Assembly: GCF_014145325.1 (NCBI RefSeq)
Contig: NZ_JACHTF010000010.1
Location: forward strand, 62,001-126,000
Source of the DNA: Marilutibacter spongiae
Lineage (GTDB): Bacteria; Pseudomonadota; Gammaproteobacteria; Xanthomonadales; Xanthomonadaceae
Direction of reading: 5' to 3'
DNA: 64,000 nucleotides
In this document: positions 1 through 64,000 of the stretch, piece by piece
Position numbering within the stretch: the first letter of the stretch is position 1
Layout of the letters: each line of letters begins with the position of its first letter
The notes under the pieces: model-generated
Seen by the model: only the letters and a program-made list of their open reading frames with translations
Database searches by the model: none
What the model was told of the DNA's origin: nothing
Program-made: the position numbers and the translations under genes

Positions 1-75
1 ACGCTCGATGCCCTGGCCGAGGCCGACACCGCGGCACGGCGACATGCCGCGGCCGCCCTGGCCCGTTTCGCATGA
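1..75 (+). CDS. dxr: C-terminal end of Dxr (partial, 5' end outside window)
   Basis: An open frame enters at base 1 and ends with TGA at 73-75, giving 24 Ala/Arg-rich residues. The tail alone is not diagnostic. The name rests on the neighbour: in Xanthomonadaceae and many other proteobacteria dxr (1-deoxy-D-xylulose 5-phosphate reductoisomerase, MEP isoprenoid pathway) lies directly upstream of rseP. About 100 bases separate this stop from the rseP start. They contain a TTAGACT element at 108-114 that could serve as a -10 box for rseP, without a convincing -35. Confidence 0.5.
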   Translation, partial: TLDALAEADTAARRHAAAALARFA

Positions 76-174
76 ACGTCCCATTCCGGACCCGACCGCG
101 ATCCCGGTTAGACTGGGACCACGCCACCCTCCTCCTGAGCACGCAGATGACGCCGCACGATACGGGTAGCCGCC

Positions 175-1536
175 ATGGGTGAGTTCATCGGCTCGATCTG
201 GTGGCTGATCGTCAGCCTCGGCGTGCTGGTCACGATCCATGAATACGGGCACTTCTGGGTCGCCCGGCGCTGCGGCGTGAAGGTGCTGCGCTTCTCGATC
301 GGCTTCGGCCGCCCGCTGTGGATGAAGCGGGGTCGCGACGGCACCGAGTACGCCATCGCCGCCCTGCCGCTGGGTGGCTACGTGAAGATGCTCGACGAAC
401 GCGAGGGCGAGGTCGCCGCCAACGAGGTGGGCCAGGCCTTCAATCGCAAGTCGGTCTGGAAGCGCATCGCGATCGTCGTCGCGGGACCCGTCGCCAATCT
501 CTTGCTGTGCGTGGCCCTGTTCTGGGGCATGTTCGTGATCGGGCGCCCGGACTTCGCGCCGGTGGTCGGCCAGGTCGAGCGCATCGCCCAGCAGGCCGGC
601 CTGCGCGAGGGCGACACCGTCCGCGCGGTGGGCGACCGGGCCACGCCGACCTGGAGCGAGGTGCAGATGGCCCTGCTGCCGGCGGCGCTCGACCGCGCCG
701 ACATCGACCTGCAGGTCGCCGGCACGGATGGCACGGACCGCATCGTGCGCCTGCCGCTGAGCCGCCTTCCGGAACACTTCGACGAGCGCAATGCCATTGG
801 CGTGATCGGCCTGGTGCCGCGCCATGCGCGGGTCCCCGCCATCGTGGGCCGGGTCGCGCCGGACACGGCGGCCTGGGGCGTGCTGGCCGAGGGCGACCGC
901 ATCACCGCGATCGACGGCGAACCGGTCCAGGACTGGCGCGACATCGGGCCGCTCGTGCAGGCCCTGGGCGCGCACGGCGGCCCGGCGATGATCGAGGTCG
1001 AGCGCGATGGCGAGCGCCTGGCCCTGGAGATCGAGCCCCGGCTGTCCCAGCTGGAGACGGGCGAGGCGTACTGGGCATTGGGCGTGCAGTCGACCGGCCG
1101 CAGCGACCCCCGACACGACGCGCTGCTGCGCTACGGGCCCTTGCAGGCCGTGCCGGCGGCGTTCGCCGAGGCCACGCACCAGGCCCGGGAACTGTTCGCG
1201 ATGATCGGCCGGGCCTTCACCGGACGGGTCTCGGTCGAGAACACCGTCGCCGGGCCGATCACCATCGCCCGCGCCACCAATGCCTTCGCCGGCCAGGGCC
1301 CGGCCTGGTACCTGTCGATCCTGGCCCTGCTGTCGCTCAGCCTGGGCATCCTGAACCTGCTGCCGATCCCGATCTTGGACGGCGGGCACCTGCTGTATTA
1401 CCTTATCGAGTTGGTCAAGGGCAGCCCGGTGAGCGAGCGCGTCATGGCCGCCGGGCAATACGTCGGCCTTGCATTGATTGCCGGGCTGATGGGCCTGGCG
1501 TTCTACAACGACATCGTGAACAACCTGGTGCGCTGA
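175..1536 (+). CDS. rseP: RseP, site-2 intramembrane zinc metalloprotease
   Basis: 453 residues, the usual length for RseP. It is an inner-membrane protease that cleaves the anti-sigma factor RseA after the first cut by DegS, releasing sigma-E under envelope stress, and also clears remnant signal peptides. The first membrane helix carries HEYGH (H22, E23, H26) and the third zinc ligand is the Asp of LDGGH at residue 402, the same numbering as in E. coli. Between them lie two PDZ-type domains (roughly residues 115-310), the second with an EGDRI motif. The ATG at 175 is the first start compatible with the short hydrophobic N-terminus. It is followed after about 70 bases by bamA, placing envelope stress control beside outer membrane assembly. 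Confidence 0.96.
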   Translation: MGEFIGSIWWLIVSLGVLVTIHEYGHFWVARRCGVKVLRFSIGFGRPLWMKRGRDGTEYAIAALPLGGYVKMLDEREGEVAANEVGQAFNRKSVWKRIAIVVAGPVANLLLCVALFWGMFVIGRPDFAPVVGQVERIAQQAGLREGDTVRAVGDRATPTWSEVQMALLPAALDRADIDLQVAGTDGTDRIVRLPLSRLPEHFDERNAIGVIGLVPRHARVPAIVGRVAPDTAAWGVLAEGDRITAIDGEPVQDWRDIGPLVQALGAHGGPAMIEVERDGERLALEIEPRLSQLETGEAYWALGVQSTGRSDPRHDALLRYGPLQAVPAAFAEATHQARELFAMIGRAFTGRVSVENTVAGPITIARATNAFAGQGPAWYLSILALLSLSLGILNLLPIPILDGGHLLYYLIELVKGSPVSERVMAAGQYVGLALIAGLMGLAFYNDIVNNLVR

Positions 1537-1605
1537 TGACGGCCACCGCCCTCGACCCCATGGCGCCCGCAATGCCGGGCGTGCAGTGAATCCCAACCGG
1601 ACGTG

Positions 1606-4158
1606 ATGATGACGCGAACACCCAATCGCCGCCTGCTTGCCCTTGCCCTGACCACTGCCCTGTATCCCGCCGTGGTGCTTCCCGCAATGGCGCAGGAGGC
1701 CGGGCAGGCCCTGCCCAGTCCGTTCTCGCCGGACTACGCCGCGCCCGAAGCGTCCCCCGCGCCCGCCCCGATGCCCGGCGCGAGCGCGTTCCGCGTCAGC
1801 GACATCCGCGTCGATGGCCTGCAGCGCATCGCCGCCGGCACGGTGTTCACCTACCTGCCCGTCGAGCGTGGCGACACCCTCGACCAGGCCAAGGCCGGCG
1901 AGGCGATCCGCGCGCTCTACAAGACCGGCTTCTTCGAGGACATCAGCCTCTCGCGCCAGGGCGACATCCTCGTGGTCACCGTCCGCGAACGCCCGGCGAT
2001 CAACAAGCTCGAGCTCAAGGGCAACAAGGACATCGAGACCGAGCAGCTGATGGCCGGCCTCAACGACATCGGCCTGTCGGAAGGCAACACCTTCGACCGC
2101 CTGGCGTTGGACCGCGTCACCCAGGAGCTGACCCGCCAGTACAACAACCGCGGCAAGTACAACGTCGAGATCACGCCTTCGGTCGCCACCCTCGACCGCA
2201 ACCGCGTCGACCTCACCATCGACATCAAGGAAGGCAAGGCGGCCAAGATCCGCCACGTCAACCTGATCGGCAACGACAGCTTCGAGCAGAAGGACATCCT
2301 GGAGTCGTGGGAATCGCGCGAGAGCAACTGGCTCAGCTGGTACCGCCGCGACGACCAGTACTCCCGAGAGAAGTTCTCCGGCGACCTGGAGAAGCTCAAC
2401 TCCTGGTACCTGGACCGCGGCTACGTCGACGTCAGCATCGACACCCCGCAGGTGGCGATCAGCGGCGACCGCCAGGACATGTTCATCACCGCCGGCATCA
2501 CCGAGGGCGAGAAGTACACGGTGTCCAGCGTCGAGGTCACCGGCGACACGATCCTGCCCAAGGAGCAGATCGAGCGGATGGTGCTGGTGCAGCCCGAGCA
2601 GACCTTCTCGCGGCGCCTGCTCGAGGTCAGCTCCGACTCGATCACCGCCACCCTGGGCAACGTCGGCTACGCCTTCGCCCAGGTCAACACCATCCCGGAC
2701 ATCAACCGCGAAGAAAAGACCGTCGGCATCAACCTCCAGGTCGTGCCCGGCCCGCGCGTGAACGTGCGCCACGTGGTCTTCAAGGGCAACACGCGGACCG
2801 GCGACGAGGTCCTGCGCCGCGAGATGCGCCAGTTCGAGGGCGCCTGGTATTCGCAGGCGGCGATCGACCGCTCCAAGATCCGCCTCCAGGGCCTGGGCTT
2901 CTTCGAGACCGTCGATGTCGAGACGCAGCCCGTGCCGGGCAGCGACGACCAGGTCGACGTGGTCTACAACCTCAAGGAAACCACCTCCGGCAGCTTCGTG
3001 TTCGGCCTGGGCTATTCGCAGCTCGGCGGACTGAGCGCGCAGGTGCAGCTGTCGCAGAACAACTTCCTGGGCACCGGCAACCGCATGACGGTGCAGGCGC
3101 AGCGAAGCGATTACTACAACCGCTACGACTTCTCCTACGTCAATCCGTACTTCACCGACAGCGGCGTCTCGCTGGGCTACAACCTGTGGTTCCGCGACTA
3201 CGATTACGGCGAGTACAACACCGCGCAGTACAACAGCGAGAACGGCGCCGCGCAGGCGGTCTTCGGTATCCCGATCACCGAGACCGGGTCGATCACCGGC
3301 CTGTTCGGCATCGACAAGAACACCATCACCGCGTTCCGCGGCCAGACCCCGGAATCGATCGTCGACTACATCGACGCGATCGGCCAGCGCACGTTCCACG
3401 CCTGGCGCGGCGAGATCGGCTGGGCCCGCAACACGCTCAACAACGCCCTCACCCCGACCCGCGGCACCACCCAGCGCCTGTGGCTGGAAGCGACCCTGCC
3501 GGGCTCGACGGTCGAGTACTTCAAGATCAACTACAACATCTCCAAGTACTGGCCGGTGTCGCGTTGGCTGGTGCTCAACACCCGCGCCGAGCTGGGCTAC
3601 GGCGACAGCTACCAGGATCCGGTGGTCCGCAACGTCTGCTACACCGCCGGTACCTACACCGACTCCAACGGCGACGGGATCATCGACACCTACGTCCCCG
3701 GCCCCGATCCGACCGAACCCTGCGAAACCAGCTCGCCGGACTTCGTCGAGACCCTGACGGCCGACGGCCTGCCGTTCTTCGAGAACTTCTACGCCGGTGG
3801 CGTGCGCTCGGTCCGCGGCTTCCGCGACAACACCCTGGGCCCGCGCGAGACGCCCTTCCCGGGCAGCTCCTACGACCAGCCGGTGGGTGGCTCGTTCAAG
3901 ACGGTGGGTTCGTTCGAGATGATCTTCCCGACGCTGTTCGACAGCCCGGGGGCTCGCGTGTCCTCGTTCGTCGACTTCGGCAACGTCTTCCGCGACGTGG
4001 ACGCCTTCGACGCCGGCGAACTGCGCGCGTCGGCGGGCATCGCGTTGCTCTGGCGTTCGCCGATGGGCCCGATCTCGATTAGCTACGCCTACCCCTTCAA
4101 GAAAGAAGACGACGACGAGATCGAGCGCCTGCAGTTCACCTTCGGCGGCGCGTTCTGA
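1606..4158 (+). CDS. bamA: BamA, outer membrane protein assembly factor (Omp85)
   Basis: About 850 residues, slightly longer than the usual 800-810. BamA is the essential outer-membrane core of the BAM complex that folds and inserts beta-barrel proteins. A signal peptide ends near residue 29 (AMA|Q). Five POTRA domains follow to about residue 450 and then a 16-strand barrel. The diagnostic loop-6 VRGF motif is at 736-739 and the protein ends in aromatic F, as expected for a barrel. Starts GTG 1603, ATG 1606 and ATG 1609 are all possible; ATG 1606 is chosen arbitrarily. Residues about 676-722 are an insertion just ahead of the LPFFENF strand, with Cys678 and Cys706 flanking an EF-hand-like DSNGDGIID loop (686-694); see findings. 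No skp follows; lpxD begins after 34 bases. Confidence 0.96.
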   Translation: MMTRTPNRRLLALALTTALYPAVVLPAMAQEAGQALPSPFSPDYAAPEASPAPAPMPGASAFRVSDIRVDGLQRIAAGTVFTYLPVERGDTLDQAKAGEAIRALYKTGFFEDISLSRQGDILVVTVRERPAINKLELKGNKDIETEQLMAGLNDIGLSEGNTFDRLALDRVTQELTRQYNNRGKYNVEITPSVATLDRNRVDLTIDIKEGKAAKIRHVNLIGNDSFEQKDILESWESRESNWLSWYRRDDQYSREKFSGDLEKLNSWYLDRGYVDVSIDTPQVAISGDRQDMFITAGITEGEKYTVSSVEVTGDTILPKEQIERMVLVQPEQTFSRRLLEVSSDSITATLGNVGYAFAQVNTIPDINREEKTVGINLQVVPGPRVNVRHVVFKGNTRTGDEVLRREMRQFEGAWYSQAAIDRSKIRLQGLGFFETVDVETQPVPGSDDQVDVVYNLKETTSGSFVFGLGYSQLGGLSAQVQLSQNNFLGTGNRMTVQAQRSDYYNRYDFSYVNPYFTDSGVSLGYNLWFRDYDYGEYNTAQYNSENGAAQAVFGIPITETGSITGLFGIDKNTITAFRGQTPESIVDYIDAIGQRTFHAWRGEIGWARNTLNNALTPTRGTTQRLWLEATLPGSTVEYFKINYNISKYWPVSRWLVLNTRAELGYGDSYQDPVVRNVCYTAGTYTDSNGDGIIDTYVPGPDPTEPCETSSPDFVETLTADGLPFFENFYAGGVRSVRGFRDNTLGPRETPFPGSSYDQPVGGSFKTVGSFEMIFPTLFDSPGARVSSFVDFGNVFRDVDAFDAGELRASAGIALLWRSPMGPISISYAYPFKKEDDDEIERLQFTFGGAF

Positions 4159-4192
4159 CGCCGTCCAACACGACACCGGAGCCTTGCCGGGC

Positions 4193-5206
4193 ATGAGTGC
4201 GACCTCGCATACGGCGAACGAGCTGGCCGAGCGCTTCGGGCTCCGGGTCCATGGACGTGCCGACGCCCGCATCGCGGGCGTCGGCACCCTTGCTTCGGCA
4301 GGCCCCGAGCAACTGGCCTTCCTCGCGAACCCCCGCTATCGCGGCCAGCTGGCCACCACCCGCGCCGGGCTGGTGGTCATGCGCGAGGCCGATGCCGAGG
4401 CCTTCGAGGGCGATGCACTGATCGCGCGCGACCCCTATTCCGCCTTCGCCCGCATCGCCGCCCTGTTCGCGCCGCGTCCGGATCGCCCCCCCGGCATCCA
4501 TCCTTCCGCGGCCATCGATCCCGGCGCGCGGGTGGCGCCCGACGCGCACGTCGGCGCCTTCGTCAGCATCGGCGCCGGCAGCCGGGTCGACGCCGGCGCC
4601 TCGATCGGGCCGGGCTGCGTGATCGGCGAGGACTGCGTGGTGGGCGCGGGCAGCGAGCTCGTCGCGCGCGTCACCCTGGTCACCCGCGTCCGCCTGGGCG
4701 AGCGCGTGCGCGTGCATCCCGGCGCGGTGCTCGGGGCCGATGGCTTCGGCCTGGCGATGGACGAGGGCCGTTGGCTCAACGTCCCGCAACTGGGCGGCGT
4801 GGTGGTCGGCGACGACTGCGAGATCGGCGCCAACACCTGCATCGACCGCGGGGCCATCGAGGACACCGTCCTGGGCGAGGACGTCCGCCTCGACAACCAG
4901 ATCCAGATCGGCCACAACGTGGTGGTCGGCGCCCATACGGCGATGGCCGGTTGCGTGGCCGTCGCCGGAAGCGCGCGTATCGGTCGCTACTGCCTGATCG
5001 GCGGCGGGGCCGGGATCGTGGGCCATATCGAGGTCTGCGACCGCGTCGTGGTGACCGCCATGAGCCTGGTCACCGCCTCGATACGCGAGCCGGGCGAGTA
5101 TTCATCCGGTACGCCATTGATGGACAATCGGAGCTGGCGCAAGAATGCCGCCCGCTTCAAGCAGCTCGATGCGCTCGCCCGTCGCGTGCCGCGCACGGAG
5201 TCCTGA
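4193..5206 (+). CDS. lpxD: LpxD, UDP-3-O-acyl-glucosamine N-acyltransferase
   Basis: 337 residues. LpxD adds the second 3-hydroxyacyl chain to UDP-3-O-acyl-glucosamine in lipid A synthesis, using acyl-ACP, in the cytosol. The N-terminal uridine-binding domain (about 1-100) is followed by a left-handed parallel beta-helix of hexapeptide repeats (about 105-290), with the conserved IGHNVVVG and AMAGC segments around the catalytic His. It ends in a short alpha-helical C-terminus with the typical [10 protein letters not shown] segment. The frame extends upstream to a TTG at 4184, but ATG 4193 gives the expected N-terminus. It sits 34 bases after bamA and is transcribed with fabZ, lpxA and lpxB. 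Confidence 0.95.
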
Positions 5207-5272
5207 CGCACCCACCGGCATGCGCCGTCCCCCGGGACGCCATGGCGGGCCTTACCCAGCAAGGAAACATCG

Positions 5273-5728
5273 ATGAGTTCGACCGTACAACTGCCGATCG
5301 ACGTCACCGCCATCCAGGCGCTGATCCCGCACCGCTACCCCTTCCTGCTGGTAGACCGAGTAACGGAACTGGACCCGCACAAGCGCGTGCTCGCCTACAA
5401 GAACGTGACCATCAACGAGCACTTCTTCAACGGACATTTCCCCAACCACCCGGTCATGCCCGGCGTGCTGGTGATCGAGGCCCTGGCCCAGGCCGGCGGA
5501 CTTCTGACCCAGCTGTCCAACAACGGCAACACCGACGGCAAGCTGTTCTACCTGGTCAAGATCGACAACGCGAAGTTCTCGCGCATGGTCGTGCCGGGCG
5601 ACCGCCTGGAACTGGAAGTGACCCTCAAGCGGACCATCCGCAACATGGCCCTGTACTGCGGCGTGGCCCGGGTCGACGGCGAGCAGGCCGCCTGCGCCGA
5701 CATCCTCTGCGCCGAGGTCAAGTCCTGA
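5273..5728 (+). CDS. fabZ: FabZ, 3-hydroxyacyl-ACP dehydratase
   Basis: 151 residues, single hotdog fold. FabZ removes water from 3-hydroxyacyl-ACP in fatty acid elongation and competes with LpxA/LpxD for hydroxyacyl-ACP. The active-site segment [10 protein letters not shown] is present, with catalytic His55 and Glu69 (in VIEALAQ). A good Shine-Dalgarno (AAGGA, 5261-5265) fixes the ATG at 5273. The stop is separated from the lpxA ATG by only two bases, so the two are translationally close. The lpxD-fabZ-lpxA-lpxB order is the classic proteobacterial arrangement. Confidence 0.97.
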
Positions 5729-5730
5729 GC

Positions 5731-6513
5731 ATGGACGCCGCGATCCACCCCACCGCCGTCGTCGAGGCCGGGGCCCGCCTGGGCAAGGGCGTGCGGATCG
5801 GCGCGTTCTGCCATATCGGCGACGACGTGGTGGTGGGCGATGGCTGCGAGTTCGGCCCGCACTGCTCGGTCGCGGGCCCGACCACGATCGGCAACGACAA
5901 CCGTTTCATCGGCCATTGCGCGATCGGCGGCGAGCCGCAGGACAAGAAGTTCGCTGGCGAACGGGTCGAACTGGTCATCGGCGACCGCAACACCTTCCGC
6001 GAGTTCGTCACGGTCAATCGCGGTACCGGCACCGGGGGCGGCGTCACCCGGGTCGGCAACGACAACTGGTTGCTCGCCTACACCCACGTCGCCCACGACT
6101 GCACGGTCGGCGACCACTGCGTGTTCTCCAACAACGCTACCCTGGCCGGCCACGTCAGCGTCGGCGACCATGTCATCCTCAGCGGCTTCGCCGGCGTCCA
6201 CCAGTTCTGCCGGATCGGCGCCCACGCCTTCATCGGCATGGGCGCCTTCGTCAACGGCGACGTCCCCCCCTTCGTGATGGTCGCCCAGGACGGCTACGGC
6301 CGTCCCCGCGGCATCAACAGCGAGGGTCTGAAGCGACGCGGCTTCGACAGCGAACGCATCGGCGCGATCAAGCGCGCCTACCGTGCGCTGTATGTCGCCG
6401 GGGGCTCGCTGGAGGATGCGCGCGCGAAGCTGCTGGACATGGCCGGCGAGAGCGAGGACGTGCGCGCCCTGCTCGACTTCATCGACAGCGGCGAACGGCC
6501 GCTGCTGCGCTGA
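5731..6513 (+). CDS. lpxA: LpxA, UDP-N-acetylglucosamine acyltransferase
   Basis: 260 residues, normal for the family (262 in E. coli). LpxA transfers 3-hydroxyacyl from ACP to the 3-OH of UDP-GlcNAc, the first step of lipid A synthesis. The hexapeptide-repeat beta-helix occupies about residues 1-190, with the catalytic His at 122 in HVAHDC (E. coli His125 equivalent) and the GGEPQDKKF segment. A helical C-terminal domain follows. Starts at ATG 5731, two bases after the fabZ stop; lpxB begins about 90 bases downstream. Confidence 0.97.
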
Positions 6514-6602
6514 CGCCCCGCGTCCCTGCGACGCGGCCACCGCGCCTGCGCAGCGAAACGCGATCGGGCACACTGGCACCTCCCTCCGTTGACCAACCCG
6601 CC

Positions 6603-7808
6603 TTGAGCACACCGACTGGACAACCCGCCGAGCGCCCCCCGGTGCGCTTCGCCCTGGTGGCCGGCGAGGCCTCCGGCGACCTGCTTGGCGCCGGCCTGGT
6701 GGACGCCCTGCGAGAACGGTTCCCGGATGCCGAGTTCGCCGGCATCGGCGGGCCGCGGATGCGCGCGGCCGGCCTGGACGCGTGGCACGAGTCCGACGAA
6801 CTGGCCGTGATGGGCCTGGCCGAAGTGCTGCGCCACCTGCCGCGCCTGCTGGCATTGCGGCGGGCATTGCGCCGGCGCCTGCTGGATTGGCGCCCGGACG
6901 TGTACGTCGGCATCGACGCACCGGACTTCAACCTGCCCGTGGAGCGGTGGCTGAAGCAGCGACGCACCGGGGACGGCAAGCTGCGCACCGTCCACTACGT
7001 CAGCCCCTCGGTCTGGGCCTGGCGCGAGGGCCGGGCCGCCAGGATCGGGCGATCGGCCGACCGCGTCCTCTGCCTGTTCCCGATGGAGCCGCCGATCTAC
7101 GCGCGCCACGGCGTCGACGCGCGCTTCGTCGGCCACCCGCTCGCCGACGAAATGCCCCTGGAGCCCGACCGCGACGCCGCGCGCGCACGGCTTGGACTGG
7201 CAACGGAGCGTCCGGTGCTGGCCGTGCTGCCGGGTTCGCGCCTGGGCGAGATCGCCAGGCTGGGCCCGACTTTCATCGAAGCCGCGCGCCACGTCGCGCA
7301 GGCCGTCCCCGGGCTGCAGGTGCTGGTGCCGGCGGCGAACGCCGCCTGCCGCGCTGCGCTGGAACGCCTGCTCGCCGGCTTTCCGGCGGCGCGACTGATC
7401 GACGGCCAGGCGCGTCGGGCCATGATCGCCAGCGATGCGATCCTGCTGGCATCCGGGACTGCGACCCTCGAGGCGATGCTGGCCAAGCGACCGATGGTGG
7501 TGGCGTACAAGGTCGCGCCGCTGACCTACCGGATCGTGAAGGGCCTGGGCCTGCTCAAGGTCGACCATTACGCCCTGCCGAACGTTCTTGCAGGCGAAGC
7601 GGTCGTGCCGGAACTGATGCAGGACGACTGCACCGTGGAAGCGCTTTCTGCCGCGACCGTGCTCGCCCTGCGCGAGGGCACGGCGGACCCGTCCCTGCCG
7701 CGGCGCTTCCGCGCGATCCACGAGACCCTGCGCCGGGACGCCTCGCGCGAGGCCGCCGGCGCGATCGCCGAGCTGGTACGCGCCGCACCGGCCGGGGCGC
7801 GCCCATGA
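6603..7808 (+). CDS. lpxB: LpxB, lipid A disaccharide synthase
   Basis: About 401 residues, a GT19 glycosyltransferase that joins UDP-2,3-diacyl-glucosamine and lipid X into the tetra-acyl disaccharide of lipid A at the inner-membrane face. The N-terminal VAGEASGD motif and the central YVSPSVWAW and LPGSRLGEI motifs are diagnostic. No ATG lies near the expected N-terminus, so the start is either TTG 6603 or GTG 6642; TTG 6603 is preferred because it leaves a short leader before the first strand. The stop overlaps the rnhB start as ATGA (7805-7808), implying translational coupling. Confidence 0.94.
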
Positions 7809-8425
7809 CGCAGGGCGCCGACCTGTTCTCGCTGGCCACGGACGCGCGCCATGTCGCCGGCGTCGACGAGGCCGGCCGCGGTCCGCTCGCCGGTCCGGTC
7901 GCCGTCGCGGCGGTGATCCTCGACCCTGCCCGTCCCATCGAAGGTCTCGACGACTCCAAGAAGCTGAGCGGCAAGCGCAGGCTCGCCCTGTTCCCGCTCA
8001 TCCAGTCTCGCGCCCTGGCCTGGCACATCGAACTCGTGGACGCCGGCGAAATCGATCGCATCAACATCCTGCAGGCGACCCTGCAGGGCATGGCGCGCGC
8101 GGTCGCGGCCCTGCAGCCCCGGGCGAGCCTTGCCCGCATCGACGGCAACAAGGTGCCGACGGGGCTGCCGTGTCACGGCGAAGCCCTGGTCGGCGGCGAC
8201 GCCCTGGACCCGGCGATCATGGCCGCGTCCATCCTCGCCAAAGTGGCGCGCGATCGCTGGATGCTCGAGCTGCATGCGCGCTTCCCCGTGTACGGCTTCG
8301 ATGCCCACAAGGGCTATCCCACCCCGGAGCACCTGGCCGCGCTCGCCCTGCATGGTCCCTGCCCGGCGCACCGGCGCAGCTTCGCGCCGGTGCGCCGGGC
8401 ACTCCAGGCCGTGGTCCCGGCCTGA
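7805..8425 (+). CDS. rnhB: RNase HII
   Basis: 206 residues. RNase HII cleaves 5' of single ribonucleotides in DNA and RNA-DNA hybrids, starting ribonucleotide excision repair. The N-terminal [12 protein letters not shown] motif (D21, E22), the central RIDGNK motif (third Asp) and the [10 protein letters not shown] segment (fourth acidic residue) make up the catalytic set, with GYPT near the C-terminus. The start overlaps the lpxB stop. In related genomes dnaE follows immediately; here 4.4 kb of accessory genes intervene. Confidence 0.96.
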
Positions 8426-8428
8426 AGC

Positions 8429-8860
8429 TCAGCGGTCGATGATGATGACCGGATCCAGGGTCCGGCCGTTGGCGTGGATGTCGTACTTGTAGCTGCCGGG
8501 GGCGCCGTCGGCGAGCAGTTCGACGACCCGCTGGCTCCCGCGCGACACCGCCGGCAAGCGCCCGGACACGCGACTGCCCGGCGGCGGCCCGCTGAATTCG
8601 ATCGAGAAGGTCCGCGCCTCGCCGGGAGGCGTCCTGAACACGATCCGCGTGCCGCTCTCCACCTTGCAGGTATCCGGGCTCGCCGATGGCATGCCATCGG
8701 GCGCATAGGCGACTTCGACATGGACGACGCCGCCCTGGGCGGTCGTGGCCTGGCAGGCCGGTCCATCGGGATCGGTGCCGGTACCGCGGACGGTCGGTTG
8801 GCACGCGGCGAACGACAGCAGGACGGGCACGGCCAGCAACCCGGATGGCGAGATATGCAT
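8429..8860 (-). CDS. Small putative lipoprotein of unknown function
   Basis: 143 residues. A signal peptide with lipobox LSFAAC predicts lipidation at Cys20; there is no Asp at +2, so outer-membrane sorting is plausible. The rest looks all-beta, with a second Cys in the mature part (DTCKV) and a C-terminal YKYDIHANGR-DPVIIID segment that resembles the end of a cupredoxin or Ig-like sandwich. No copper-ligand set is evident, so no function is assigned. The stop lies 3 bases from the rnhB stop (convergent). The start is about 43 bases downstream of the regulator gene on the same strand, so the two may be co-transcribed. Confidence 0.7.
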   Translation of the reverse strand: MHISPSGLLAVPVLLSFAACQPTVRGTGTDPDGPACQATTAQGGVVHVEVAYAPDGMPSASPDTCKVESGTRIVFRTPPGEARTFSIEFSGPPPGSRVSGRLPAVSRGSQRVVELLADGAPGSYKYDIHANGRTLDPVIIIDR

Positions 8861-8903
8861 GGGACCTCCTCATCTGTGCCCACGACGGGGCGGGACGAAC
8901 GGC

Positions 8904-11087
8904 TCAGGAGCCTCCCTGCGATGCCACTTCCGATCCCCCTGACAACGGCTTGAGTACCGGCGAAGCGCGGATGCGGCTCTCGGCCACGTCCAGCGCGCGG
9001 GCGTCGGCCAGTGCCGCGCGGGCGAGGTCGAGGTCGCCGAGGCGCGCGTGGACCTGGGCCGACAGGAAGGCGACCTCCGATTGCGCCGTGCCCGCGTCGC
9101 GCGCCCGCGCCAGCCACTCCCGGGCGGCGTCCGCCTCGTCGAGGTTGGCGCGATACCAGGCCAGCCATGCCATGGCTTCGGCGTCGCCGGACTTGATCGC
9201 GACGTAGCGCTCGGCCATCTCGGCGGCGCGGGCGTAGGTACTGCGCGCATTGCCGGCCGCCCCCGGGATCGCGGACAGCGCGTCGGCGGTATTGCCCACC
9301 GGCCGGTAGTCGCCGGGACTCATCGCGGCGGCCCGCGCGTAGAGCTCGGCTGCGCGCGGATAGTCGCCCTGCTCGAAGCGCAGCGTGCCCAGGTTGCTGA
9401 GCGCGCCGAAGCCGGGCTTGATCGACAGCGAGCGCTCGAACGCCGCCTCCGCGTCCGCGCGGCGCCCGTCGGCGAGGTACAGGCCGCCCAGGCTGCTCCA
9501 CAGGCCGGCATCGTCGGGCTCCAGGGTCGTGGCGACCCGGTAGGACTCGATCGCCGCGGCGAGGCGGTCGTCCAGGTAGTGCTGGTAGCCGATCTCGCGA
9601 TGGACCACCGCGTCGCCCGGCCGCAACTGCCGGGCACGATCGAAATAATCCAGCGCCAGGGCGTCGTGGCCCTGCTCGCCCTCGATCCGGCCCAGCCCGA
9701 TATAGGCCGCCGGCCGCAGGGATACATCCTGCAGCGCCTGGGTATACGACTCGCGCGCCGCGTCGAGCTCGTTTCGCGCGCGGTGCAGGTCGCCCATGGC
9801 CAGGTGTACTTCCCCCAGCCGCGGATCCAGGCGCGCGGCCTGCAGGCACGCGGCCTGGGCGCGTGCGTAGACCCCGGCGTCGCGGGTCAGCTCGAACGCG
9901 CGGATCCGCGCCCGGCAGATCCCGGCCTGGGCCCGCGCGAAGGCCGGATCCTGCTGCAGGGCCTGTTCGAAGTGGGCGACCGCCTCGGACAGCTCTTCGG
10001 TGGAGGCCGTACCCTGGAGCAGTTGCAGGCCCCTGAGGTAGGGCTCGTAGGCCGAGAGCCTCGAGGTCGGATGCAGGCGCCGGGCCAGGGCGGGCGGATC
10101 GGGGGGCAGCACCCCCATCAGCGCCTCGACGACCTTGCTCGCGATCTCGGCCTGGGTACTGAAGATGTCGCTGTTCTGGCGGTCGTAGGTCTGGCTCCAC
10201 AGCACGAAACCGCTTCGCGTGTCGGTGAGGCGGGCGCTGATGCGCACGCGTGGCCCCTCGCGCCTGACGCTGGCATCGAGCACGTTGGCGACGCCGAGGC
10301 GCTTGCCGAGCTCGCGCGGGTCCCCCGGCGTGTCGTCGTCCCGGCCCGGGACCAGCGCGGCCACCTTCAGGCCCGGCACGCCCGCCAGCGCCCCGTGCAT
10401 CTCCACCGCCAGCCCCTCGGCGAAGTAGCGATCGCCGCGATCGGCACTCAGGCTGCGGAAGGGCATCACCGCCACCGAGGCCTCGCCGACGGCTGGCCGC
10501 GGGTCGGACAGGCCGTGCGTCAGCATCAGCGTGACCAGGACCAGCACGCCCGCCGCGGCGAGCATGCCCCATGCAAGTCGCCGACGGGCGGTGGGCGCGT
10601 CCGGCGCGCGCGCGGGAGCGGGCACCGCATGCGTCGTGCCGCCGCGCCCGGCATCCGGGTTCTCCGTGGGGCCTGCGGAGGCGGTCCCGGCCAGCGTCGC
10701 GGCCGGTGCATCGCTGGCGGGCGCTTCCCCGCCGCCCTCGGCCTGCAGGTCGCCGATGAAGCGATAGCCCAGGGCGTGATGGGTATGGATGTAGCGTGGC
10801 TGGTGCGCATCGTCGCCCAGCGCGGCCCTCAACTGCGCGATGGCCCGGGTCAGCACGCCGGGGGTGACGTGCCGATGGCCCCAGACCGCATCGAGCAGTT
10901 CGTCCTTTTCCACGAGCTCCCCGGCATGCTGCAACAACATCGCCAGCACCGCGAAGGCCTTGGGCTCCAGCGCGCAAGGCACCCCGCCCCGGGTGAGCGT
11001 GTGGGCCACCGTGTCGACCTGGACGTCGTCGAAGCGGTAGCGCGCAGGGGGGCCGGGGCCTTCCGGGGCCTGGCCTTGGGGAACCAT
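8904..11087 (-). CDS. ToxR/CadC-type membrane regulator with TPR sensor
   Basis: 727 residues in four parts: an N-terminal winged-helix DNA-binding domain of the OmpR/Trans_reg_C type (about 15-110, with LEPKAFAVL, LVEKDELLDAVWG and LGYRFIG); a low-complexity linker; one membrane segment (about 170-190); then a periplasmic part. The periplasmic part starts with a FlgO/TolB-N-like SVAVMPFRSL...YFAEGL domain and continues as multiple TPR repeats (about 330-720). This layout is known from CadC-like one-component regulators that bind DNA while membrane-anchored. The ligand cannot be inferred. It is transcribed away from the two DUF1232-like genes, and a TCACA-N4-TGTGA palindrome lies in the shared region, so it may control them or itself. 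Confidence 0.85.
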   Translation of the reverse strand: MVPQGQAPEGPGPPARYRFDDVQVDTVAHTLTRGGVPCALEPKAFAVLAMLLQHAGELVEKDELLDAVWGHRHVTPGVLTRAIAQLRAALGDDAHQPRYIHTHHALGYRFIGDLQAEGGGEAPASDAPAATLAGTASAGPTENPDAGRGGTTHAVPAPARAPDAPTARRRLAWGMLAAAGVLVLVTLMLTHGLSDPRPAVGEASVAVMPFRSLSADRGDRYFAEGLAVEMHGALAGVPGLKVAALVPGRDDDTPGDPRELGKRLGVANVLDASVRREGPRVRISARLTDTRSGFVLWSQTYDRQNSDIFSTQAEIASKVVEALMGVLPPDPPALARRLHPTSRLSAYEPYLRGLQLLQGTASTEELSEAVAHFEQALQQDPAFARAQAGICRARIRAFELTRDAGVYARAQAACLQAARLDPRLGEVHLAMGDLHRARNELDAARESYTQALQDVSLRPAAYIGLGRIEGEQGHDALALDYFDRARQLRPGDAVVHREIGYQHYLDDRLAAAIESYRVATTLEPDDAGLWSSLGGLYLADGRRADAEAAFERSLSIKPGFGALSNLGTLRFEQGDYPRAAELYARAAAMSPGDYRPVGNTADALSAIPGAAGNARSTYARAAEMAERYVAIKSGDAEAMAWLAWYRANLDEADAAREWLARARDAGTAQSEVAFLSAQVHARLGDLDLARAALADARALDVAESRIRASPVLKPLSGGSEVASQGGS

Positions 11088-11108
11088 CAGGAAAACCTCA
11101 TGACTGCA

Positions 11109-11122
11109 TCACAACCCTGTGA
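11109..11122. promoter_or_regulatory. Perfect inverted repeat TCACA-N4-TGTGA, candidate operator
   Basis: A perfect 5-bp palindrome with a 4-bp centre lies 22 bases upstream of the regulator start and about 100 bases upstream of the divergent DUF1232-like gene. Its position suits autoregulation by the winged-helix protein. Such short palindromes occur by chance, so the assignment is tentative. Confidence 0.3.
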
Positions 11123-11221
11123 GAAAGGTGACGTAAGTCTCAGTTCAACATCATGACCCCACGGATGTTAAGGCGGAATCTGGACACGCACCCAGACGGG
11201 GTGCGCACCCGGAGACCGAAC

Positions 11222-11872
11222 ATGAACGCCATTGCCCTGTCCCATGACATCGACGCCCTGCCGACCGTCCTGGACCGCCCCTCGCCGTCCCCGCACCGTC
11301 GCCACCGGATCAACCAGTTCGACCTGGTGGCCGAGGCCGTCGAACGCTTCAACCGTTTGCTGAACAGGCTCGACGCCAACGCCGACCCGCTGGATGCCGA
11401 CCGCATCGCGACGGCCGCACGGGAATTGTGCGACGCGAACATCGGCCAGCCCCCGGCACCCTGCATCGCCCGCCAGATGCGCCGCGCGACCACCCTGGTC
11501 TGCATGACCGGCGATCCGGACTGGAAGGCGGCCAACGACGCCGGCGACGTCGCGCGCATGGTCATCGACTACGTGAGCGGCGACGGCGACCTGATCCCCG
11601 ACGACCTGCCGCGGGTCGGCCGGCTGGACGATGCGATCGTCATCCGCACCGCCTGGCCGCGCCTGGCCGACGAAGTGGCCGACTACCTGGACTTCTGCCG
11701 CATCCGTCGCCTCGAAGCGCGCCTGCGCGGCGTCCCGCGCCTGGACTTCCACATGGACCGCGACGCCTGGCGCGACGCCTGCCGGGCCGAGTTCGCGCTC
11801 GACCGGCACCAGCGGCACGTACGCGAGACCAGCTACGTCCCCGCGTTCGAACCGCTTTTCCGCGTCCATTGA
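11222..11872 (+). CDS. DUF1232-like protein, first of a tandem pair
   Basis: 216 residues, no signal peptide and no clear membrane helix. The central segment (about 115-145) DGDLIPDDLP-VGRLDDA is the signature of DUF1232 (YkvA-like), a family of unknown function. A C-terminal acidic/basic helical part follows (DEVADYLDFCRIRR). ATG 11222 is preceded by a GGAG-like site; the frame extends upstream without other support. It is divergent from the CadC-like regulator and followed after 230 bases by a paralogue sharing the same core, so the pair probably arose by duplication. Function unknown. Confidence 0.75.
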   Translation: MNAIALSHDIDALPTVLDRPSPSPHRRHRINQFDLVAEAVERFNRLLNRLDANADPLDADRIATAARELCDANIGQPPAPCIARQMRRATTLVCMTGDPDWKAANDAGDVARMVIDYVSGDGDLIPDDLPRVGRLDDAIVIRTAWPRLADEVADYLDFCRIRRLEARLRGVPRLDFHMDRDAWRDACRAEFALDRHQRHVRETSYVPAFEPLFRVH

Positions 11873-12102
11873 GCCGCTGGTCGGAAGGCGGGACCCGCGT
11901 TCCACGGGCCATCCGTCACCCTGCCTTGTTCCACTGGAGCGTAGGATCGCAACGCAGGAGGATGATCGTGCATCCCACCAGGGGACGGCCCGCGAAGCGC
12001 GCGCCGTCCCGTGCACCCCGATGCACCTTCCGATGGGACGCGGCGCAATGCCGGCCCGCCCGTCCCTCTCCCCCGCCACCGTGCCGGCCATGGAGGTGTG
12101 CC

Positions 12103-12735
12103 ATGAAAACACCCCTGTTCGAACCGATCGGCCCGCCCCTGCCCTTCGGCCCCGACGCCATGTCGCCGTCCGCCAACGATGCGGTAATGGCCTGGCAACC
12201 CGCCCAGGTCAGCCGCTTCGATGCCTTGTTGCACGAGATCAACCCCGACGCGCCGCGCGTGGACATTCCCCGCCTGCAGGCGCTGGCGGAGTGGCTGGTG
12301 GAACAGCCGCCCGCCGAGGCGCAGGGCATCATGCAGACGCGCCTGGACCGCATCGAATGGGTCCGCGCGATGCTCGCCGACCGCGACTGGGATACCGCCG
12401 CGGGCACGCGGGCGCGCGCCGCGCGGATGCTCGAATACCTCGACAGCGACGACGACCTGATCCCGGACCAGACCCCCCTGCTCGGGCGCCTGGACGACGT
12501 GCTGCTGTTCGACCTGGCCTGGGAGGCCTTCGAGGCCGAGACCGAGGAGTACCGCGACTTCTGCGACTACCGCCGCGACGAACGCCCCACCGGCAGCGGA
12601 CGCGCGCAGCAGGCCGCCTGGCTGCGCGACCGCCTGGCCGAGCTGGCCCAGTTGCAACACAACGCCCGCGTCCGCGACGGCCACTACGTCGAGACCCGGC
12701 TGCCGCCGGACGAGCGTTTCCACGTCGTCGCCTGA
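12103..12735 (+). CDS. DUF1232-like protein, second of a tandem pair
   Basis: 210 residues. The core (DDDLIPDQTP-LGRLDDV, about residues 115-137) and the following EYRDFCDYRR segment match the upstream gene in order and spacing; the N-terminal parts differ more. ATG 12103 has a strong ribosome site (GGAGGTG at 12092-12098), stronger than that of its partner. Both lack membrane helices typical of some family members, so they may act as soluble partners. The 230 bases between the paralogues show nothing I can name. dnaE starts 118 bases downstream. Confidence 0.75.
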   Translation: MKTPLFEPIGPPLPFGPDAMSPSANDAVMAWQPAQVSRFDALLHEINPDAPRVDIPRLQALAEWLVEQPPAEAQGIMQTRLDRIEWVRAMLADRDWDTAAGTRARAARMLEYLDSDDDLIPDQTPLLGRLDDVLLFDLAWEAFEAETEEYRDFCDYRRDERPTGSGRAQQAAWLRDRLAELAQLQHNARVRDGHYVETRLPPDERFHVVA

Positions 12736-12853
12736 GCCGTGCGCGCGGCGTCGACCCCATGCGCCCGGCGGGGCTTCCCGACCGGGCGAGGGAGACGATG
12801 CGCGCGCCGTCAAGCCTTGTGCGCGCACCGGGGACTGCTAATCTGCGGTGACG

Positions 12854-16453
<3,600 letters not shown>

Positions 16454-16461
16454 GCCTGGCT

Positions 16462-17046
16462 TCAGCCGGGGATCAGCCGCCCCAGCATCCAGGCAACGGC
16501 GGCGTTCACCACCTCTTCGTCGGCGCCGCCCTCGATGTCCAGCGCCGCGCGGTCGAAAGCGGCCGACAACAACGATGCGATCGCATCCAGCCTGTCCCCG
16601 GGCATCCCAACGAGCGCAGCCGCCAGCCCGTCCCGGAGCGCGCCTGCCGCATTGGCCATGTCCAGGGCCTCCATCGCCGCCAGTCCCAGCACCGCCGGAC
16701 CCTCGATCAGCAGCAAACGGGTCCGCCCGGGCATCGCCATCGACGCGAGATAGGCGCGGCTGCCGACCTCCAGCGCCATGCGCGGCGACAGTCCCGACGG
16801 CGTCGCGCGGGCGATGTCGTCCGCGACGGCTTCGGCTTCGCGTGCCAGCACGGCGTGGAACAGCGCGCGTTTGTCGGCGAAGTGGTGGTACAGCGCGCCC
16901 CGGGTGACCGCAGCCGCCTCGACGATGGCCGGGGTCGAGGCCGCGGCATGCCCCCGGCCCGCGAACTGTTCACGCGCGGCGTCGAGGAGCGCGAGTCGGG
17001 TGGCTTCGGTTCGCGCCTGCTGGCGGCGGGGTCGGTCGGCTGTCAT
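16462..17046 (-). CDS. TetR/AcrR family repressor
   Basis: 194 residues from ATG 17046; an in-frame ATG at 17064 would add six residues. The N-terminal helix-turn-helix (about 18-60) has the family pattern: [13 protein letters not shown], then a recognition helix with [15 protein letters not shown]. The C-terminal ligand and dimerisation domain (about 70-190) is helical and resembles the TetR_C subgroup common in Xanthomonadaceae. It is divergent from the glyoxalase-fold gene, and the 111 bases between the starts hold two palindromes that look like its operator. Its stop lies 8 bases from that of dnaE (convergent). The effector cannot be told from sequence. Confidence 0.92.
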
Positions 17047-17071
17047 CGCTCCATGCTGGTCCATTCGAATA

Positions 17072-17117
17072 AAACATACAAGTTGCATGTTTTGATTTTT
17101 ACATGCACCCTGCATGT
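17072..17117. promoter_or_regulatory. Paired palindromes, candidate TetR operator
   Basis: Palindrome 1 (17072-17092) is AAACATACAAGTTGCATGTTT, symmetric in all but one base pair off-centre. Palindrome 2 (17101-17117) is a perfect 7-bp inverted repeat, ACATGCA-CCC-TGCATGT. The two share the half-site TGCATGT, making four half-sites within 46 bases. The stretch is AT-rich for this genome and sits between divergent starts (17046 and 17158), as expected for a repressor controlling itself and its neighbour. Confidence 0.75.
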
Positions 17118-17157
17118 AAGTTCACCGCCCATCCCGGGCGTCCCGCGAGGACCGACG

Positions 17158-17595
17158 ATGAAGACCACCAGCCACTACCCCGTACTGATGACCAACGACG
17201 TCGCGGGCACCGCGGCCTTCTTCGAGCGCCACTTCGGTTTCCGGCCCGCCTTCGCCGCCGACTGGTACGTACACTTGCAGTTGCCGGACGACCCCTCGGT
17301 GAACCTCGCCGTGCTCGATGCAGACCACGAGACCGTGCCCGAGCCGGCGCGCGGCCACACGGTGTCGGGCCTGCTGCTGAACTTCGAGGTCGAGGACGTC
17401 GACGCGGAGTACGAACGCCTGGGCACGGCCGGCCTGCCGGTGCTGTTGCCGCTGCGCGACGAAGCCTTCGGCCAACGCCATTTCATCACCGCCGATCCCA
17501 ACGGTGTGCTGATCGACGTGATCACGCCGATCCCGCCCGACCCGATGTTCGCGGCCGCCTACACGGCCGATGCCCTGCCGGGCACCGGGGCCTGA
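17158..17595 (+). CDS. Glyoxalase/bleomycin-resistance fold (VOC) protein
   Basis: 145 residues forming one vicinal-oxygen-chelate domain. It opens with a [22 protein letters not shown] beta-alpha unit split here for length as YPVLMTNDV / [10 protein letters not shown] and ends with [17 protein letters not shown], a usual VOC C-terminal strand with a likely acidic metal ligand (Asp in LIDV). Such proteins act as lyases, dioxygenases or binding proteins; the substrate is not predictable. ATG 17158 follows a GAGG site. It is divergent from the TetR gene and probably repressed by it through the palindromes at 17072-17117. Confidence 0.85.
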
Positions 17596-17705
17596 CGCCA
17601 CGCCCCGGCCCGCCATCCGCGCGACGCATGCTTGAGCCGGGACGGCGCGCCACGCGGCCAGATCGCGTCGAGCGGAACACGCCCGCCTGCGCTTAAGATG
17701 GAACG

Positions 17706-18314
17706 ATGATCGACGTCGTCGCCACCTTCATCTTCTTCTTCGCGGTCATCGATCCGATCGGCACGATCCCGGTCTTCATCGCCGTCACCCGCCATCTGGA
17801 CGAGCGTGCGCGCCGCAAGGTCGCCCTGCGCGCCAGCCTCGCCTCGGCGGCGATCCTGGTGTTCTTCGTGGTCGCCGGCGAGCTGATCCTGACCGCGATC
17901 AGGATCCCGCTGTCGGCCTTCCAGATCGCCGGCGGCATCGTCCTGTTCCTGTTCGCCCTGAGCATGATCTTCGGCGAAGCCAAGCCCGAGAAGGAGGTCA
18001 AGCTCGCCAACGGCGGTCGCGACACGGCCATCTTCCCGCTGGCCGTGCCCTCGATCGCCAGCCCCGGCGCGATGCTCGCGGCGGTGCTGTTGACCGAGAA
18101 CGACCGCTACAACCTGTGGCAACAGGCGCAGACCACGATCACCATGCTGGCGGTCCTCGTCGTCGTGCTGGTCTGCATGCTGCTCGCCAGCCGGCTGCAC
18201 CGGGTCGTCGGCGAAAGCGGCGCGAGCATCATCAGCCGGGTGATGGGCATGATCCTCGCCTCGGTCGCCACCGCCAGCGTGCTGGGCGGCATCAAGGACT
18301 ACTTCGGCATCTGA
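17706..18314 (+). CDS. marC: MarC family integral membrane protein
   Basis: 202 residues with about six membrane helices, spaced as in the MarC/UPF0056 family. It has the conserved FFAVIDPIGTIPVF segment in helix 1 and a PLAVPSIASPGA segment in the middle. Despite the name, MarC has no proven role in antibiotic resistance and its function is unknown. ATG 17706 follows GGAACG. The last 16 bases overlap the 3' end of the convergent DUF4349 gene (18299-18314). Confidence 0.92.
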   Translation: MIDVVATFIFFFAVIDPIGTIPVFIAVTRHLDERARRKVALRASLASAAILVFFVVAGELILTAIRIPLSAFQIAGGIVLFLFALSMIFGEAKPEKEVKLANGGRDTAIFPLAVPSIASPGAMLAAVLLTENDRYNLWQQAQTTITMLAVLVVVLVCMLLASRLHRVVGESGASIISRVMGMILASVATASVLGGIKDYFGI

Positions 18315-19102
18315 CCCCGGCCCGGTGCGCGACGCCGGCGCCACCACTTCCAGGCACCGACCAGGGCGGCCGCGAGCAGGCCGAGCGGGATCAGGAAGGC
18401 CGCGCTGCGGATGGTCCAGGCGGTGCCCAGCGCCAGGGTGGCGCCGAAATCGCGGAGCGCAGCGGCGATCTCGTTGCGCCCGCTGGTGCCGGCGGGCGGA
18501 TGCAGCGCGAAACTCAGTTTCTGCGTCTCGATGCGCAGCGCATGGCCCGCGGCCTCCTGTTCGGCCTGCTGCAGGCGGGCCTCCACCTCGGCCATCTGGG
18601 CCGACAGTGCGATCATGCCGGCGACGTCGAGGTCGTCGCGCTTCTGGAAGGCCTCCAACTGCGCGTGCTCGCGCTTGAGGCGCTCAAGCAGGCGCGCGTT
18701 GTCCTGCACCACCGTGGCCAGGTCTTCGGCGTGGGTGCGGCGCGCGCCCAGTTCGCCGCCGCCGGCCGCCAACGCGATCATCGGCTCGACGCCCCTGGGC
18801 TCGATCCGCACGGTCAGGTCGCCGCGGGGATGGTCGCCGCCCTGCTGGCCGACGTCCAGCACGTGGCAGCGTCCGTGCGTGCCGGAGGTGCAGGCCGCCT
18901 GCAGTTCGGCCAGGCGCAAGGCGATGCCGTCGGCCGGTAATTCGACCTCGACCGAGTGCTCATAGGCCAGCATGGCCCCGGTGGGCGCTTCCAGGGACGG
19001 GCGCGCGACGGGTCCGCCGGCTTCGCTGACCCGCTTGTTGCAGGCGGTCGTGGCGAACAGCACGGCCGCCAGCAGGAAGACGGGACCGAGGGGCTGGCGC
19101 AT
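18299..19102 (-). CDS. DUF4349 lipoprotein with coiled coil and C-terminal membrane anchor
   Basis: 267 residues. The signal peptide ends in a lipobox (ATTAC, Cys21). The middle shows a domain with LTVRIEP and a long coiled coil (about 130-190, rich in Glu/Lys/Gln: AQLEAFQKRDDL, EVEARLQQAEQEA). A single membrane helix near the C-terminus (FLIPLGLLAAALVGAWKWW, about 235-255) is followed by a basic tail. This is the DUF4349 layout; the family has no established function. Lipid anchor plus C-terminal helix would hold both ends at the inner membrane. It overlaps marC by 16 bases tail to tail. Confidence 0.85.
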   Translation of the reverse strand: MRQPLGPVFLLAAVLFATTACNKRVSEAGGPVARPSLEAPTGAMLAYEHSVEVELPADGIALRLAELQAACTSGTHGRCHVLDVGQQGGDHPRGDLTVRIEPRGVEPMIALAAGGGELGARRTHAEDLATVVQDNARLLERLKREHAQLEAFQKRDDLDVAGMIALSAQMAEVEARLQQAEQEAAGHALRIETQKLSFALHPPAGTSGRNEIAAALRDFGATLALGTAWTIRSAAFLIPLGLLAAALVGAWKWWRRRRAPGRGQMPK

Positions 19103-19304
19103 GGATGCCTCCGAAATGAACGCGGACGAGGACGTGAACGGGCACTATGCCAGAGGGCGCCGCGGGCGGACGCCCCGGCACGGATCCCGCCAGGCCGTCG
19201 CAGAGCCGTCGCGGCGCCGTCGACCGGACGGCTCGGTATGGTCGGCCGGGGTCGGCTAGACTGTGCCCTTTCCGGCGGCCCTCCGCCCCAGAGCCTGTTG
19301 TCGC

Positions 19305-20264
19305 ATGAATCCCAATTACCTCGATTTCGAGCAACCCATCGCCGACCTGGAGAGCAAGATCCAGGAGCTGCGCCACGCCAGCCACGGATCGGCGGTGGAC
19401 GTGGATACCGAGGTGCACGCGCTCCAGGACAAGCTGCGCCAGCGTACCGCCCAGATCTTCCGCGACCTTTCGCCCTGGCAGGTCTCGCAGCTGGCCCGCC
19501 ACCCCGCGCGGCCCTACAGCCTGGACTACATCCGGGTGATCTGCGACGAGTTCCAGGAACTCGCGGGCGACCGCGCGTTCAAGGACGACTCCGCGATCGT
19601 CGGCGGCCTGGGCCGCATCGATGGCCGTGCGGTGGTCATCATCGGCCACGAGAAGGGCCGCGACACCAAGTCCAAGGTCCGACGCAACTTCGGCATGCCG
19701 CGTCCGGAGGGCTACCGCAAGGCCCTGCGCCTGATGAAGCTGGCCGAACGTTTCAAACTGCCGCTGATCACGTTCATCGACACCCCGGGTGCCTATCCCG
19801 GCATCGGCGCCGAGGAGCGCGGACAGTCCGAGGCGATCGCCCGCAACCTGCTGGAGATGTCCGAGCTGCGCATCCCGATCGTCTGCACCGTCATCGGCGA
19901 GGGCGGCTCCGGCGGCGCGCTGGCGATCGGCGTCGGCGACCGCACCCTGATGCTCGAATACAGCACCTATTCGGTGATCTCGCCGGAAGGTTGCGCCTCG
20001 ATCCTGTGGAAGGACGCGGCCAAGGCCAAGGACGCCGCCGAGCAGTTGGGACTCACCGCCAAGCGCCTCCACGGACTTGGGCTGGTGGACAAGGTCGTGC
20101 GCGAACCGATCGGCGGCGCGCATCGCAACCCACGGCAGATGGCGACCCGCCTGAAGGCCGTGCTGCTCAACGAGATCGACATGCTCGAGCAGTGTTCGAC
20201 CGACGAACTGGTCGAACGTCGCTACCAGCGCCTGCGCAGCTACGGCGCCTACGAGGCGGCCTGA
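19305..20264 (+). CDS. accA: Acetyl-CoA carboxylase carboxyltransferase subunit alpha
   Basis: 319 residues, the standard length. AccA pairs with AccD to transfer the carboxyl group from biotin to acetyl-CoA, the committed step of fatty acid synthesis. The N-terminal [15 protein letters not shown] coiled segment and the crotonase-fold core with [22 protein letters not shown] and [11 protein letters not shown] are diagnostic. ATG 19305 is preceded by a CTAGACT element (about 19256-19262) that may be the -10. In close relatives it follows dnaE directly; here TetR, VOC, marC and DUF4349 genes intervene. Confidence 0.97.
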
Positions 20265-20304
20265 GCGCATTGCCGGCGCGGCGGCGCCGGCCGATGATGG
20301 CGCC

Positions 20305-21666
20305 ATGACCGGCCCTTCGCCGACCCTGCCGCTGCCCCCGGTCCCGGGCCCGCTCCCGGCCGCGACGCCGCTCGTCGTCGGCCTGAGCGGCGGGCTGGAC
20401 TCCACCGTGCTGCTGCATCGCCTGGCCGGCGACCCGGGCTTGCGCGCGCGCGGCCTGCGCGCGATACACGTCGACCACGGCCTGCACCCGGACTCGGCCG
20501 CGTGGGGACGCGCCTGCGCGCGGGAATGCGCCGCGCTGGGCATCGCGCTCGACATCGTCGCCGTCGATGCTCGCGACGCCGGCGGCCTGGGACCGGAGGG
20601 CGCCGCGCGCCGGGCGCGTCATGCCGCCTTCGAGCGCCTGCTCGGCGACGACGAAGTGCTGGTGCTCGCACACCATCTCGACGACCAGGCGGAGACTTTC
20701 CTGCTGCGCGCGCTGCGGGCATCGGGCCCCGACGGCCTGGCCGCCATGCGGCCCTGGCGCCGCTTCGGCCGTGCCTGGCTGTGGCGGCCGCTGCTCGGGC
20801 TGCCGCGCGATGCGCTGCGCGCTTACGCGCAGGCGCACGGACTGACCTGGATCGAGGATCCCGGCAACGACGACGATCGCTTCGACCGCAACTTCCTGCG
20901 GGCGCAGGTGCTGCCCCTGCTGCGCGGGCGCTGGCCGCATGCCAGCGCCGCGCTCGCCCGCAGCGCGGCCCTGGGCGCCGACGCCGCCGAGCTGTTGCAC
21001 GCGGGTGACGTCCAGGCCTTGGCGCGGGTCGCCACTGCCGATCCACGCTGCCTGTCGGTCTCGGCGCTCTGTGCCCTGTCGCGCGCGCGTCGCCAGCGGG
21101 TGCTGCGGCACTGGACCGGCGGCCTGGGCCTGCCCCCGCTCCCGGCGCAAGGGGTGTCGCGCATCGAGCACGACCTGCTCGGCGCCCGCCCGGATGCCGA
21201 CGCCGCGTTCGCGTGGCATGGCGCCCGGGTCCGCCGCTGGCGCGACCTCCTGCATGCCGATGTCGAGCGCGTGACGTTGCCGGCGGACTGGTCGGTCGCG
21301 TGGGATGGCCGTGCCCCCCTGCCCCTGCCGACGGGCGGGACGCTCGCACTGGAGGGTGCCGACGCGCTCCCCGGCACCTGCCGCGTGCACGCGCGGCGGG
21401 GCGGCGAGCGCATCCACCGCGCGGGACGCGCCCATTCGCAGGCGCTCAAGCAGGTGCTGCAGGCGCTGGAGGTACCGCCCTGGGTGCGTGCCGGGCTGCC
21501 CATGGTCAGCGACGACACGGGCACCGTGCTCGCCGCGGGCGACCTCGTCCTTGCCGCGCGCCTGGACGCCTGGCTGCGCGAACACGATGCCCGCCTGCGC
21601 TGGACGGATCCGGGCGACGCGCCGCCACCGGCGCTCGCGGACGCATGCAATCCAAACTGCGATTGA
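20305..21666 (+). CDS. tilS: tRNA(Ile)-lysidine synthase
   Basis: 453 residues. TilS attaches lysine to C34 of the CAU-anticodon tRNA-Ile so that it reads AUA, an essential step. The N-terminal PP-loop ATPase has [10 protein letters not shown] (about 25-34) and the HVDHGL motif, then [12 protein letters not shown] and [12 protein letters not shown] middle domain (about 225-320) and a C-terminal tRNA-binding domain with a GGERIH...[13 protein letters not shown] segment follow. ATG 20305 lies 40 bases after accA, with an 8-bp G/C hairpin (20272-20291) between them. Confidence 0.95.
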
Positions 21667-21697
21667 CCCTCGGCGGGCATCGCTTCACACTTGCCCG

Positions 21698-21970
21698 ATG
21701 CCACGCAAAGCCGCCACCGAAGCCTCGCCCGTCGCCGACTTCGAGAAGTCGCTCGACGCCCTCGAGGCCCTGGTCGAGAAGATGGAACAGGGCGACATGA
21801 GTCTGGAGGACTCCCTGGCCGCGTACGAGCGCGGCGTGGGCCTTTATCGTTCCTGCCAGACCGCCCTTGAGCAGGCGGAGCTGCGCGTGCGCCTGCTGAG
21901 CGACCCGCAGGACGCGGGCAGCGCGCAGGCTTTCCAGGACGCGGATGCCGCCCGAAACGGCGATGCCTGA
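21698..21970 (+). CDS. xseB: Exodeoxyribonuclease VII small subunit
   Basis: 90 residues, typical of XseB, which binds the large subunit XseA in a nuclease degrading single-stranded DNA. The conserved [19 protein letters not shown] region and [17 protein letters not shown] segment form the two-helix family core. ATG 21698 is the natural start. The stop (21968-21970) overlaps the ispA start by eight bases. xseB-ispA(-dxs) is a common order in gammaproteobacteria; dxs is not next here. Confidence 0.95.
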
Positions 21971-22844
21971 CCCCGGTTTCGCCGAGTGGCGCGCGCGCGT
22001 CGACAGCGCGCTCGGCCGTGCCCTGCCCGACCCCGAGGCTTCGCCGCACCGCCTGCACGCGGCCATGCGCCATGCGGTGCTGCAAGGGGGGAAGCGGATG
22101 CGACCGCTACTGGTCTACGCCAGCGGTCGCCTGTTCGGCGCCGGACTCGACGCGCTCGATGATGCCGCGCTCGCGGTCGAACTGATCCATGCCTACTCGC
22201 TGGTGCACGACGACCTGCCCTGCATGGACGACGACGCCCTGCGACGGGGCCAGCCGACCGTGCACGTCGCCTTCGACGAAGCGACCGCCGTGCTCGCCGG
22301 CGACGCCCTGCAGACCCTGGCCTTCGAACGCCTCTCGCATGCCCCGCTCGACGCGGAGACCCGCGTCGCCCTGGTCGGCCAGCTCGCCTCGGCCAGCGGC
22401 GCCGCCGGCATGTGCGGGGGCCAGGCGCTGGACCTCGACGCCACCGGCAAGGGCGGCGCGATTTCCTTCGACGCGCTCAAGCGCCTGCACGCCCTCAAGA
22501 CCGGCGCGCTGATCCGCACCGCGGTGCGCATGGGCGCCACCTGCGCCGGCGCGAGCGCCGACCAGCGTGTCCCACTGGACCGGTTCGCCGATGCCCTCGG
22601 CCTGGCCTTCCAGGTCCGCGACGACATCCTCGACATCGAAAGCGACAGCGCCACGCTGGGCAAGACCGCGGGCAAGGACCAGGCCCAGGCCAAGGCGACC
22701 TTCCCGGCCCTGATCGGCATGGTCGCCTCGCGCTGCCTGTTGTCCGACCTCGCCGCGATGATGGACGAGGCCCTGGCCGAGTTCGGCGACGATGCCGCCC
22801 ACCTCGCCGCGCTCGGCCGCATGGCGATCGAGCGCGACCGTTAG
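21963..22844 (+). CDS. ispA: Farnesyl/geranyl diphosphate synthase
   Basis: 293 residues from ATG 21963 (an ATG at 21945 is also in frame). IspA condenses IPP with DMAPP and GPP to give farnesyl diphosphate. The two Asp-rich Mg-binding motifs are present: [10 protein letters not shown] (first) and [13 protein letters not shown] (second), plus GGKRMRPLL near the N-terminus. It overlaps xseB and probably ends the accA-tilS-xseB-ispA transcript. Repeat hairpins at 22877 and 22954 follow and may act as terminators. It serves the same pathway as the dxr end at base 1. Confidence 0.95.
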
Positions 22845-22876
22845 CGGGCGCGGTCGGAAGCCCTTCGCAAAAAAAC

Positions 22877-22903
22877 TGGACCCCGGCGTTCGCCGGGATG
22901 ACG
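22877..22903. repeat. Short CCCCGGCG-TTCG-CCGGG repeat hairpin
   Basis: TGGACCCCGGCGTTCGCCGGGATGACG is a stem of about 7 pairs closed by a stable TTCG tetraloop. Near-identical elements are scattered in many proteobacterial genomes between genes. It lies 32 bases after the ispA stop and a degenerate right part recurs at about 22933-22945 (GGGGATGACGAAC). It could stabilise or end the ispA mRNA. Confidence 0.6.
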
Positions 22904-22953
22904 GGCAAAAAACAAAAACCGAGGCATCACTTTGCGGGGATGACGAACACGGG

Positions 22954-23041
22954 CGTAGCCCGGGCAAGCGCAGCGCACGCGGGAGCACGGAGACGATCCG
23001 CGGCGACATCCCGGGTGCGGCCTTCCCGTGCCCGGGCTACG
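22954..23041. repeat. MITE-like palindrome (CGTAGCCCGGGCAAG type)
   Basis: The left arm starts CGTAGCCCGGGCAAGCGCAG and the right arm ends GTGCCCGGGCTACG; the two are near-perfect inverted repeats across about 88 bases, with a less conserved centre. The plan (GTAG ends, G-rich arms, about 90 bases) matches that of the 113-bp array units at 53432-54088, but the sequence differs. It is non-coding; this and the preceding hairpin fill most of the 349-base gap between ispA and DUF4870. Confidence 0.65.
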
Positions 23042-23141
23042 TGTCCGTCCGACCTCAGCCGCGACGATGGACGAGCCCCTCTCCGAACCCGGCCGCACTC
23101 CACGCGGCAAGCCCCCGATCGGGTATCCCGCACGCGGAAAT

Positions 23142-23170
23142 GAAGACGCCGGCACATGGCCGGCGTCTTC
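23142..23170 (-). terminator. Hairpin downstream of the DUF4870 gene
   Basis: A perfect 11-bp stem, GAAGACGCCGG/CCGGCGTCTTC, with a 7-base loop lies 24 bases past the DUF4870 stop on the minus strand. It is followed on that strand by ATTT only, so the U-tract is weak. Confidence 0.55.
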
Positions 23171-23193
23171 GGTGTTGCGCGCAACCCGTCCGG

Positions 23194-23637
23194 TCAGTTG
23201 ACCAGGCGCAGCGTGAACGGGTAGCGGAAGTCCTCGCCGTTCGCCGTCTTCACCGCGGCCACGATGCACAGGATCAGGTTGGCCAGGCCGACCAGCGGCA
23301 TCAGCAGCGCGCCGATGAGGACGAAGGTCAACACGAACGACACCACGAACGCGATCAGCACCGTGATCTGGAAGTTCAGGGCTTCCTTGGCCTGCGCGTT
23401 GAGGTAGGCCTTGGCCGGGTTGTCCTTGTTCATCAGCCACACCACCAGGGGCATGACGATGCTGAAGAGCAGGCCCGAGAGGTGGGTCAGCATCGCCAGG
23501 TTGCGATCGTCGGTGCCCGCTGCGTCGGTCGCCGCCGGCTCGGGGTCGGGGGCGGCCTGCTGGTACGGCGGCGGAGCGGCCGGCGGCACCTGGCCGGGTT
23601 CGTTCTGTGGGGCGTTGGGGTCGTGCGGTCCGCTCAT
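23194..23637 (-). CDS. DUF4870 membrane protein
   Basis: 147 residues. The first 45 are disordered and rich in Pro, Gln and Ala. A DUF4870/Tic20-like core follows: an AMLTHLSGLL segment, then about three to four hydrophobic helices with the conserved KAYLNAQAKEALNFQIT motif, and FTLRLVN at the C-terminus. The family is widespread and uncharacterised. ATG 23637 is supported by a strong GGAGAGA site just upstream. It is on the same strand as pmbA but 80 bases downstream of it. Confidence 0.88.
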   Translation of the reverse strand: MSGPHDPNAPQNEPGQVPPAAPPPYQQAAPDPEPAATDAAGTDDRNLAMLTHLSGLLFSIVMPLVVWLMNKDNPAKAYLNAQAKEALNFQITVLIAFVVSFVLTFVLIGALLMPLVGLANLILCIVAAVKTANGEDFRYPFTLRLVN

Positions 23638-23717
23638 GCTGTCTCTCCTGGAATCTGAACGGATACTGTCGGGCGATTCGGGCCGGCGGTCAACTGCCAA
23701 TGGCAGGGTCGGCCGCC

Positions 23718-25109
23718 TCAGCCCTCCCCGGCCACCGTCATCGTGCCGACCAGCATCGACCCGGTGCGCACGTGCGAGCGGGGATCGACGTCGCTGCCCA
23801 CGGCTTCGATCGCCTGGAACATCGTTTTCAGGTTGCCGGCCACGGTGATCCCGTCGACCGCATGCCGGATCTCGCCGCCCTCCACCCAGAAGCCGGCGGC
23901 GCCGCGCGAATAGTCGCCGGTGATGCTGTTGACGCCCTGCCCCATCAATTCGGTCACCAGCAGGCCACGCCCCATTCCGCGCACCATCTCGTCGAAGCCG
24001 CCGGCATTGGGGCCCACCTGCAGGTTGTGGACGCCGCCGGCATTGGCCGTGGTCGCCAGGCCCAGGCGTCGCGCGGAGTAGCAGCCCAGGATGTAGCGCT
24101 GCAACACGCCGTCGGCCACCAGGTCGGACTCGCGCGTCGCGACGCCCTCGGCGTCGTAGCTGGTGGAGCGGAAGCCGCGCTGCTGGAACGGCAGCTCGCG
24201 GATGCCGAACCACTCCGGGAACAGGCGCGTGCCCATGCTGTCGACCAGGAAGCTGGCACGCCGGTACAGCGCGCCGCCGGAGACCGCGCCGAGCAGGTGA
24301 CCGACCAGCGAGCGCGCCATCTCGGCCGAGAACAGGACCGGGTACTGGCCGGTGGCGAGCTTGCGCGGCGACAGGCGCGACACCGTGCGTTCGGCGCCGC
24401 GGCGACCGATCGCGACGGGCGCCTCCATGTCGTCCGCGCTCAGGCCGATGCTGTACCAGCCGTCGCGCTGCATGGCGTCGCCGCGCCCGGCGATGAACGC
24501 GCAGCCCAGGCTGTGCTGGCTGCTGCGGTCGCGACCGATGAAGCCATGCGAGTTGGCGTACACGCCGATGCTGGTGCCGGTACCCAGCGACGCGCCATCG
24601 GAATTCTCGATCCGCGCATCGAAGTCGCGACCGGCCTGCTCGGCCGCCAGCGCCAGTTCGATCGCGCGCTCGGGCGCGTGCTCGACCGCCCAGGGGTGCC
24701 AGCTGTCGAACTCGCGGATGTCGGTCGCCATGAGGTCCGCTTCGGCCAGGCCGGCCGCGGCGTCGTCCTCGGTGTGCCGGGCGATGGCGCAGGCCTGCTC
24801 GACCGTGGCCGCGAGACTGGCATCGCCGAGGTCGGCGGTGCTGGCGCTGCCCTTGCGCTGGCCGAAATAGACCGTCACCGCGATACCGCGGTCGCGCGAC
24901 GCCTCCACGGTCTCCACCTCGCCCATGCGCACGCTGACGCTGAGCCCGGTGTCCTCGTTGCAGGACACCTCGGCCTGGCTGGCGCCGGCCGCGCGACACT
25001 GCTCGAGCAGCCGTTGCGACAACGCCGCGAGGCGATCCAGGCGCGCCTGGCTGTCGTCGCCGGGGTGGATGGGGTTGGGGTGGGTCTCGCTCAATGCCGT
25101 ATCCTTCAT
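23718..25109 (-). CDS. pmbA: TldE/PmbA, metalloprotease partner subunit
   Basis: 463 residues. PmbA (TldE) forms a heterodimer with TldD that degrades unfolded peptides; in E. coli it matures microcin B17 and removes CcdA. PmbA itself has no HExxxH zinc motif, and none is seen here. Family segments include [20 protein letters not shown] near the N-terminus (split: RDRGIAVTV / GQRKGSAST), [19 protein letters not shown] in the middle and a C-terminal [20 protein letters not shown] block. ATG 25109 is chosen; ATG 25142 upstream is less likely. Its partner tldD lies 0.7 kb away across the oppositely oriented darP. Confidence 0.95.
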
Positions 25110-25216
25110 GCTGTCATCCCGAGGCCATCGGCCGAGGGACATGTTGTCGAGTGTTTCCGGAACCCGTGGCCGCGCGCCGCGCCATCGCCCGGGAACCCAA
25201 GCCCGGAAGCAATGCC

Positions 25217-25756
25217 ATGCGTGGAACCGACGAAGAAACCGGCGAATACCTGGGACCCAGCCGCAGCCAGCAGCGCCGCGAAGCGCTGGACGTGCTGGAC
25301 CTGGGCAAGCAACTGGTGGCGCTGACCGACGCCCAGCTCGAGCGCCTGCCGGTGCCGGAGTCGCTGCTGCCGCACATCCGCGAGACGCGCCGCATCACCT
25401 CGCACATCGCGCACAAGCGCCAGTTGGCCTTCCTGGCCAAGCAGATGCGCCGCGAGGAGGACGAAGCGCTCGATGCGATCCGCGACGCGCTGGACAAGGA
25501 CGGCGAGGCCGCCCGGCGCGAAGTCGCGGCGATGCACCGCGTCGAGGACTGGCGCGAACGCCTGCTCGCGGACGGCGACGCCGCGCTCGCGGCGTTCATC
25601 GACGCGCACCCTGCCGCCGACCGGCAGCGCCTGCGCCAGCTGGTCCGCAACACGCTGGAAGAACGCAAGCGCAACAAGCCACCGCGCGCCTTCCGCGAAC
25701 TGTTCCGGGAACTGCGCGACGTGGTGCTCGGGGCCGACGCGGAGAACGGGGACTAG
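25217..25756 (+). CDS. darP: DarP/YjgA, 50S ribosomal subunit assembly factor
   Basis: 179 residues, DUF615. DarP binds late 50S intermediates near the peptidyl transferase centre and aids assembly. Diagnostic features are the [19 protein letters not shown]-terminus, [12 protein letters not shown], a helical middle with [16 protein letters not shown], and the C-terminal [12 protein letters not shown] 25217 follows GGAAGC. It is the only + gene between pmbA and tldD; its promoter region overlaps the start region of pmbA (107 bases between divergent starts). The stop lies within a G/A-rich run resembling a half repeat. Confidence 0.93.
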
Positions 25757-25842
25757 GGAACCGGCAACGCACGGAACCGCGCCGCGCCGCGGCATCCCAC
25801 GAACGCCGGTTGCCGTCGATCCATCGCGGGCGATCACGCCCA

Positions 25843-27285
25843 TCAGGCCTGCGTGCCGCCGACGGTGAGGCCCTCGATCAGCAGCGAAGGCTGGCCCACG
25901 CCGACCGGCACGCTCTGGCCGTCCTTGCCGCACACGCCCACGCCCTCGTCCAGGGCCAGGTCGTGGCCGATCATCCGGACCTTCTGCATGGTCTCGGGCC
26001 CCGAGCCGATCAGGGTCGCACCCTTCACCGGCGCGGTGATCCGGCCGTCCTCGATCAGGTAGGCCTCGGTCGCGGAGAACACGTACTTGCCGCTCGTGAT
26101 GTCGACCTGGCCGCCGCCGAAGTTGACCGCGTAGAGCCCCTTCTTCACCGAGCGGATCATCTCGTCGGGGTCGTGCGTGCCGGCGCGCATGTAGGTGTTG
26201 GTCATGCGCGGCATCGGCAGGTGCGCGAAGGACTCGCGGCGACCGTTGCCGGTCGGCGCCATGCCCATCAGGCGCGCGTTGAGGCTGTCCTGCATGTAGC
26301 CGACCAGGATCCCGTCCTCGATCAGCGTGGTGCACTGCGTCGGCTGGCCCTCGTCATCGACATTGAGCGAGCCCCGGCGCCCTTCCAGGGTGCCGTCGTC
26401 GACGATGGTGACGCCCGGGGAGGCGACGCGCTGGCCGATCCGGCCGGCGTAGGTACTGGTGCCCTTGCGGTTGAAGTCGCCTTCCAGGCCATGGCCGACG
26501 GCCTCGTGCAGGAGCACGCCGGGCCAGCCGGGGCCCAGCACCACGGGCATGACGCCCGCCGGGGCATCGACCGCCTCGAGGTTGACCAGGGCCTGGCGCA
26601 GGGCCTCGCGGGCGAAGCGCTCGGGGCGTTCGCCGTCCAGCAGCTCGGCGTAGGTGTAGCGGCCACCGCCGCCGGCATAACCGCTCTCGCGGCGACCGTC
26701 CTGCTCGACGATCACCTGCACGTTGAGGCGCACCAGCGGACGCACGTCGGCGGCCAGGATGCCGTCGCTACGCGCCACCAGGACGGTGTCGACGCCGCCC
26801 GACAGACTGACCATCACCTGTTGCACGCGCGGGTCGGCGGCCCGCAGCAGGCGGTCGACTCGCCTGAGGGCCGCGAGCTTGGCTTCGTTGGCGTACCCGT
26901 CGATCGGATCCTCGGCCGGGTACAGGCCATGCGCGCGGCCGCGTGCCAGCGCCTGCGCGCCGACGACGCGGCCGTCGCGCGCGATCGCGCGCGCGGACTG
27001 CGACGCGGCCAGCAGGGCTTCGGCGTTGATCTCGTCGGAATAGGCGAACCCGGTCTTCTCGCCGCTGATCGCGCGCACGCCGACGCCCTGCTCGATCGAA
27101 TGCGCGCCGTCCTTGACGATGCCGTCCTCGACCGACCAGCTCTCGCGCCGGCTGTGCTGGAAGTACAGGTCGCCGAAGTCGACGCCCGGTCCCAACAGGG
27201 TCCCGAAGGCGCGCTCCAGGCGTCCGGCATCGAGGCCGGCGGGCAGCAGCAATCGGGTTTCGGCGAGTTGCAGGGGAAGGGTCAT
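25843..27285 (-). CDS. tldD: TldD metalloprotease
   Basis: 480 residues. TldD carries the zinc-binding [11 protein letters not shown] motif (HExxxH) seen at about residues 255-265 and is the catalytic half of the TldD/TldE protease. Other family blocks are EDGIVKDG near the N-terminus, [15 protein letters not shown], and the closing [22 protein letters not shown] (split: [10 protein letters not shown] / GVCGKDGQ). Starts at ATG 27285. It is the next minus-strand gene downstream of yhdP (163 bases), the common gammaproteobacterial order yhdP-tldD. Confidence 0.96.
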
Positions 27286-27299
27286 GGACGGGCCTGGTG

Positions 27300-27318
27300 T
27301 CGGGAGTGGGGAATGGCA
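27300..27318. repeat. Half REP-like element between yhdP and tldD
   Basis: TCGGGAGTGGGGAATGGCA matches the left arm of the G/A-rich palindrome family seen whole at 31327 and inside dnaE. No complementary arm is visible, so it is a relic or half-unit. It lies 15 bases upstream of the tldD ATG. Confidence 0.45.
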
Positions 27319-27448
27319 AGTGCGTCGCAGGGCGGGGATGCGGGGCGATGCGACCCGCAGAGGCCGGCGTGGGCGCGGCCGGACCGGGCCGGTCCGCTCC
27401 TGACAAGGTGGCGTCGGCGGCGGCCCAAATCAAGCCGGACGGCCGGGT

Positions 27449-30400
27449 TCAGCCGGTGGGCGGAGCGGTGCGGACCGCGGCACGCCCCTGTTCGCGCGTC
27501 TGGACCTCGACCTTGGGGGCCTTCCACGGCCCGGTGACACGATAGGTCTTGCCGGCGATCTGGCCGATGGGTTTCTCCAGCACGGCGTTGGCGGCAGCGC
27601 CGATCGCCGCGCCCACCGGGCCACCAGCGATGGCACCGACAGCGGCCAGGAGGTTGCCGGCCTTCGGCCGCACCTCCACGCGCTGGTCGAACTGCTCGGT
27701 CCTCAGGTTGGTCGCGCCGGTGATGGCGATACTGGCCGCCGGACCATCGATGAGCAGGTCGTCGGTCCGCGCCTGGCCGTCCTCGAACACCACGTTGCCG
27801 GCCATCGAGTTGTAGGCGAAGCCCTTGGAGAAGAGATCGCCGAAATCGAGCATCAGGCGCCGCGGCAACTGGGTGATGCTCAGCAGGCCGAGCACGCGGC
27901 CGGCGCCGGGTTCGACCTCGAGCAGTTGGCCGTCGCGCGCGTCCACGCTCAGGCGTCCCTCCACCGCCGCGGCCTTGAACGCCGCAGGGCTGCCCGGCCA
28001 ACCCGCATCGAAGTGGACGTGGCCCTCGCCGTCGGCGGTGCGACCGCCCAGCCCCAGGCCATCGAAGAGCCGGCCGAAGTCCTGGCTGCGGACATCCAGC
28101 ACCAGGTGCGTGCGGGCGGACGCGCCCTGACCGGACCATTGCCCGGTAAGGTCGAGTTCGTGGAAGCGATCGCGGGTCTGCAACTGTTCGATGCGCATGC
28201 CGCCGGCGTCGGGACGGGAGCGGAACTGGGCGCGACCCAGGGCGGCCTCGTTGATGCGCAGGTCGTCGACGTCGAAATCGAGCGGCGGTATCGCCGCCGG
28301 GTTCATCGCGGTGGCGGCCGGATCGACCGACGCTGCTGGCGCCTCGGCGCCGTCTCCATCCCCGGTCGCCGCCACGGTTTCGCCCTCCGCCGGCACCGGC
28401 CCGGCGAGCGGACGCCAATGCACGTGGGCGAAGCGCCCCGTGATCGGCGCGGAGGGCTCGCGCGGGATGCTCAGCTCGCCCTGGAGGGCCTTGCCTTCCA
28501 CCTCGACCTGCAGCCGCCCCTCGGGCGAACCGTCCACCTTCACGCGCGTGTCGGGGAAACGGCCGCCAAGCAGCTGCAGCTGGCCGGCGGTGATGTCGAT
28601 GCCGCGCAGTGCCAGCCCGCCCTCGCGGTCGCCACGACCGAAGGCGATCCAGTCCACCGCGTCCAGCCGCTGGGCGTGGCCGCTGGCGACGAGCCCATGG
28701 TCGGGCGGCGCCTCTTCCACGGTGTCGCTGCCCAGGGCGATGCGCACGCCGGTGCGTCCCTGGGTGCTGCGCGCACGCAGCGCGACCACGTCGCCGAAGG
28801 CGACCCGAAGGTCGCCGCTGCCGAATGGCAGGGGCGTGCTGACCGTCGTTGGCAACGAGTCCCCCGCGGGTTTGTGCATGGGTTCGGGCAGGTCGAAACG
28901 GGTGCCGACCAGATCCGACGAGAGCGTCAATTGCGCGGCGGGGCTGCCTCCCCGCCCGTCCCTGGGCACGCTGACGCCGATCCGCCACGGCGAGGTGCCG
29001 GCGACGTAGGGCCTCAGCCAGGCCATGTCCGGCGCGCGGTCGAGCAGTTCGCGGGCCTGCAGGCGCGAGGACAGCGTCGCCTCGAAGACATTGCCGGGGT
29101 CGCGCACGTGGCCGTCGCCGGCGCGAAGCCCAAGGGTGCCGCCCTGGCCCTGGTGCCTGACCGAAAGCGCGTCGGCGGTGAAGCCCCGGCGCGAGAAGCT
29201 CGCCCGGCCCTGGACCTGGTCGAAATCCAGGTCCCAGCGGTCGTCCGAGAGCCGCGCGTTGGCCAGGTCCACCGTGCCCTGGATGCCCAGTTGCCGGTCC
29301 TTCTGGAGGGGCAGGCGCAACCCGAAGCCGACCCGTGCCGGGCCGGACGCGTCGACGTGCGACAAGGTCTCGCCGATGCTGTCCATCAACGGGCTTTCGC
29401 GCAGCAAGTCGAGCAACTGGCGCGCATCGCCACCGCCCTGCGCGTCCACGGCGAGGCGGCCGCCATGGTAATGGTCGATGCCCGCCTCGATGCGGTCGAT
29501 CTCCACCCCGGCCAGGCGACCGCTGCCTTCCACCTGGAAGCCGTCGCCCACGAAGGCGACCTCGCCGGCCAGGTCCTCGACCACCGGCCAGTCCGGCTGG
29601 AAGCGGATGCTGCCGTCCTCGATGCGACCGCGCGCCTCGAAGCGCCCGTCGGTGCCGGTGAATGGCCAGTCGTCAAGGTCGCCGCTGACGATCGCGCGGC
29701 CGTCGCGCACCACGCCGCCCTCCAGGCCCTGGTCGAGCCACGCCACCGCCGCTTCGGGCATGCGGTGCCGGACCCAGAAACCCTTGGCGGTCGTCACCTG
29801 AGCTTCGTCGATGTCGGCGGCAAGGTCGATCCGCGGCCGGCTGCCGTCGCCCTGCCACTGCAGGCCGCCGCGCAGGTCCGCGCCGAAGCTGCCGCCATCG
29901 ATGCGCAGGCCCGGCGTGCCGACGCGCCAGCCCGGACCGTCGCGCCAGCCGACCAGTCGACCGTCGAGCTTGACGACATGCGTGGTGTTGAAGGCCACCG
30001 GCCATTCGAACCGCATGGGCGCATGCGTATCGGGGGTGAAGACGAAGCCCTTGTCGTCCCCCACCAGCTGGCCACCCAGGCCGTTCAGGCCGGGCGACTC
30101 GCCGACCGGCGCGAACCCGAAGCCATCGACCTGGGCGCTGGCGCGGATAGGTCCGCCGGACCGGCCGCCAACCCGCACCTCGCGCAGCGTCACGCGCGGG
30201 CGCGCGTCGCGCATCCAGTCGCGCAGGGCGGGCGCAAGGCGATCGCTCATCAACGCGACCTGGACCAGGGGGCCTGCATCGATACGCTCGGCCGACAGGC
30301 CGAACTCGCGGCCACCGGCGACGGCCAGCCCGTCCAGGGACTGCATGCCCGCCTCGCCATGCACCTGCAGGCGCGGGACGTCGAGGCGCCAGCCGGCATC

Positions 30401-31306
30401 GTCGACCCGCCATTGCGCGTGCCCCTCGACATGGTCGAAGGACACGCCGTCCGGCGCATCGCTCGCGCCGGCGGCAGGCTGCAGGCGGACGTCGTCGAGC
30501 GCCGTCTCGACCCGGACGGTGGTGATGCGACTGCCGGCCAGGGTGGCCCAGGCCTCGGCACGCCCGGTGCCGCCGCCGACGGCGACGCCCAGCAGCCTCA
30601 GCACCGGGCTCCAGCCGGCGAGGTCGGCCTCGCGCGCGCCGGCATAGGCGCGGCCGTCGCCACTGTGTCGCTTCAGTTCGAGCGTCGCATCGAGCGGCGC
30701 GTCGGCCAGGCGCGGCCAGGCACGGACGGCCGCGCGCACCGTCTCGCCGCTGACCTGCAGGCGCAGGTCGACGCGCGGGATGCGCGCGTCGATGCCCAGT
30801 CCGGGGGCATGCAGGGCGAGTTTGCCGTCGATCACCTGCAATTCGCCCAGCGATTCCAGCGTCTCGAACATCTCCTCGGCCGAGCGCTGCTGGCCGGGCA
30901 GGCCGCGCACGTGCCAGCGACCGTCGTCGGCACGTTCGAGTTCCAGTTCCAGGCCACGCAGGCGCAGTTCCGACAAGGCCTCGCCAGGCAGCAGGCCGGC
31001 ATAGACCGACACCAGCATTTCCGCATCGCCGACCTCGAAGGCCTGCCCCGGTTCGCCGATGCGCAGGTTGTCCAGCTTGAGCAGGGGCCCACGCCGCGTC
31101 CAGGCGGTCTCGACGCGATCGAAGGCCACCGGCCTGCCAGCCCGCTCGCCCAGCCACGCGGCCACCTCGTCGGGGTGGCGCTCGGCCAGCGGCAGGACCT
31201 GGCTCGCCACGCCCAGCACCACCGCAACGAGCACGAGCGTCACCGCCACGACGTAGCCAAGGCCACGTCGCGCCAGGCGGAACCGTCGGCGCAGCGGAGT
31301 GGGCAT
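27449..31306 (-). CDS. yhdP: YhdP family AsmA-like envelope protein
   Basis: 1285 residues. YhdP belongs to the AsmA-like proteins that bridge the envelope and support phospholipid transport to the outer membrane. An N-terminal membrane helix (about 15-38, YVVAVTLVLVAVVLGV) anchors it and the remainder is a long periplasmic beta-rich groove (DUF3971 then AsmA C-terminal part, LLSITQLPRRL-DFGDLFSKGFAYN). The TIGR02099-type ending with FDQRVEVRPKAGNLLAAVGA is clear. The open frame runs further upstream through a repeat element; ATG 31306 (MPTPLRRRFRL) is the proper start because basic residues then precede the membrane helix. tldD follows. Confidence 0.93.
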   Translation of the reverse strand: MPTPLRRRFRLARRGLGYVVAVTLVLVAVVLGVASQVLPLAERHPDEVAAWLGERAGRPVAFDRVETAWTRRGPLLKLDNLRIGEPGQAFEVGDAEMLVSVYAGLLPGEALSELRLRGLELELERADDGRWHVRGLPGQQRSAEEMFETLESLGELQVIDGKLALHAPGLGIDARIPRVDLRLQVSGETVRAAVRAWPRLADAPLDATLELKRHSGDGRAYAGAREADLAGWSPVLRLLGVAVGGGTGRAEAWATLAGSRITTVRVETALDDVRLQPAAGASDAPDGVSFDHVEGHAQWRVDDAGWRLDVPRLQVHGEAGMQSLDGLAVAGGREFGLSAERIDAGPLVQVALMSDRLAPALRDWMRDARPRVTLREVRVGGRSGGPIRASAQVDGFGFAPVGESPGLNGLGGQLVGDDKGFVFTPDTHAPMRFEWPVAFNTTHVVKLDGRLVGWRDGPGWRVGTPGLRIDGGSFGADLRGGLQWQGDGSRPRIDLAADIDEAQVTTAKGFWVRHRMPEAAVAWLDQGLEGGVVRDGRAIVSGDLDDWPFTGTDGRFEARGRIEDGSIRFQPDWPVVEDLAGEVAFVGDGFQVEGSGRLAGVEIDRIEAGIDHYHGGRLAVDAQGGGDARQLLDLLRESPLMDSIGETLSHVDASGPARVGFGLRLPLQKDRQLGIQGTVDLANARLSDDRWDLDFDQVQGRASFSRRGFTADALSVRHQGQGGTLGLRAGDGHVRDPGNVFEATLSSRLQARELLDRAPDMAWLRPYVAGTSPWRIGVSVPRDGRGGSPAAQLTLSSDLVGTRFDLPEPMHKPAGDSLPTTVSTPLPFGSGDLRVAFGDVVALRARSTQGRTGVRIALGSDTVEEAPPDHGLVASGHAQRLDAVDWIAFGRGDREGGLALRGIDITAGQLQLLGGRFPDTRVKVDGSPEGRLQVEVEGKALQGELSIPREPSAPITGRFAHVHWRPLAGPVPAEGETVAATGDGDGAEAPAASVDPAATAMNPAAIPPLDFDVDDLRINEAALGRAQFRSRPDAGGMRIEQLQTRDRFHELDLTGQWSGQGASARTHLVLDVRSQDFGRLFDGLGLGGRTADGEGHVHFDAGWPGSPAAFKAAAVEGRLSVDARDGQLLEVEPGAGRVLGLLSITQLPRRLMLDFGDLFSKGFAYNSMAGNVVFEDGQARTDDLLIDGPAASIAITGATNLRTEQFDQRVEVRPKAGNLLAAVGAIAGGPVGAAIGAAANAVLEKPIGQIAGKTYRVTGPWKAPKVEVQTREQGRAAVRTAPPTG

Positions 31307-31326
31307 CAGGGGCTGCGGCCTAGCCG

Positions 31327-31417
31327 CGGGAATGGGGAATGGATAATGGGGAATGGGAACAGCCGGGGCACGGCCATCCCGCTCTTGCCATTCCCTTTTC
31401 CCCATTCCCAATTCCCG
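31327..31417. repeat. Complete REP-like palindrome between rng and yhdP
   Basis: The left arm CGGGAATGGGGAATGGATAATGGGGAATGGGA is mirrored by a right arm ending CCCCATTCCCAATTCCCG, with a short GC-rich inner hairpin (GCCGGGGCACGGC). It ends 3 bases before the rng stop codon and begins 20 bases before the yhdP start in the minus-strand reading. Same family as the dnaE insertion. Confidence 0.85.
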
Positions 31418-31420
31418 CCG

Positions 31421-32968
31421 TCAAAGCAGCACGACATCGAACTGCTCCTGCGAGTACTGCTCGTCGGGCTGGAAGCGGATGGACTTGCCGAGGAATTCCT
31501 CGAGTTCGGCGACCGCGGCCGATTCCTCGTCGGTGATGCGCACCACCACCGCCGGGGAAGCGATCACCAGCAGGCGCTGGGCGTCGAACTGGCGGACCTG
31601 GCGCACGATCTCGCGGAAGATCTCGTAGGTCACCGTCTCCGGCGTCTTCAGGGTGCCGCGGCCGCTGCATTCATGGCAGGGTTCGGACAGCTGCCGCTCC
31701 AGGCTCTCGGTGGTGCGCTTGCGCGTCATTTCCACCAGGCCCAGCGGCGAGAACTCGTACACGGTCGACTTGGCATGGTCGCGGGCCATCGACTTCTCGA
31801 GCTGGCGCAGCACCTGGCGGCGGTGCTCGGGATCGGTCATGTCGATGAAGTCGATGATGATGATGCCGCCCAGGTTGCGGAGCCGGAGCTGGCGGGCAAC
31901 CGACTGCGCCGCCTCCAGGTTGGTCCTGTAAACGGTTTCCTCGAGGTTGCGTTGACCGAGGAAGGAGCCGGTGTTCACGTCGATGGTGGTCATCGCCTCG
32001 GTCTGGTCGATGACCAGGTAGCCGCCCGACTTCAGCGGGACCTGCTTGTCGAGGGCGCGCTGGATCTCGTCCTCGACCCCGTACAGGTCGAAGATCGGCC
32101 GGGCGCCGCTGTAGTGCTCGATCTTCTCGTCCAGGCCGGGCATGAACTGCGCGGCGAACGCCCGCAGGCGGTCGCAGGTTTCGCGCGAGTCGACCTTCAC
32201 CCGCTCCACGTCCTTGCGCATCAGGTCGCGCACCGCGCGCATCGGTAGGCTGAGGTCCTCGTAGACGCGCTCGCCGACGCGGGCGCGCGCCGAGCGTTCC
32301 TCGATCAGCGACCAGGCCCGGCCCAGGTAGGCGATGTCCTCGGCCAGGGCCTCGGCCGGCTGTCCCTCGGCATTGGTGCGGACGATGTAGCCATGCGCGG
32401 GCGCGCCCGGGGTCGCGGCAGGTGCCGCGGGAGGCGTGCCTTCGCCGCCGCCGGCGGCCTGCCCGTTGGGGGCAAGCGCAGCCATGTGGTCCTTCAAGCG
32501 CTGGCGTTCGGCTTCGTCCTCGATGCGCGCCGAAACGCCCACCACGCGGGTGCGCGGCAACAGCACGAGGTAGCGCGAGGGGATGCTGAGCTGGGTGGTC
32601 AGGCGCGCGCCCTTGCTGCCGATCGGGTCCTTGACCACCTGCACGATGATCTCCTGGCCCTCGCGCAGAAGTTCGGTGATCGGTCGCGTCGGCGCCGGCG
32701 GCAGCGGCGCCTCGTCGCCTTCGCCGTTGCTGACCGGCGGCGGCTTGACGATGTCGGCCGCATGCAGGAACGCGGCGCGCTCCAGGCCGATCTCGACGAA
32801 GGCCGCCTGCATGCCGGGCATGACGCGCTGGACCTTGCCCTTGTAGATGTTGCCGACCACGCCGCGCGCCCAGCCGCGCTCGATGTGCAGTTCCTGCAGC
32901 ATGCCGTTCTCGACCACCGCCACGCGGGTCTCGCGCGGGGTGACGTTGACCAGGATCTCCTCGCTCAT
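31421..32968 (-). CDS. rng: Ribonuclease G
   Basis: 515 residues. RNase G is the RNase E paralogue that matures 16S rRNA 5' ends and degrades some mRNAs. It starts [21 protein letters not shown], split here as [10 protein letters not shown] / [10 protein letters not shown], followed by the S1 domain ([23 protein letters not shown] region), the DNase I-like catalytic part with [10 protein letters not shown] and IIIIDFIDM (catalytic Asp), and the zinc-link CHECSGRG. Two low-complexity stretches rich in Pro/Ala/Gly (near residues 62-75 and 158-185) make it a little longer than the 489 residues of E. coli. The start overlaps the maf stop as ATGA (32965-32968). A REP-like palindrome begins right after the stop. 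Confidence 0.95.
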
Positions 32969-33555
32969 GCGCGCGCCTCCACGCCCGCGGGCGGCAGGCC
33001 GGCTTCGCGCAGCAGGCGGTCGGTCTCGTGCAGGGGCAGCCCCATCACGCCGGAATAGCTGCCCTCCAGGCGGGTGACGAACACCTCCGCCGCGCCCTGG
33101 ATGGCATAGGCGCCGGCCTTGCCGAAGGCCTCGCCGGTGGCGATGTAGTCCGCGATGCGCGCCTCGTCGAGCGCGTCGAAGCCGACCATGGACGTCGACA
33201 CGGCCTCCAGCTCGCGACCCTCGGCAACCAGCCAGACCGCCGAGACCACCTGGTGGGTACGCCCGGACAGCTTGCGCAGCATGGCCGCGGCATCGGCCGC
33301 GTCGGCGGGCTTGCCGAACACCTCGTCGTCGAGGATGACCTCGGTATCCGAACCCAGTACGAAGGCACCGGGCACATCGCGCACCGTCTCCCACCCGGCC
33401 CGGGCTTTCTCCAGCGCGACGCGGCGCACGTAGGCCTCGGCGGCTTCGCCGGGCAGTCGCGCCTCCGGGATGTCCAGGTCGATCAGGTCGAAGCTGCGTC
33501 CGAGCCGGCCCAGGAGTTCGCGGCGGCGCGGGGATTTCGAGGCGAGATAGAGCAT
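32965..33555 (-). CDS. maf: Maf/YhdE nucleoside triphosphate pyrophosphatase
   Basis: 196 residues. Maf proteins hydrolyse non-canonical or specific NTPs (dTTP/UTP in the YhdE group) to the monophosphate. Signature [13 protein letters not shown] is at the N-terminus, then VLGSDTEV with the catalytic Asp and [12 protein letters not shown] near the end. ATG 33555 is preferred over ATG 33567 because GGAAG lies just upstream and the start then fits the family. Its stop overlaps the rng start. maf-rng-yhdP-tldD is a conserved block. Confidence 0.93.
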
Positions 33556-33838
33556 CAAGGCTTCCATGACGTGGATGGGACGCCGGTCGGCGGGGCCGCG
33601 CCGCCGGCCGCCCCCGGCAGCCGATGGTGGGTCGGTGCGGGCCCGGGCACCGGATCGGGCGCGCCAACCGGCAACCGCGACGGCGTGGGCATACCGACGG
33701 AAGCATAACCTGCGGTGACTGAGCGCCAGCCGACGCCGGCCCGCGCAACCCCGACGCAGCTCACGGTTCGTTCACTGCCCATGCGTTCAATGAACAGGGC
33801 GCGTCCTTTCCCGACCCTTTCACCCCATTGGAGACACT

Positions 33839-34579
33839 ATGACCCGATCCCCCGTCCACGGCCTGCGCCCGCTGCTGCTCGCCACCGCCCTCGCCTTCGG
33901 AACCCTGCCCACGATGACCGCACACGCCCAGTCCAGCACCCAGGCCAGCCCCGATGGCACCCTGCTCTCGGTGTCCGCCCTGGGCGAGGTCAGCCAGGCG
34001 CCCGACATCGCCCGGCTCTCGACCGGCGTGGTGACGCAGGCCGCGGACGCGAACGCCGCCATGCGCGCCAACGCCGAGCAGATGAGCCGCGTGGTCGCGG
34101 CGCTCAAGGGCGCCGGCATCGCCGAGCGCGACATCCAGACCAGTGGCGTCAACCTCTATCCCCAGTACCGGCACGACGATGGCAGCGCCCCGACGATCAC
34201 CGGCTACCAGGCCAGCAACACCGTCAACGTGACCGTGCGCGACCTGGGCAAGCTGGGGCCCGTCATGGACACGCTCGTCGACGCCGGCGCCAACCAGGTC
34301 AACGGGCCGAGCTTCGACATCGACGACAAGACCGCCGCCCTGGACGAGGCGCGGCGCAAGGCGGTGGAGCAGGCGCGCGCGCGCGCCGCGATGTACGCCA
34401 AGACCCTGGGCCTGCGGGTGCGGCGGATCGTCAGCATCAGCGAGGGCGGCGACATCGCCCGGCCGATGCCGATGATGGCCATGGCGCGTGCGGAAAAGAG
34501 CAGCTTCGACACGCCGATATCACCCGGCGAAAACACCTTGTCGGTCAATCTGGACATCGTCTTCGAACTCGGTAATTGA
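33839..34579 (+). CDS. SIMPL (DUF541) periplasmic protein
   Basis: 246 residues. A signal peptide ends near residue 31 (AHA|QS). The SIMPL/DUF541 domain follows: LSVSALGEVSQAPDIARLS at the start, IQTSGVNLYPQY, GYQASNTVNVTVRDL, and a C-terminal TPISPGENTLSVNLDIVFEL. Family members (E. coli YggE) are periplasmic and linked to oxidative stress protection, mechanism unknown. GGAGA precedes ATG 33839. An imperfect palindrome GTTCA-A-TGAAC lies 44 bases upstream. It begins a short + strand insertion (SIMPL, small ORF, TonB-like) between maf and rlmH. Confidence 0.9.
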   Translation: MTRSPVHGLRPLLLATALAFGTLPTMTAHAQSSTQASPDGTLLSVSALGEVSQAPDIARLSTGVVTQAADANAAMRANAEQMSRVVAALKGAGIAERDIQTSGVNLYPQYRHDDGSAPTITGYQASNTVNVTVRDLGKLGPVMDTLVDAGANQVNGPSFDIDDKTAALDEARRKAVEQARARAAMYAKTLGLRVRRIVSISEGGDIARPMPMMAMARAEKSSFDTPISPGENTLSVNLDIVFELGN

Positions 34580-34581
34580 GC

Positions 34582-34758
34582 ATGATGTCCCAGCCGAACC
34601 CGACCGGCGGCGAACCCGATCCGAAGCCGGGGCGCAATCCGGGCTATCCGGAGAAGAACCCGGACGACCAGGACGACAGCCGCAAGCCGCCGCCGCCCGA
34701 CCCGGCCGAGGATGTCGACGCGCCGCCTGCGCGCGACGTCGACCACGACCCCGCCTAG
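34582..34758 (+). CDS. Small Pro/Asp-rich hypothetical protein
   Basis: 58 residues from ATG 34582 (ATG 34585 is also possible), starting two bases after the SIMPL stop. Composition is very biased: Pro, Asp, Lys and Gly dominate, with PEKNPDDQDDSRKPPPPDPAED in the middle (split: PEKNPDDQDD / SRKPPPPDPAED). No hydrophobic core, membrane helix or signal is visible, so it would be disordered. The tight spacing to SIMPL argues for translation; the biased composition argues for caution. Confidence 0.45.
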   Translation: MMSQPNPTGGEPDPKPGRNPGYPEKNPDDQDDSRKPPPPDPAEDVDAPPARDVDHDPA

Positions 34759-34908
34759 GCTTCTCGGGCACTGGCCCGTTGCGCGCGGGGGGCTCCCCCC
34801 CCCCGCGTGTCGGCCGGGGCGACGCGTCCGTCGCCCCCGGCCCCTGCCCCAACCCCGTTCGCCCTGGCCGTGCGTTCACCCCTCCACAACCCGTGAAGGA
34901 GGTGCAGC

Positions 34909-35601
34909 ATGGCCCACGCATTCCCCACAGGCGCGACGCGCGCCACCCGACCTGCCGCGACGCAGGGCCTGCGGCCCGACGCCACCCGCGTGCTGGCCCA
35001 GGCCGGCGTGATCGTCGTCCATGCCGCCGCCCTGATGATGCTGCTCACCCCGGCGCGGATCAGCCTCCCGGAGGCGCCGGACCGGGAAATGACGGTCCTC
35101 CTCCCGCCCACGCTGCACCAGCCGCCACCGCCGGTCGCCGTGACCCCGCGGGTACCCGATCGCGTGCCGGTCGCCCCGGCACCGGTGCCGCGGCAGCCGG
35201 CGCCGATCGTGGCCGCCGACGAAACGCCGTTCGACCTGCCCGCGCTGCCGGAAACGGCGGCCGGCGATGCGTCCCCGGACATGGACGCCGGACCGTCGAT
35301 CGACAGCGCACCCGACCTGTCGCCGATGACGGGCGCGAGCCTGGCCTACGCCGACGCCCCCGCCCCGCGCTATCCGCCCCGGGCGGTGCGCGAGGGTCGC
35401 AGCGGCACGGTCCTGCTCGACATCACCGTCGGCACCGATGGCAAGCCCCTGGAGGTGAGCATCGCCCGCAGCAGCGGGCACCGCGACCTGGACCAGGCCG
35501 CACTGCGGCAGGTGCTTCGCCACTGGCGCTTCCAGCCCGCGATGCGCGATGGCCATGCCGTCGTCGCGATCGGCCGGGTCCCGGTGGACTTCAAGCTGTA
35601 G
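34909..35601 (+). CDS. TonB family energy transducer
   Basis: 230 residues. An N-terminal membrane helix (about 29-47, VLAQAGVIVVHAAALMMLL) is followed by a Pro-rich periplasmic spacer (about 60-125) and a TonB C-terminal domain (about 145-230) with APRYPPRAVREGRSGTVLLD and HWRFQPAMRDGHAV, normal for the family. TonB passes proton-motive energy from ExbB/ExbD to outer membrane receptors; no exbB/exbD is nearby, and this genome family usually has several TonB-like proteins. ATG 34909 has an excellent AAGGAGGTG site. Confidence 0.88.
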   Translation: MAHAFPTGATRATRPAATQGLRPDATRVLAQAGVIVVHAAALMMLLTPARISLPEAPDREMTVLLPPTLHQPPPPVAVTPRVPDRVPVAPAPVPRQPAPIVAADETPFDLPALPETAAGDASPDMDAGPSIDSAPDLSPMTGASLAYADAPAPRYPPRAVREGRSGTVLLDITVGTDGKPLEVSIARSSGHRDLDQAALRQVLRHWRFQPAMRDGHAVVAIGRVPVDFKL

Positions 35602-35632
35602 GCACGCCGGGGGGCGGCGCGCGCGCTGCCCC

Positions 35633-36103
35633 TCAGGCCCGGTGGTAGGGGTGGTTGGCGAGCATCGCCGCCGCCCGGTACAACTGCTCGGCGACCACCA
35701 GCCGCACGAGCATGTGCGGCAGGGTCGCGGCACCCAGCGACCAGCTTTCGTCCGCCTGCGCCAGCACCTCCGGGGCGTGGCCTTCCGGGCCGCCGATCAG
35801 GAACGCGAGGTCCCGCCCCTGTCCGCGCCAGTGCTCCAGGCGCTGCGACAGTTGTTCGGAACTCCAGGGCTTGCCGCGGCCGTCCAGGGTCACCACCCAT
35901 GCCTGCCGGGGCAGTGCGGCGAGCACGCGGCCGCCTTCGTCCTGCATCGCGCGGGCCGCATCGCGGTTCTTGCCGCGCAGGCCCGGGGCGACTTCGGCCA
36001 GTTCCAGCGGCAGCCAGTGCGACAGGCGCTTGCGGTATTCCTCGAAGCCCTCGGCCACCCAGGCCGGGGGGCGTTCGCCGACGGCGATCAGTCTTGCCTT
36101 CAT
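35633..36103 (-). CDS. rlmH: RlmH, 23S rRNA pseudouridine-1915 N3-methyltransferase
   Basis: 156 residues, exactly the usual SPOUT-family length. RlmH methylates pseudouridine 1915 in helix 69 of 23S rRNA within the assembled 70S ribosome. Diagnostic parts are MKARLIAVGE at the start, WVVTLDGRGKPWSSEQL, the knot segment FLIGGPEGH, and the C-terminal YRAAAMLANHPYHR. ATG 36103 is preferred over an upstream frame extension to 36130. In relatives rlmH directly follows rsfS; here a PhoX-like gene in the opposite direction is inserted between them. Confidence 0.96.
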   Translation of the reverse strand: MKARLIAVGERPPAWVAEGFEEYRKRLSHWLPLELAEVAPGLRGKNRDAARAMQDEGGRVLAALPRQAWVVTLDGRGKPWSSEQLSQRLEHWRGQGRDLAFLIGGPEGHAPEVLAQADESWSLGAATLPHMLVRLVVAEQLYRAAAMLANHPYHRA

Positions 36104-36152
36104 GCGGCCATGGTAGCGGCCCGCGGTCACGGATCGGAACTTTGCAACCCAG

Positions 36153-36170
36153 GCGTCATCCGGGCGTTAT
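36153..36170 (+). promoter_or_regulatory. Possible pho-box-like direct repeat upstream of the PhoX-like gene
   Basis: GCGTCAT-CCGG-GCGTTAT has two 7-base direct repeats separated by 4 bases, the spacing of a PhoB box (CTGTCAT-N4-CTGTCAT). It matches 5 of 7 and 4 of 7 bases, so the sequence match is modest. It lies 55 bases upstream of the start. The placement before a likely phosphatase gene is the main support. Confidence 0.3.
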
Positions 36171-36224
36171 CCAGCCCACGCAGCATCGGGCACTCCCCCG
36201 CCCCAGCCCCGCAGGAGTTCCCCG

Positions 36225-37799
36225 ATGCAAGACGCAGATCTCTCCCGCCGCCAGGTCCTCAAGGGCAGCGCCGCCGCGATGGCGGTTGGCGCCATTGGCA
36301 GCCTCGGCGCGCTGCAGTCCCGCCAGGCCCAGGCCCACGGTCGCCGCGATCCGGTGCAGATGGCCCCGGTCCCGAGCCCCTTCGGCCGCCTCGCGCCCGT
36401 CGCCGACCTGACCACCGGCCTGCCCCTGCTGCAGCTGCCGCGCGGCTTCAGCTACCGCTCCTTCGGCTGGAGCGGCGACGCCATGGCCGACGGCCAGGCC
36501 TGCCCCGACCGCCATGACGGCATGGCCGTCGTACGCGCCTATCCCCAGGGCTGCCCCGGCTTCCCCGGCCGTGGGCGCGGCCACGCCAGTGGGCGCGGTC
36601 GCGGCCGCCGCCCGGCACCGGAACTCGTGCTGGTGCGCAACCACGAACGCGGCGCGGTCTCGCCGATCCAGGCCCCGGGCATGTACGACACCGGCGACCT
36701 CGGCGGCGGGCAGCGCGCGGGCGGTGGCACCACCAACCTGCTGTGGCGCGAGGGCGAATGGGTCGACATGGCCCCGAGCCTGGGCGGCACCCTGGTCAAC
36801 TGCGCCGGCGGCCTCACCCCGTGGGGCACTTGGCTGAGCTGCGAGGAGATCAAGACCGACCAGCAGTCCAGCGAAGGCAAGAAGCACGGCTACGTGTTCG
36901 AGGTGCACCCGGAAGCCGAGCGCACCACCGGGCGGCCGCTGGTGGGCCTGGGCCGCTTCAGCCATGAGGCGGTGGCGGTGGACCCGCGCACCGGCATCGT
37001 TTACCTGACCGAGGACGACCGCAACAAGGCCGGCCTGTACCGCTTCGTCCCCAACGACCGTTTCGGCCGCCCGGGTTCGCTGGAGAACGGCGGCCGCCTG
37101 CAGGCAGCGCGGGTGCGGCGGCGTCCCAACGCCGACCTCACCGTGGCCGCGGTGGGCGACCGCTACCTGCTCGAGTGGGTGGACATCGCCGAACCCGACC
37201 TGGGGGCGATCGCGGCGCCATCGGGCTATCCCGACATCGGCACGGGCGAGACGCTGAGCGGGCCATTCGCGCAGGGATGGGCCGAGGGCGGCCTGCGCAT
37301 GAGCCGCGGCGAGGGCATCTGGTATGCCCACGGCAAGATGTTCATCGTCGACACCGCGACCGGCGTCGACGCCCAAGGCCGCCGCGGTCGCGGTCGCGGC
37401 GCGGTATGGGTACTGGACCTCTACAGCCAGCAGCTCACCGCGCTGTACGTCAGCGGCGACCAGCTCGCCGGCAACAACCCGGACAACATCACCGTCAGCC
37501 CGCGTGGCGGCGTGGTCCTGTGCGAGGACGGCGGCGAGAGTCCGGACGAGTACGGCCCGGGTGCGCGCCTGCTCGGCCTCAACCGTCGCGGCGAAGCCTG
37601 GTACCTGTGCAAGAACAACGTCGAACTGACCGACGCGCAGATCGCCGGCGCCGGCAAGCAGATCCCCGAGGGCGACTACCGCGGCAGCGAGTTCTGCGGC
37701 GCCTGCTGGGATCCCGTCGGCCGCACGCTGTTCGTGAACATCCAGACCCCGGGCATCACCCTGGCCATCACCGGCCCGTGGTGGTTCGGCGGGCTCTGA
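36225..37799 (+). CDS. PhoX-like (DUF839) Tat-exported protein
   Basis: 524 residues. A twin-arginine signal (SRRQVLKGSAAA, Arg8-Arg9) ends near AQA|HG (about 37), so the folded protein is exported by Tat. The remainder is a DUF839/PhoX beta-propeller: LVRNHERG, GGTTNL, NCAGGLTPWGTWLSCEE, and GLGRFSHEAVAVDPRTG-VYLTED. PhoX enzymes are Ca/Fe-dependent alkaline phosphatases, but many DUF839 members are unassayed, so the activity is inferred. Unusual are two Arg-Gly-rich stretches (GRGRGHASGRGRGRR at about 110-125 and GRRGRGRGAV at about 386-396). It is inserted between rsfS and rlmH on the opposite strand. Confidence 0.85.
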   Translation: MQDADLSRRQVLKGSAAAMAVGAIGSLGALQSRQAQAHGRRDPVQMAPVPSPFGRLAPVADLTTGLPLLQLPRGFSYRSFGWSGDAMADGQACPDRHDGMAVVRAYPQGCPGFPGRGRGHASGRGRGRRPAPELVLVRNHERGAVSPIQAPGMYDTGDLGGGQRAGGGTTNLLWREGEWVDMAPSLGGTLVNCAGGLTPWGTWLSCEEIKTDQQSSEGKKHGYVFEVHPEAERTTGRPLVGLGRFSHEAVAVDPRTGIVYLTEDDRNKAGLYRFVPNDRFGRPGSLENGGRLQAARVRRRPNADLTVAAVGDRYLLEWVDIAEPDLGAIAAPSGYPDIGTGETLSGPFAQGWAEGGLRMSRGEGIWYAHGKMFIVDTATGVDAQGRRGRGRGAVWVLDLYSQQLTALYVSGDQLAGNNPDNITVSPRGGVVLCEDGGESPDEYGPGARLLGLNRRGEAWYLCKNNVELTDAQIAGAGKQIPEGDYRGSEFCGACWDPVGRTLFVNIQTPGITLAITGPWWFGGL

Positions 37800-37839
37800 T
37801 GGCGGACGCCGCACCGTCACGCGCCGTATGTGCACGAAC

Positions 37840-37869
37840 GAGAACGGCGCCCCGGGGGGCGCCGTTCTC
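37840..37869. terminator. Bidirectional hairpin between PhoX-like gene and rsfS
   Basis: A perfect 12-bp stem, GAGAACGGCGCC/GGCGCCGTTCTC, with a CCGGGG loop lies 40 bases past the PhoX stop and 38 bases before the rsfS stop, between convergent genes. There is no long U-tract on either strand. Confidence 0.6.
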
Positions 37870-37907
37870 ATGTGATCCGGGACCGGCGGGCGCGGTCCCC
37901 GCACCGC

Positions 37908-38327
37908 CTACTGCGCCTGTTCGGCCTCCTCGGCCTCGTCGTCGCCCGGCGGCTGGTCGCCCACCGTCCACAGGCGCTCGAGCGCATAGAACTCGCGCAC
38001 GCGCGGCAGCATCACGTGGACGATGACGTCGGCGAGGTCGACGAGCACCCATTCGGCTTCGCGCTCGCCTTCCACGCCCAGCGGCATGACGCCCAGGCCC
38101 TTGGCGAACTTGACCACCTCGTCGGCGATCGACTTGACGTGGCGCGTCGAGGTGCCCGACACGACCACCATGTAGTCGGTGACGCTGCTCTTGCCGCGCA
38201 CGTCGATCTCGACGGCGTCCTTGCCCTTGAGCTCCTCGATCGCGGAGCGGACGGCGCCAAGCAGTTTGTCGACGGACGGCGGCGGATCGGGAAGGCGGGT
38301 CTTGATGACGTGGGCTTGGTTGCTCAA
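37908..38327 (-). CDS. rsfS: RsfS, ribosome silencing factor
   Basis: 139 residues. RsfS binds uL14 on the 50S subunit and blocks subunit joining in starvation. The Iojap-fold core (about 18-118) has AIEELKGKDAVEIDVRG, MVVVSGTSTRHVKSIADEV, and WVLVDLADVIVHVMLPRVREFY (split: WVLVDLADVIVHV / MLPRVREFY), which are diagnostic. A short acidic tail follows. It lies 39 bases downstream of nadD on the same strand; nadD-rsfS is conserved. rlmH, normally next, is displaced by the PhoX-like insertion. Confidence 0.96.
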   Translation of the reverse strand: MSNQAHVIKTRLPDPPPSVDKLLGAVRSAIEELKGKDAVEIDVRGKSSVTDYMVVVSGTSTRHVKSIADEVVKFAKGLGVMPLGVEGEREAEWVLVDLADVIVHVMLPRVREFYALERLWTVGDQPPGDDEAEEAEQAQ

Positions 38328-38366
38328 GTGGTCGGCTCTGGAACGATTCGGGGGACTTGGCCGCGA

Positions 38367-39059
38367 TTATACCTGCTGGGAGGACGCGCCCGGCGTCGCG
38401 CGCGACGCCGGTTCAGCTTCCGCGCCGTACAGGCGATGCCGGCGGATATAGGCGGCGACGCCGGGCGGCACCTGCGCCTCCCAGTGGCCGCCCTGGACGA
38501 TGGCGCGGCGGATCGCACTCGCCGAATGCGGGTGCAAGGGCTGGTCCAGCCGCAGCACGCGCCCGGCCGGACTTGCGCGCAAGGCCTCCACCGAATCCAC
38601 CCAGCGGCCCGCCGAGGCCGCACGCAAGGCCTCCGGCAGCGCGCCGTCGAGGCCTGCGCCGGGGCGCTCGGCGACCATGAAATGCGCCAGGCCGAACAGG
38701 GCCTGCCACTCCTTCCAGCCCGGCAGGCCGAGGAAGCTGTCGGCCCCCAGCAGCAGGACCACCGGACGCTGCCCGCCGAGCTGCCCGCGCAGGCCGCGCA
38801 GGGTATCGACCGACCAGGAGCGACCGTCGCGCTCGAGTTCGCGGCGGTCCACCTCCATGCCGGGCTCGCCGTCGACGGCGATGTCGAGCATGCGCGCCCG
38901 GTGCAGGGCGCTCGCCCCAGGTGGCGCGCGGTGGGGCGGATCGGCGGCCGGCATCAGGCGCACGGTGGCGCCGAGCGCGTCCCGCCCGCTGCGGGCGATC
39001 GCCAGATGACCGAGATGGACCGGATCGAAGGTACCGCCGTAGATCAGCCAGGGGTCCAT
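38367..39059 (-). CDS. nadD: NadD, nicotinate-mononucleotide adenylyltransferase
   Basis: 230 residues. NadD joins NaMN and ATP to nicotinic acid adenine dinucleotide, a late step of NAD synthesis. The nucleotidyltransferase motif GGTFDPVHLGHL is at the N-terminus and the second signature HPHSASAIRRAI (the ISSTxIR-equivalent) is near the C-terminus; LLLGADSFLGLPGWKEW lies between. Stop is TAA at 38367-38369, starting in the order leuS-lptE-holA-nadD-rsfS. Start ATG 39059 lies 8 bases after the holA stop. Confidence 0.95.
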   Translation of the reverse strand: MDPWLIYGGTFDPVHLGHLAIARSGRDALGATVRLMPAADPPHRAPPGASALHRARMLDIAVDGEPGMEVDRRELERDGRSWSVDTLRGLRGQLGGQRPVVLLLGADSFLGLPGWKEWQALFGLAHFMVAERPGAGLDGALPEALRAASAGRWVDSVEALRASPAGRVLRLDQPLHPHSASAIRRAIVQGGHWEAQVPPGVAAYIRRHRLYGAEAEPASRATPGASSQQV

Positions 39060-39067
39060 GCGCGCCC

Positions 39068-40120
39068 TCAGACGGGCGTGGCGACCAGCAGCCGCACGGC
39101 TTTCGCATCGGCGACGGCCAACAGCAGGCGCTCCAGACCCAGCCAGGGGTCGCCCGGGGCCCGGCCCTTGACCATGCGGTCGACCTTGCCGGCCACGCCA
39201 ACGAAGGCCTCCCAGCGCGGCGCGGCGTGCCGCTGCAGCGCCCGGCGGTAGACCGACTGCTTGGAGTCCCAGATCCGCTGGGCCTTGAACTCGGCCGACA
39301 GGTTGCCGCCGCTGGCGGACACGCGCGCCAACGCGGCGGCGCGCTGCAGCTCCATCACCACCATGCCCATCAGCGCGGGTACCGCCGCCCCCTCGGCGCG
39401 CAACCCGGCCAGCATCCGCGAGACCAGGGCGGGCTGGCCGTTCATGGCCGCGTCGAGCAGGCGGAACACGTCGTAGCGGGCGGCATCGGCCACCAGCGAC
39501 TGCATGCGCGCCACGTCCAGTGGTGCGTCGTCGCCCCGGGCCAGCAGGGCCAGCTTCTCGATCTCCTGTGCGGCGGCGAGCAGGTTGCCCTCGACCCGGT
39601 CGGCCAGCAGCTGCACGGCATCGCGGTCGGCGACCAGCCCATGCCCGCGCAGGCGGCGCTCGATCCACTCCGGCAGTTCGTGAGGCTTGGTCGCCCAGGC
39701 GATGGCGACGTGCCCCACCCGGCCGATGGCGTCGCTCCACTTGCCGGCGTGCTTCTTGCTCCACTCGCCTGCGGTGACCAGCAGGACCACGTCGGCGGCG
39801 GGCGCCGCGCAGAAGTCGGCGATGACCGCCGACCCGTCCTTGCCCGGCTTGCCGGTCGGCAGTCGCAGTTCGACCAGGCGACGGCTCGCGAACAGGCTGG
39901 GCGCGTTGAACGTGGCTTCCAGGCGCGCCCAGTCGGGCTCGCGCTGGTTACCCTCGGCTTCGAACACCTCGCGCTCGTCGATGCCCTGGGCGCGCGCCGC
40001 GGCGCGTACCGCGTCGGCGGCCTCGAGGACCCGCAGGGGTTCCGGGCCGGCGATCAGGTAGGCCGGCCTGAGGGGCTCGGATTCGAGCCGGGCCGCCAAT
40101 TGCTCCGGCTTGAGTTCCAC
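39068..40120 (-). CDS. holA: DNA polymerase III delta subunit
   Basis: 350 residues. HolA (delta) opens the beta clamp as part of the clamp loader. The AAA+-like N-terminal domain has AYLIAGPEPLRVLEAADAVR, and the family segments LVELRLPTGKPGKDG and ALNLPEW-equivalent HELPEWIERRLRG are visible, then the collar domain (DVFRLLDAAMNGQPALVSRM). ATG 40120 is 4 bases from the lptE stop. It belongs to the leuS-lptE-holA-nadD transcript; together with dnaE in this window two subunits of the replicase are encoded. Confidence 0.94.
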   Translation of the reverse strand: MELKPEQLAARLESEPLRPAYLIAGPEPLRVLEAADAVRAAARAQGIDEREVFEAEGNQREPDWARLEATFNAPSLFASRRLVELRLPTGKPGKDGSAVIADFCAAPAADVVLLVTAGEWSKKHAGKWSDAIGRVGHVAIAWATKPHELPEWIERRLRGHGLVADRDAVQLLADRVEGNLLAAAQEIEKLALLARGDDAPLDVARMQSLVADAARYDVFRLLDAAMNGQPALVSRMLAGLRAEGAAVPALMGMVVMELQRAAALARVSASGGNLSAEFKAQRIWDSKQSVYRRALQRHAAPRWEAFVGVAGKVDRMVKGRAPGDPWLGLERLLLAVADAKAVRLLVATPV

Positions 40121-40124
40121 CGCT

Positions 40125-40763
40125 TCAGCCGCCTTCGTCGCCGCTCTCGGCGGGCGGAACGGGCTCGGTGGCTCCGGTGGGCTCGACCTGCGGCGTCGCG
40201 GCCGCTGCCGCGTCGGCAGGAGCCCCGGTGCCGTCCACCGCCACCGGCGCGGCGGGAATCAGCGCGCCCGGTTCGCGGCGGGCCACGGCGTCGATGCGGC
40301 GCAGGATCGACGCGGCCATCTCGCGCCGAAGTTCCTTGACCAGGATGTCGCGCTCGCCCTCGGTGCCGACGGAGTTGGTGGGCACCGAGATGTAGTCGCG
40401 CGAGAGCTCGACGGCCTGGCGCGGCACCAGCACGGTGCCGTCGGCCGAGCGCACCTCGAAGATCGTCGCGTAGCGCAGGCTGTATTCCTGGGCGCGGCCG
40501 AAGGCGTCGACGCTGATCGGGGTGTCGCCCCAGCGCTCGGCCACCAGGTCGAGCACGGCGGTGTCGGTCTGGTCGGGCAGCGCGAGTTCGGCGCCGGCCC
40601 GCTCGATCGAGCGCGACAGGCTCTCGGCCAGCGGACTGTAGCGATCGGCCGAGACCACCCGCACCGGACCGAGGTTGGGCGGCAGGACGAGCGCGTTGCG
40701 CAGATGGAAGCCGCAGCCCGAAAGGGCCAGCACGAGGACGACAACAAGGAGGCGTAGGGTCAT
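40125..40763 (-). CDS. lptE: LptE, LPS assembly lipoprotein
   Basis: 212 residues. LptE is the outer-membrane lipoprotein plugging LptD, the LPS insertion channel. The signal peptide ends in lipobox LALSGC, lipidated at Cys17, followed by GFHLRNALVLPPNL, the family's N-terminal signature. The central beta-sandwich includes YSLRYATIFEVRSADG. The last 40 residues are low-complexity (Ala/Pro/Glu). It lies between leuS and holA, 4 bases before holA, the usual gammaproteobacterial order. Confidence 0.93.
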   Translation of the reverse strand: MTLRLLVVVLVLALSGCGFHLRNALVLPPNLGPVRVVSADRYSPLAESLSRSIERAGAELALPDQTDTAVLDLVAERWGDTPISVDAFGRAQEYSLRYATIFEVRSADGTVLVPRQAVELSRDYISVPTNSVGTEGERDILVKELRREMAASILRRIDAVARREPGALIPAAPVAVDGTGAPADAAAAATPQVEPTGATEPVPPAESGDEGG

Positions 40764-40833
40764 TCGCGAAGTCTGGACGAGGCCGGCAACCGCGGCAAGC
40801 CACCGCCGTTCAGCCAGCGGTGGCGGAAACGCC

Positions 40834-45373
<4,540 letters not shown>

Positions 45374-45383
<10 letters not shown>

Positions 45384-45973
45384 CGCGCGCGCACCGCGGC
45401 GGTCGCGGTCGCGGCAAGGCAGGCGAACCACAGCACGAAGGCCAGGCGCTGGGCGGCGCCGACCGGCACCAGCCCCGGCAACAGCAGGGCGGTGGCCGGC
45501 ACCAGCAGCGCCGCCAGCGCCAGCGGCCAGCGCAAGCGGCGCAGGCCGGGCACCCCGCCGACCCCCGACGCCAGCATCAGCGCCCCCGGGGCGAATGCCA
45601 TCCACCACAAGGACCAGGCCGCGGCGTGGTGCCGGTTGGCCGCGGCCGCCACGCTCGATGCGTCCAGCGCGAACACGCCCATCGCCGCGAAGGCCAGTGC
45701 CGACAGCAGCCACAGCGCCAGCCCCAGCCGAAGCGGCCAGGCCGCGCTGTCGCGGCCGCTGCGCAACACGAACATGGCCGTGGCCAGCAGCAACCCGGGT
45801 ACCACGAAGGCCGACAGGTTGAAGGCCAGGGAGCGGACATCGCCGCCTGCCCCGAGCAGGGCGGGTGCGTGCCGCAAGTGCGAATAGCCATCGAGCGTGG
45901 CGCCGAAGCCCGCCAGTGCCAGCACGAACAGGGCCATCGCCGCCCATGCCATGCGATGCGCGTGTCGAACCAT
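45374..45973 (-). CDS. DUF998-like membrane protein
   Basis: 199 residues, about six membrane helices. The pattern of a GATLDGYSHLRHAPALLG segment after helix 1, the LNLSAF-type NLSAFVVPG stretch and later WSLWWMAFAPGAL resembles the DUF998 family, unknown in function. ATG 45973 follows a plausible ribosome site in CTGGAGAC on that strand; the frame extends upstream to 46126 but without a membrane protein-like N-terminus. It is divergent from the CnoX-like gene and convergent with SemiSWEET. Confidence 0.75.
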
Positions 45974-46144
45974 GGGATGTCTCCAGGTGAAAAATCCGCC
46001 CCGCCGGGCAAGGCCCGCCGATCCGGCATAACCGGCCACCGGCGCGGGAGGGCGATAATCTACACCCCCTGCCCCGCGACACGCCGGGATTGGAATGCGC
46101 CGTCGCCGCCTCCATGTCGGACGCAACGCTCACCGGAAGCCGCC

Positions 46145-47035
46145 ATGAACCCCGACACGACCGCCCCCGCCCATGTCTTCGACGCCACCACCGAGGCCTT
46201 CGAGGCCGACGTCCTGCAGAAGTCGTTGCAGACACCGGTCCTGATCGACTTCTGGGCCGAGTGGTGCGGCCCGTGCAAGACCCTCGGCCCCATCCTCGAG
46301 AAGCTCGCCGAGGCGTACAACGGCGCCTTCCTGCTGGCCAAGGTCGACGTCGACAAGGAACAGCAATTGGCGGCGGCCTTCCAGGTGCGTTCGATCCCGA
46401 CCCTGTTCCTGGTCAAGGGCGGCCAGGTGGTGGATGCCGTGCCCGGCGCACTGACCGAGGGCCAGATGCGCGAATTCCTCGCCCACCACGGCATCGAGCC
46501 GGCCGCACCCACGCTGGAGGGCATCCCCGCCGCGCCCGCGGACGACGTCGAGGCCGCGCCCGTCGACCCGCAGGCGGAGGTCGCGCGGCTGCGGGGCGAA
46601 GTCGCCGCGCAACCCGACCAGGAGGCGCTCAAGCTCGACCTGGCCCTGGCCCTGCTGCGCGCAGGCGATACCGTGGAGGCCGAAGGCCTGCTCGACGGAC
46701 TGCCGGCCAACCTGTCGACCGACGACCGGGCCGTGAATGCGCGTGCCCGCCTGGGCTTCGCCGCTACCGTCAAGGATTCACCGCCGGCCGAGGCGCTGCG
46801 GGCGGCGATCGAGGCCGATCCGGCCGACCTGAAGGCACGCCACCTGCTCGGGACGCGCCTGCTTGTCGCCGGCGACGCCGAGGCCGCGCTGGAACAGTTC
46901 ATCGAGATGCTGGCCCGCGACCGCGACTTCGACGGCGGCCTGCCGCGCAAGGCCCTGATCGACGCCTTCCGCGTCATCGACGACGCCGCCCTCGTCGGCC
47001 GCTACCGCCGCCGGATGTCTTCGCTGCTGTTCTGA
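46145..47035 (+). CDS. cnoX: CnoX/YbbN-like chaperedoxin with thioredoxin and TPR domains
   Basis: 296 residues. The thioredoxin domain (about 10-118) has WAEWCGPC, giving Cys41-Gly-Pro-Cys44, and FQVRSIPTLFLVKGG. A linker follows, then TPR-like helices (about 150-290). CnoX proteins protect clients from oxidative aggregation and pass them to chaperonin. E. coli CnoX lacks the first Cys, while some other bacteria keep a redox-active CxxC; this protein keeps CGPC, so thioredoxin activity is likely. ATG 46145 is clear. A half REP-like element lies 4 bases after the stop. Confidence 0.92.
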   Translation: MNPDTTAPAHVFDATTEAFEADVLQKSLQTPVLIDFWAEWCGPCKTLGPILEKLAEAYNGAFLLAKVDVDKEQQLAAAFQVRSIPTLFLVKGGQVVDAVPGALTEGQMREFLAHHGIEPAAPTLEGIPAAPADDVEAAPVDPQAEVARLRGEVAAQPDQEALKLDLALALLRAGDTVEAEGLLDGLPANLSTDDRAVNARARLGFAATVKDSPPAEALRAAIEADPADLKARHLLGTRLLVAGDAEAALEQFIEMLARDRDFDGGLPRKALIDAFRVIDDAALVGRYRRRMSSLLF

Positions 47036-47038
47036 CAG

Positions 47039-47079
47039 GCGGGGAATCGGGACGCGGGGAATCGGGAAGCGGGAAGCGT
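47039..47079. repeat. Half REP-like element after the cnoX stop
   Basis: GCGGGGAATCGGGACGCGGGGAATCGGGAAGCGGGAAGCG: tandem GGGAATCGGG-type units like one arm of the palindromes at 31327 and in dnaE. The other arm is missing. It begins 4 bases after the cnoX stop and lies just upstream of a TTGACA box (47089-47094). Confidence 0.6.
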
Positions 47080-47143
47080 GGCGCGGCTTTGACAATACGC
47101 CACCGTATGGCAATCTGATGGCCCGCCTCGCCCGTCCTTCCCG

Positions 47144-47605
47144 ATGAACGCCCGCCTGCTCCGCCACGTCCTCAATCTCTGGCCGCCGTTCCTGTTCAGC
47201 GGCGTCCACGTGCGCGCCATCGACGCCGACTACCGCCACGCCTCGGTAGAGCTGCGCCTGCGCCCGTGGAACCGCAACTACGTCGGCACGCACTTCGGCG
47301 GCAGCCTGTTCGCGATGACCGATCCGTTCTGGATGTTGTTGGCGATGAACGCCCTGGGGCGCGACTACATCGTCTGGGACAAGGCCGGCGAGATCGAATT
47401 CGTCAAACCCGGGCGCAGCCACGTGCAGGCACGCTTCGACCTCGACCAGGCCACCGTGCAGGCCCTGCGCGACGCCACCGCTGGCGGCGACAAGCTGTTG
47501 CACTGGTTCGACACCGACGTCGTCGACGACACCGGCGACGTCGTTGCCCGTGTGCGCAAGCAGTTGTACATCCGCCGCAAGAAGCGCGCGCGTCCCGCGG
47601 CCTGA
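47144..47605 (+). CDS. DUF4442 hotdog-fold thioesterase-like protein
   Basis: 153 residues, one hotdog domain. Motifs: LNLWPPFLFSGVHVRAI, RNYVGTHFGGSLFAM (helix with the likely catalytic Asn/His-Gly region) and RKQLYIRRKK at the end. DUF4442 proteins resemble PaaI-type acyl-CoA thioesterases; the substrate is unknown. A TTGACA at 47089-47094 followed after 17 bases by AATCTG gives a candidate promoter with a weak -10. ATG 47144 follows a TTCCCG region without a good Shine-Dalgarno. Confidence 0.82.
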   Translation: MNARLLRHVLNLWPPFLFSGVHVRAIDADYRHASVELRLRPWNRNYVGTHFGGSLFAMTDPFWMLLAMNALGRDYIVWDKAGEIEFVKPGRSHVQARFDLDQATVQALRDATAGGDKLLHWFDTDVVDDTGDVVARVRKQLYIRRKKRARPAA

Positions 47606-47778
47606 CACCATGAAGCCGCCCGCAAACGGGGCGAATATTCGAATGGCGCACTGATCGAACTTGATCACCATCGCAGTTCAAGACCACGCCCCCCTTCGAC
47701 TGAACAGGGGACCCCTCCATGCGCGCCCAGCGCGCATCGTTGGAGGTATGCTCGACGTCTCGCAACAGGGGGCGGGGC

Positions 47779-49773
47779 ATGTCGTCGCACGTAGCCAGCA
47801 CTGAAATCGGTTCGGTCCCGTTCCCGGAAATCCAGGGCTACCGGCTGCTGCGCGTGCTCAACCACGGTTCCGCGTCCACGGTCTACCTGGGCGAGCAGGA
47901 ATCGCTTGCGCGCGAAGTCGCGATCAAGGTCATGCTGCCGCAGGCGCTCAGCGACGAAGTCAGCCGCAGGCGCTTCGAGAACGAAGTCCGCACCATCGCC
48001 CGGCTCGAGCATCCGCACGTCGTCACCATCCACGAGGTCGGCCGGACCAAGGGTGGCCTGCCCTACTACGCGATGCCCTACATGCCGCGCGGCCACCTGG
48101 GCCAGCGCAGCTTCCGCAAGCAGGTGGCCGTCGGCGACGAACGCCGGGTGCTCGAGATCGTCCGCGCCCTGCTCTCGGCCCTTGAGTACGCGCACGGCCA
48201 TGGCGTGGTCCACCGCGACGTCAAGGCCGAGAACGTCCTGTTCGACGACTCCGACCGCCCGCTGCTGGCCGATTTCGGCATCGCGCTGCGGCGAGGTTAT
48301 GGCCCGCGCGTCACCGCCACCGGCATGGCGGTCGGCAGCACCGCCTACATGGCGCCCGAGCAGGCGCGCGGCGAGGACGTCGACGGCCGCGCCGACCTCT
48401 ACAGCCTGGCGGTGCTGTTGTGGGAACTGCTGACCGGCGCCTTGCCGTACCAGGCCTCCGATGCGCTCTCGATGGCGGTCATGCACGCCAAGGACCCCAT
48501 CCCCAAGCTGCCGATGCGCCTGCGCCACTGGCAGCGTTTCATGAACCGCGCGCTCGCCAAGGCGCCGTCCGCGCGTTTCCAGGACGTTGCCCAGATGCGC
48601 GATGCGATCGAACGCGTGCAGACGCGCAGCGCGGTGCCGGGCGCCGCCGTCCTCCACGGCATCGGCGAGGCCTTCCGCCGGCATCGCGTGGCCCTGGCCG
48701 CCGGTGCCGCGGCGCTGGTGGTGGTGGTGGCGCTCGCGGGCCTGCTGCGCGACGGGGGCGACGGTTTCTTCGTCGCCGAAAAGCCGGTCGAAGCCGCGCC
48801 GCCACCGCCCGACCCCACCGAGTCGATGCTGCGACCGCTGCCGGAGGCGCCGATCCAGGTCGCGCTGGAAAGTGCGCGGCGCCAGCTCGACGCCCGCAAC
48901 CTGACCGCGCCCGAGGGCGACAACGCCCATGCCACCCTGCTCGCGGCCTGGCGCCTGGAGCCGGACAACACCAACGTGCACGGGCTGCTGGGCGAGCTCG
49001 ACGGCGCCTTGTCGGCCGAACTGCTCGACCACCTGCAGGCCGGTCGTTTCGAACGCGCCCGCGACTACCAGCAGCGGCTGGCGGAACTGGAAAGCGAAAC
49101 CGGCGCGCTCGACGTCGCCGCCGCGCGCAAGCGGCAGCAGCGGGTGGCGGGCGCCCTGGACCGGCACGTGACCGAAGCGGTGGAGCGCAACGACCGCCCG
49201 ACCGCGCGTCGCGTGGCCGCCCTCGCACCGGACTTCGACCTGCCGCGCAGCGAGTCGGCGCGCCTGCTCGCGCTCGCCGAGGCGCCCGTCGAGGACAGCG
49301 CCGGCGAGACCGTCGCGGACGCGGGTGGCGGCCATCGCATCGAACACCAGCCGGTGACGGTGGCCGACTACACCCGCTTCGCCGAGGCCACCGGCCGCAA
49401 GCCCGCCCTGTGCCGCGAGCGTGCGTCCCTGCTGCGCGTGCTCGACCCGCGCAACTTCAAGGACCCCGGCTTCAGCCAGGACCCGGGCGCACCCGTGGTC
49501 TGCGTGTCCATGGCCGACGCCGAGGCCTACGCACGCTGGCTGGGTCGCCGCGATGGCCACCAGTACCGGCTGCCGACCGTGCAGGAATCGGCGACGCGCG
49601 CGGCCTCCGTGCCTGGCGGACGCGCGCTGTCGCTGTGGCAGCGCGATTGCGGAAAGGACTGCAACCAGCGCCAGGTCCGGGGGGCGTCCTGGCGCAGCGA
49701 TCGCGGCGAACGCCTGCTGCAGTCGGACCGCGGCTACGACGACGTCGGCTTCCGCCTGACCCGCGCCGACTGA
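47779..49773 (+). CDS. Ser/Thr kinase fused to an FGE-like domain
   Basis: 664 residues. The Hanks-type kinase domain (about 20-290) has Lys50 (VAIKVM), the catalytic loop HRDVKAEN (His145-Asn152), DFG (Asp165) and APEQARG. The Gly-rich loop is degenerate (NHGSASTVYLG). One membrane helix (about 302-322) precedes a helical periplasmic part (about 360-500). A C-terminal formylglycine-generating-enzyme/SUMF1-like domain (about 515-660) follows, ending GYDDVGFRLTR. In catalytic FGE two Cys follow the GGSW segment; here the matching RGASWRSD stretch has none, though CGKDC lies just upstream. The domain is likely non-catalytic and ligand- or peptidoglycan-side sensing is inferred. ATG 47779 is chosen over the 47719 frame start. 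Confidence 0.88.
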   Translation: MSSHVASTEIGSVPFPEIQGYRLLRVLNHGSASTVYLGEQESLAREVAIKVMLPQALSDEVSRRRFENEVRTIARLEHPHVVTIHEVGRTKGGLPYYAMPYMPRGHLGQRSFRKQVAVGDERRVLEIVRALLSALEYAHGHGVVHRDVKAENVLFDDSDRPLLADFGIALRRGYGPRVTATGMAVGSTAYMAPEQARGEDVDGRADLYSLAVLLWELLTGALPYQASDALSMAVMHAKDPIPKLPMRLRHWQRFMNRALAKAPSARFQDVAQMRDAIERVQTRSAVPGAAVLHGIGEAFRRHRVALAAGAAALVVVVALAGLLRDGGDGFFVAEKPVEAAPPPPDPTESMLRPLPEAPIQVALESARRQLDARNLTAPEGDNAHATLLAAWRLEPDNTNVHGLLGELDGALSAELLDHLQAGRFERARDYQQRLAELESETGALDVAAARKRQQRVAGALDRHVTEAVERNDRPTARRVAALAPDFDLPRSESARLLALAEAPVEDSAGETVADAGGGHRIEHQPVTVADYTRFAEATGRKPALCRERASLLRVLDPRNFKDPGFSQDPGAPVVCVSMADAEAYARWLGRRDGHQYRLPTVQESATRAASVPGGRALSLWQRDCGKDCNQRQVRGASWRSDRGERLLQSDRGYDDVGFRLTRAD

Positions 49774-49826
49774 GGTCCCGCGTCCGCGCCGTACTCCGCG
49801 GCGGTCGCCGCACGTACAATCCGCGG

Positions 49827-50513
49827 ATGCGCCTCCAGACCCTGCAACGCCTGTTCCTCACCGGCCTGCTCACCCTGCTGCCCCTGTGGCTGACCTGGGT
49901 GGTGGTGAAGTTCGTCTTCGTCCTGCTGACCGACGTCAGCAAGCCCCTGGTCGGGCCGGTCCTGGCCCGGGTCGCCGCGTCCGCGCCGCAGACCCTGGGC
50001 TGGATGGACGACCCGTGGGTGATCACGGTGCTCGCCCTGTTGGCCACCCTTGGCGTCATCCTGCTGTCGGGGGTGATGGCGCGCCGCGTGTTCGGCCAGC
50101 GGATGCTGCGCTGGGTGGAGTCGCTGATACAGCGCGTCCCGTTCGCCAGCACCATCTACGGCAGCGCGCGCAAGCTGCTCGACATCCTGCAGACCAAGCC
50201 CGACGGCACCCAGCGCGTGGTCCTGGTCGACTTCCCGCACACCGAGATGAAGTCGATCGGCTTCGTCACCCGCGTCCTCAGGGAACAGGGGACGGGGCGC
50301 GAGCTGGCGGCGGTGTACGTCCCCACCACGCCCAATCCCACGTCCGGCTATCTGGAGATCGTGCCGGTCGAGAAGATCACGCCGACCGACTGGACCGTCG
50401 ACCAGGCGATGAGCTTCATCATCTCCGGTGGGGCCGTCTCGCCCGAGTCCATTCCCTTCAGTCCGCCGCCGGCCGCGCCCCCTGCAGCGGCCCAGGGAGC
50501 GACCGGCCCGTGA
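49827..50513 (+). CDS. DUF502 membrane protein
   Basis: 228 residues with two or three N-terminal membrane helices (about 8-35 and 68-90) and a soluble C-terminal part. It has the DUF502 features LLTLLPLWLTWVVVKFVF, RVPFASTIYGSARKLLD and VYVPTTPNPTSGYLEIVP. The family is found in many bacteria and plants (LCV-like) and its role is unknown. The final 20 residues are a Pro/Ala tail. Its stop overlaps the next start (GTGA, 50510-50513). Confidence 0.9.
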   Translation: MRLQTLQRLFLTGLLTLLPLWLTWVVVKFVFVLLTDVSKPLVGPVLARVAASAPQTLGWMDDPWVITVLALLATLGVILLSGVMARRVFGQRMLRWVESLIQRVPFASTIYGSARKLLDILQTKPDGTQRVVLVDFPHTEMKSIGFVTRVLREQGTGRELAAVYVPTTPNPTSGYLEIVPVEKITPTDWTVDQAMSFIISGGAVSPESIPFSPPPAAPPAAAQGATGP

Positions 50514-51280
50514 CGCGGCCCGTGCTGGAGGACCGCGCCACGCGACTGTTCATCGTGCTGGCGGCGTTCTTCTGCGCCAATGCGCTGTTGGCGGAGTTCA
50601 TCGGGGTCAAGATTTTCGCACTCGAGGACACCCTGGGCATCGCGCCGCTGCAGTGGAACCTGTTCGGGCAGACCGGCTCGCTGAGCTTCACCGCCGGCAC
50701 CCTGCTCTGGCCGGTGGTGTTCCTGATGACGGACGTCATCAATGAATTCTTCGGTCGTCGCGGGGTCCGTTTCATCTCCTGGCTGGCGGTCGGGCTGATC
50801 TGCTACGGCTTCCTCTTCGCCTTCGCCGCGATCGCGCTGGCCCCGGCCGAATGGTGGGTGGCCGCGGCCCGGTCGCAAGGCGTGGAGGACTACCAGGCCG
50901 CGTTCGCCGCGGTCTTCGGCCAGGGGCTGTGGACCATCGCCGGATCCCTGGTGGCCTTCCTGCTCGGCCAGCTGATCGACGTGGCGGTCTTCCATCGCAT
51001 CCGCCGCGCGACCGGCGAGCGCTGGGTCTGGCTGCGCGCCACCGGTTCGACCGCGGTATCGCAGCTGGTGGACAGCTTCGTGGTGCTCTACATCGCCTTC
51101 GTGCTGGGGCCGCAGAAATGGCCGACCTCGCTGTTCATGGCGGTGAGCACGATCAACTACGCCTACAAGATGCTCGCGGCCATCGCGATGATCCCGCTGA
51201 TCTACCTGCTGCGCGCGGGCATCATCGGCTACCTGGGCCGGGAGCGCGCCGACCGGCTTCGCGAGCACGCCAGCGCCTGA
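50510..51280 (+). CDS. yhhQ: VUT family queuosine precursor transporter
   Basis: 256 residues with about six membrane helices. YhhQ-type transporters import preQ0/preQ1 for queuosine synthesis. Family motifs visible are FFCANALLAEFIGVKIF, LMTDVINEFFGRRG and the later GSTAVSQLVDSFVVLYIAF. Starts with GTG 50510, coupled to the DUF502 stop. It could instead be a related ECF-type transporter, but the LxSNLLxxK-like order and the DVINEFFG motif favour VUT. YhhQ is the best fit for the family. Confidence 0.88.
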   Translation: MTRPVLEDRATRLFIVLAAFFCANALLAEFIGVKIFALEDTLGIAPLQWNLFGQTGSLSFTAGTLLWPVVFLMTDVINEFFGRRGVRFISWLAVGLICYGFLFAFAAIALAPAEWWVAAARSQGVEDYQAAFAAVFGQGLWTIAGSLVAFLLGQLIDVAVFHRIRRATGERWVWLRATGSTAVSQLVDSFVVLYIAFVLGPQKWPTSLFMAVSTINYAYKMLAAIAMIPLIYLLRAGIIGYLGRERADRLREHASA

Positions 51281-51435
51281 GCGCGGCGGCGAAGCGCGCC
51301 GCCATGACCATCGGCCCATGTCCTTTGGCCCGCCATGCAATGATGCTGGGGCGTTGCGCGGGCCAGGACGGCGACGCGCCCACGGCCCGGAAGGATCGCA
51401 GGCCGCGCACCCACCCCCTCCACGAGGAGCTCCAG

Positions 51436-53280
51436 ATGACCCTGCCCCGCCTTGCCCGGACCCCGTTGACCGCCGCCCTGGCCGTCGCGATCGCTTTCAC
51501 TGGCCTGGCCCTGGCGCCGGCCCAGGCCGCCCACGCGCAGGCCGCCCTGCCGCTGTCGGCGGCGATGGCGACCGATGCCGCGAAGGCCGCCCGGCTCGAT
51601 GCGCTCTACGAGCAGTACTGGGAGGAGTCGCTGGAACTCAACCCGCTCTCGGCGACGTTCCAGGGCGATCCGCGTTACAACGACCGCCTGCCGAACTTCC
51701 TGTCCGCGGACTACCGCCAGAAGTCCCACGATTTCACCACGCGCTGGCTCAAGACCATCGAGGACATCGGGCCGGAAGGCCTCGACGGGCAGGACCTGAT
51801 CAGCTACGAGATGTTCGTGCGCGACCAGAAGAACGAACTCGCCGGCGAGCAGTTCCCCGGCTGGCAGCAGCCGATCAACCAGTTCTACAACCTCGCGGCG
51901 ATGGCCGTGCAGCTCGGCTCGGGCACCGGCGCGCAGCCCTTCAAGACCGTCGAGGACTACGACAACTGGACCAGGCGCGCCTCGCAGGTGCCGGTGCTGT
52001 TCGACCAGGCCATCGCCAACATGAAGGTCGGCGTGGAGAACGGCGTCGTGCAGCCGCGCGCGCTGATGGAGAAAGTGGTCCCGCAGCTCGACGCGCTGAT
52101 CAAGGACGATCCCACCCAGACCCTGTTCTGGGGTCCCATCAAGAACATGCCCGAGTCCTTCAGCGAAGCCGACCGCACGCGCCTCACCGCCGAGTACAAG
52201 GCACTGATCGCCGACACCCTGATGCCGGCCTACGGCGAGCTGCGCAGCTACATCGTCGACGACTACATGCCGCACACCCGCGACAGCGCCGGCATGGACG
52301 CGCTGCCGAACGGCGCCGCGTGGTACGCCTTCAACGCCCGCCAGCGCACCACCACCGACCTGACCCCGGCCCAGATCCACGAGATCGGCCTGTCGGAGGT
52401 CAAGCGCATCCATGGCGAGATCCTGGAGGTGATGAAGGAGGTGGGCTTCAAGGGTTCGCTGCAGGACTTCTTCCGCTTCATGCAGGACGACCCGCGCTTC
52501 AGCTTCGAGACCGAGGACGCGCTGCTGGCCTACTACCGTGGGCTCGAGGACAAGATCGACGCGCACGTCCCCAAGCTGTTCTCGCTCACGCCGAAGGCAC
52601 CGTTCGAGATCCGCCCGGTCGAGCCCTTCCGCGCGCAGTCGGCCGCCGGCGGCTCGTACATGAGCCCGAGCGAGGACGGCACGCGCCCGGGCATCTTCTA
52701 CGTCAATACCTACGACCTGCCGACCCGCAAGACCTGGGACGCTGAGGACCTGTACCTGCACGAGGCCATCCCCGGCCACCACTTCCAGCTGGCGCTCCAG
52801 CAGGAGCTGACCAACCTGCCGAAGTTCCGCCGCTTCGGCGGCGAAACCGCCTTCACCGAGGGCTGGGGTCTCTATGCCGAGTCGCTGGGCAAGGACCTGG
52901 GCGTCTACACCGACCCCTACAATTATTTCGGTTACCTGCAGAACGAGTTGTGGCGCGCCATCCGCCTGGTCGTCGACACCGGCCTGCACAGCAAGGGCTG
53001 GACCCGCGAGCAGGTGATCAAGTACATGCTCGACAACTCCGCCGAGAGCGAAACCCAGTCCACCGCCGAAGCCGAGCGCTACATGGCCATCCCGGGCCAG
53101 GCGCTGGCTTACAAGATCGGCGAGCTGAAGATCAAGGAACTGCGCGCACGCGCGGAGAAGGCCCTGGGGGATCGCTTCGACATCCGCGAGTTCCATGCCG
53201 AAGTACTGAAGGACGGCTCGGTGCCGCTGGAAGTCCTGGAAGGCAAGATCGACCGCTGGATCGCCGCCAGGCAGGGATGA
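51436..53280 (+). CDS. DUF885 family secreted metallopeptidase-like protein
   Basis: 614 residues. A signal peptide ends near residue 34 (AHA|QA). The DUF885 domain covers nearly all the rest. A gluzincin-type active site is visible: LHEAIPGHHFQ with HExxxGHH, then EGWGLYAES with the third ligand Glu. DUF885 proteins are widespread in Xanthomonadaceae and are predicted zinc peptidases of the periplasm; specificity is unknown. ATG 51436 follows GGAGCT. The gene ends 34 bases before a strong terminator, which is copied again at 54090. Confidence 0.9.
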   Translation: MTLPRLARTPLTAALAVAIAFTGLALAPAQAAHAQAALPLSAAMATDAAKAARLDALYEQYWEESLELNPLSATFQGDPRYNDRLPNFLSADYRQKSHDFTTRWLKTIEDIGPEGLDGQDLISYEMFVRDQKNELAGEQFPGWQQPINQFYNLAAMAVQLGSGTGAQPFKTVEDYDNWTRRASQVPVLFDQAIANMKVGVENGVVQPRALMEKVVPQLDALIKDDPTQTLFWGPIKNMPESFSEADRTRLTAEYKALIADTLMPAYGELRSYIVDDYMPHTRDSAGMDALPNGAAWYAFNARQRTTTDLTPAQIHEIGLSEVKRIHGEILEVMKEVGFKGSLQDFFRFMQDDPRFSFETEDALLAYYRGLEDKIDAHVPKLFSLTPKAPFEIRPVEPFRAQSAAGGSYMSPSEDGTRPGIFYVNTYDLPTRKTWDAEDLYLHEAIPGHHFQLALQQELTNLPKFRRFGGETAFTEGWGLYAESLGKDLGVYTDPYNYFGYLQNELWRAIRLVVDTGLHSKGWTREQVIKYMLDNSAESETQSTAEAERYMAIPGQALAYKIGELKIKELRARAEKALGDRFDIREFHAEVLKDGSVPLEVLEGKIDRWIAARQG

Positions 53281-53282
53281 TC

Positions 53283-53340
53283 CCTGCGCGGACGGCCCTT
53301 TCGAGGCAAAAAAGAGCCGGCATCGCGCCGGCTTTTTTTT
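53283..53340 (+). terminator. Bidirectional terminator, copy 1 of a duplicated 51-bp segment
   Basis: Stem AGCCGGC-ATCGC-GCCGGCT (53315-53333), preceded by A6 and followed by T8, a strong rho-independent terminator for DUF885. The segment 53283-53333 is repeated at 54090-54141 with one extra A. Confidence 0.9.
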
Positions 53341-53431
53341 GGGTCCTGTTCCAACTGAGTGGAGAACGGCGCATCGCTCCTCCGGGCTACGCGCCCTGCC
53401 CACCCTATGAGGCCGGGGTAGAGGCAGCACC

Positions 53432-54087
53432 GTAGGATGGGTAGCGCGAAGCAAAACCCATCGTGCGTCTTGCGTGAAATACCGCGACGGTGGGTTTCGC
53501 CTTTGGCTCTACCCACCCTACGAGGCGGGATGAGAGGCAGACCCGTAGGATGGGTAGCGCGAAGCAAAACCCATCGTCCGTCGTGCGTGAAATAACGCGA
53601 CGGTGGGTTTCGCCTTTGGCTCTACCCACCCTACGAGGCAAGGTGAGAGGCAGCGCCGTAGGATGGGTGGCGCGAAGCAAAACCCATCGTCCGTCGTGCG
53701 TGAAATACCGCGACGGTGGGTTTCGCCTTTGGCTCTACCCACCCTACGAGGCGGGATGAGAGGCAGCGCCGTAGGATGGGTGGCGCGAAGCAAAACCCAT
53801 CGTCCGTCGTGCGTGAAATACCGCGACGGTGGGTTTCGCCTTTGGCTCTACCCACCCTACGAGGCGGGATGAGAGGCAGACCCGTAGGATGGGTAGCGCG
53901 AAGCAAAACCCATCGTCCGTCGTGCGTGAAATCCCGCGACGGTGGGTTTCGCCTTTGGCTCTACCCACCCTACGAGGCGGGATGAGAGGCAGACCCGTAG
54001 GATGGGTGGCGCGAAGCAAAACCCATCGTCCGTCGTGCGTGAAATCCCGCGACGGTGGGTTTCGCCTTCGGCTCTACCCACCCTACG
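53432..54087. repeat. Six-unit tandem array of a 113-bp palindromic repeat
   Basis: GTAGGATGGGT starts recur at 53432, 53545, 53658, 53771, 53884 and 53997, exactly 113 bases apart. Each unit is a palindrome of about 91 bases (left arm GTAGGATGGGTAGCGCGAAG, right arm ending GCTCTACCCACCCTAC) plus a 22-base spacer (GAGGCGGGATGAGAGGCAG-type); the last unit lacks its spacer. Units differ at a few bases only (TAG/TGG, AATACC/AATCCC/AATAAC). The array is bounded by two copies of the terminator segment. A degenerate right arm precedes unit 1 at about 53383-53431. Open frames occur in it on both strands and are a by-product of the repeat. Confidence 0.93.
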
Positions 54088-54089
54088 CT

Positions 54090-54141
54090 CCTGCGCGGAC
54101 GGCCCTTTCGAGGCAAAAAAAGAGCCGGCATCGCGCCGGCT
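54090..54141 (-). terminator. Terminator copy 2, acting for the rhlE gene
   Basis: Same segment as 53283-53333 with one additional A. Read on the minus strand, hairpin AGCCGGC/GCCGGCT is followed by T7, a good terminator 26 bases after the RhlE stop. The T-tract for the + strand is lost in this copy (CTCTTCC instead). Confidence 0.9.
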
Positions 54142-54166
54142 CTCTTCCTTCCTGCGACCGCGGGGC

Positions 54167-55501
54167 TCAGGCCCCGGCGCCGCCGCTGCGCGAGGCACCG
54201 CCGCGACGGCCGGGGCCACCGCGCTGCTTCGGCCCGGCATGGGCGTGGCGCGGTGCCGGCTTGCCGTGCGGGCGATGGCCCGGTGCGCGACGCGCGTTGT
54301 TGTTGTTGCCACCGCCGCCGCGCTTGCTGCGCGGGTTGGGGATCGCGACGTCGAGGCGGATCGGACGGCTGGGCTCGAAGCCCTCGACCTCGATCATCTC
54401 CACGTCCTTCTTGAGCACGCGCTGGATCTGCCGCAGCAGGCCACCCTCGTCGTGCGAGACCAGCGACAGCGCCTCGCCCGACGCGCCGTTGCGGCCGGTG
54501 CGACCAATGCGGTGCACGTAGTCCTCGGCGACCATCGGCAGGTCGAAGTTGATGACCAGCGGCAGGTTGGGGATGTCCAGGCCGCGCGCGGCCACGTCGG
54601 TCGCCACCAGCACGCGGGCCTTGGCCGCCTTGAAGGCGTTGAGGGCCTTCTGGCGCTGCGCCTGGCTCTTGTTGCCGTGGATCGCGACGGCCTTGATGCC
54701 GGCCTTGTCGAGCTGCTCGGCCAGGCGGTTGCAACCGTGCTTGGTGCGGCCGAACACGATCACCTGGTCGGTGTGGCGCTTGGCCAGGATGTCGATCAGC
54801 AGGTCGCGCTTGCTGTCGACGTCGACCGGATGCGCGCGGTGGGCGATGGTCTCGGCGATGGTGTTCTGCGCGGCCACCTGCACCTGCCGGGGATCACGCA
54901 TGAACTCCAGCGCCAACGCCTTGATCTGCGCTTCGAAGGTCGCCGAGAACAGCAGGGTCTGGCGCTCGCGCGGCAGCTTGACGAGGATGCGCTTGATCGC
55001 CGGCAGGAAGCCCATGTCGAGCATGCGGTCGGCCTCGTCCATGACCAGCACTTCGATCGCGTCCAGGCGCACGCTGCCGCGCTCCATGTGGTCGATCAGG
55101 CGGCCGGGGGTGGCGACGAGCACGTCGACGCCACGACGCAGCGCGTCGACCTGCGGACCCATGCCGACGCCGCCGAAGATCATGCAGCTGGCGACCTGCA
55201 GGTGGCGGGCGTAGCCGCGCAGGTTCTCGTGCACCTGCACGGCCAGTTCGCGGGTAGGCACCAGCACCAGCACGCGCGGTTTGCGCGGGCCCTTGGCCGG
55301 CGTGGTCTTGGACAGGCGGTTGAGCAGCGGCAGGCTGAAGGCGGCGGTCTTGCCGGTACCGGTCTGGGCGCCGCCAAGCAGGTCGTGGCCGGCCAGGATC
55401 AGCGGGATCGCTTCGGCCTGGATCGGGGTCGGCGTGGTGTAGCCCTGTTCCGAGAGCGCACGCAGCAACGCGGGCGCAAGCCCGAGGGATTCAAAAGACA
55501 T
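54167..55501 (-). CDS. rhlE: RhlE-type DEAD-box RNA helicase
   Basis: 444 residues. Motifs in order: Q-motif PTPIQAEAI, I AQTGTGKTA, Ia PTRELAVQV, Ib TPGRLIDH, II DEAD, III SATF, IV VIVFGRT, V RGLDIP, VI HRIGRTGR. The C-terminal tail (about 385-444) is basic and rich in Gly, Arg, Asn and His (GGGGNNNNARR and later GPGRRGGASRSGG), typical of RNA-binding tails. RhlE-type helicases act in ribosome assembly and RNA turnover. ATG 55501 (MSFESLGL) fits the family; the frame extends upstream to 55594. GGAGCT precedes the start. Confidence 0.93.
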   Translation of the reverse strand: MSFESLGLAPALLRALSEQGYTTPTPIQAEAIPLILAGHDLLGGAQTGTGKTAAFSLPLLNRLSKTTPAKGPRKPRVLVLVPTRELAVQVHENLRGYARHLQVASCMIFGGVGMGPQVDALRRGVDVLVATPGRLIDHMERGSVRLDAIEVLVMDEADRMLDMGFLPAIKRILVKLPRERQTLLFSATFEAQIKALALEFMRDPRQVQVAAQNTIAETIAHRAHPVDVDSKRDLLIDILAKRHTDQVIVFGRTKHGCNRLAEQLDKAGIKAVAIHGNKSQAQRQKALNAFKAAKARVLVATDVAARGLDIPNLPLVINFDLPMVAEDYVHRIGRTGRNGASGEALSLVSHDEGGLLRQIQRVLKKDVEMIEVEGFEPSRPIRLDVAIPNPRSKRGGGGNNNNARRAPGHRPHGKPAPRHAHAGPKQRGGPGRRGGASRSGGAGA

Positions 55502-55841
55502 GTGGAGCTCCAATTCCTGATCCGCACCCATGGATGCGGAATCACCCGGAGCTTTCCCTGTAGCCGCGCTGCGAGTCGTTTTTTTGAACGGCACCGGATG
55601 CTCCGGGCCGTGTCGGCGCTACGAATGACGTGCGGAATACAGGCCGCGCCCCGCCCCTTGCGGGCGCCCAGCGGGATCGTGTCCCGTTGGATGTGGGGTG
55701 CGGCAGGATATAGCTGGGAAACGTACCCTTTCGGGCAGCAACCGAGCACCAGACGCCGCGCACTGTACGCGAAAGGCCCCGTCCGCGCCAGCGCGCCCGC
55801 CCGCGCCTTCGTTCAGGCAGCGCCGCCGTCGCACTCCCCGT
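55502..55841. other. Leader region upstream of rhlE (340 bases without a gene)
   Basis: No convincing gene. A hairpin TCCGCACCCATGGATGCGGA (55521-55540; 8-bp stem with one mismatch) lies about 20 bases upstream of the rhlE start, and the Shine-Dalgarno is inside the palindrome TGGAGCTCCA (55503-55512). A run of seven T at about 55580-55586 (A7 on the rhlE transcript) follows. A long structured leader fits a cold-shock or self-controlled helicase, which is inference. Hypothetical frames on either strand here have no support. Confidence 0.45.
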
Positions 55842-56747
55842 TCAGCTTGGCGCGCCGCCGCGACGGCAGGACTGGACGCGATCGAGGACGGCGATCGCGT
55901 GCGCCAGCGCCGCGCGCTCTTCCTCGCAGAGCCCCGGGTGCCAGATGTCGAAGATCAACACCGTGCGCACCCGCTCGCCGCGATTGCACGCGCTGTGCAG
56001 GAACGAGTCGTCGAAGACCAGGAAGTCGCCATGGATCCAGTGCCGCGTCTCGCCGGCGACGGTGATCGAGCAGCCCTCGGGCAGGTCGACCGGGAGGTGG
56101 GCGGTCAACTTGATGTTCGACAGGCCATGGTGCGGGGGCAGTTCGGTCCCGGGCTTGAGACGGGAGATGAAGCACTCCGGCGCATGCGGCGGATACTGCG
56201 CCAGCGGCGCCTGCTCGAGAAAGCCGCGCGTCGCCGGCAGCCGCGCCACCAGGGCCTCGTCCCACTGTTCGCGTCGCAACAGGTGCCGTGCCGACCACTC
56301 CAGGCTGTCGGCCAGGCGTCCCCACTGCCGGTCGCCCGCGGCCCGCGCGTCGACATAAGGCTGGAACGCCACGTCTTCGCCGAGGAAGCCGAGCAGTTCC
56401 TCCCGTACCGCGGGGATCGCATCGCGCAAGGGCGCGAGCGCCGGCAGTTCAGGTGTACGGAACCAGGCCTGCGCCGGCAACGCCGGGTAATAGAGGAAGT
56501 TGGGTTGTTGCAGGGGCGATCGGAAGCGCCCGGGCCGGCGCCCGAAGAACACGTCCAGCCACAGCCGGAAGGCCGGATGCGCCGACACGCCCTGCAGGTG
56601 GCCATGCAGCGCCGCCGGCAGCGCCGCGCCAAAGGCCGGGGTGACGGCCTCGCCGCTGCGTTCCAGCGCCTCGCAGGCCTGGGCCACGGCGCGGGCCGTA
56701 CGGGCCTCCCGGAGGGCCTGGATGAACTGCGTTTCGCCTGGATTCAT
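55842..56747 (-). CDS. Aspartyl/asparaginyl beta-hydroxylase family protein
   Basis: 301 residues. The Asp_Arg_Hydrox (cupin-like) domain occupies the C-terminal half: LPPHHGLSNIKLTAHLPV with the first Fe-binding His, WIHGDFLVFDDSFLHSACN with the second His, and the Arg-containing R-VLIFDIWHP for 2-oxoglutarate. The N-terminal half is helical. Members hydroxylate Asp/Asn or act in lipid A or peptide modification; the substrate is not evident. ATG 56747 is the only good start. It is divergent from the M13 gene with about 205 bases between. Confidence 0.85.
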   Translation of the reverse strand: MNPGETQFIQALREARTARAVAQACEALERSGEAVTPAFGAALPAALHGHLQGVSAHPAFRLWLDVFFGRRPGRFRSPLQQPNFLYYPALPAQAWFRTPELPALAPLRDAIPAVREELLGFLGEDVAFQPYVDARAAGDRQWGRLADSLEWSARHLLRREQWDEALVARLPATRGFLEQAPLAQYPPHAPECFISRLKPGTELPPHHGLSNIKLTAHLPVDLPEGCSITVAGETRHWIHGDFLVFDDSFLHSACNRGERVRTVLIFDIWHPGLCEEERAALAHAIAVLDRVQSCRRGGAPS

Positions 56748-56951
56748 GGCGCCATTGTCCCGTCTCCGCGGGCTTTGCGGTACCCGTCGCGTCCTTGGGC
56801 GGGCCCCGGCATGACCTTCTGCACCCTCACGGGGCGTCGAAGCGGTCTATGGTGGGCTGTCGCCCCATGGGCGTACCGGGCCCCCGGCCTGCACGCCTTG
56901 CAGGCGGCGCCGGCGGCTCGACCCGACATTCCTTCACCAGGCCGGAGCACC

Positions 56952-59057
56952 GTGACCGTGAAAAAACCGCAGATCCTCCTTCTCTCCCTCGCCATCGCGG
57001 CGACCGTCGCCGCCTGCGCCAAGCCCGACGAGGCCGCGCCGGCCGCCAAGACCGACGCCACTGCCTCGCAGGAAGGCGGCATCACCCTGGACGACAGCAA
57101 GCTGCCGCCGATGAACAGCTTCCTCGCCAGCGACCTGGACCCGAGCAAGGACGCCTGCACCGACTTCGGTGGCTATGTGAACGGCAAGTGGCGGACCGCC
57201 AACGAAATCCCCGGCGACCGCACGTCCTGGGGCGCCTTCGAGATGCTGGCCGAGCGTTCGCTGGCCGTGCAGCGCCAGATCGCCGAACAGGCCGCCGCCG
57301 ACAGCAACGCCACCGGCGTGGAGAAGGTCATCGGCGACTTCTGGTCCACCGGCATGGACGCGGAGAAGATCAACGCCCAGGGCATCGACCCGATCAAGGG
57401 CGAGCTGGCCGAAATCGACGCGCTCGACAGCCAGGACAAGATCGCCGACTTCCTGCGCAGCAGCGCCGCCAAGGGCCAGTTCTACCTGTTCGGCTTCGGT
57501 CCTGAAGCCGACTTCAAGGACTCGACCATGAACATCGCCTACGCCGCGCAGGGCGGCCTGGGCCTGCCGGACAGCACGTACTACTCCGACCCGAAGAAGG
57601 CCGACAAGCTCCAGGCCTACCAGGCGCACGTGGCCAAGGTGCTCGAACTGGCCGGCGCCAGCGCCGAGGACGCCGCCGCGCAGGCCAAGGACGTGGTCGC
57701 GTTCGAGACCCGCCTGGCGAAGGCTTCCAAGTCCAGCGAAGAGCTCTCCCGCGACGTCTCGCTTTACTACAACCCGGTGACCCTGGCCGAGGCCGACAAG
57801 CTGACCCCGAACTTCCCGTGGACCCGCTTCTTCGAGTCGCAGGGCCTGCAGGCACCGAAGATGTTCTCGCTGGCGATCCCGGACTTCCACAAGGAAGTCG
57901 ACGCCATGCTCGCCGACGTCCCCGCCGACCAGTGGCGCAGCTACCTGCGCTTCCACGCGGTCGACGGCGCGTCGCCGTACCTGTCGGACGCCTTCGTCGA
58001 GGAGAACTTCAACTTCTACAACAAGGCCCTGCGCGGCCAGAAGGAGCTCAAGGAACGCGGCAAGCGCGTGCTCGGCACCATCGAGAACGCGGCCGGCGAG
58101 GCCCTGGGCCAGCTCTACGTCGACGTGGCGTTCTCGCCCGAGTCCAAGGAGCGCATGGAGACCCTGGTGTCCAACCTCAGCGATGCGCTCAAGGGCCGCA
58201 TCGAGAACCTGGACTGGATGACCGACGAGACCAAGGCCAAGGCCATGGAGAAGTGGGCCGCCTTCACCCCGAAGATCGGCTACCCGGACAAGTGGCGCGA
58301 CTGGAGCGGCCTGTCGACCAGCCGCGACAGCTACATCGGCAACGTGCTCGCCGCGATGGAGTTCAACTACAAGTGGGAGCTGTCGAAGATCGGCAAGCCG
58401 GTCGACAAGACCGAATGGGGCATGAGCCCGCAAACCGTCAACGCCTATTACAACCCGTTGCAGAACGAGATCGTGTTCCCGGCCGCGATCCTGCAGCCGC
58501 CCTTCTTCGACGCGCAGGCCGACGACCCGCTCAACTATGGCGGCATCGGCGCGGTCATCGGCCATGAGATGACCCACGGCTACGACGACCAGGGCAGCCG
58601 CTTCGGGCCGAGCGGCAACTTCGAGAACTGGTGGAGCGACGCCGACGCCAAGGGCTTCTCCGGCCTGACCGACAAGCTGGTCAACCAGTTCAACGGTTAC
58701 AAGGCCAACGACGACGAGCACGTCAACGGCAAGCTGACCCTGGGCGAGAACATCGCCGACCTGGGCGGCCTGGCCACGGCCTACGACGCGATGAAGAAGG
58801 CCACCGAAGGCACGCCGGACCCGATGATCGACGGCATGACCCGCGACCAGCGTTTCTTCGCCAACTGGGCCACCGTGTGGCGCCGCAACTTCACCCCCGA
58901 AGAGCTGAAGGTGCGCCTGGCCACCGACCCGCACGCACCGGCGAACTTCCGCGCGATCGGCGCGCCCTCGAACCTGCCGGCCTTCGCCGCCGCGTTCGAG
59001 TGCAAACCCGGCCAGCCGATGGTCCGCCAGGGCGACCAGCAGGTCATCATCTGGTGA
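56952..59057 (+). CDS. M13 family zinc metallopeptidase, lipoprotein
   Basis: 701 residues. Lipobox VAAC places a lipid on Cys22. M13 (neprilysin/PepO type) features: N-terminal DFGGYVNGKW, NAYYNP (substrate-binding segment), zinc motif GHEMTH (His538, Glu539, His542), GENIADLGGL (third zinc ligand Glu), and the C-terminal CKPGQPM region. Such enzymes cleave peptides in the periplasm or at the outer membrane. The start is GTG 56952 (GGAG five bases upstream) or GTG 58; no ATG. Paralogue downstream at 59203. Confidence 0.92.
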   Translation: MTVKKPQILLLSLAIAATVAACAKPDEAAPAAKTDATASQEGGITLDDSKLPPMNSFLASDLDPSKDACTDFGGYVNGKWRTANEIPGDRTSWGAFEMLAERSLAVQRQIAEQAAADSNATGVEKVIGDFWSTGMDAEKINAQGIDPIKGELAEIDALDSQDKIADFLRSSAAKGQFYLFGFGPEADFKDSTMNIAYAAQGGLGLPDSTYYSDPKKADKLQAYQAHVAKVLELAGASAEDAAAQAKDVVAFETRLAKASKSSEELSRDVSLYYNPVTLAEADKLTPNFPWTRFFESQGLQAPKMFSLAIPDFHKEVDAMLADVPADQWRSYLRFHAVDGASPYLSDAFVEENFNFYNKALRGQKELKERGKRVLGTIENAAGEALGQLYVDVAFSPESKERMETLVSNLSDALKGRIENLDWMTDETKAKAMEKWAAFTPKIGYPDKWRDWSGLSTSRDSYIGNVLAAMEFNYKWELSKIGKPVDKTEWGMSPQTVNAYYNPLQNEIVFPAAILQPPFFDAQADDPLNYGGIGAVIGHEMTHGYDDQGSRFGPSGNFENWWSDADAKGFSGLTDKLVNQFNGYKANDDEHVNGKLTLGENIADLGGLATAYDAMKKATEGTPDPMIDGMTRDQRFFANWATVWRRNFTPEELKVRLATDPHAPANFRAIGAPSNLPAFAAAFECKPGQPMVRQGDQQVIIW

Positions 59058-59081
59058 TCCCTGCGTCCACGTAGCACCCGC

Positions 59082-59114
59082 GAAGGCCCGGCATGTCCGG
59101 GCCTTCGTCTTTCT
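59082..59114 (+). terminator. Rho-independent terminator after the first M13 gene
   Basis: Stem GAAGGCCCGG/CCGGGCCTTC (10 bp, loop CATGT), followed by GTCTTTCT, 25 bases past the stop. The U-tract is interrupted but adequate. Confidence 0.8.
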
Positions 59115-59202
59115 GTCTGCCGTCCAACCGGCAGGGCCATCGTGACGCAGGAGTCATCGGGGGCCTTGCTACACTCCGGCCGTCCCCCGGATGGAAGCCG
59201 AC

Positions 59203-61185
59203 ATGCCCGTACTTCGCCCGCTCAGCGGCGCCCTGGCACTCGGACTGGCAGCGGCGTTCGCGTCGCCCGCCAGCGCCGCCAAGCCGCCGGTCGCCTGCGC
59301 TGATTTCCACGGAAACACCAACGCCGACTGGCTGGCGGCGAACCCACCGCCCGCCGACCCGGGCATGGTCTCGGCGATGGGCCAGCTGGCCGCTCGCGCG
59401 CGGCAGCAGCAGATCGACCTGCTGGAGGCGGCCAAGCGGGCACCGGTGGGCAACGTGCAGACGCTGCTGGGCGACTTCTGGGCCAGTGGCATGGACGAGG
59501 CCGGCGTGGAGCGCGACGGCTCCAATCCGATCGCGCCGCTGCTGGAGCGCATCAACGCGATCCGCCGCGACAAGGACATCCCGCCCGCGATCGCCGCCCT
59601 GCACCAGGTCGGCATACCGGTGGTGTTCAACTTCAGTCCCGACGTGGACCTCAATGACCTTTCCCGGCACATCGGCTATTTCAGCCAGGGCGGGCTGGGC
59701 CTGCCCGACCCTGCCTTCTACACGCGCACCGACGCCGATACCCGCACGGTGCTGGCCCAGTACGCCAAGTACGTCGAGCAGATCCTCGTGCTCACCGGCA
59801 CTCCGGCCGGCGACGCCGCCGCGGAAGCCGCCCAGGTGATCGACCTGGAGACCCGCATCGCCCGTGCCTCGCGGCCCCTGATCGAGCTCCGCGACCCCCG
59901 TCGCAACTTCGCCCCGGTGCCGGCGGCCGGCCTGGACAAGCAGTACCGCACGCTGCAGCTGGAGGACTTCATCGTCGCCCAGCAGGTCGGCGACGCCACC
60001 GTGTCGATGGCCAATCCGGCCTTGTTCGCCACCCTCGACACCCTCGTCGACGACCTCAAGCCGGCGCAATGGAAGGCCTACCTGCGGTGGCGGGTGGGCG
60101 ATGCCATGGCGCCCTACCTGTCGCGCGCCTTCCGCGACGCCAGCTTCAACTTCCGCGGCCGCGTGCTGGAGGGGCGCCAGGCGCCGCCCACGCGCGAACA
60201 GCAGGTGCTCGATGCCATCAACCTGGCGGCCGGCCCGATGCTGGGACGCGAATATGCGCAGCGTTACCTTGACGCCGGCACCGAGGCGCGCGCCGAAGCC
60301 GTGGCCGCCGACATCCGCGATACGCTGGGCGCCGCCCTCGAGCGCGATCCCCGCCTGGGCGCCGCGGCCAAGGCCGAGGCCCGGGCCAAACTCGCCGCGC
60401 TGAAGATCGAGATCGGCATGCCCGACCGCGACATCGACTACACGGTGCAGCCGGTCGGACGCGGCAGTTTCGGCGGCAACATGCTGATCGCGTCGACCTG
60501 GCGGCACGGCTCGGAGATGCGCCGGATCGGCGAGGCGAACGCGTCTCGCCGCTGGAACGTGCAGCCGCAGACGCCTGCCCTGGCCTACGACATCACGCAG
60601 AACCGGCTGCTGGTGACCGCCGCGATGCTTCAGGCGCCGGTCCTGGAAACAGTGCGCGGCGAGCCCGCGCAATATGGCGCGTTCGGTGCCCTGGTGGGGC
60701 ATGAACTGACCCACGGCTTCGACGCGCGTGGCCGCCTGGTCGATGCCCGCCTGGACGTGCGCGACTGGTGGGAGGCTCCCGACGCCAACGCCTGGAACGC
60801 ACTGGCCTCGCGCGTGGCCAGCCAGTACGCCACCCTGCCCTATCCGGGCCTGGAGGGCGTCAAGGTCAACGGCATGCAGACGCGCGACGAGGACCTTGCC
60901 GACATCTCCGGCGTCGAGCTTGCGTGGGCGGCCTTCAACGCCCGCCATCCCGATGCCGACAAGGCCGCCCGCCAGGATTTCTTCAAGGCCTGGGCGGGCC
61001 TGTGGGCGCAATCGATGACGCCCGCCGCCGCCACTGCGATGGCCTCCACCAGCGTGCACGCACCGGGACAGTGGCGCAGCAACGGGCCGCTCGCCAACCT
61101 CGCCGACTTCGGCGAGCTCTATGGCTGCCGCGTCGGCAGCGTGATGCGCAACAAGCCCGACAACCGCATCCAGGTCTGGCCCTGA
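59203..61185 (+). CDS. M13 family metallopeptidase, divergent soluble paralogue
   Basis: 660 residues. A cleavable signal peptide (ASA|AK, about residue 26) replaces the lipobox of the upstream paralogue. The zinc motif GHELTH (His500, Glu501, His504) is kept and the third-ligand block reads DEDLADISG instead of GENIADLGG, with Glu and Asp retained. The usual NAYYNP segment before the zinc site is replaced by ALAYDITQNR, so substrate contact is probably altered. ATG 59203 has GGAAG just upstream; ATG 59191 is an alternative. It probably arose by duplication of the neighbour but has diverged strongly. Confidence 0.88.
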   Translation: MPVLRPLSGALALGLAAAFASPASAAKPPVACADFHGNTNADWLAANPPPADPGMVSAMGQLAARARQQQIDLLEAAKRAPVGNVQTLLGDFWASGMDEAGVERDGSNPIAPLLERINAIRRDKDIPPAIAALHQVGIPVVFNFSPDVDLNDLSRHIGYFSQGGLGLPDPAFYTRTDADTRTVLAQYAKYVEQILVLTGTPAGDAAAEAAQVIDLETRIARASRPLIELRDPRRNFAPVPAAGLDKQYRTLQLEDFIVAQQVGDATVSMANPALFATLDTLVDDLKPAQWKAYLRWRVGDAMAPYLSRAFRDASFNFRGRVLEGRQAPPTREQQVLDAINLAAGPMLGREYAQRYLDAGTEARAEAVAADIRDTLGAALERDPRLGAAAKAEARAKLAALKIEIGMPDRDIDYTVQPVGRGSFGGNMLIASTWRHGSEMRRIGEANASRRWNVQPQTPALAYDITQNRLLVTAAMLQAPVLETVRGEPAQYGAFGALVGHELTHGFDARGRLVDARLDVRDWWEAPDANAWNALASRVASQYATLPYPGLEGVKVNGMQTRDEDLADISGVELAWAAFNARHPDADKAARQDFFKAWAGLWAQSMTPAAATAMASTSVHAPGQWRSNGPLANLADFGELYGCRVGSVMRNKPDNRIQVWP

Positions 61186-61232
61186 CGCCGCTTGCGCCGG
61201 GCGAACTCGTGGCCGGCGCCTTGAAGCGGCCA

Positions 61233-61266
61233 ACGAAAACGGCGCGGGAAACCGCGCCGTTTTCGT
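61233..61266. terminator. Bidirectional terminator between M13 and rhomboid genes
   Basis: 15-bp stem ACGAAAACGGCGCGG/CCGCGCCGTTTTCGT with loop GAAA, between convergent stops (61185 and 61291). The A/T end of the stem gives U-rich tails on both strands. Confidence 0.8.
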
Positions 61267-61290
61267 CATGGGCCTGCGATACCGTGCGCG

Positions 61291-61950
61291 TCAACGCACG
61301 ATGCGTGGCCCCGGGGGCTTGCGCCCGCCACCGCCGAAGGGGGGCTGGCCGCGCCAGTAGCGGATCATCAACCAGCCGAACAGCATGCCGCCCAGGTGGG
61401 CGAAGTGCGCGACGCCGGGTTGCTGTCCGCTGACGCCAAGCAGCAGTTCGATCACCCCGTAGACGATCACCAGGGTGCGCGCCTTCATCGGGATCGGCGG
61501 GATCAGCAGCATCACGCGCTGGTTGGGGAACAGCATGCCGTAGGCCAACAGCAAGCCGAAGATCCCGCCCGAAGCACCGACCGTAGGGTATGGCGGCTGG
61601 CCACTGGACATCGCCCAGATGCCGACGCCGATCTGGCAGACCGCCGCACCGACGATGCAGACCAGGTAATAGTTCAGGAACCGCCGGTTGCCCCACACAT
61701 GCTCCAGCGGCGCGCCGAACATCAGCAGGGCCAGCATGTTGAAGAACAGGTGCGCCATGCTCCCGTGCATGAACCCGTAGGTCAGCACCTGCCAGGGCAG
61801 GAAGCCGCCGACGCCGAAAGCGCCGTCGCTGCCGGGTGGCCACAGCATGAACGACGCGAACGTGGTTTCGGGCAGCAATTGCTGGAGCAGGAACACCAGG
61901 CCATTGGCGATCAACAAGGCCTTGGTGACGGGGGGAAGATTGGAAAACAT
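61291..61950 (-). CDS. Rhomboid family intramembrane serine protease
   Basis: 219 residues, six membrane helices. The catalytic dyad is in VGASGGIFG (Ser) and HFAHLGGMLFG (His), and the first-helix-loop FMHGSMAHLFFNM motif is present, matching rhomboid proteases that cleave transmembrane segments. ATG 61950 (MFSNLPPVTKA) is the natural start; the frame extends upstream to 62292 in another gene's region. A C-terminal PFGGGGRKPPGPR tail is cytoplasmic. It lies 85 bases downstream of the alkyltransferase-like gene on the same strand. Confidence 0.95.
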   Translation of the reverse strand: MFSNLPPVTKALLIANGLVFLLQQLLPETTFASFMLWPPGSDGAFGVGGFLPWQVLTYGFMHGSMAHLFFNMLALLMFGAPLEHVWGNRRFLNYYLVCIVGAAVCQIGVGIWAMSSGQPPYPTVGASGGIFGLLLAYGMLFPNQRVMLLIPPIPMKARTLVIVYGVIELLLGVSGQQPGVAHFAHLGGMLFGWLMIRYWRGQPPFGGGGRKPPGPRIVR

Positions 61951-62035
61951 CGCGGCTCCCGGATACGAAGCGCACATGGTACTGGCTGGCGCGTGTAGGC
62001 GCCGCCACGCGCCTCGCGCACGCCATCCGGGCCGC

Positions 62036-62398
62036 TCAGTCGGGCATGCCCCAGACCTGTTCGTCCAGCACCTCCTCCCGGCTGGGGCTGGCACGCACGC
62101 CCCGGACCCGGCCGTCGACGACCAGGAGGCCCTCGGCCCGCAGCCGCTGCGTCTGCTCCAGGTAGCCCGGCGAATCGACCGCCATGGCGATCCGGCCATC
62201 CGAACGCAGGACGCGGTGCCAGGGCAGCGCCGGATCGGTGTTACCGCGCAGGACCCGCGCCACCAGGCGTGCCCGCCCCGGCAGGCCGGCACGCCGGGCG
62301 ACCTCGCCGTAGCCGGCGATCTGCCCGCGCGGGATCGCGCGGATCGCCGCCAGGATCCGCGATTCGTTGTCGTGCTTCACGTCGGTCTGGCCGTTCAT
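62036..62398 (-). CDS. Alkyltransferase-like protein (ATL), Cys replaced by Trp
   Basis: 120 residues. The MGMT DNA-binding fold is present with IPRGQIAGYGEVARRAGLPG and ARLVARVLRGN (recognition Arg region). The alkyl-acceptor motif PCHRV reads PWHRV here: Trp60 replaces the catalytic Cys. That is the hallmark of ATL proteins, which bind O6-alkylguanine and flag it for nucleotide excision repair rather than removing it. ATG 62398 is clear. The gene is divergent from 62439, with 40 bases between starts. Confidence 0.93.
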   Translation of the reverse strand: MNGQTDVKHDNESRILAAIRAIPRGQIAGYGEVARRAGLPGRARLVARVLRGNTDPALPWHRVLRSDGRIAMAVDSPGYLEQTQRLRAEGLLVVDGRVRGVRASPSREEVLDEQVWGMPD

Positions 62399-62438
62399 CG
62401 CGTTAGCATACGGGTCCGATCACCGGACCTGTCCCCGC

Positions 62439-62849
62439 ATGCGCAATTTCAGTGCCATCCTGAAGCACCTCAAGGCCGCCGGGTACCGGCTCACCGAGCA
62501 TGACATCGACGTGGTCTGCATCGAACTCTCCCTGGAACAGGGTCAACGCCACCAGGCCATCTTCCTGTCCGAGCTCGACGACGACGACGGCCGCCCCTAC
62601 CTCCGCGTGAGCACCGCGGTCGCCCCGATCACCACCCTGGACATGCACCGCGCCCTGGCCTTCAACTGGCACAGCCGGGTCGGCTACCTCGCCATCGGCG
62701 ACATGGACGGCGTCCCGCACCTGCAACTGTGCGAGAACCGCCCCTACGAAGGCCTCGACCCGGCCGAGATCGACCGCCTGGTCCTCGAGATCGGCGGCAT
62801 CGGCGATCGCATGGAACGCGCGCTCTCGGCGGGCGGGGATCTTTATTGA
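62439..62849 (+). CDS. Hypothetical protein, YbjN/CesT-like fold suspected
   Basis: 136 residues, mixed alpha/beta, no signal or membrane part. It has the pattern helix (NFSAILKHLKAAGYRL), strands (IDVVCIELSLE, HQAIFLSEL, YLRVSTAVAPI), helix (HRALAFNWHSRVG), strand (LAIGDMDG) and a C-terminal helix (LDPAEIDRLVLEIGGIGDRMERAL, here split: LDPAEIDRLVLEI / GIGDRMERAL), which resembles the YbjN or type III chaperone fold. This is a shape-based guess. ATG 62439 is chosen over the frame start at 62367. It ends 1 base before a REP-like repeat. Confidence 0.65.
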   Translation: MRNFSAILKHLKAAGYRLTEHDIDVVCIELSLEQGQRHQAIFLSELDDDDGRPYLRVSTAVAPITTLDMHRALAFNWHSRVGYLAIGDMDGVPHLQLCENRPYEGLDPAEIDRLVLEIGGIGDRMERALSAGGDLY

Positions 62850-62850
62850 G

Positions 62851-62933
62851 GTGATTGGTGATTGGTGATTCGGGGATGGGGCATGGGGCGCCTCCGATTC
62901 CCGATTCCCGATTCCCGCGTTCCCGATTCCCGG
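62851..62933. repeat. REP-like palindrome between a hypothetical gene and pit
   Basis: It begins 1 base after the 62849 stop with GTGATTGGTGATTGGTGATTCGGGGATGGGG and ends CCCGATTCCCGATTCCCGCGTTCCCGATTCCCGG, 4 bases before the pit stop (62938). Right-arm units match those at 31327 and in dnaE; the left arm is more diverged. Two convergent stops flank it directly. Confidence 0.8.
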
Positions 62934-62937
62934 CGCG

Positions 62938-64000
62938 TCAGGCCCAGCCCGTCGCGCGCAGGAACTCGAAGATCAGGTAGGCGATGCCGCCGGCGGCGGG
63001 GATGGTCAGGATCCACGCCCAGATCATCTTCTCGACCACGGTCCACTTGATCGCATTCAAGCGCTTGGCCGTGCCCACGCCCATGATCGCAGACGAGATG
63101 TTGTGCGTGGTGGAGACCGGGATACCCAGCATCGAAGCGCCGAAGATCACTGCCGAGGCGCTGGTCTCCGCCGCGAAGCCGTGGATGGGGTGCAGCTTGA
63201 CCAGCTTGTGGCCCAGCGTCTTGATGATCCGCCAGCCGCCGGCCGCGGTACCGGCCGCCATCACCAGCGCGCAGGTGATCTTGATCCACAGGTCGATGTC
63301 CTGGGTCGCCATCGCGTTGTCGGACGGGTGCAGGAAGCCCAGCCAGGCCGGCAGGTCGTCGAGCGTGCCCACCGACTGCGCACTGAACAGCGTCAGCGCG
63401 ATGATGCCCATGGTCTTCTGCGCATCGTTCATGCCATGGGCCAGGCCCATGCCGGCGGCGCTGACCAGCTGTGCCTTGCCGAAGAAGCTGTTGACCCAGC
63501 GCGGCCGCGCGATACGCGCCAGCCAACCGCCCGAGCGGGCCATCATGGAGATGAGGAAGAACAGCACCCCCATGACCAGGAAGCCCGCGGCGAAGCCCAG
63601 CACCGGCGAGGTGACCATGGGCACGACGACCTTCCACAGCACGCCGGCACTGCGGTAGATCGGCTCCTTGGGCTCGGACCAGATGATGGCGTCGAAGTTG
63701 TTGGAGGCCGCCGCCAGGGCGGCGCCGCAGAGGCCGCCGATCAGCGCGTGCGAGGACGAGGACGGCAGGCCCAGCCACCAGGTGATCAGGTTCCAGATGA
63801 TGCCGCCCAGCAGGGCGCACAGGATCAGCTGCGAGCCCACTTCGACAACGCCGACGTCGATCAGGCCCGAGGCGATGGTCTTGGCCACCGCGGTGCCGAG
63901 CAGCGCACCGACCAGGTTCATGCTGGCCGCCAGGCCCACCGCCTGCATCGGCGACAGCACCTTGGTCGCCACGACCGTGGCGATCGAGTTGGCGGTGTCG
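62938..64000 (-). CDS. pit: PiT family inorganic phosphate transporter (partial, 5' end outside window)
   Basis: 354 residues seen to the window edge, starting DTANSIATVVATKVLSP, so the very N-terminus (normally NGFHD-) is missing. PiT carriers take up phosphate with a cation. Membrane helices alternate through the protein. The signatures HDTANSIATVV-type start, SSSSHALIGG and the second repeat GLAHGMNDAQKTMG are visible, as are VSTTHNISSAIMGVG near the end and the C-terminal FLRATGWA. The lack of a DUF47 gene on its 3' side is noted; it may lie upstream. Start cannot be set here. Confidence 0.93.
   Translation of the reverse strand, partial: DTANSIATVVATKVLSPMQAVGLAASMNLVGALLGTAVAKTIASGLIDVGVVEVGSQLILCALLGGIIWNLITWWLGLPSSSSHALIGGLCGAALAAASNNFDAIIWSEPKEPIYRSAGVLWKVVVPMVTSPVLGFAAGFLVMGVLFFLISMMARSGGWLARIARPRWVNSFFGKAQLVSAAGMGLAHGMNDAQKTMGIIALTLFSAQSVGTLDDLPAWLGFLHPSDNAMATQDIDLWIKITCALVMAAGTAAGGWRIIKTLGHKLVKLHPIHGFAAETSASAVIFGASMLGIPVSTTHNISSAIMGVGTAKRLNAIKWTVVEKMIWAWILTIPAAGGIAYLIFEFLRATGWA

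Follow-up and report, generated by a model that had tools for sequence, protein, structure and literature searches.

The DNA between the convergent DUF885 and rhlE genes of Marilutibacter spongiae carries a tandem REPIN/BIME cluster rather than one 113-bp palindrome. Six units, spaced at exactly 113 bp, occupy positions 53430–54087 of the window (the whole 64,000-nucleotide stretch that was analysed) and lie between two near-identical terminator segments of 51 and 52 bp. The duplication of the terminator is real, common to the sister species Marilutibacter aestuarii, and uncommon. The arrangement is very probably the outcome of REPINs dispersed by a RAYT transposase, local tandem duplication that carried flanking DNA along, and tolerance of the resulting array because both genes kept a terminator.

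The layout is given in Table 1. TRF reported a period of 113 with 6.1 copies, 95% matches and a score of 1222, and in the direct-repeat family the spacing of 113 was found five times over within the array, in agreement with the initial annotation, which had placed six units exactly 113 bases apart. The count of six rests on a draft assembly (52 contigs, 3.6 Mb) and could be a short-read miscount. A 21-bp core motif (≤3 mismatches) gave six matches in the 64-kb window, all inside the array, where a mean of 0.02 over 100 shuffles was expected. What had been described as a 113-bp palindrome resolves into a 93-bp imperfect palindrome and a 20-bp spacer, and the palindrome in turn into two different elements: a GTAG-type REP A (GTAGGATGGGT..AACCCATC), followed at a distance of 26 bp by an inverted REP B (GTAGGGTGGGT..AACCCACC on the other strand). 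Among the six units, the 93-bp parts share 95–100% identity. As regards the neighbouring genes, the helicase gene gave its best NCBIfam match to RhlE (NF007882) with 546.9 bits, under the cut-off of 743 for that model, and matched DEAD (PF00270) with 170 bits. Matches to Rfam microRNA, leader and RtT families fell far under their gathering scores and are taken as chance. Elsewhere in the window, short tandem repeats with GGGAAT- or GAATCGG-like units are seen at 14614–14643, 47039–47073 and 62894–62932.

Table 1. Features of the DUF885/rhlE junction, in positions of the window
Feature	Position	Strand	Remarks
DUF885 gene	51436..53280	+	PF05960, 604.9 bits; stop 2 bp before terminator copy 1
Terminator copy 1	53283..53340	.	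duplicated part 53283–53333; T8 reaches 53340; T6 on other strand
Non-repeated DNA, copy 1 to array	53341..53398	.	start alignable with M. aestuarii (by eye)
Apparent truncated seventh unit: tail and spacer	53399..53429	+	read by eye
REPIN 1	53430..53522	+	REP A 53432–53462 (+), inverted REP B 53489–53521 (−); then 20-bp spacer
REPIN 2	53543..53635	+	
REPIN 3	53656..53748	+	
REPIN 4	53769..53861	+	identical to REPIN 3
REPIN 5	53882..53974	+	
REPIN 6	53995..54087	+	ends 2 bp before terminator copy 2
Terminator copy 2	54090..54141	.	T7 on − strand for rhlE; + strand T run broken
RhlE-like DEAD-box RNA helicase	54167..55594	−	convergent with DUF885

The elements of the array belong to a dispersed family. 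Counts of REP A/REP B (≤3 mismatches) were 117/119 in the genome of the window (G000), 62/64 in that of M. aestuarii (G003, Lysobacter aestuarii) and 43/36 in a metagenome bin (G006); the other four of the seven genus genomes gave 0/0, except for one REP B in G005, and reversed-pattern controls for both REPs gave 0 matches. With a 227-bp query from the array, seven of 40 genomes (that of the window among them) gave matches: 44 in G000, 31 in G003, 43 in G006, and 2–9 weak ones in the other four. A GTAG tag beside a short palindrome, in high copy number, is what defines a GTAG-type REP, and both traits are found here. The fetched loci hold 142 pairs of REP A and inverted REP B, 128 of them distinct (three of the 142 are counted twice, L120 and L176 being one place), and it is this pair of two inverted REPs, the composition of a REPIN or BIME, that forms the repeated unit. 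Another dispersed palindrome, of the CGTCATCCCAGCGAACGCTGGGATCCAGC type, was observed in the flanks of many REPIN array loci (for example L190, L177 and L009 near 7040), with 30–35 other fetched loci holding it.

The BIME-2 arrays of Escherichia coli consist of tandem alternating REPs in 3′ intergenic regions, and the present array resembles them in both the tandem alternation and the location. Tandem REPIN clusters that include flanking sequence are already published, the duplicated terminator being an unusual local twist. In Pseudomonas fluorescens SBW25, ordered tandem clusters of near-identical REPINs include flanking sequence (PMC3116915), and the array described here is likewise an ordered cluster of near-identical REPINs with flanking sequence in the repeat. 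REPIN clusters beside RAYT genes are a further likeness, whereas the REP sequences are different and the word “terminator” occurs 0 times in the main text of that paper. The outer GTAG tags, the pairing of two different REPs in inverted orientation at a distance of 26 bp, the location between convergent or co-directional genes and a RAYT flanked by REPs are shared with the GTAG superfamily and its HH heterodimers and REPtrons (PMC3733652); the text of that paper, in which 24 families are defined, does not contain the word “Lysobacter”. REPs of E. coli carry a stem bulge (PMC8266576), whereas the 7-bp outer stems are fully paired in most copies here. REPs of Stenotrophomonas, another genus of the same family of bacteria, are already in print. 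A limited search of the open-access literature found no report on the present REP family or on Lysobacter REPINs.

REPINs would be non-autonomous and depend for their spread on a RAYT from another place in the genome. A RAYT gene is present in G000 at C14:7639–8169 (NF047646, 203.4 bits; cut-off 80). Among solved structures (E ≤ 0.001), the sole match of its product was TnpAREP 4er8 (E = 3.2e-49), with which the HxH and the tyrosine align. Both REP types stand on both sides of the gene (L122), and a 92% RAYT ortholog in G006 is likewise flanked by the same REP types (L120); a RAYT gene flanked by the same REPs is the hallmark of a REPtron. No close RAYT was found in the M. aestuarii assembly, where the best relative reached 59%; for a species with many REPs, this tells against the RAYT-based explanation. 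The gene was probably lost in that species, since the region syntenic with the RAYT locus (L231, G003:C90:4800–5450) keeps its REPs with no credible RAYT match (best tblastn E 1.9). On contig C13 of G000, three similar Y1_Tnp genes stand in a row on one strand (L115, L118 and L121; C13:3195–6860), with a RAYT relative nearby at C13:1719–2180.

The terminator copies at 53283–53333 and 54090–54141 are 98% identical with one gap, which bears out the earlier observation that a segment of 51–52 bases is duplicated around the array. In both, a GC-rich hairpin is followed by a T run on the strand of the adjacent gene, as expected of a predicted intrinsic terminator. Copy 1 has its T8 on the + strand at 53333–53340 and also retains the T6 run on the − strand, and is bidirectional by sequence, whereas the + strand tail of copy 2 is broken (CTCTTCCTT) and its T7 lies on the − strand. 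Of the proposal that each copy had come to serve one gene, the part on copy 2, whose T run suits rhlE only, agrees with the sequence, whereas copy 1 has T runs in both directions. Our own hairpin/T-run finder called copy 1 on the + strand and copy 2 on the − strand; a stricter terminator scan reported copy 1 alone, on the − strand. Judged by position, each outer copy appears best placed to act as the terminator of its adjacent gene.

The same site was compared in relatives, as the initial annotation had suggested. Among 73 loci of relatives, rhlE lies convergent downstream in 20; with L029, L036 and L037 left out (rhlE >4 kb away), 17 DUF885/rhlE gaps were inspected. Eight of these (L010, L011, L028, L030, L040, L045, L053 and L079) show, by eye, a short gap of 84–154 bp between the matched coding ends, one terminator-like hairpin and no array, i.e. 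0 units. Another eight, L050 among them, have gaps of 231–3137 bp, some apparently with another gene. In M. aestuarii (L009) both terminator copies are present; the roughly 700 bp between them hold one truncated REPIN, one full REPIN and other DNA, and the sequence adjoining the outer copies corresponds to that in the window species. The left unit of M. aestuarii is 92% identical to unit 1 of the window and 86–89% identical to units 2–6. DUF885 shares 93.8% identity with M. aestuarii and 93.3% with L010; for rhlE the values are 96.4% and 92.4%, respectively.

Because eight relatives have a single copy and M. aestuarii has two, one bidirectional terminator was duplicated in the history of the array, just as had been suggested from the window. 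The duplication probably predates the split of the window species and M. aestuarii, with the number of units changing later. The simplest order is duplication in their common ancestor and subsequent expansion to six units here; other histories are possible, in which the whole arrangement was lost in L010 or units were lost in M. aestuarii. The unit number differs between species (the window species being represented by one strain). The duplication itself is shared with M. aestuarii and for that reason is not very recent.

The genomic context of the clusters was scored with a home-made gene caller seeded with three window genes and applied to the fetched loci only. Of 74 clusters, 62 were placed between two called genes and the other 12 at edges, so that the elements are mostly extragenic, as are GTAG-type REPs. 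The 62 scorable contexts comprise 42 convergent, 20 co-directional and 0 divergent ones (in both L122 and L158, two clusters fall on the same gene pair, and this site and its ortholog L198 are both included); the 53 adjacent gene pairs of the window are 11 convergent, 31 co-directional and 11 divergent. When the two L122 clusters were left out and the two L158 clusters merged, 39 convergent sites were retained, with a terminator-like hairpin on one side only at 23, on neither side at 13 and on both at 3 (shuffled flanks gave 1.8% in this test). The three with hairpins on both sides are this site, L198 and L210, the second hairpin of L210 being similar to a different dispersed repeat. Convergent array sites with terminators on both flanks are thus exceptional.

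The concentration of arrays between convergent genes could be read as a sign of a selected role at this site, for example as an RNA 3′-end stabiliser or a DNA-level boundary between convergent genes. The conservation of the REP stems as pairs would agree with such a role, and so would the folding of the unit, which is better than in shuffles (z −4.24 for DNA, with an equally good fold in 2 of 200). Still, recognition by the transposase and purging near promoters would account equally well for the conserved stems and the 3′ location, the unit number varies, and eight relatives do without the array. Moreover, a terminator is predicted to precede the array from both sides, so that the array should be in neither mRNA. 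A selected role is thus considered very improbable.

Whether duplicated flanks are a general property of these clusters was assessed for the 74 REP clusters in the fetched loci (a subset of the genomic copies), 67 of which had usable flanks. Direct repeats between flanks were compared with 4422 mismatched pairs (90th percentile 13, 99th percentile 32): 12 of the 67 clusters scored at least 13, several of them owing to other dispersed repeats, and 55 scored below 13. Locus-specific repeats above the 99th percentile were restricted to four clusters, namely this site (48), L199 (46), L204 (36) and L209 (32.5), with diverged copies in L204 (82%) and L209 (79%); they measure 51–70 bp and stand at differing distances. 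L198, the ortholog of this site in M. aestuarii, escaped detection, since its copy 1 falls outside the flank used. An alternative flank test (200-bp flanks, tighter clustering; 61 of 70 clusters usable) gave a score of 114 for L194, a locus merged into one cluster in the test of the 67. At L194 (M. aestuarii, G003:C51:28600–31900), a 157-bp flank is duplicated around one REPIN.

These data bear on the reading of the 51/52-bp repeats as a target-site duplication left by block insertion of the array. Direct repeats that bound an insertion look like this, and a mere 2 bp separate copy 2 from the last REPIN, but copy 1 stands 96 bp from REPIN 1, separated from it by other DNA. As a general rule, target-site duplication calls for repeats of fixed length at most insertions, and is rejected in view of the four clusters with strong repeats of varied length and distance and of the majority under the 90th percentile. 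This class of transposase is not known to make target duplications. For the present site, the explanation is regarded as very unlikely.

Local tandem duplication that picked up flanking DNA is favoured by the arrays themselves, since their periods (113, 127, 160, 185, 298 and 373 bp) and spacers are locus-specific and the 51-bp spacer of L161 repeats that array's own left flank; in the 160-bp array, L201, the REP A half alone was matched. Two further loci resemble the present one. L199 (on G000:C3; positions 1728–3571 of the locus) is a nine-unit REPIN array of period 185 between two copies of a terminator; the duplicated segment begins 1 bp ahead of the upstream gene's stop codon, and the next gene is co-directional, so that the second terminator copy serves no convergent gene. 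Of its orthologs, that in G006 has one terminator and no array, and that in G003 one copy with REPs up to the contig end. In Luteimonas marina, the DUF885/rhlE junction (L050, 6717–6975) holds a GTAG REP of another family, present 54 times in that genome, with a copy of a terminator segment of about 35 bp on either side; this repeat aligned with a score of 21.5, whereas 2000 shuffles reached 18 at most, the split point having been picked after the repeat had been seen. This locus (shared with M. aestuarii), L199 and L050, with its unrelated REP, are in line with a broader scheme in which the 3′ end of the adjacent gene, together with its terminator, is copied recurrently as REPINs insert or expand, so that the array ends up between duplicated terminators. 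We put this forward as a doubtful generalisation. Flank copying is not obligatory, since most arrays lack a flank duplication.

The published cleavage site of TnpAREP is a CT dinucleotide. By eye, the shared segment starts at, or 1 bp before, a CT at four junctions (this locus, L199, L161 and L050), and CT was present upstream of 28 of 63 clusters (10 of 63 in the control). Downstream of clusters it was not enriched (14 of 63, with 20 of 63 in the far control), and the M. aestuarii copy of this junction has no such CT. RAYT cleavage at CT as the origin of the duplication junctions is unsupported on these two grounds.

Across the 128 distinct REPINs, the individual REP stems are paired in 97.6% (REP A) and 97.7% (REP B) of cells. 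Exchanges between loci, a fairer count than copies as those within a locus are related, point the same way: pair 59–85 is G–C in 52 loci and A–T in five, which restores the REP B hairpin, and pair 11–25 is T–A in 54 loci and C–G in two, which keeps the REP's own stem. That the 93-bp long hairpin, rather than the single REP, is the conserved entity (as a cruciform or a single long RNA) is very unlikely, and as a conserved unit it is rejected on the comparison of stem pairing: it is the minimum-energy fold of the unit, and its inner stem is 97.1% paired if G–T counts, but Watson–Crick pairs make up only 82.5% of that stem, and the outer long stem is 88.9% paired, with A·C at one fixed place in 109 of 128 copies.

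In the preferred explanation, i.e. RAYT-dispersed REPINs with local tandem duplication, a REPIN would have inserted next to the one bidirectional terminator that separated DUF885 from rhlE; this probably took place in a common ancestor with M. aestuarii. Local duplication would then have copied the 3′ flank together with the terminator, giving a copy on either side, and in the lineage of the window the 113-bp unit (REPIN plus 20-bp spacer) may have expanded to six via slippage or unequal recombination. DUF885 transcripts are predicted to end at copy 1 and those of rhlE at copy 2, and the array would be little transcribed and probably without a locus-specific function.

The comparative series, from one terminator and no element in eight relatives, via two terminators around a full and a truncated unit in M. 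aestuarii, to two terminators with six units in the window, offers a view of the way in which a REPIN cluster becomes established where two convergent genes meet. Possibly new is the copying of a terminator as a recurrent part of how these arrays settle; if true, neither transcript would extend into the array, which would leave arrays free to grow between convergent genes. At the 23 of 39 convergent sites with a hairpin on one side only, transcription of the opposite gene may run on into the array; the present site, where both genes keep a terminator, offers a contrast. Comparison of such sites within one genome could thus serve to test how REP arrays affect termination.
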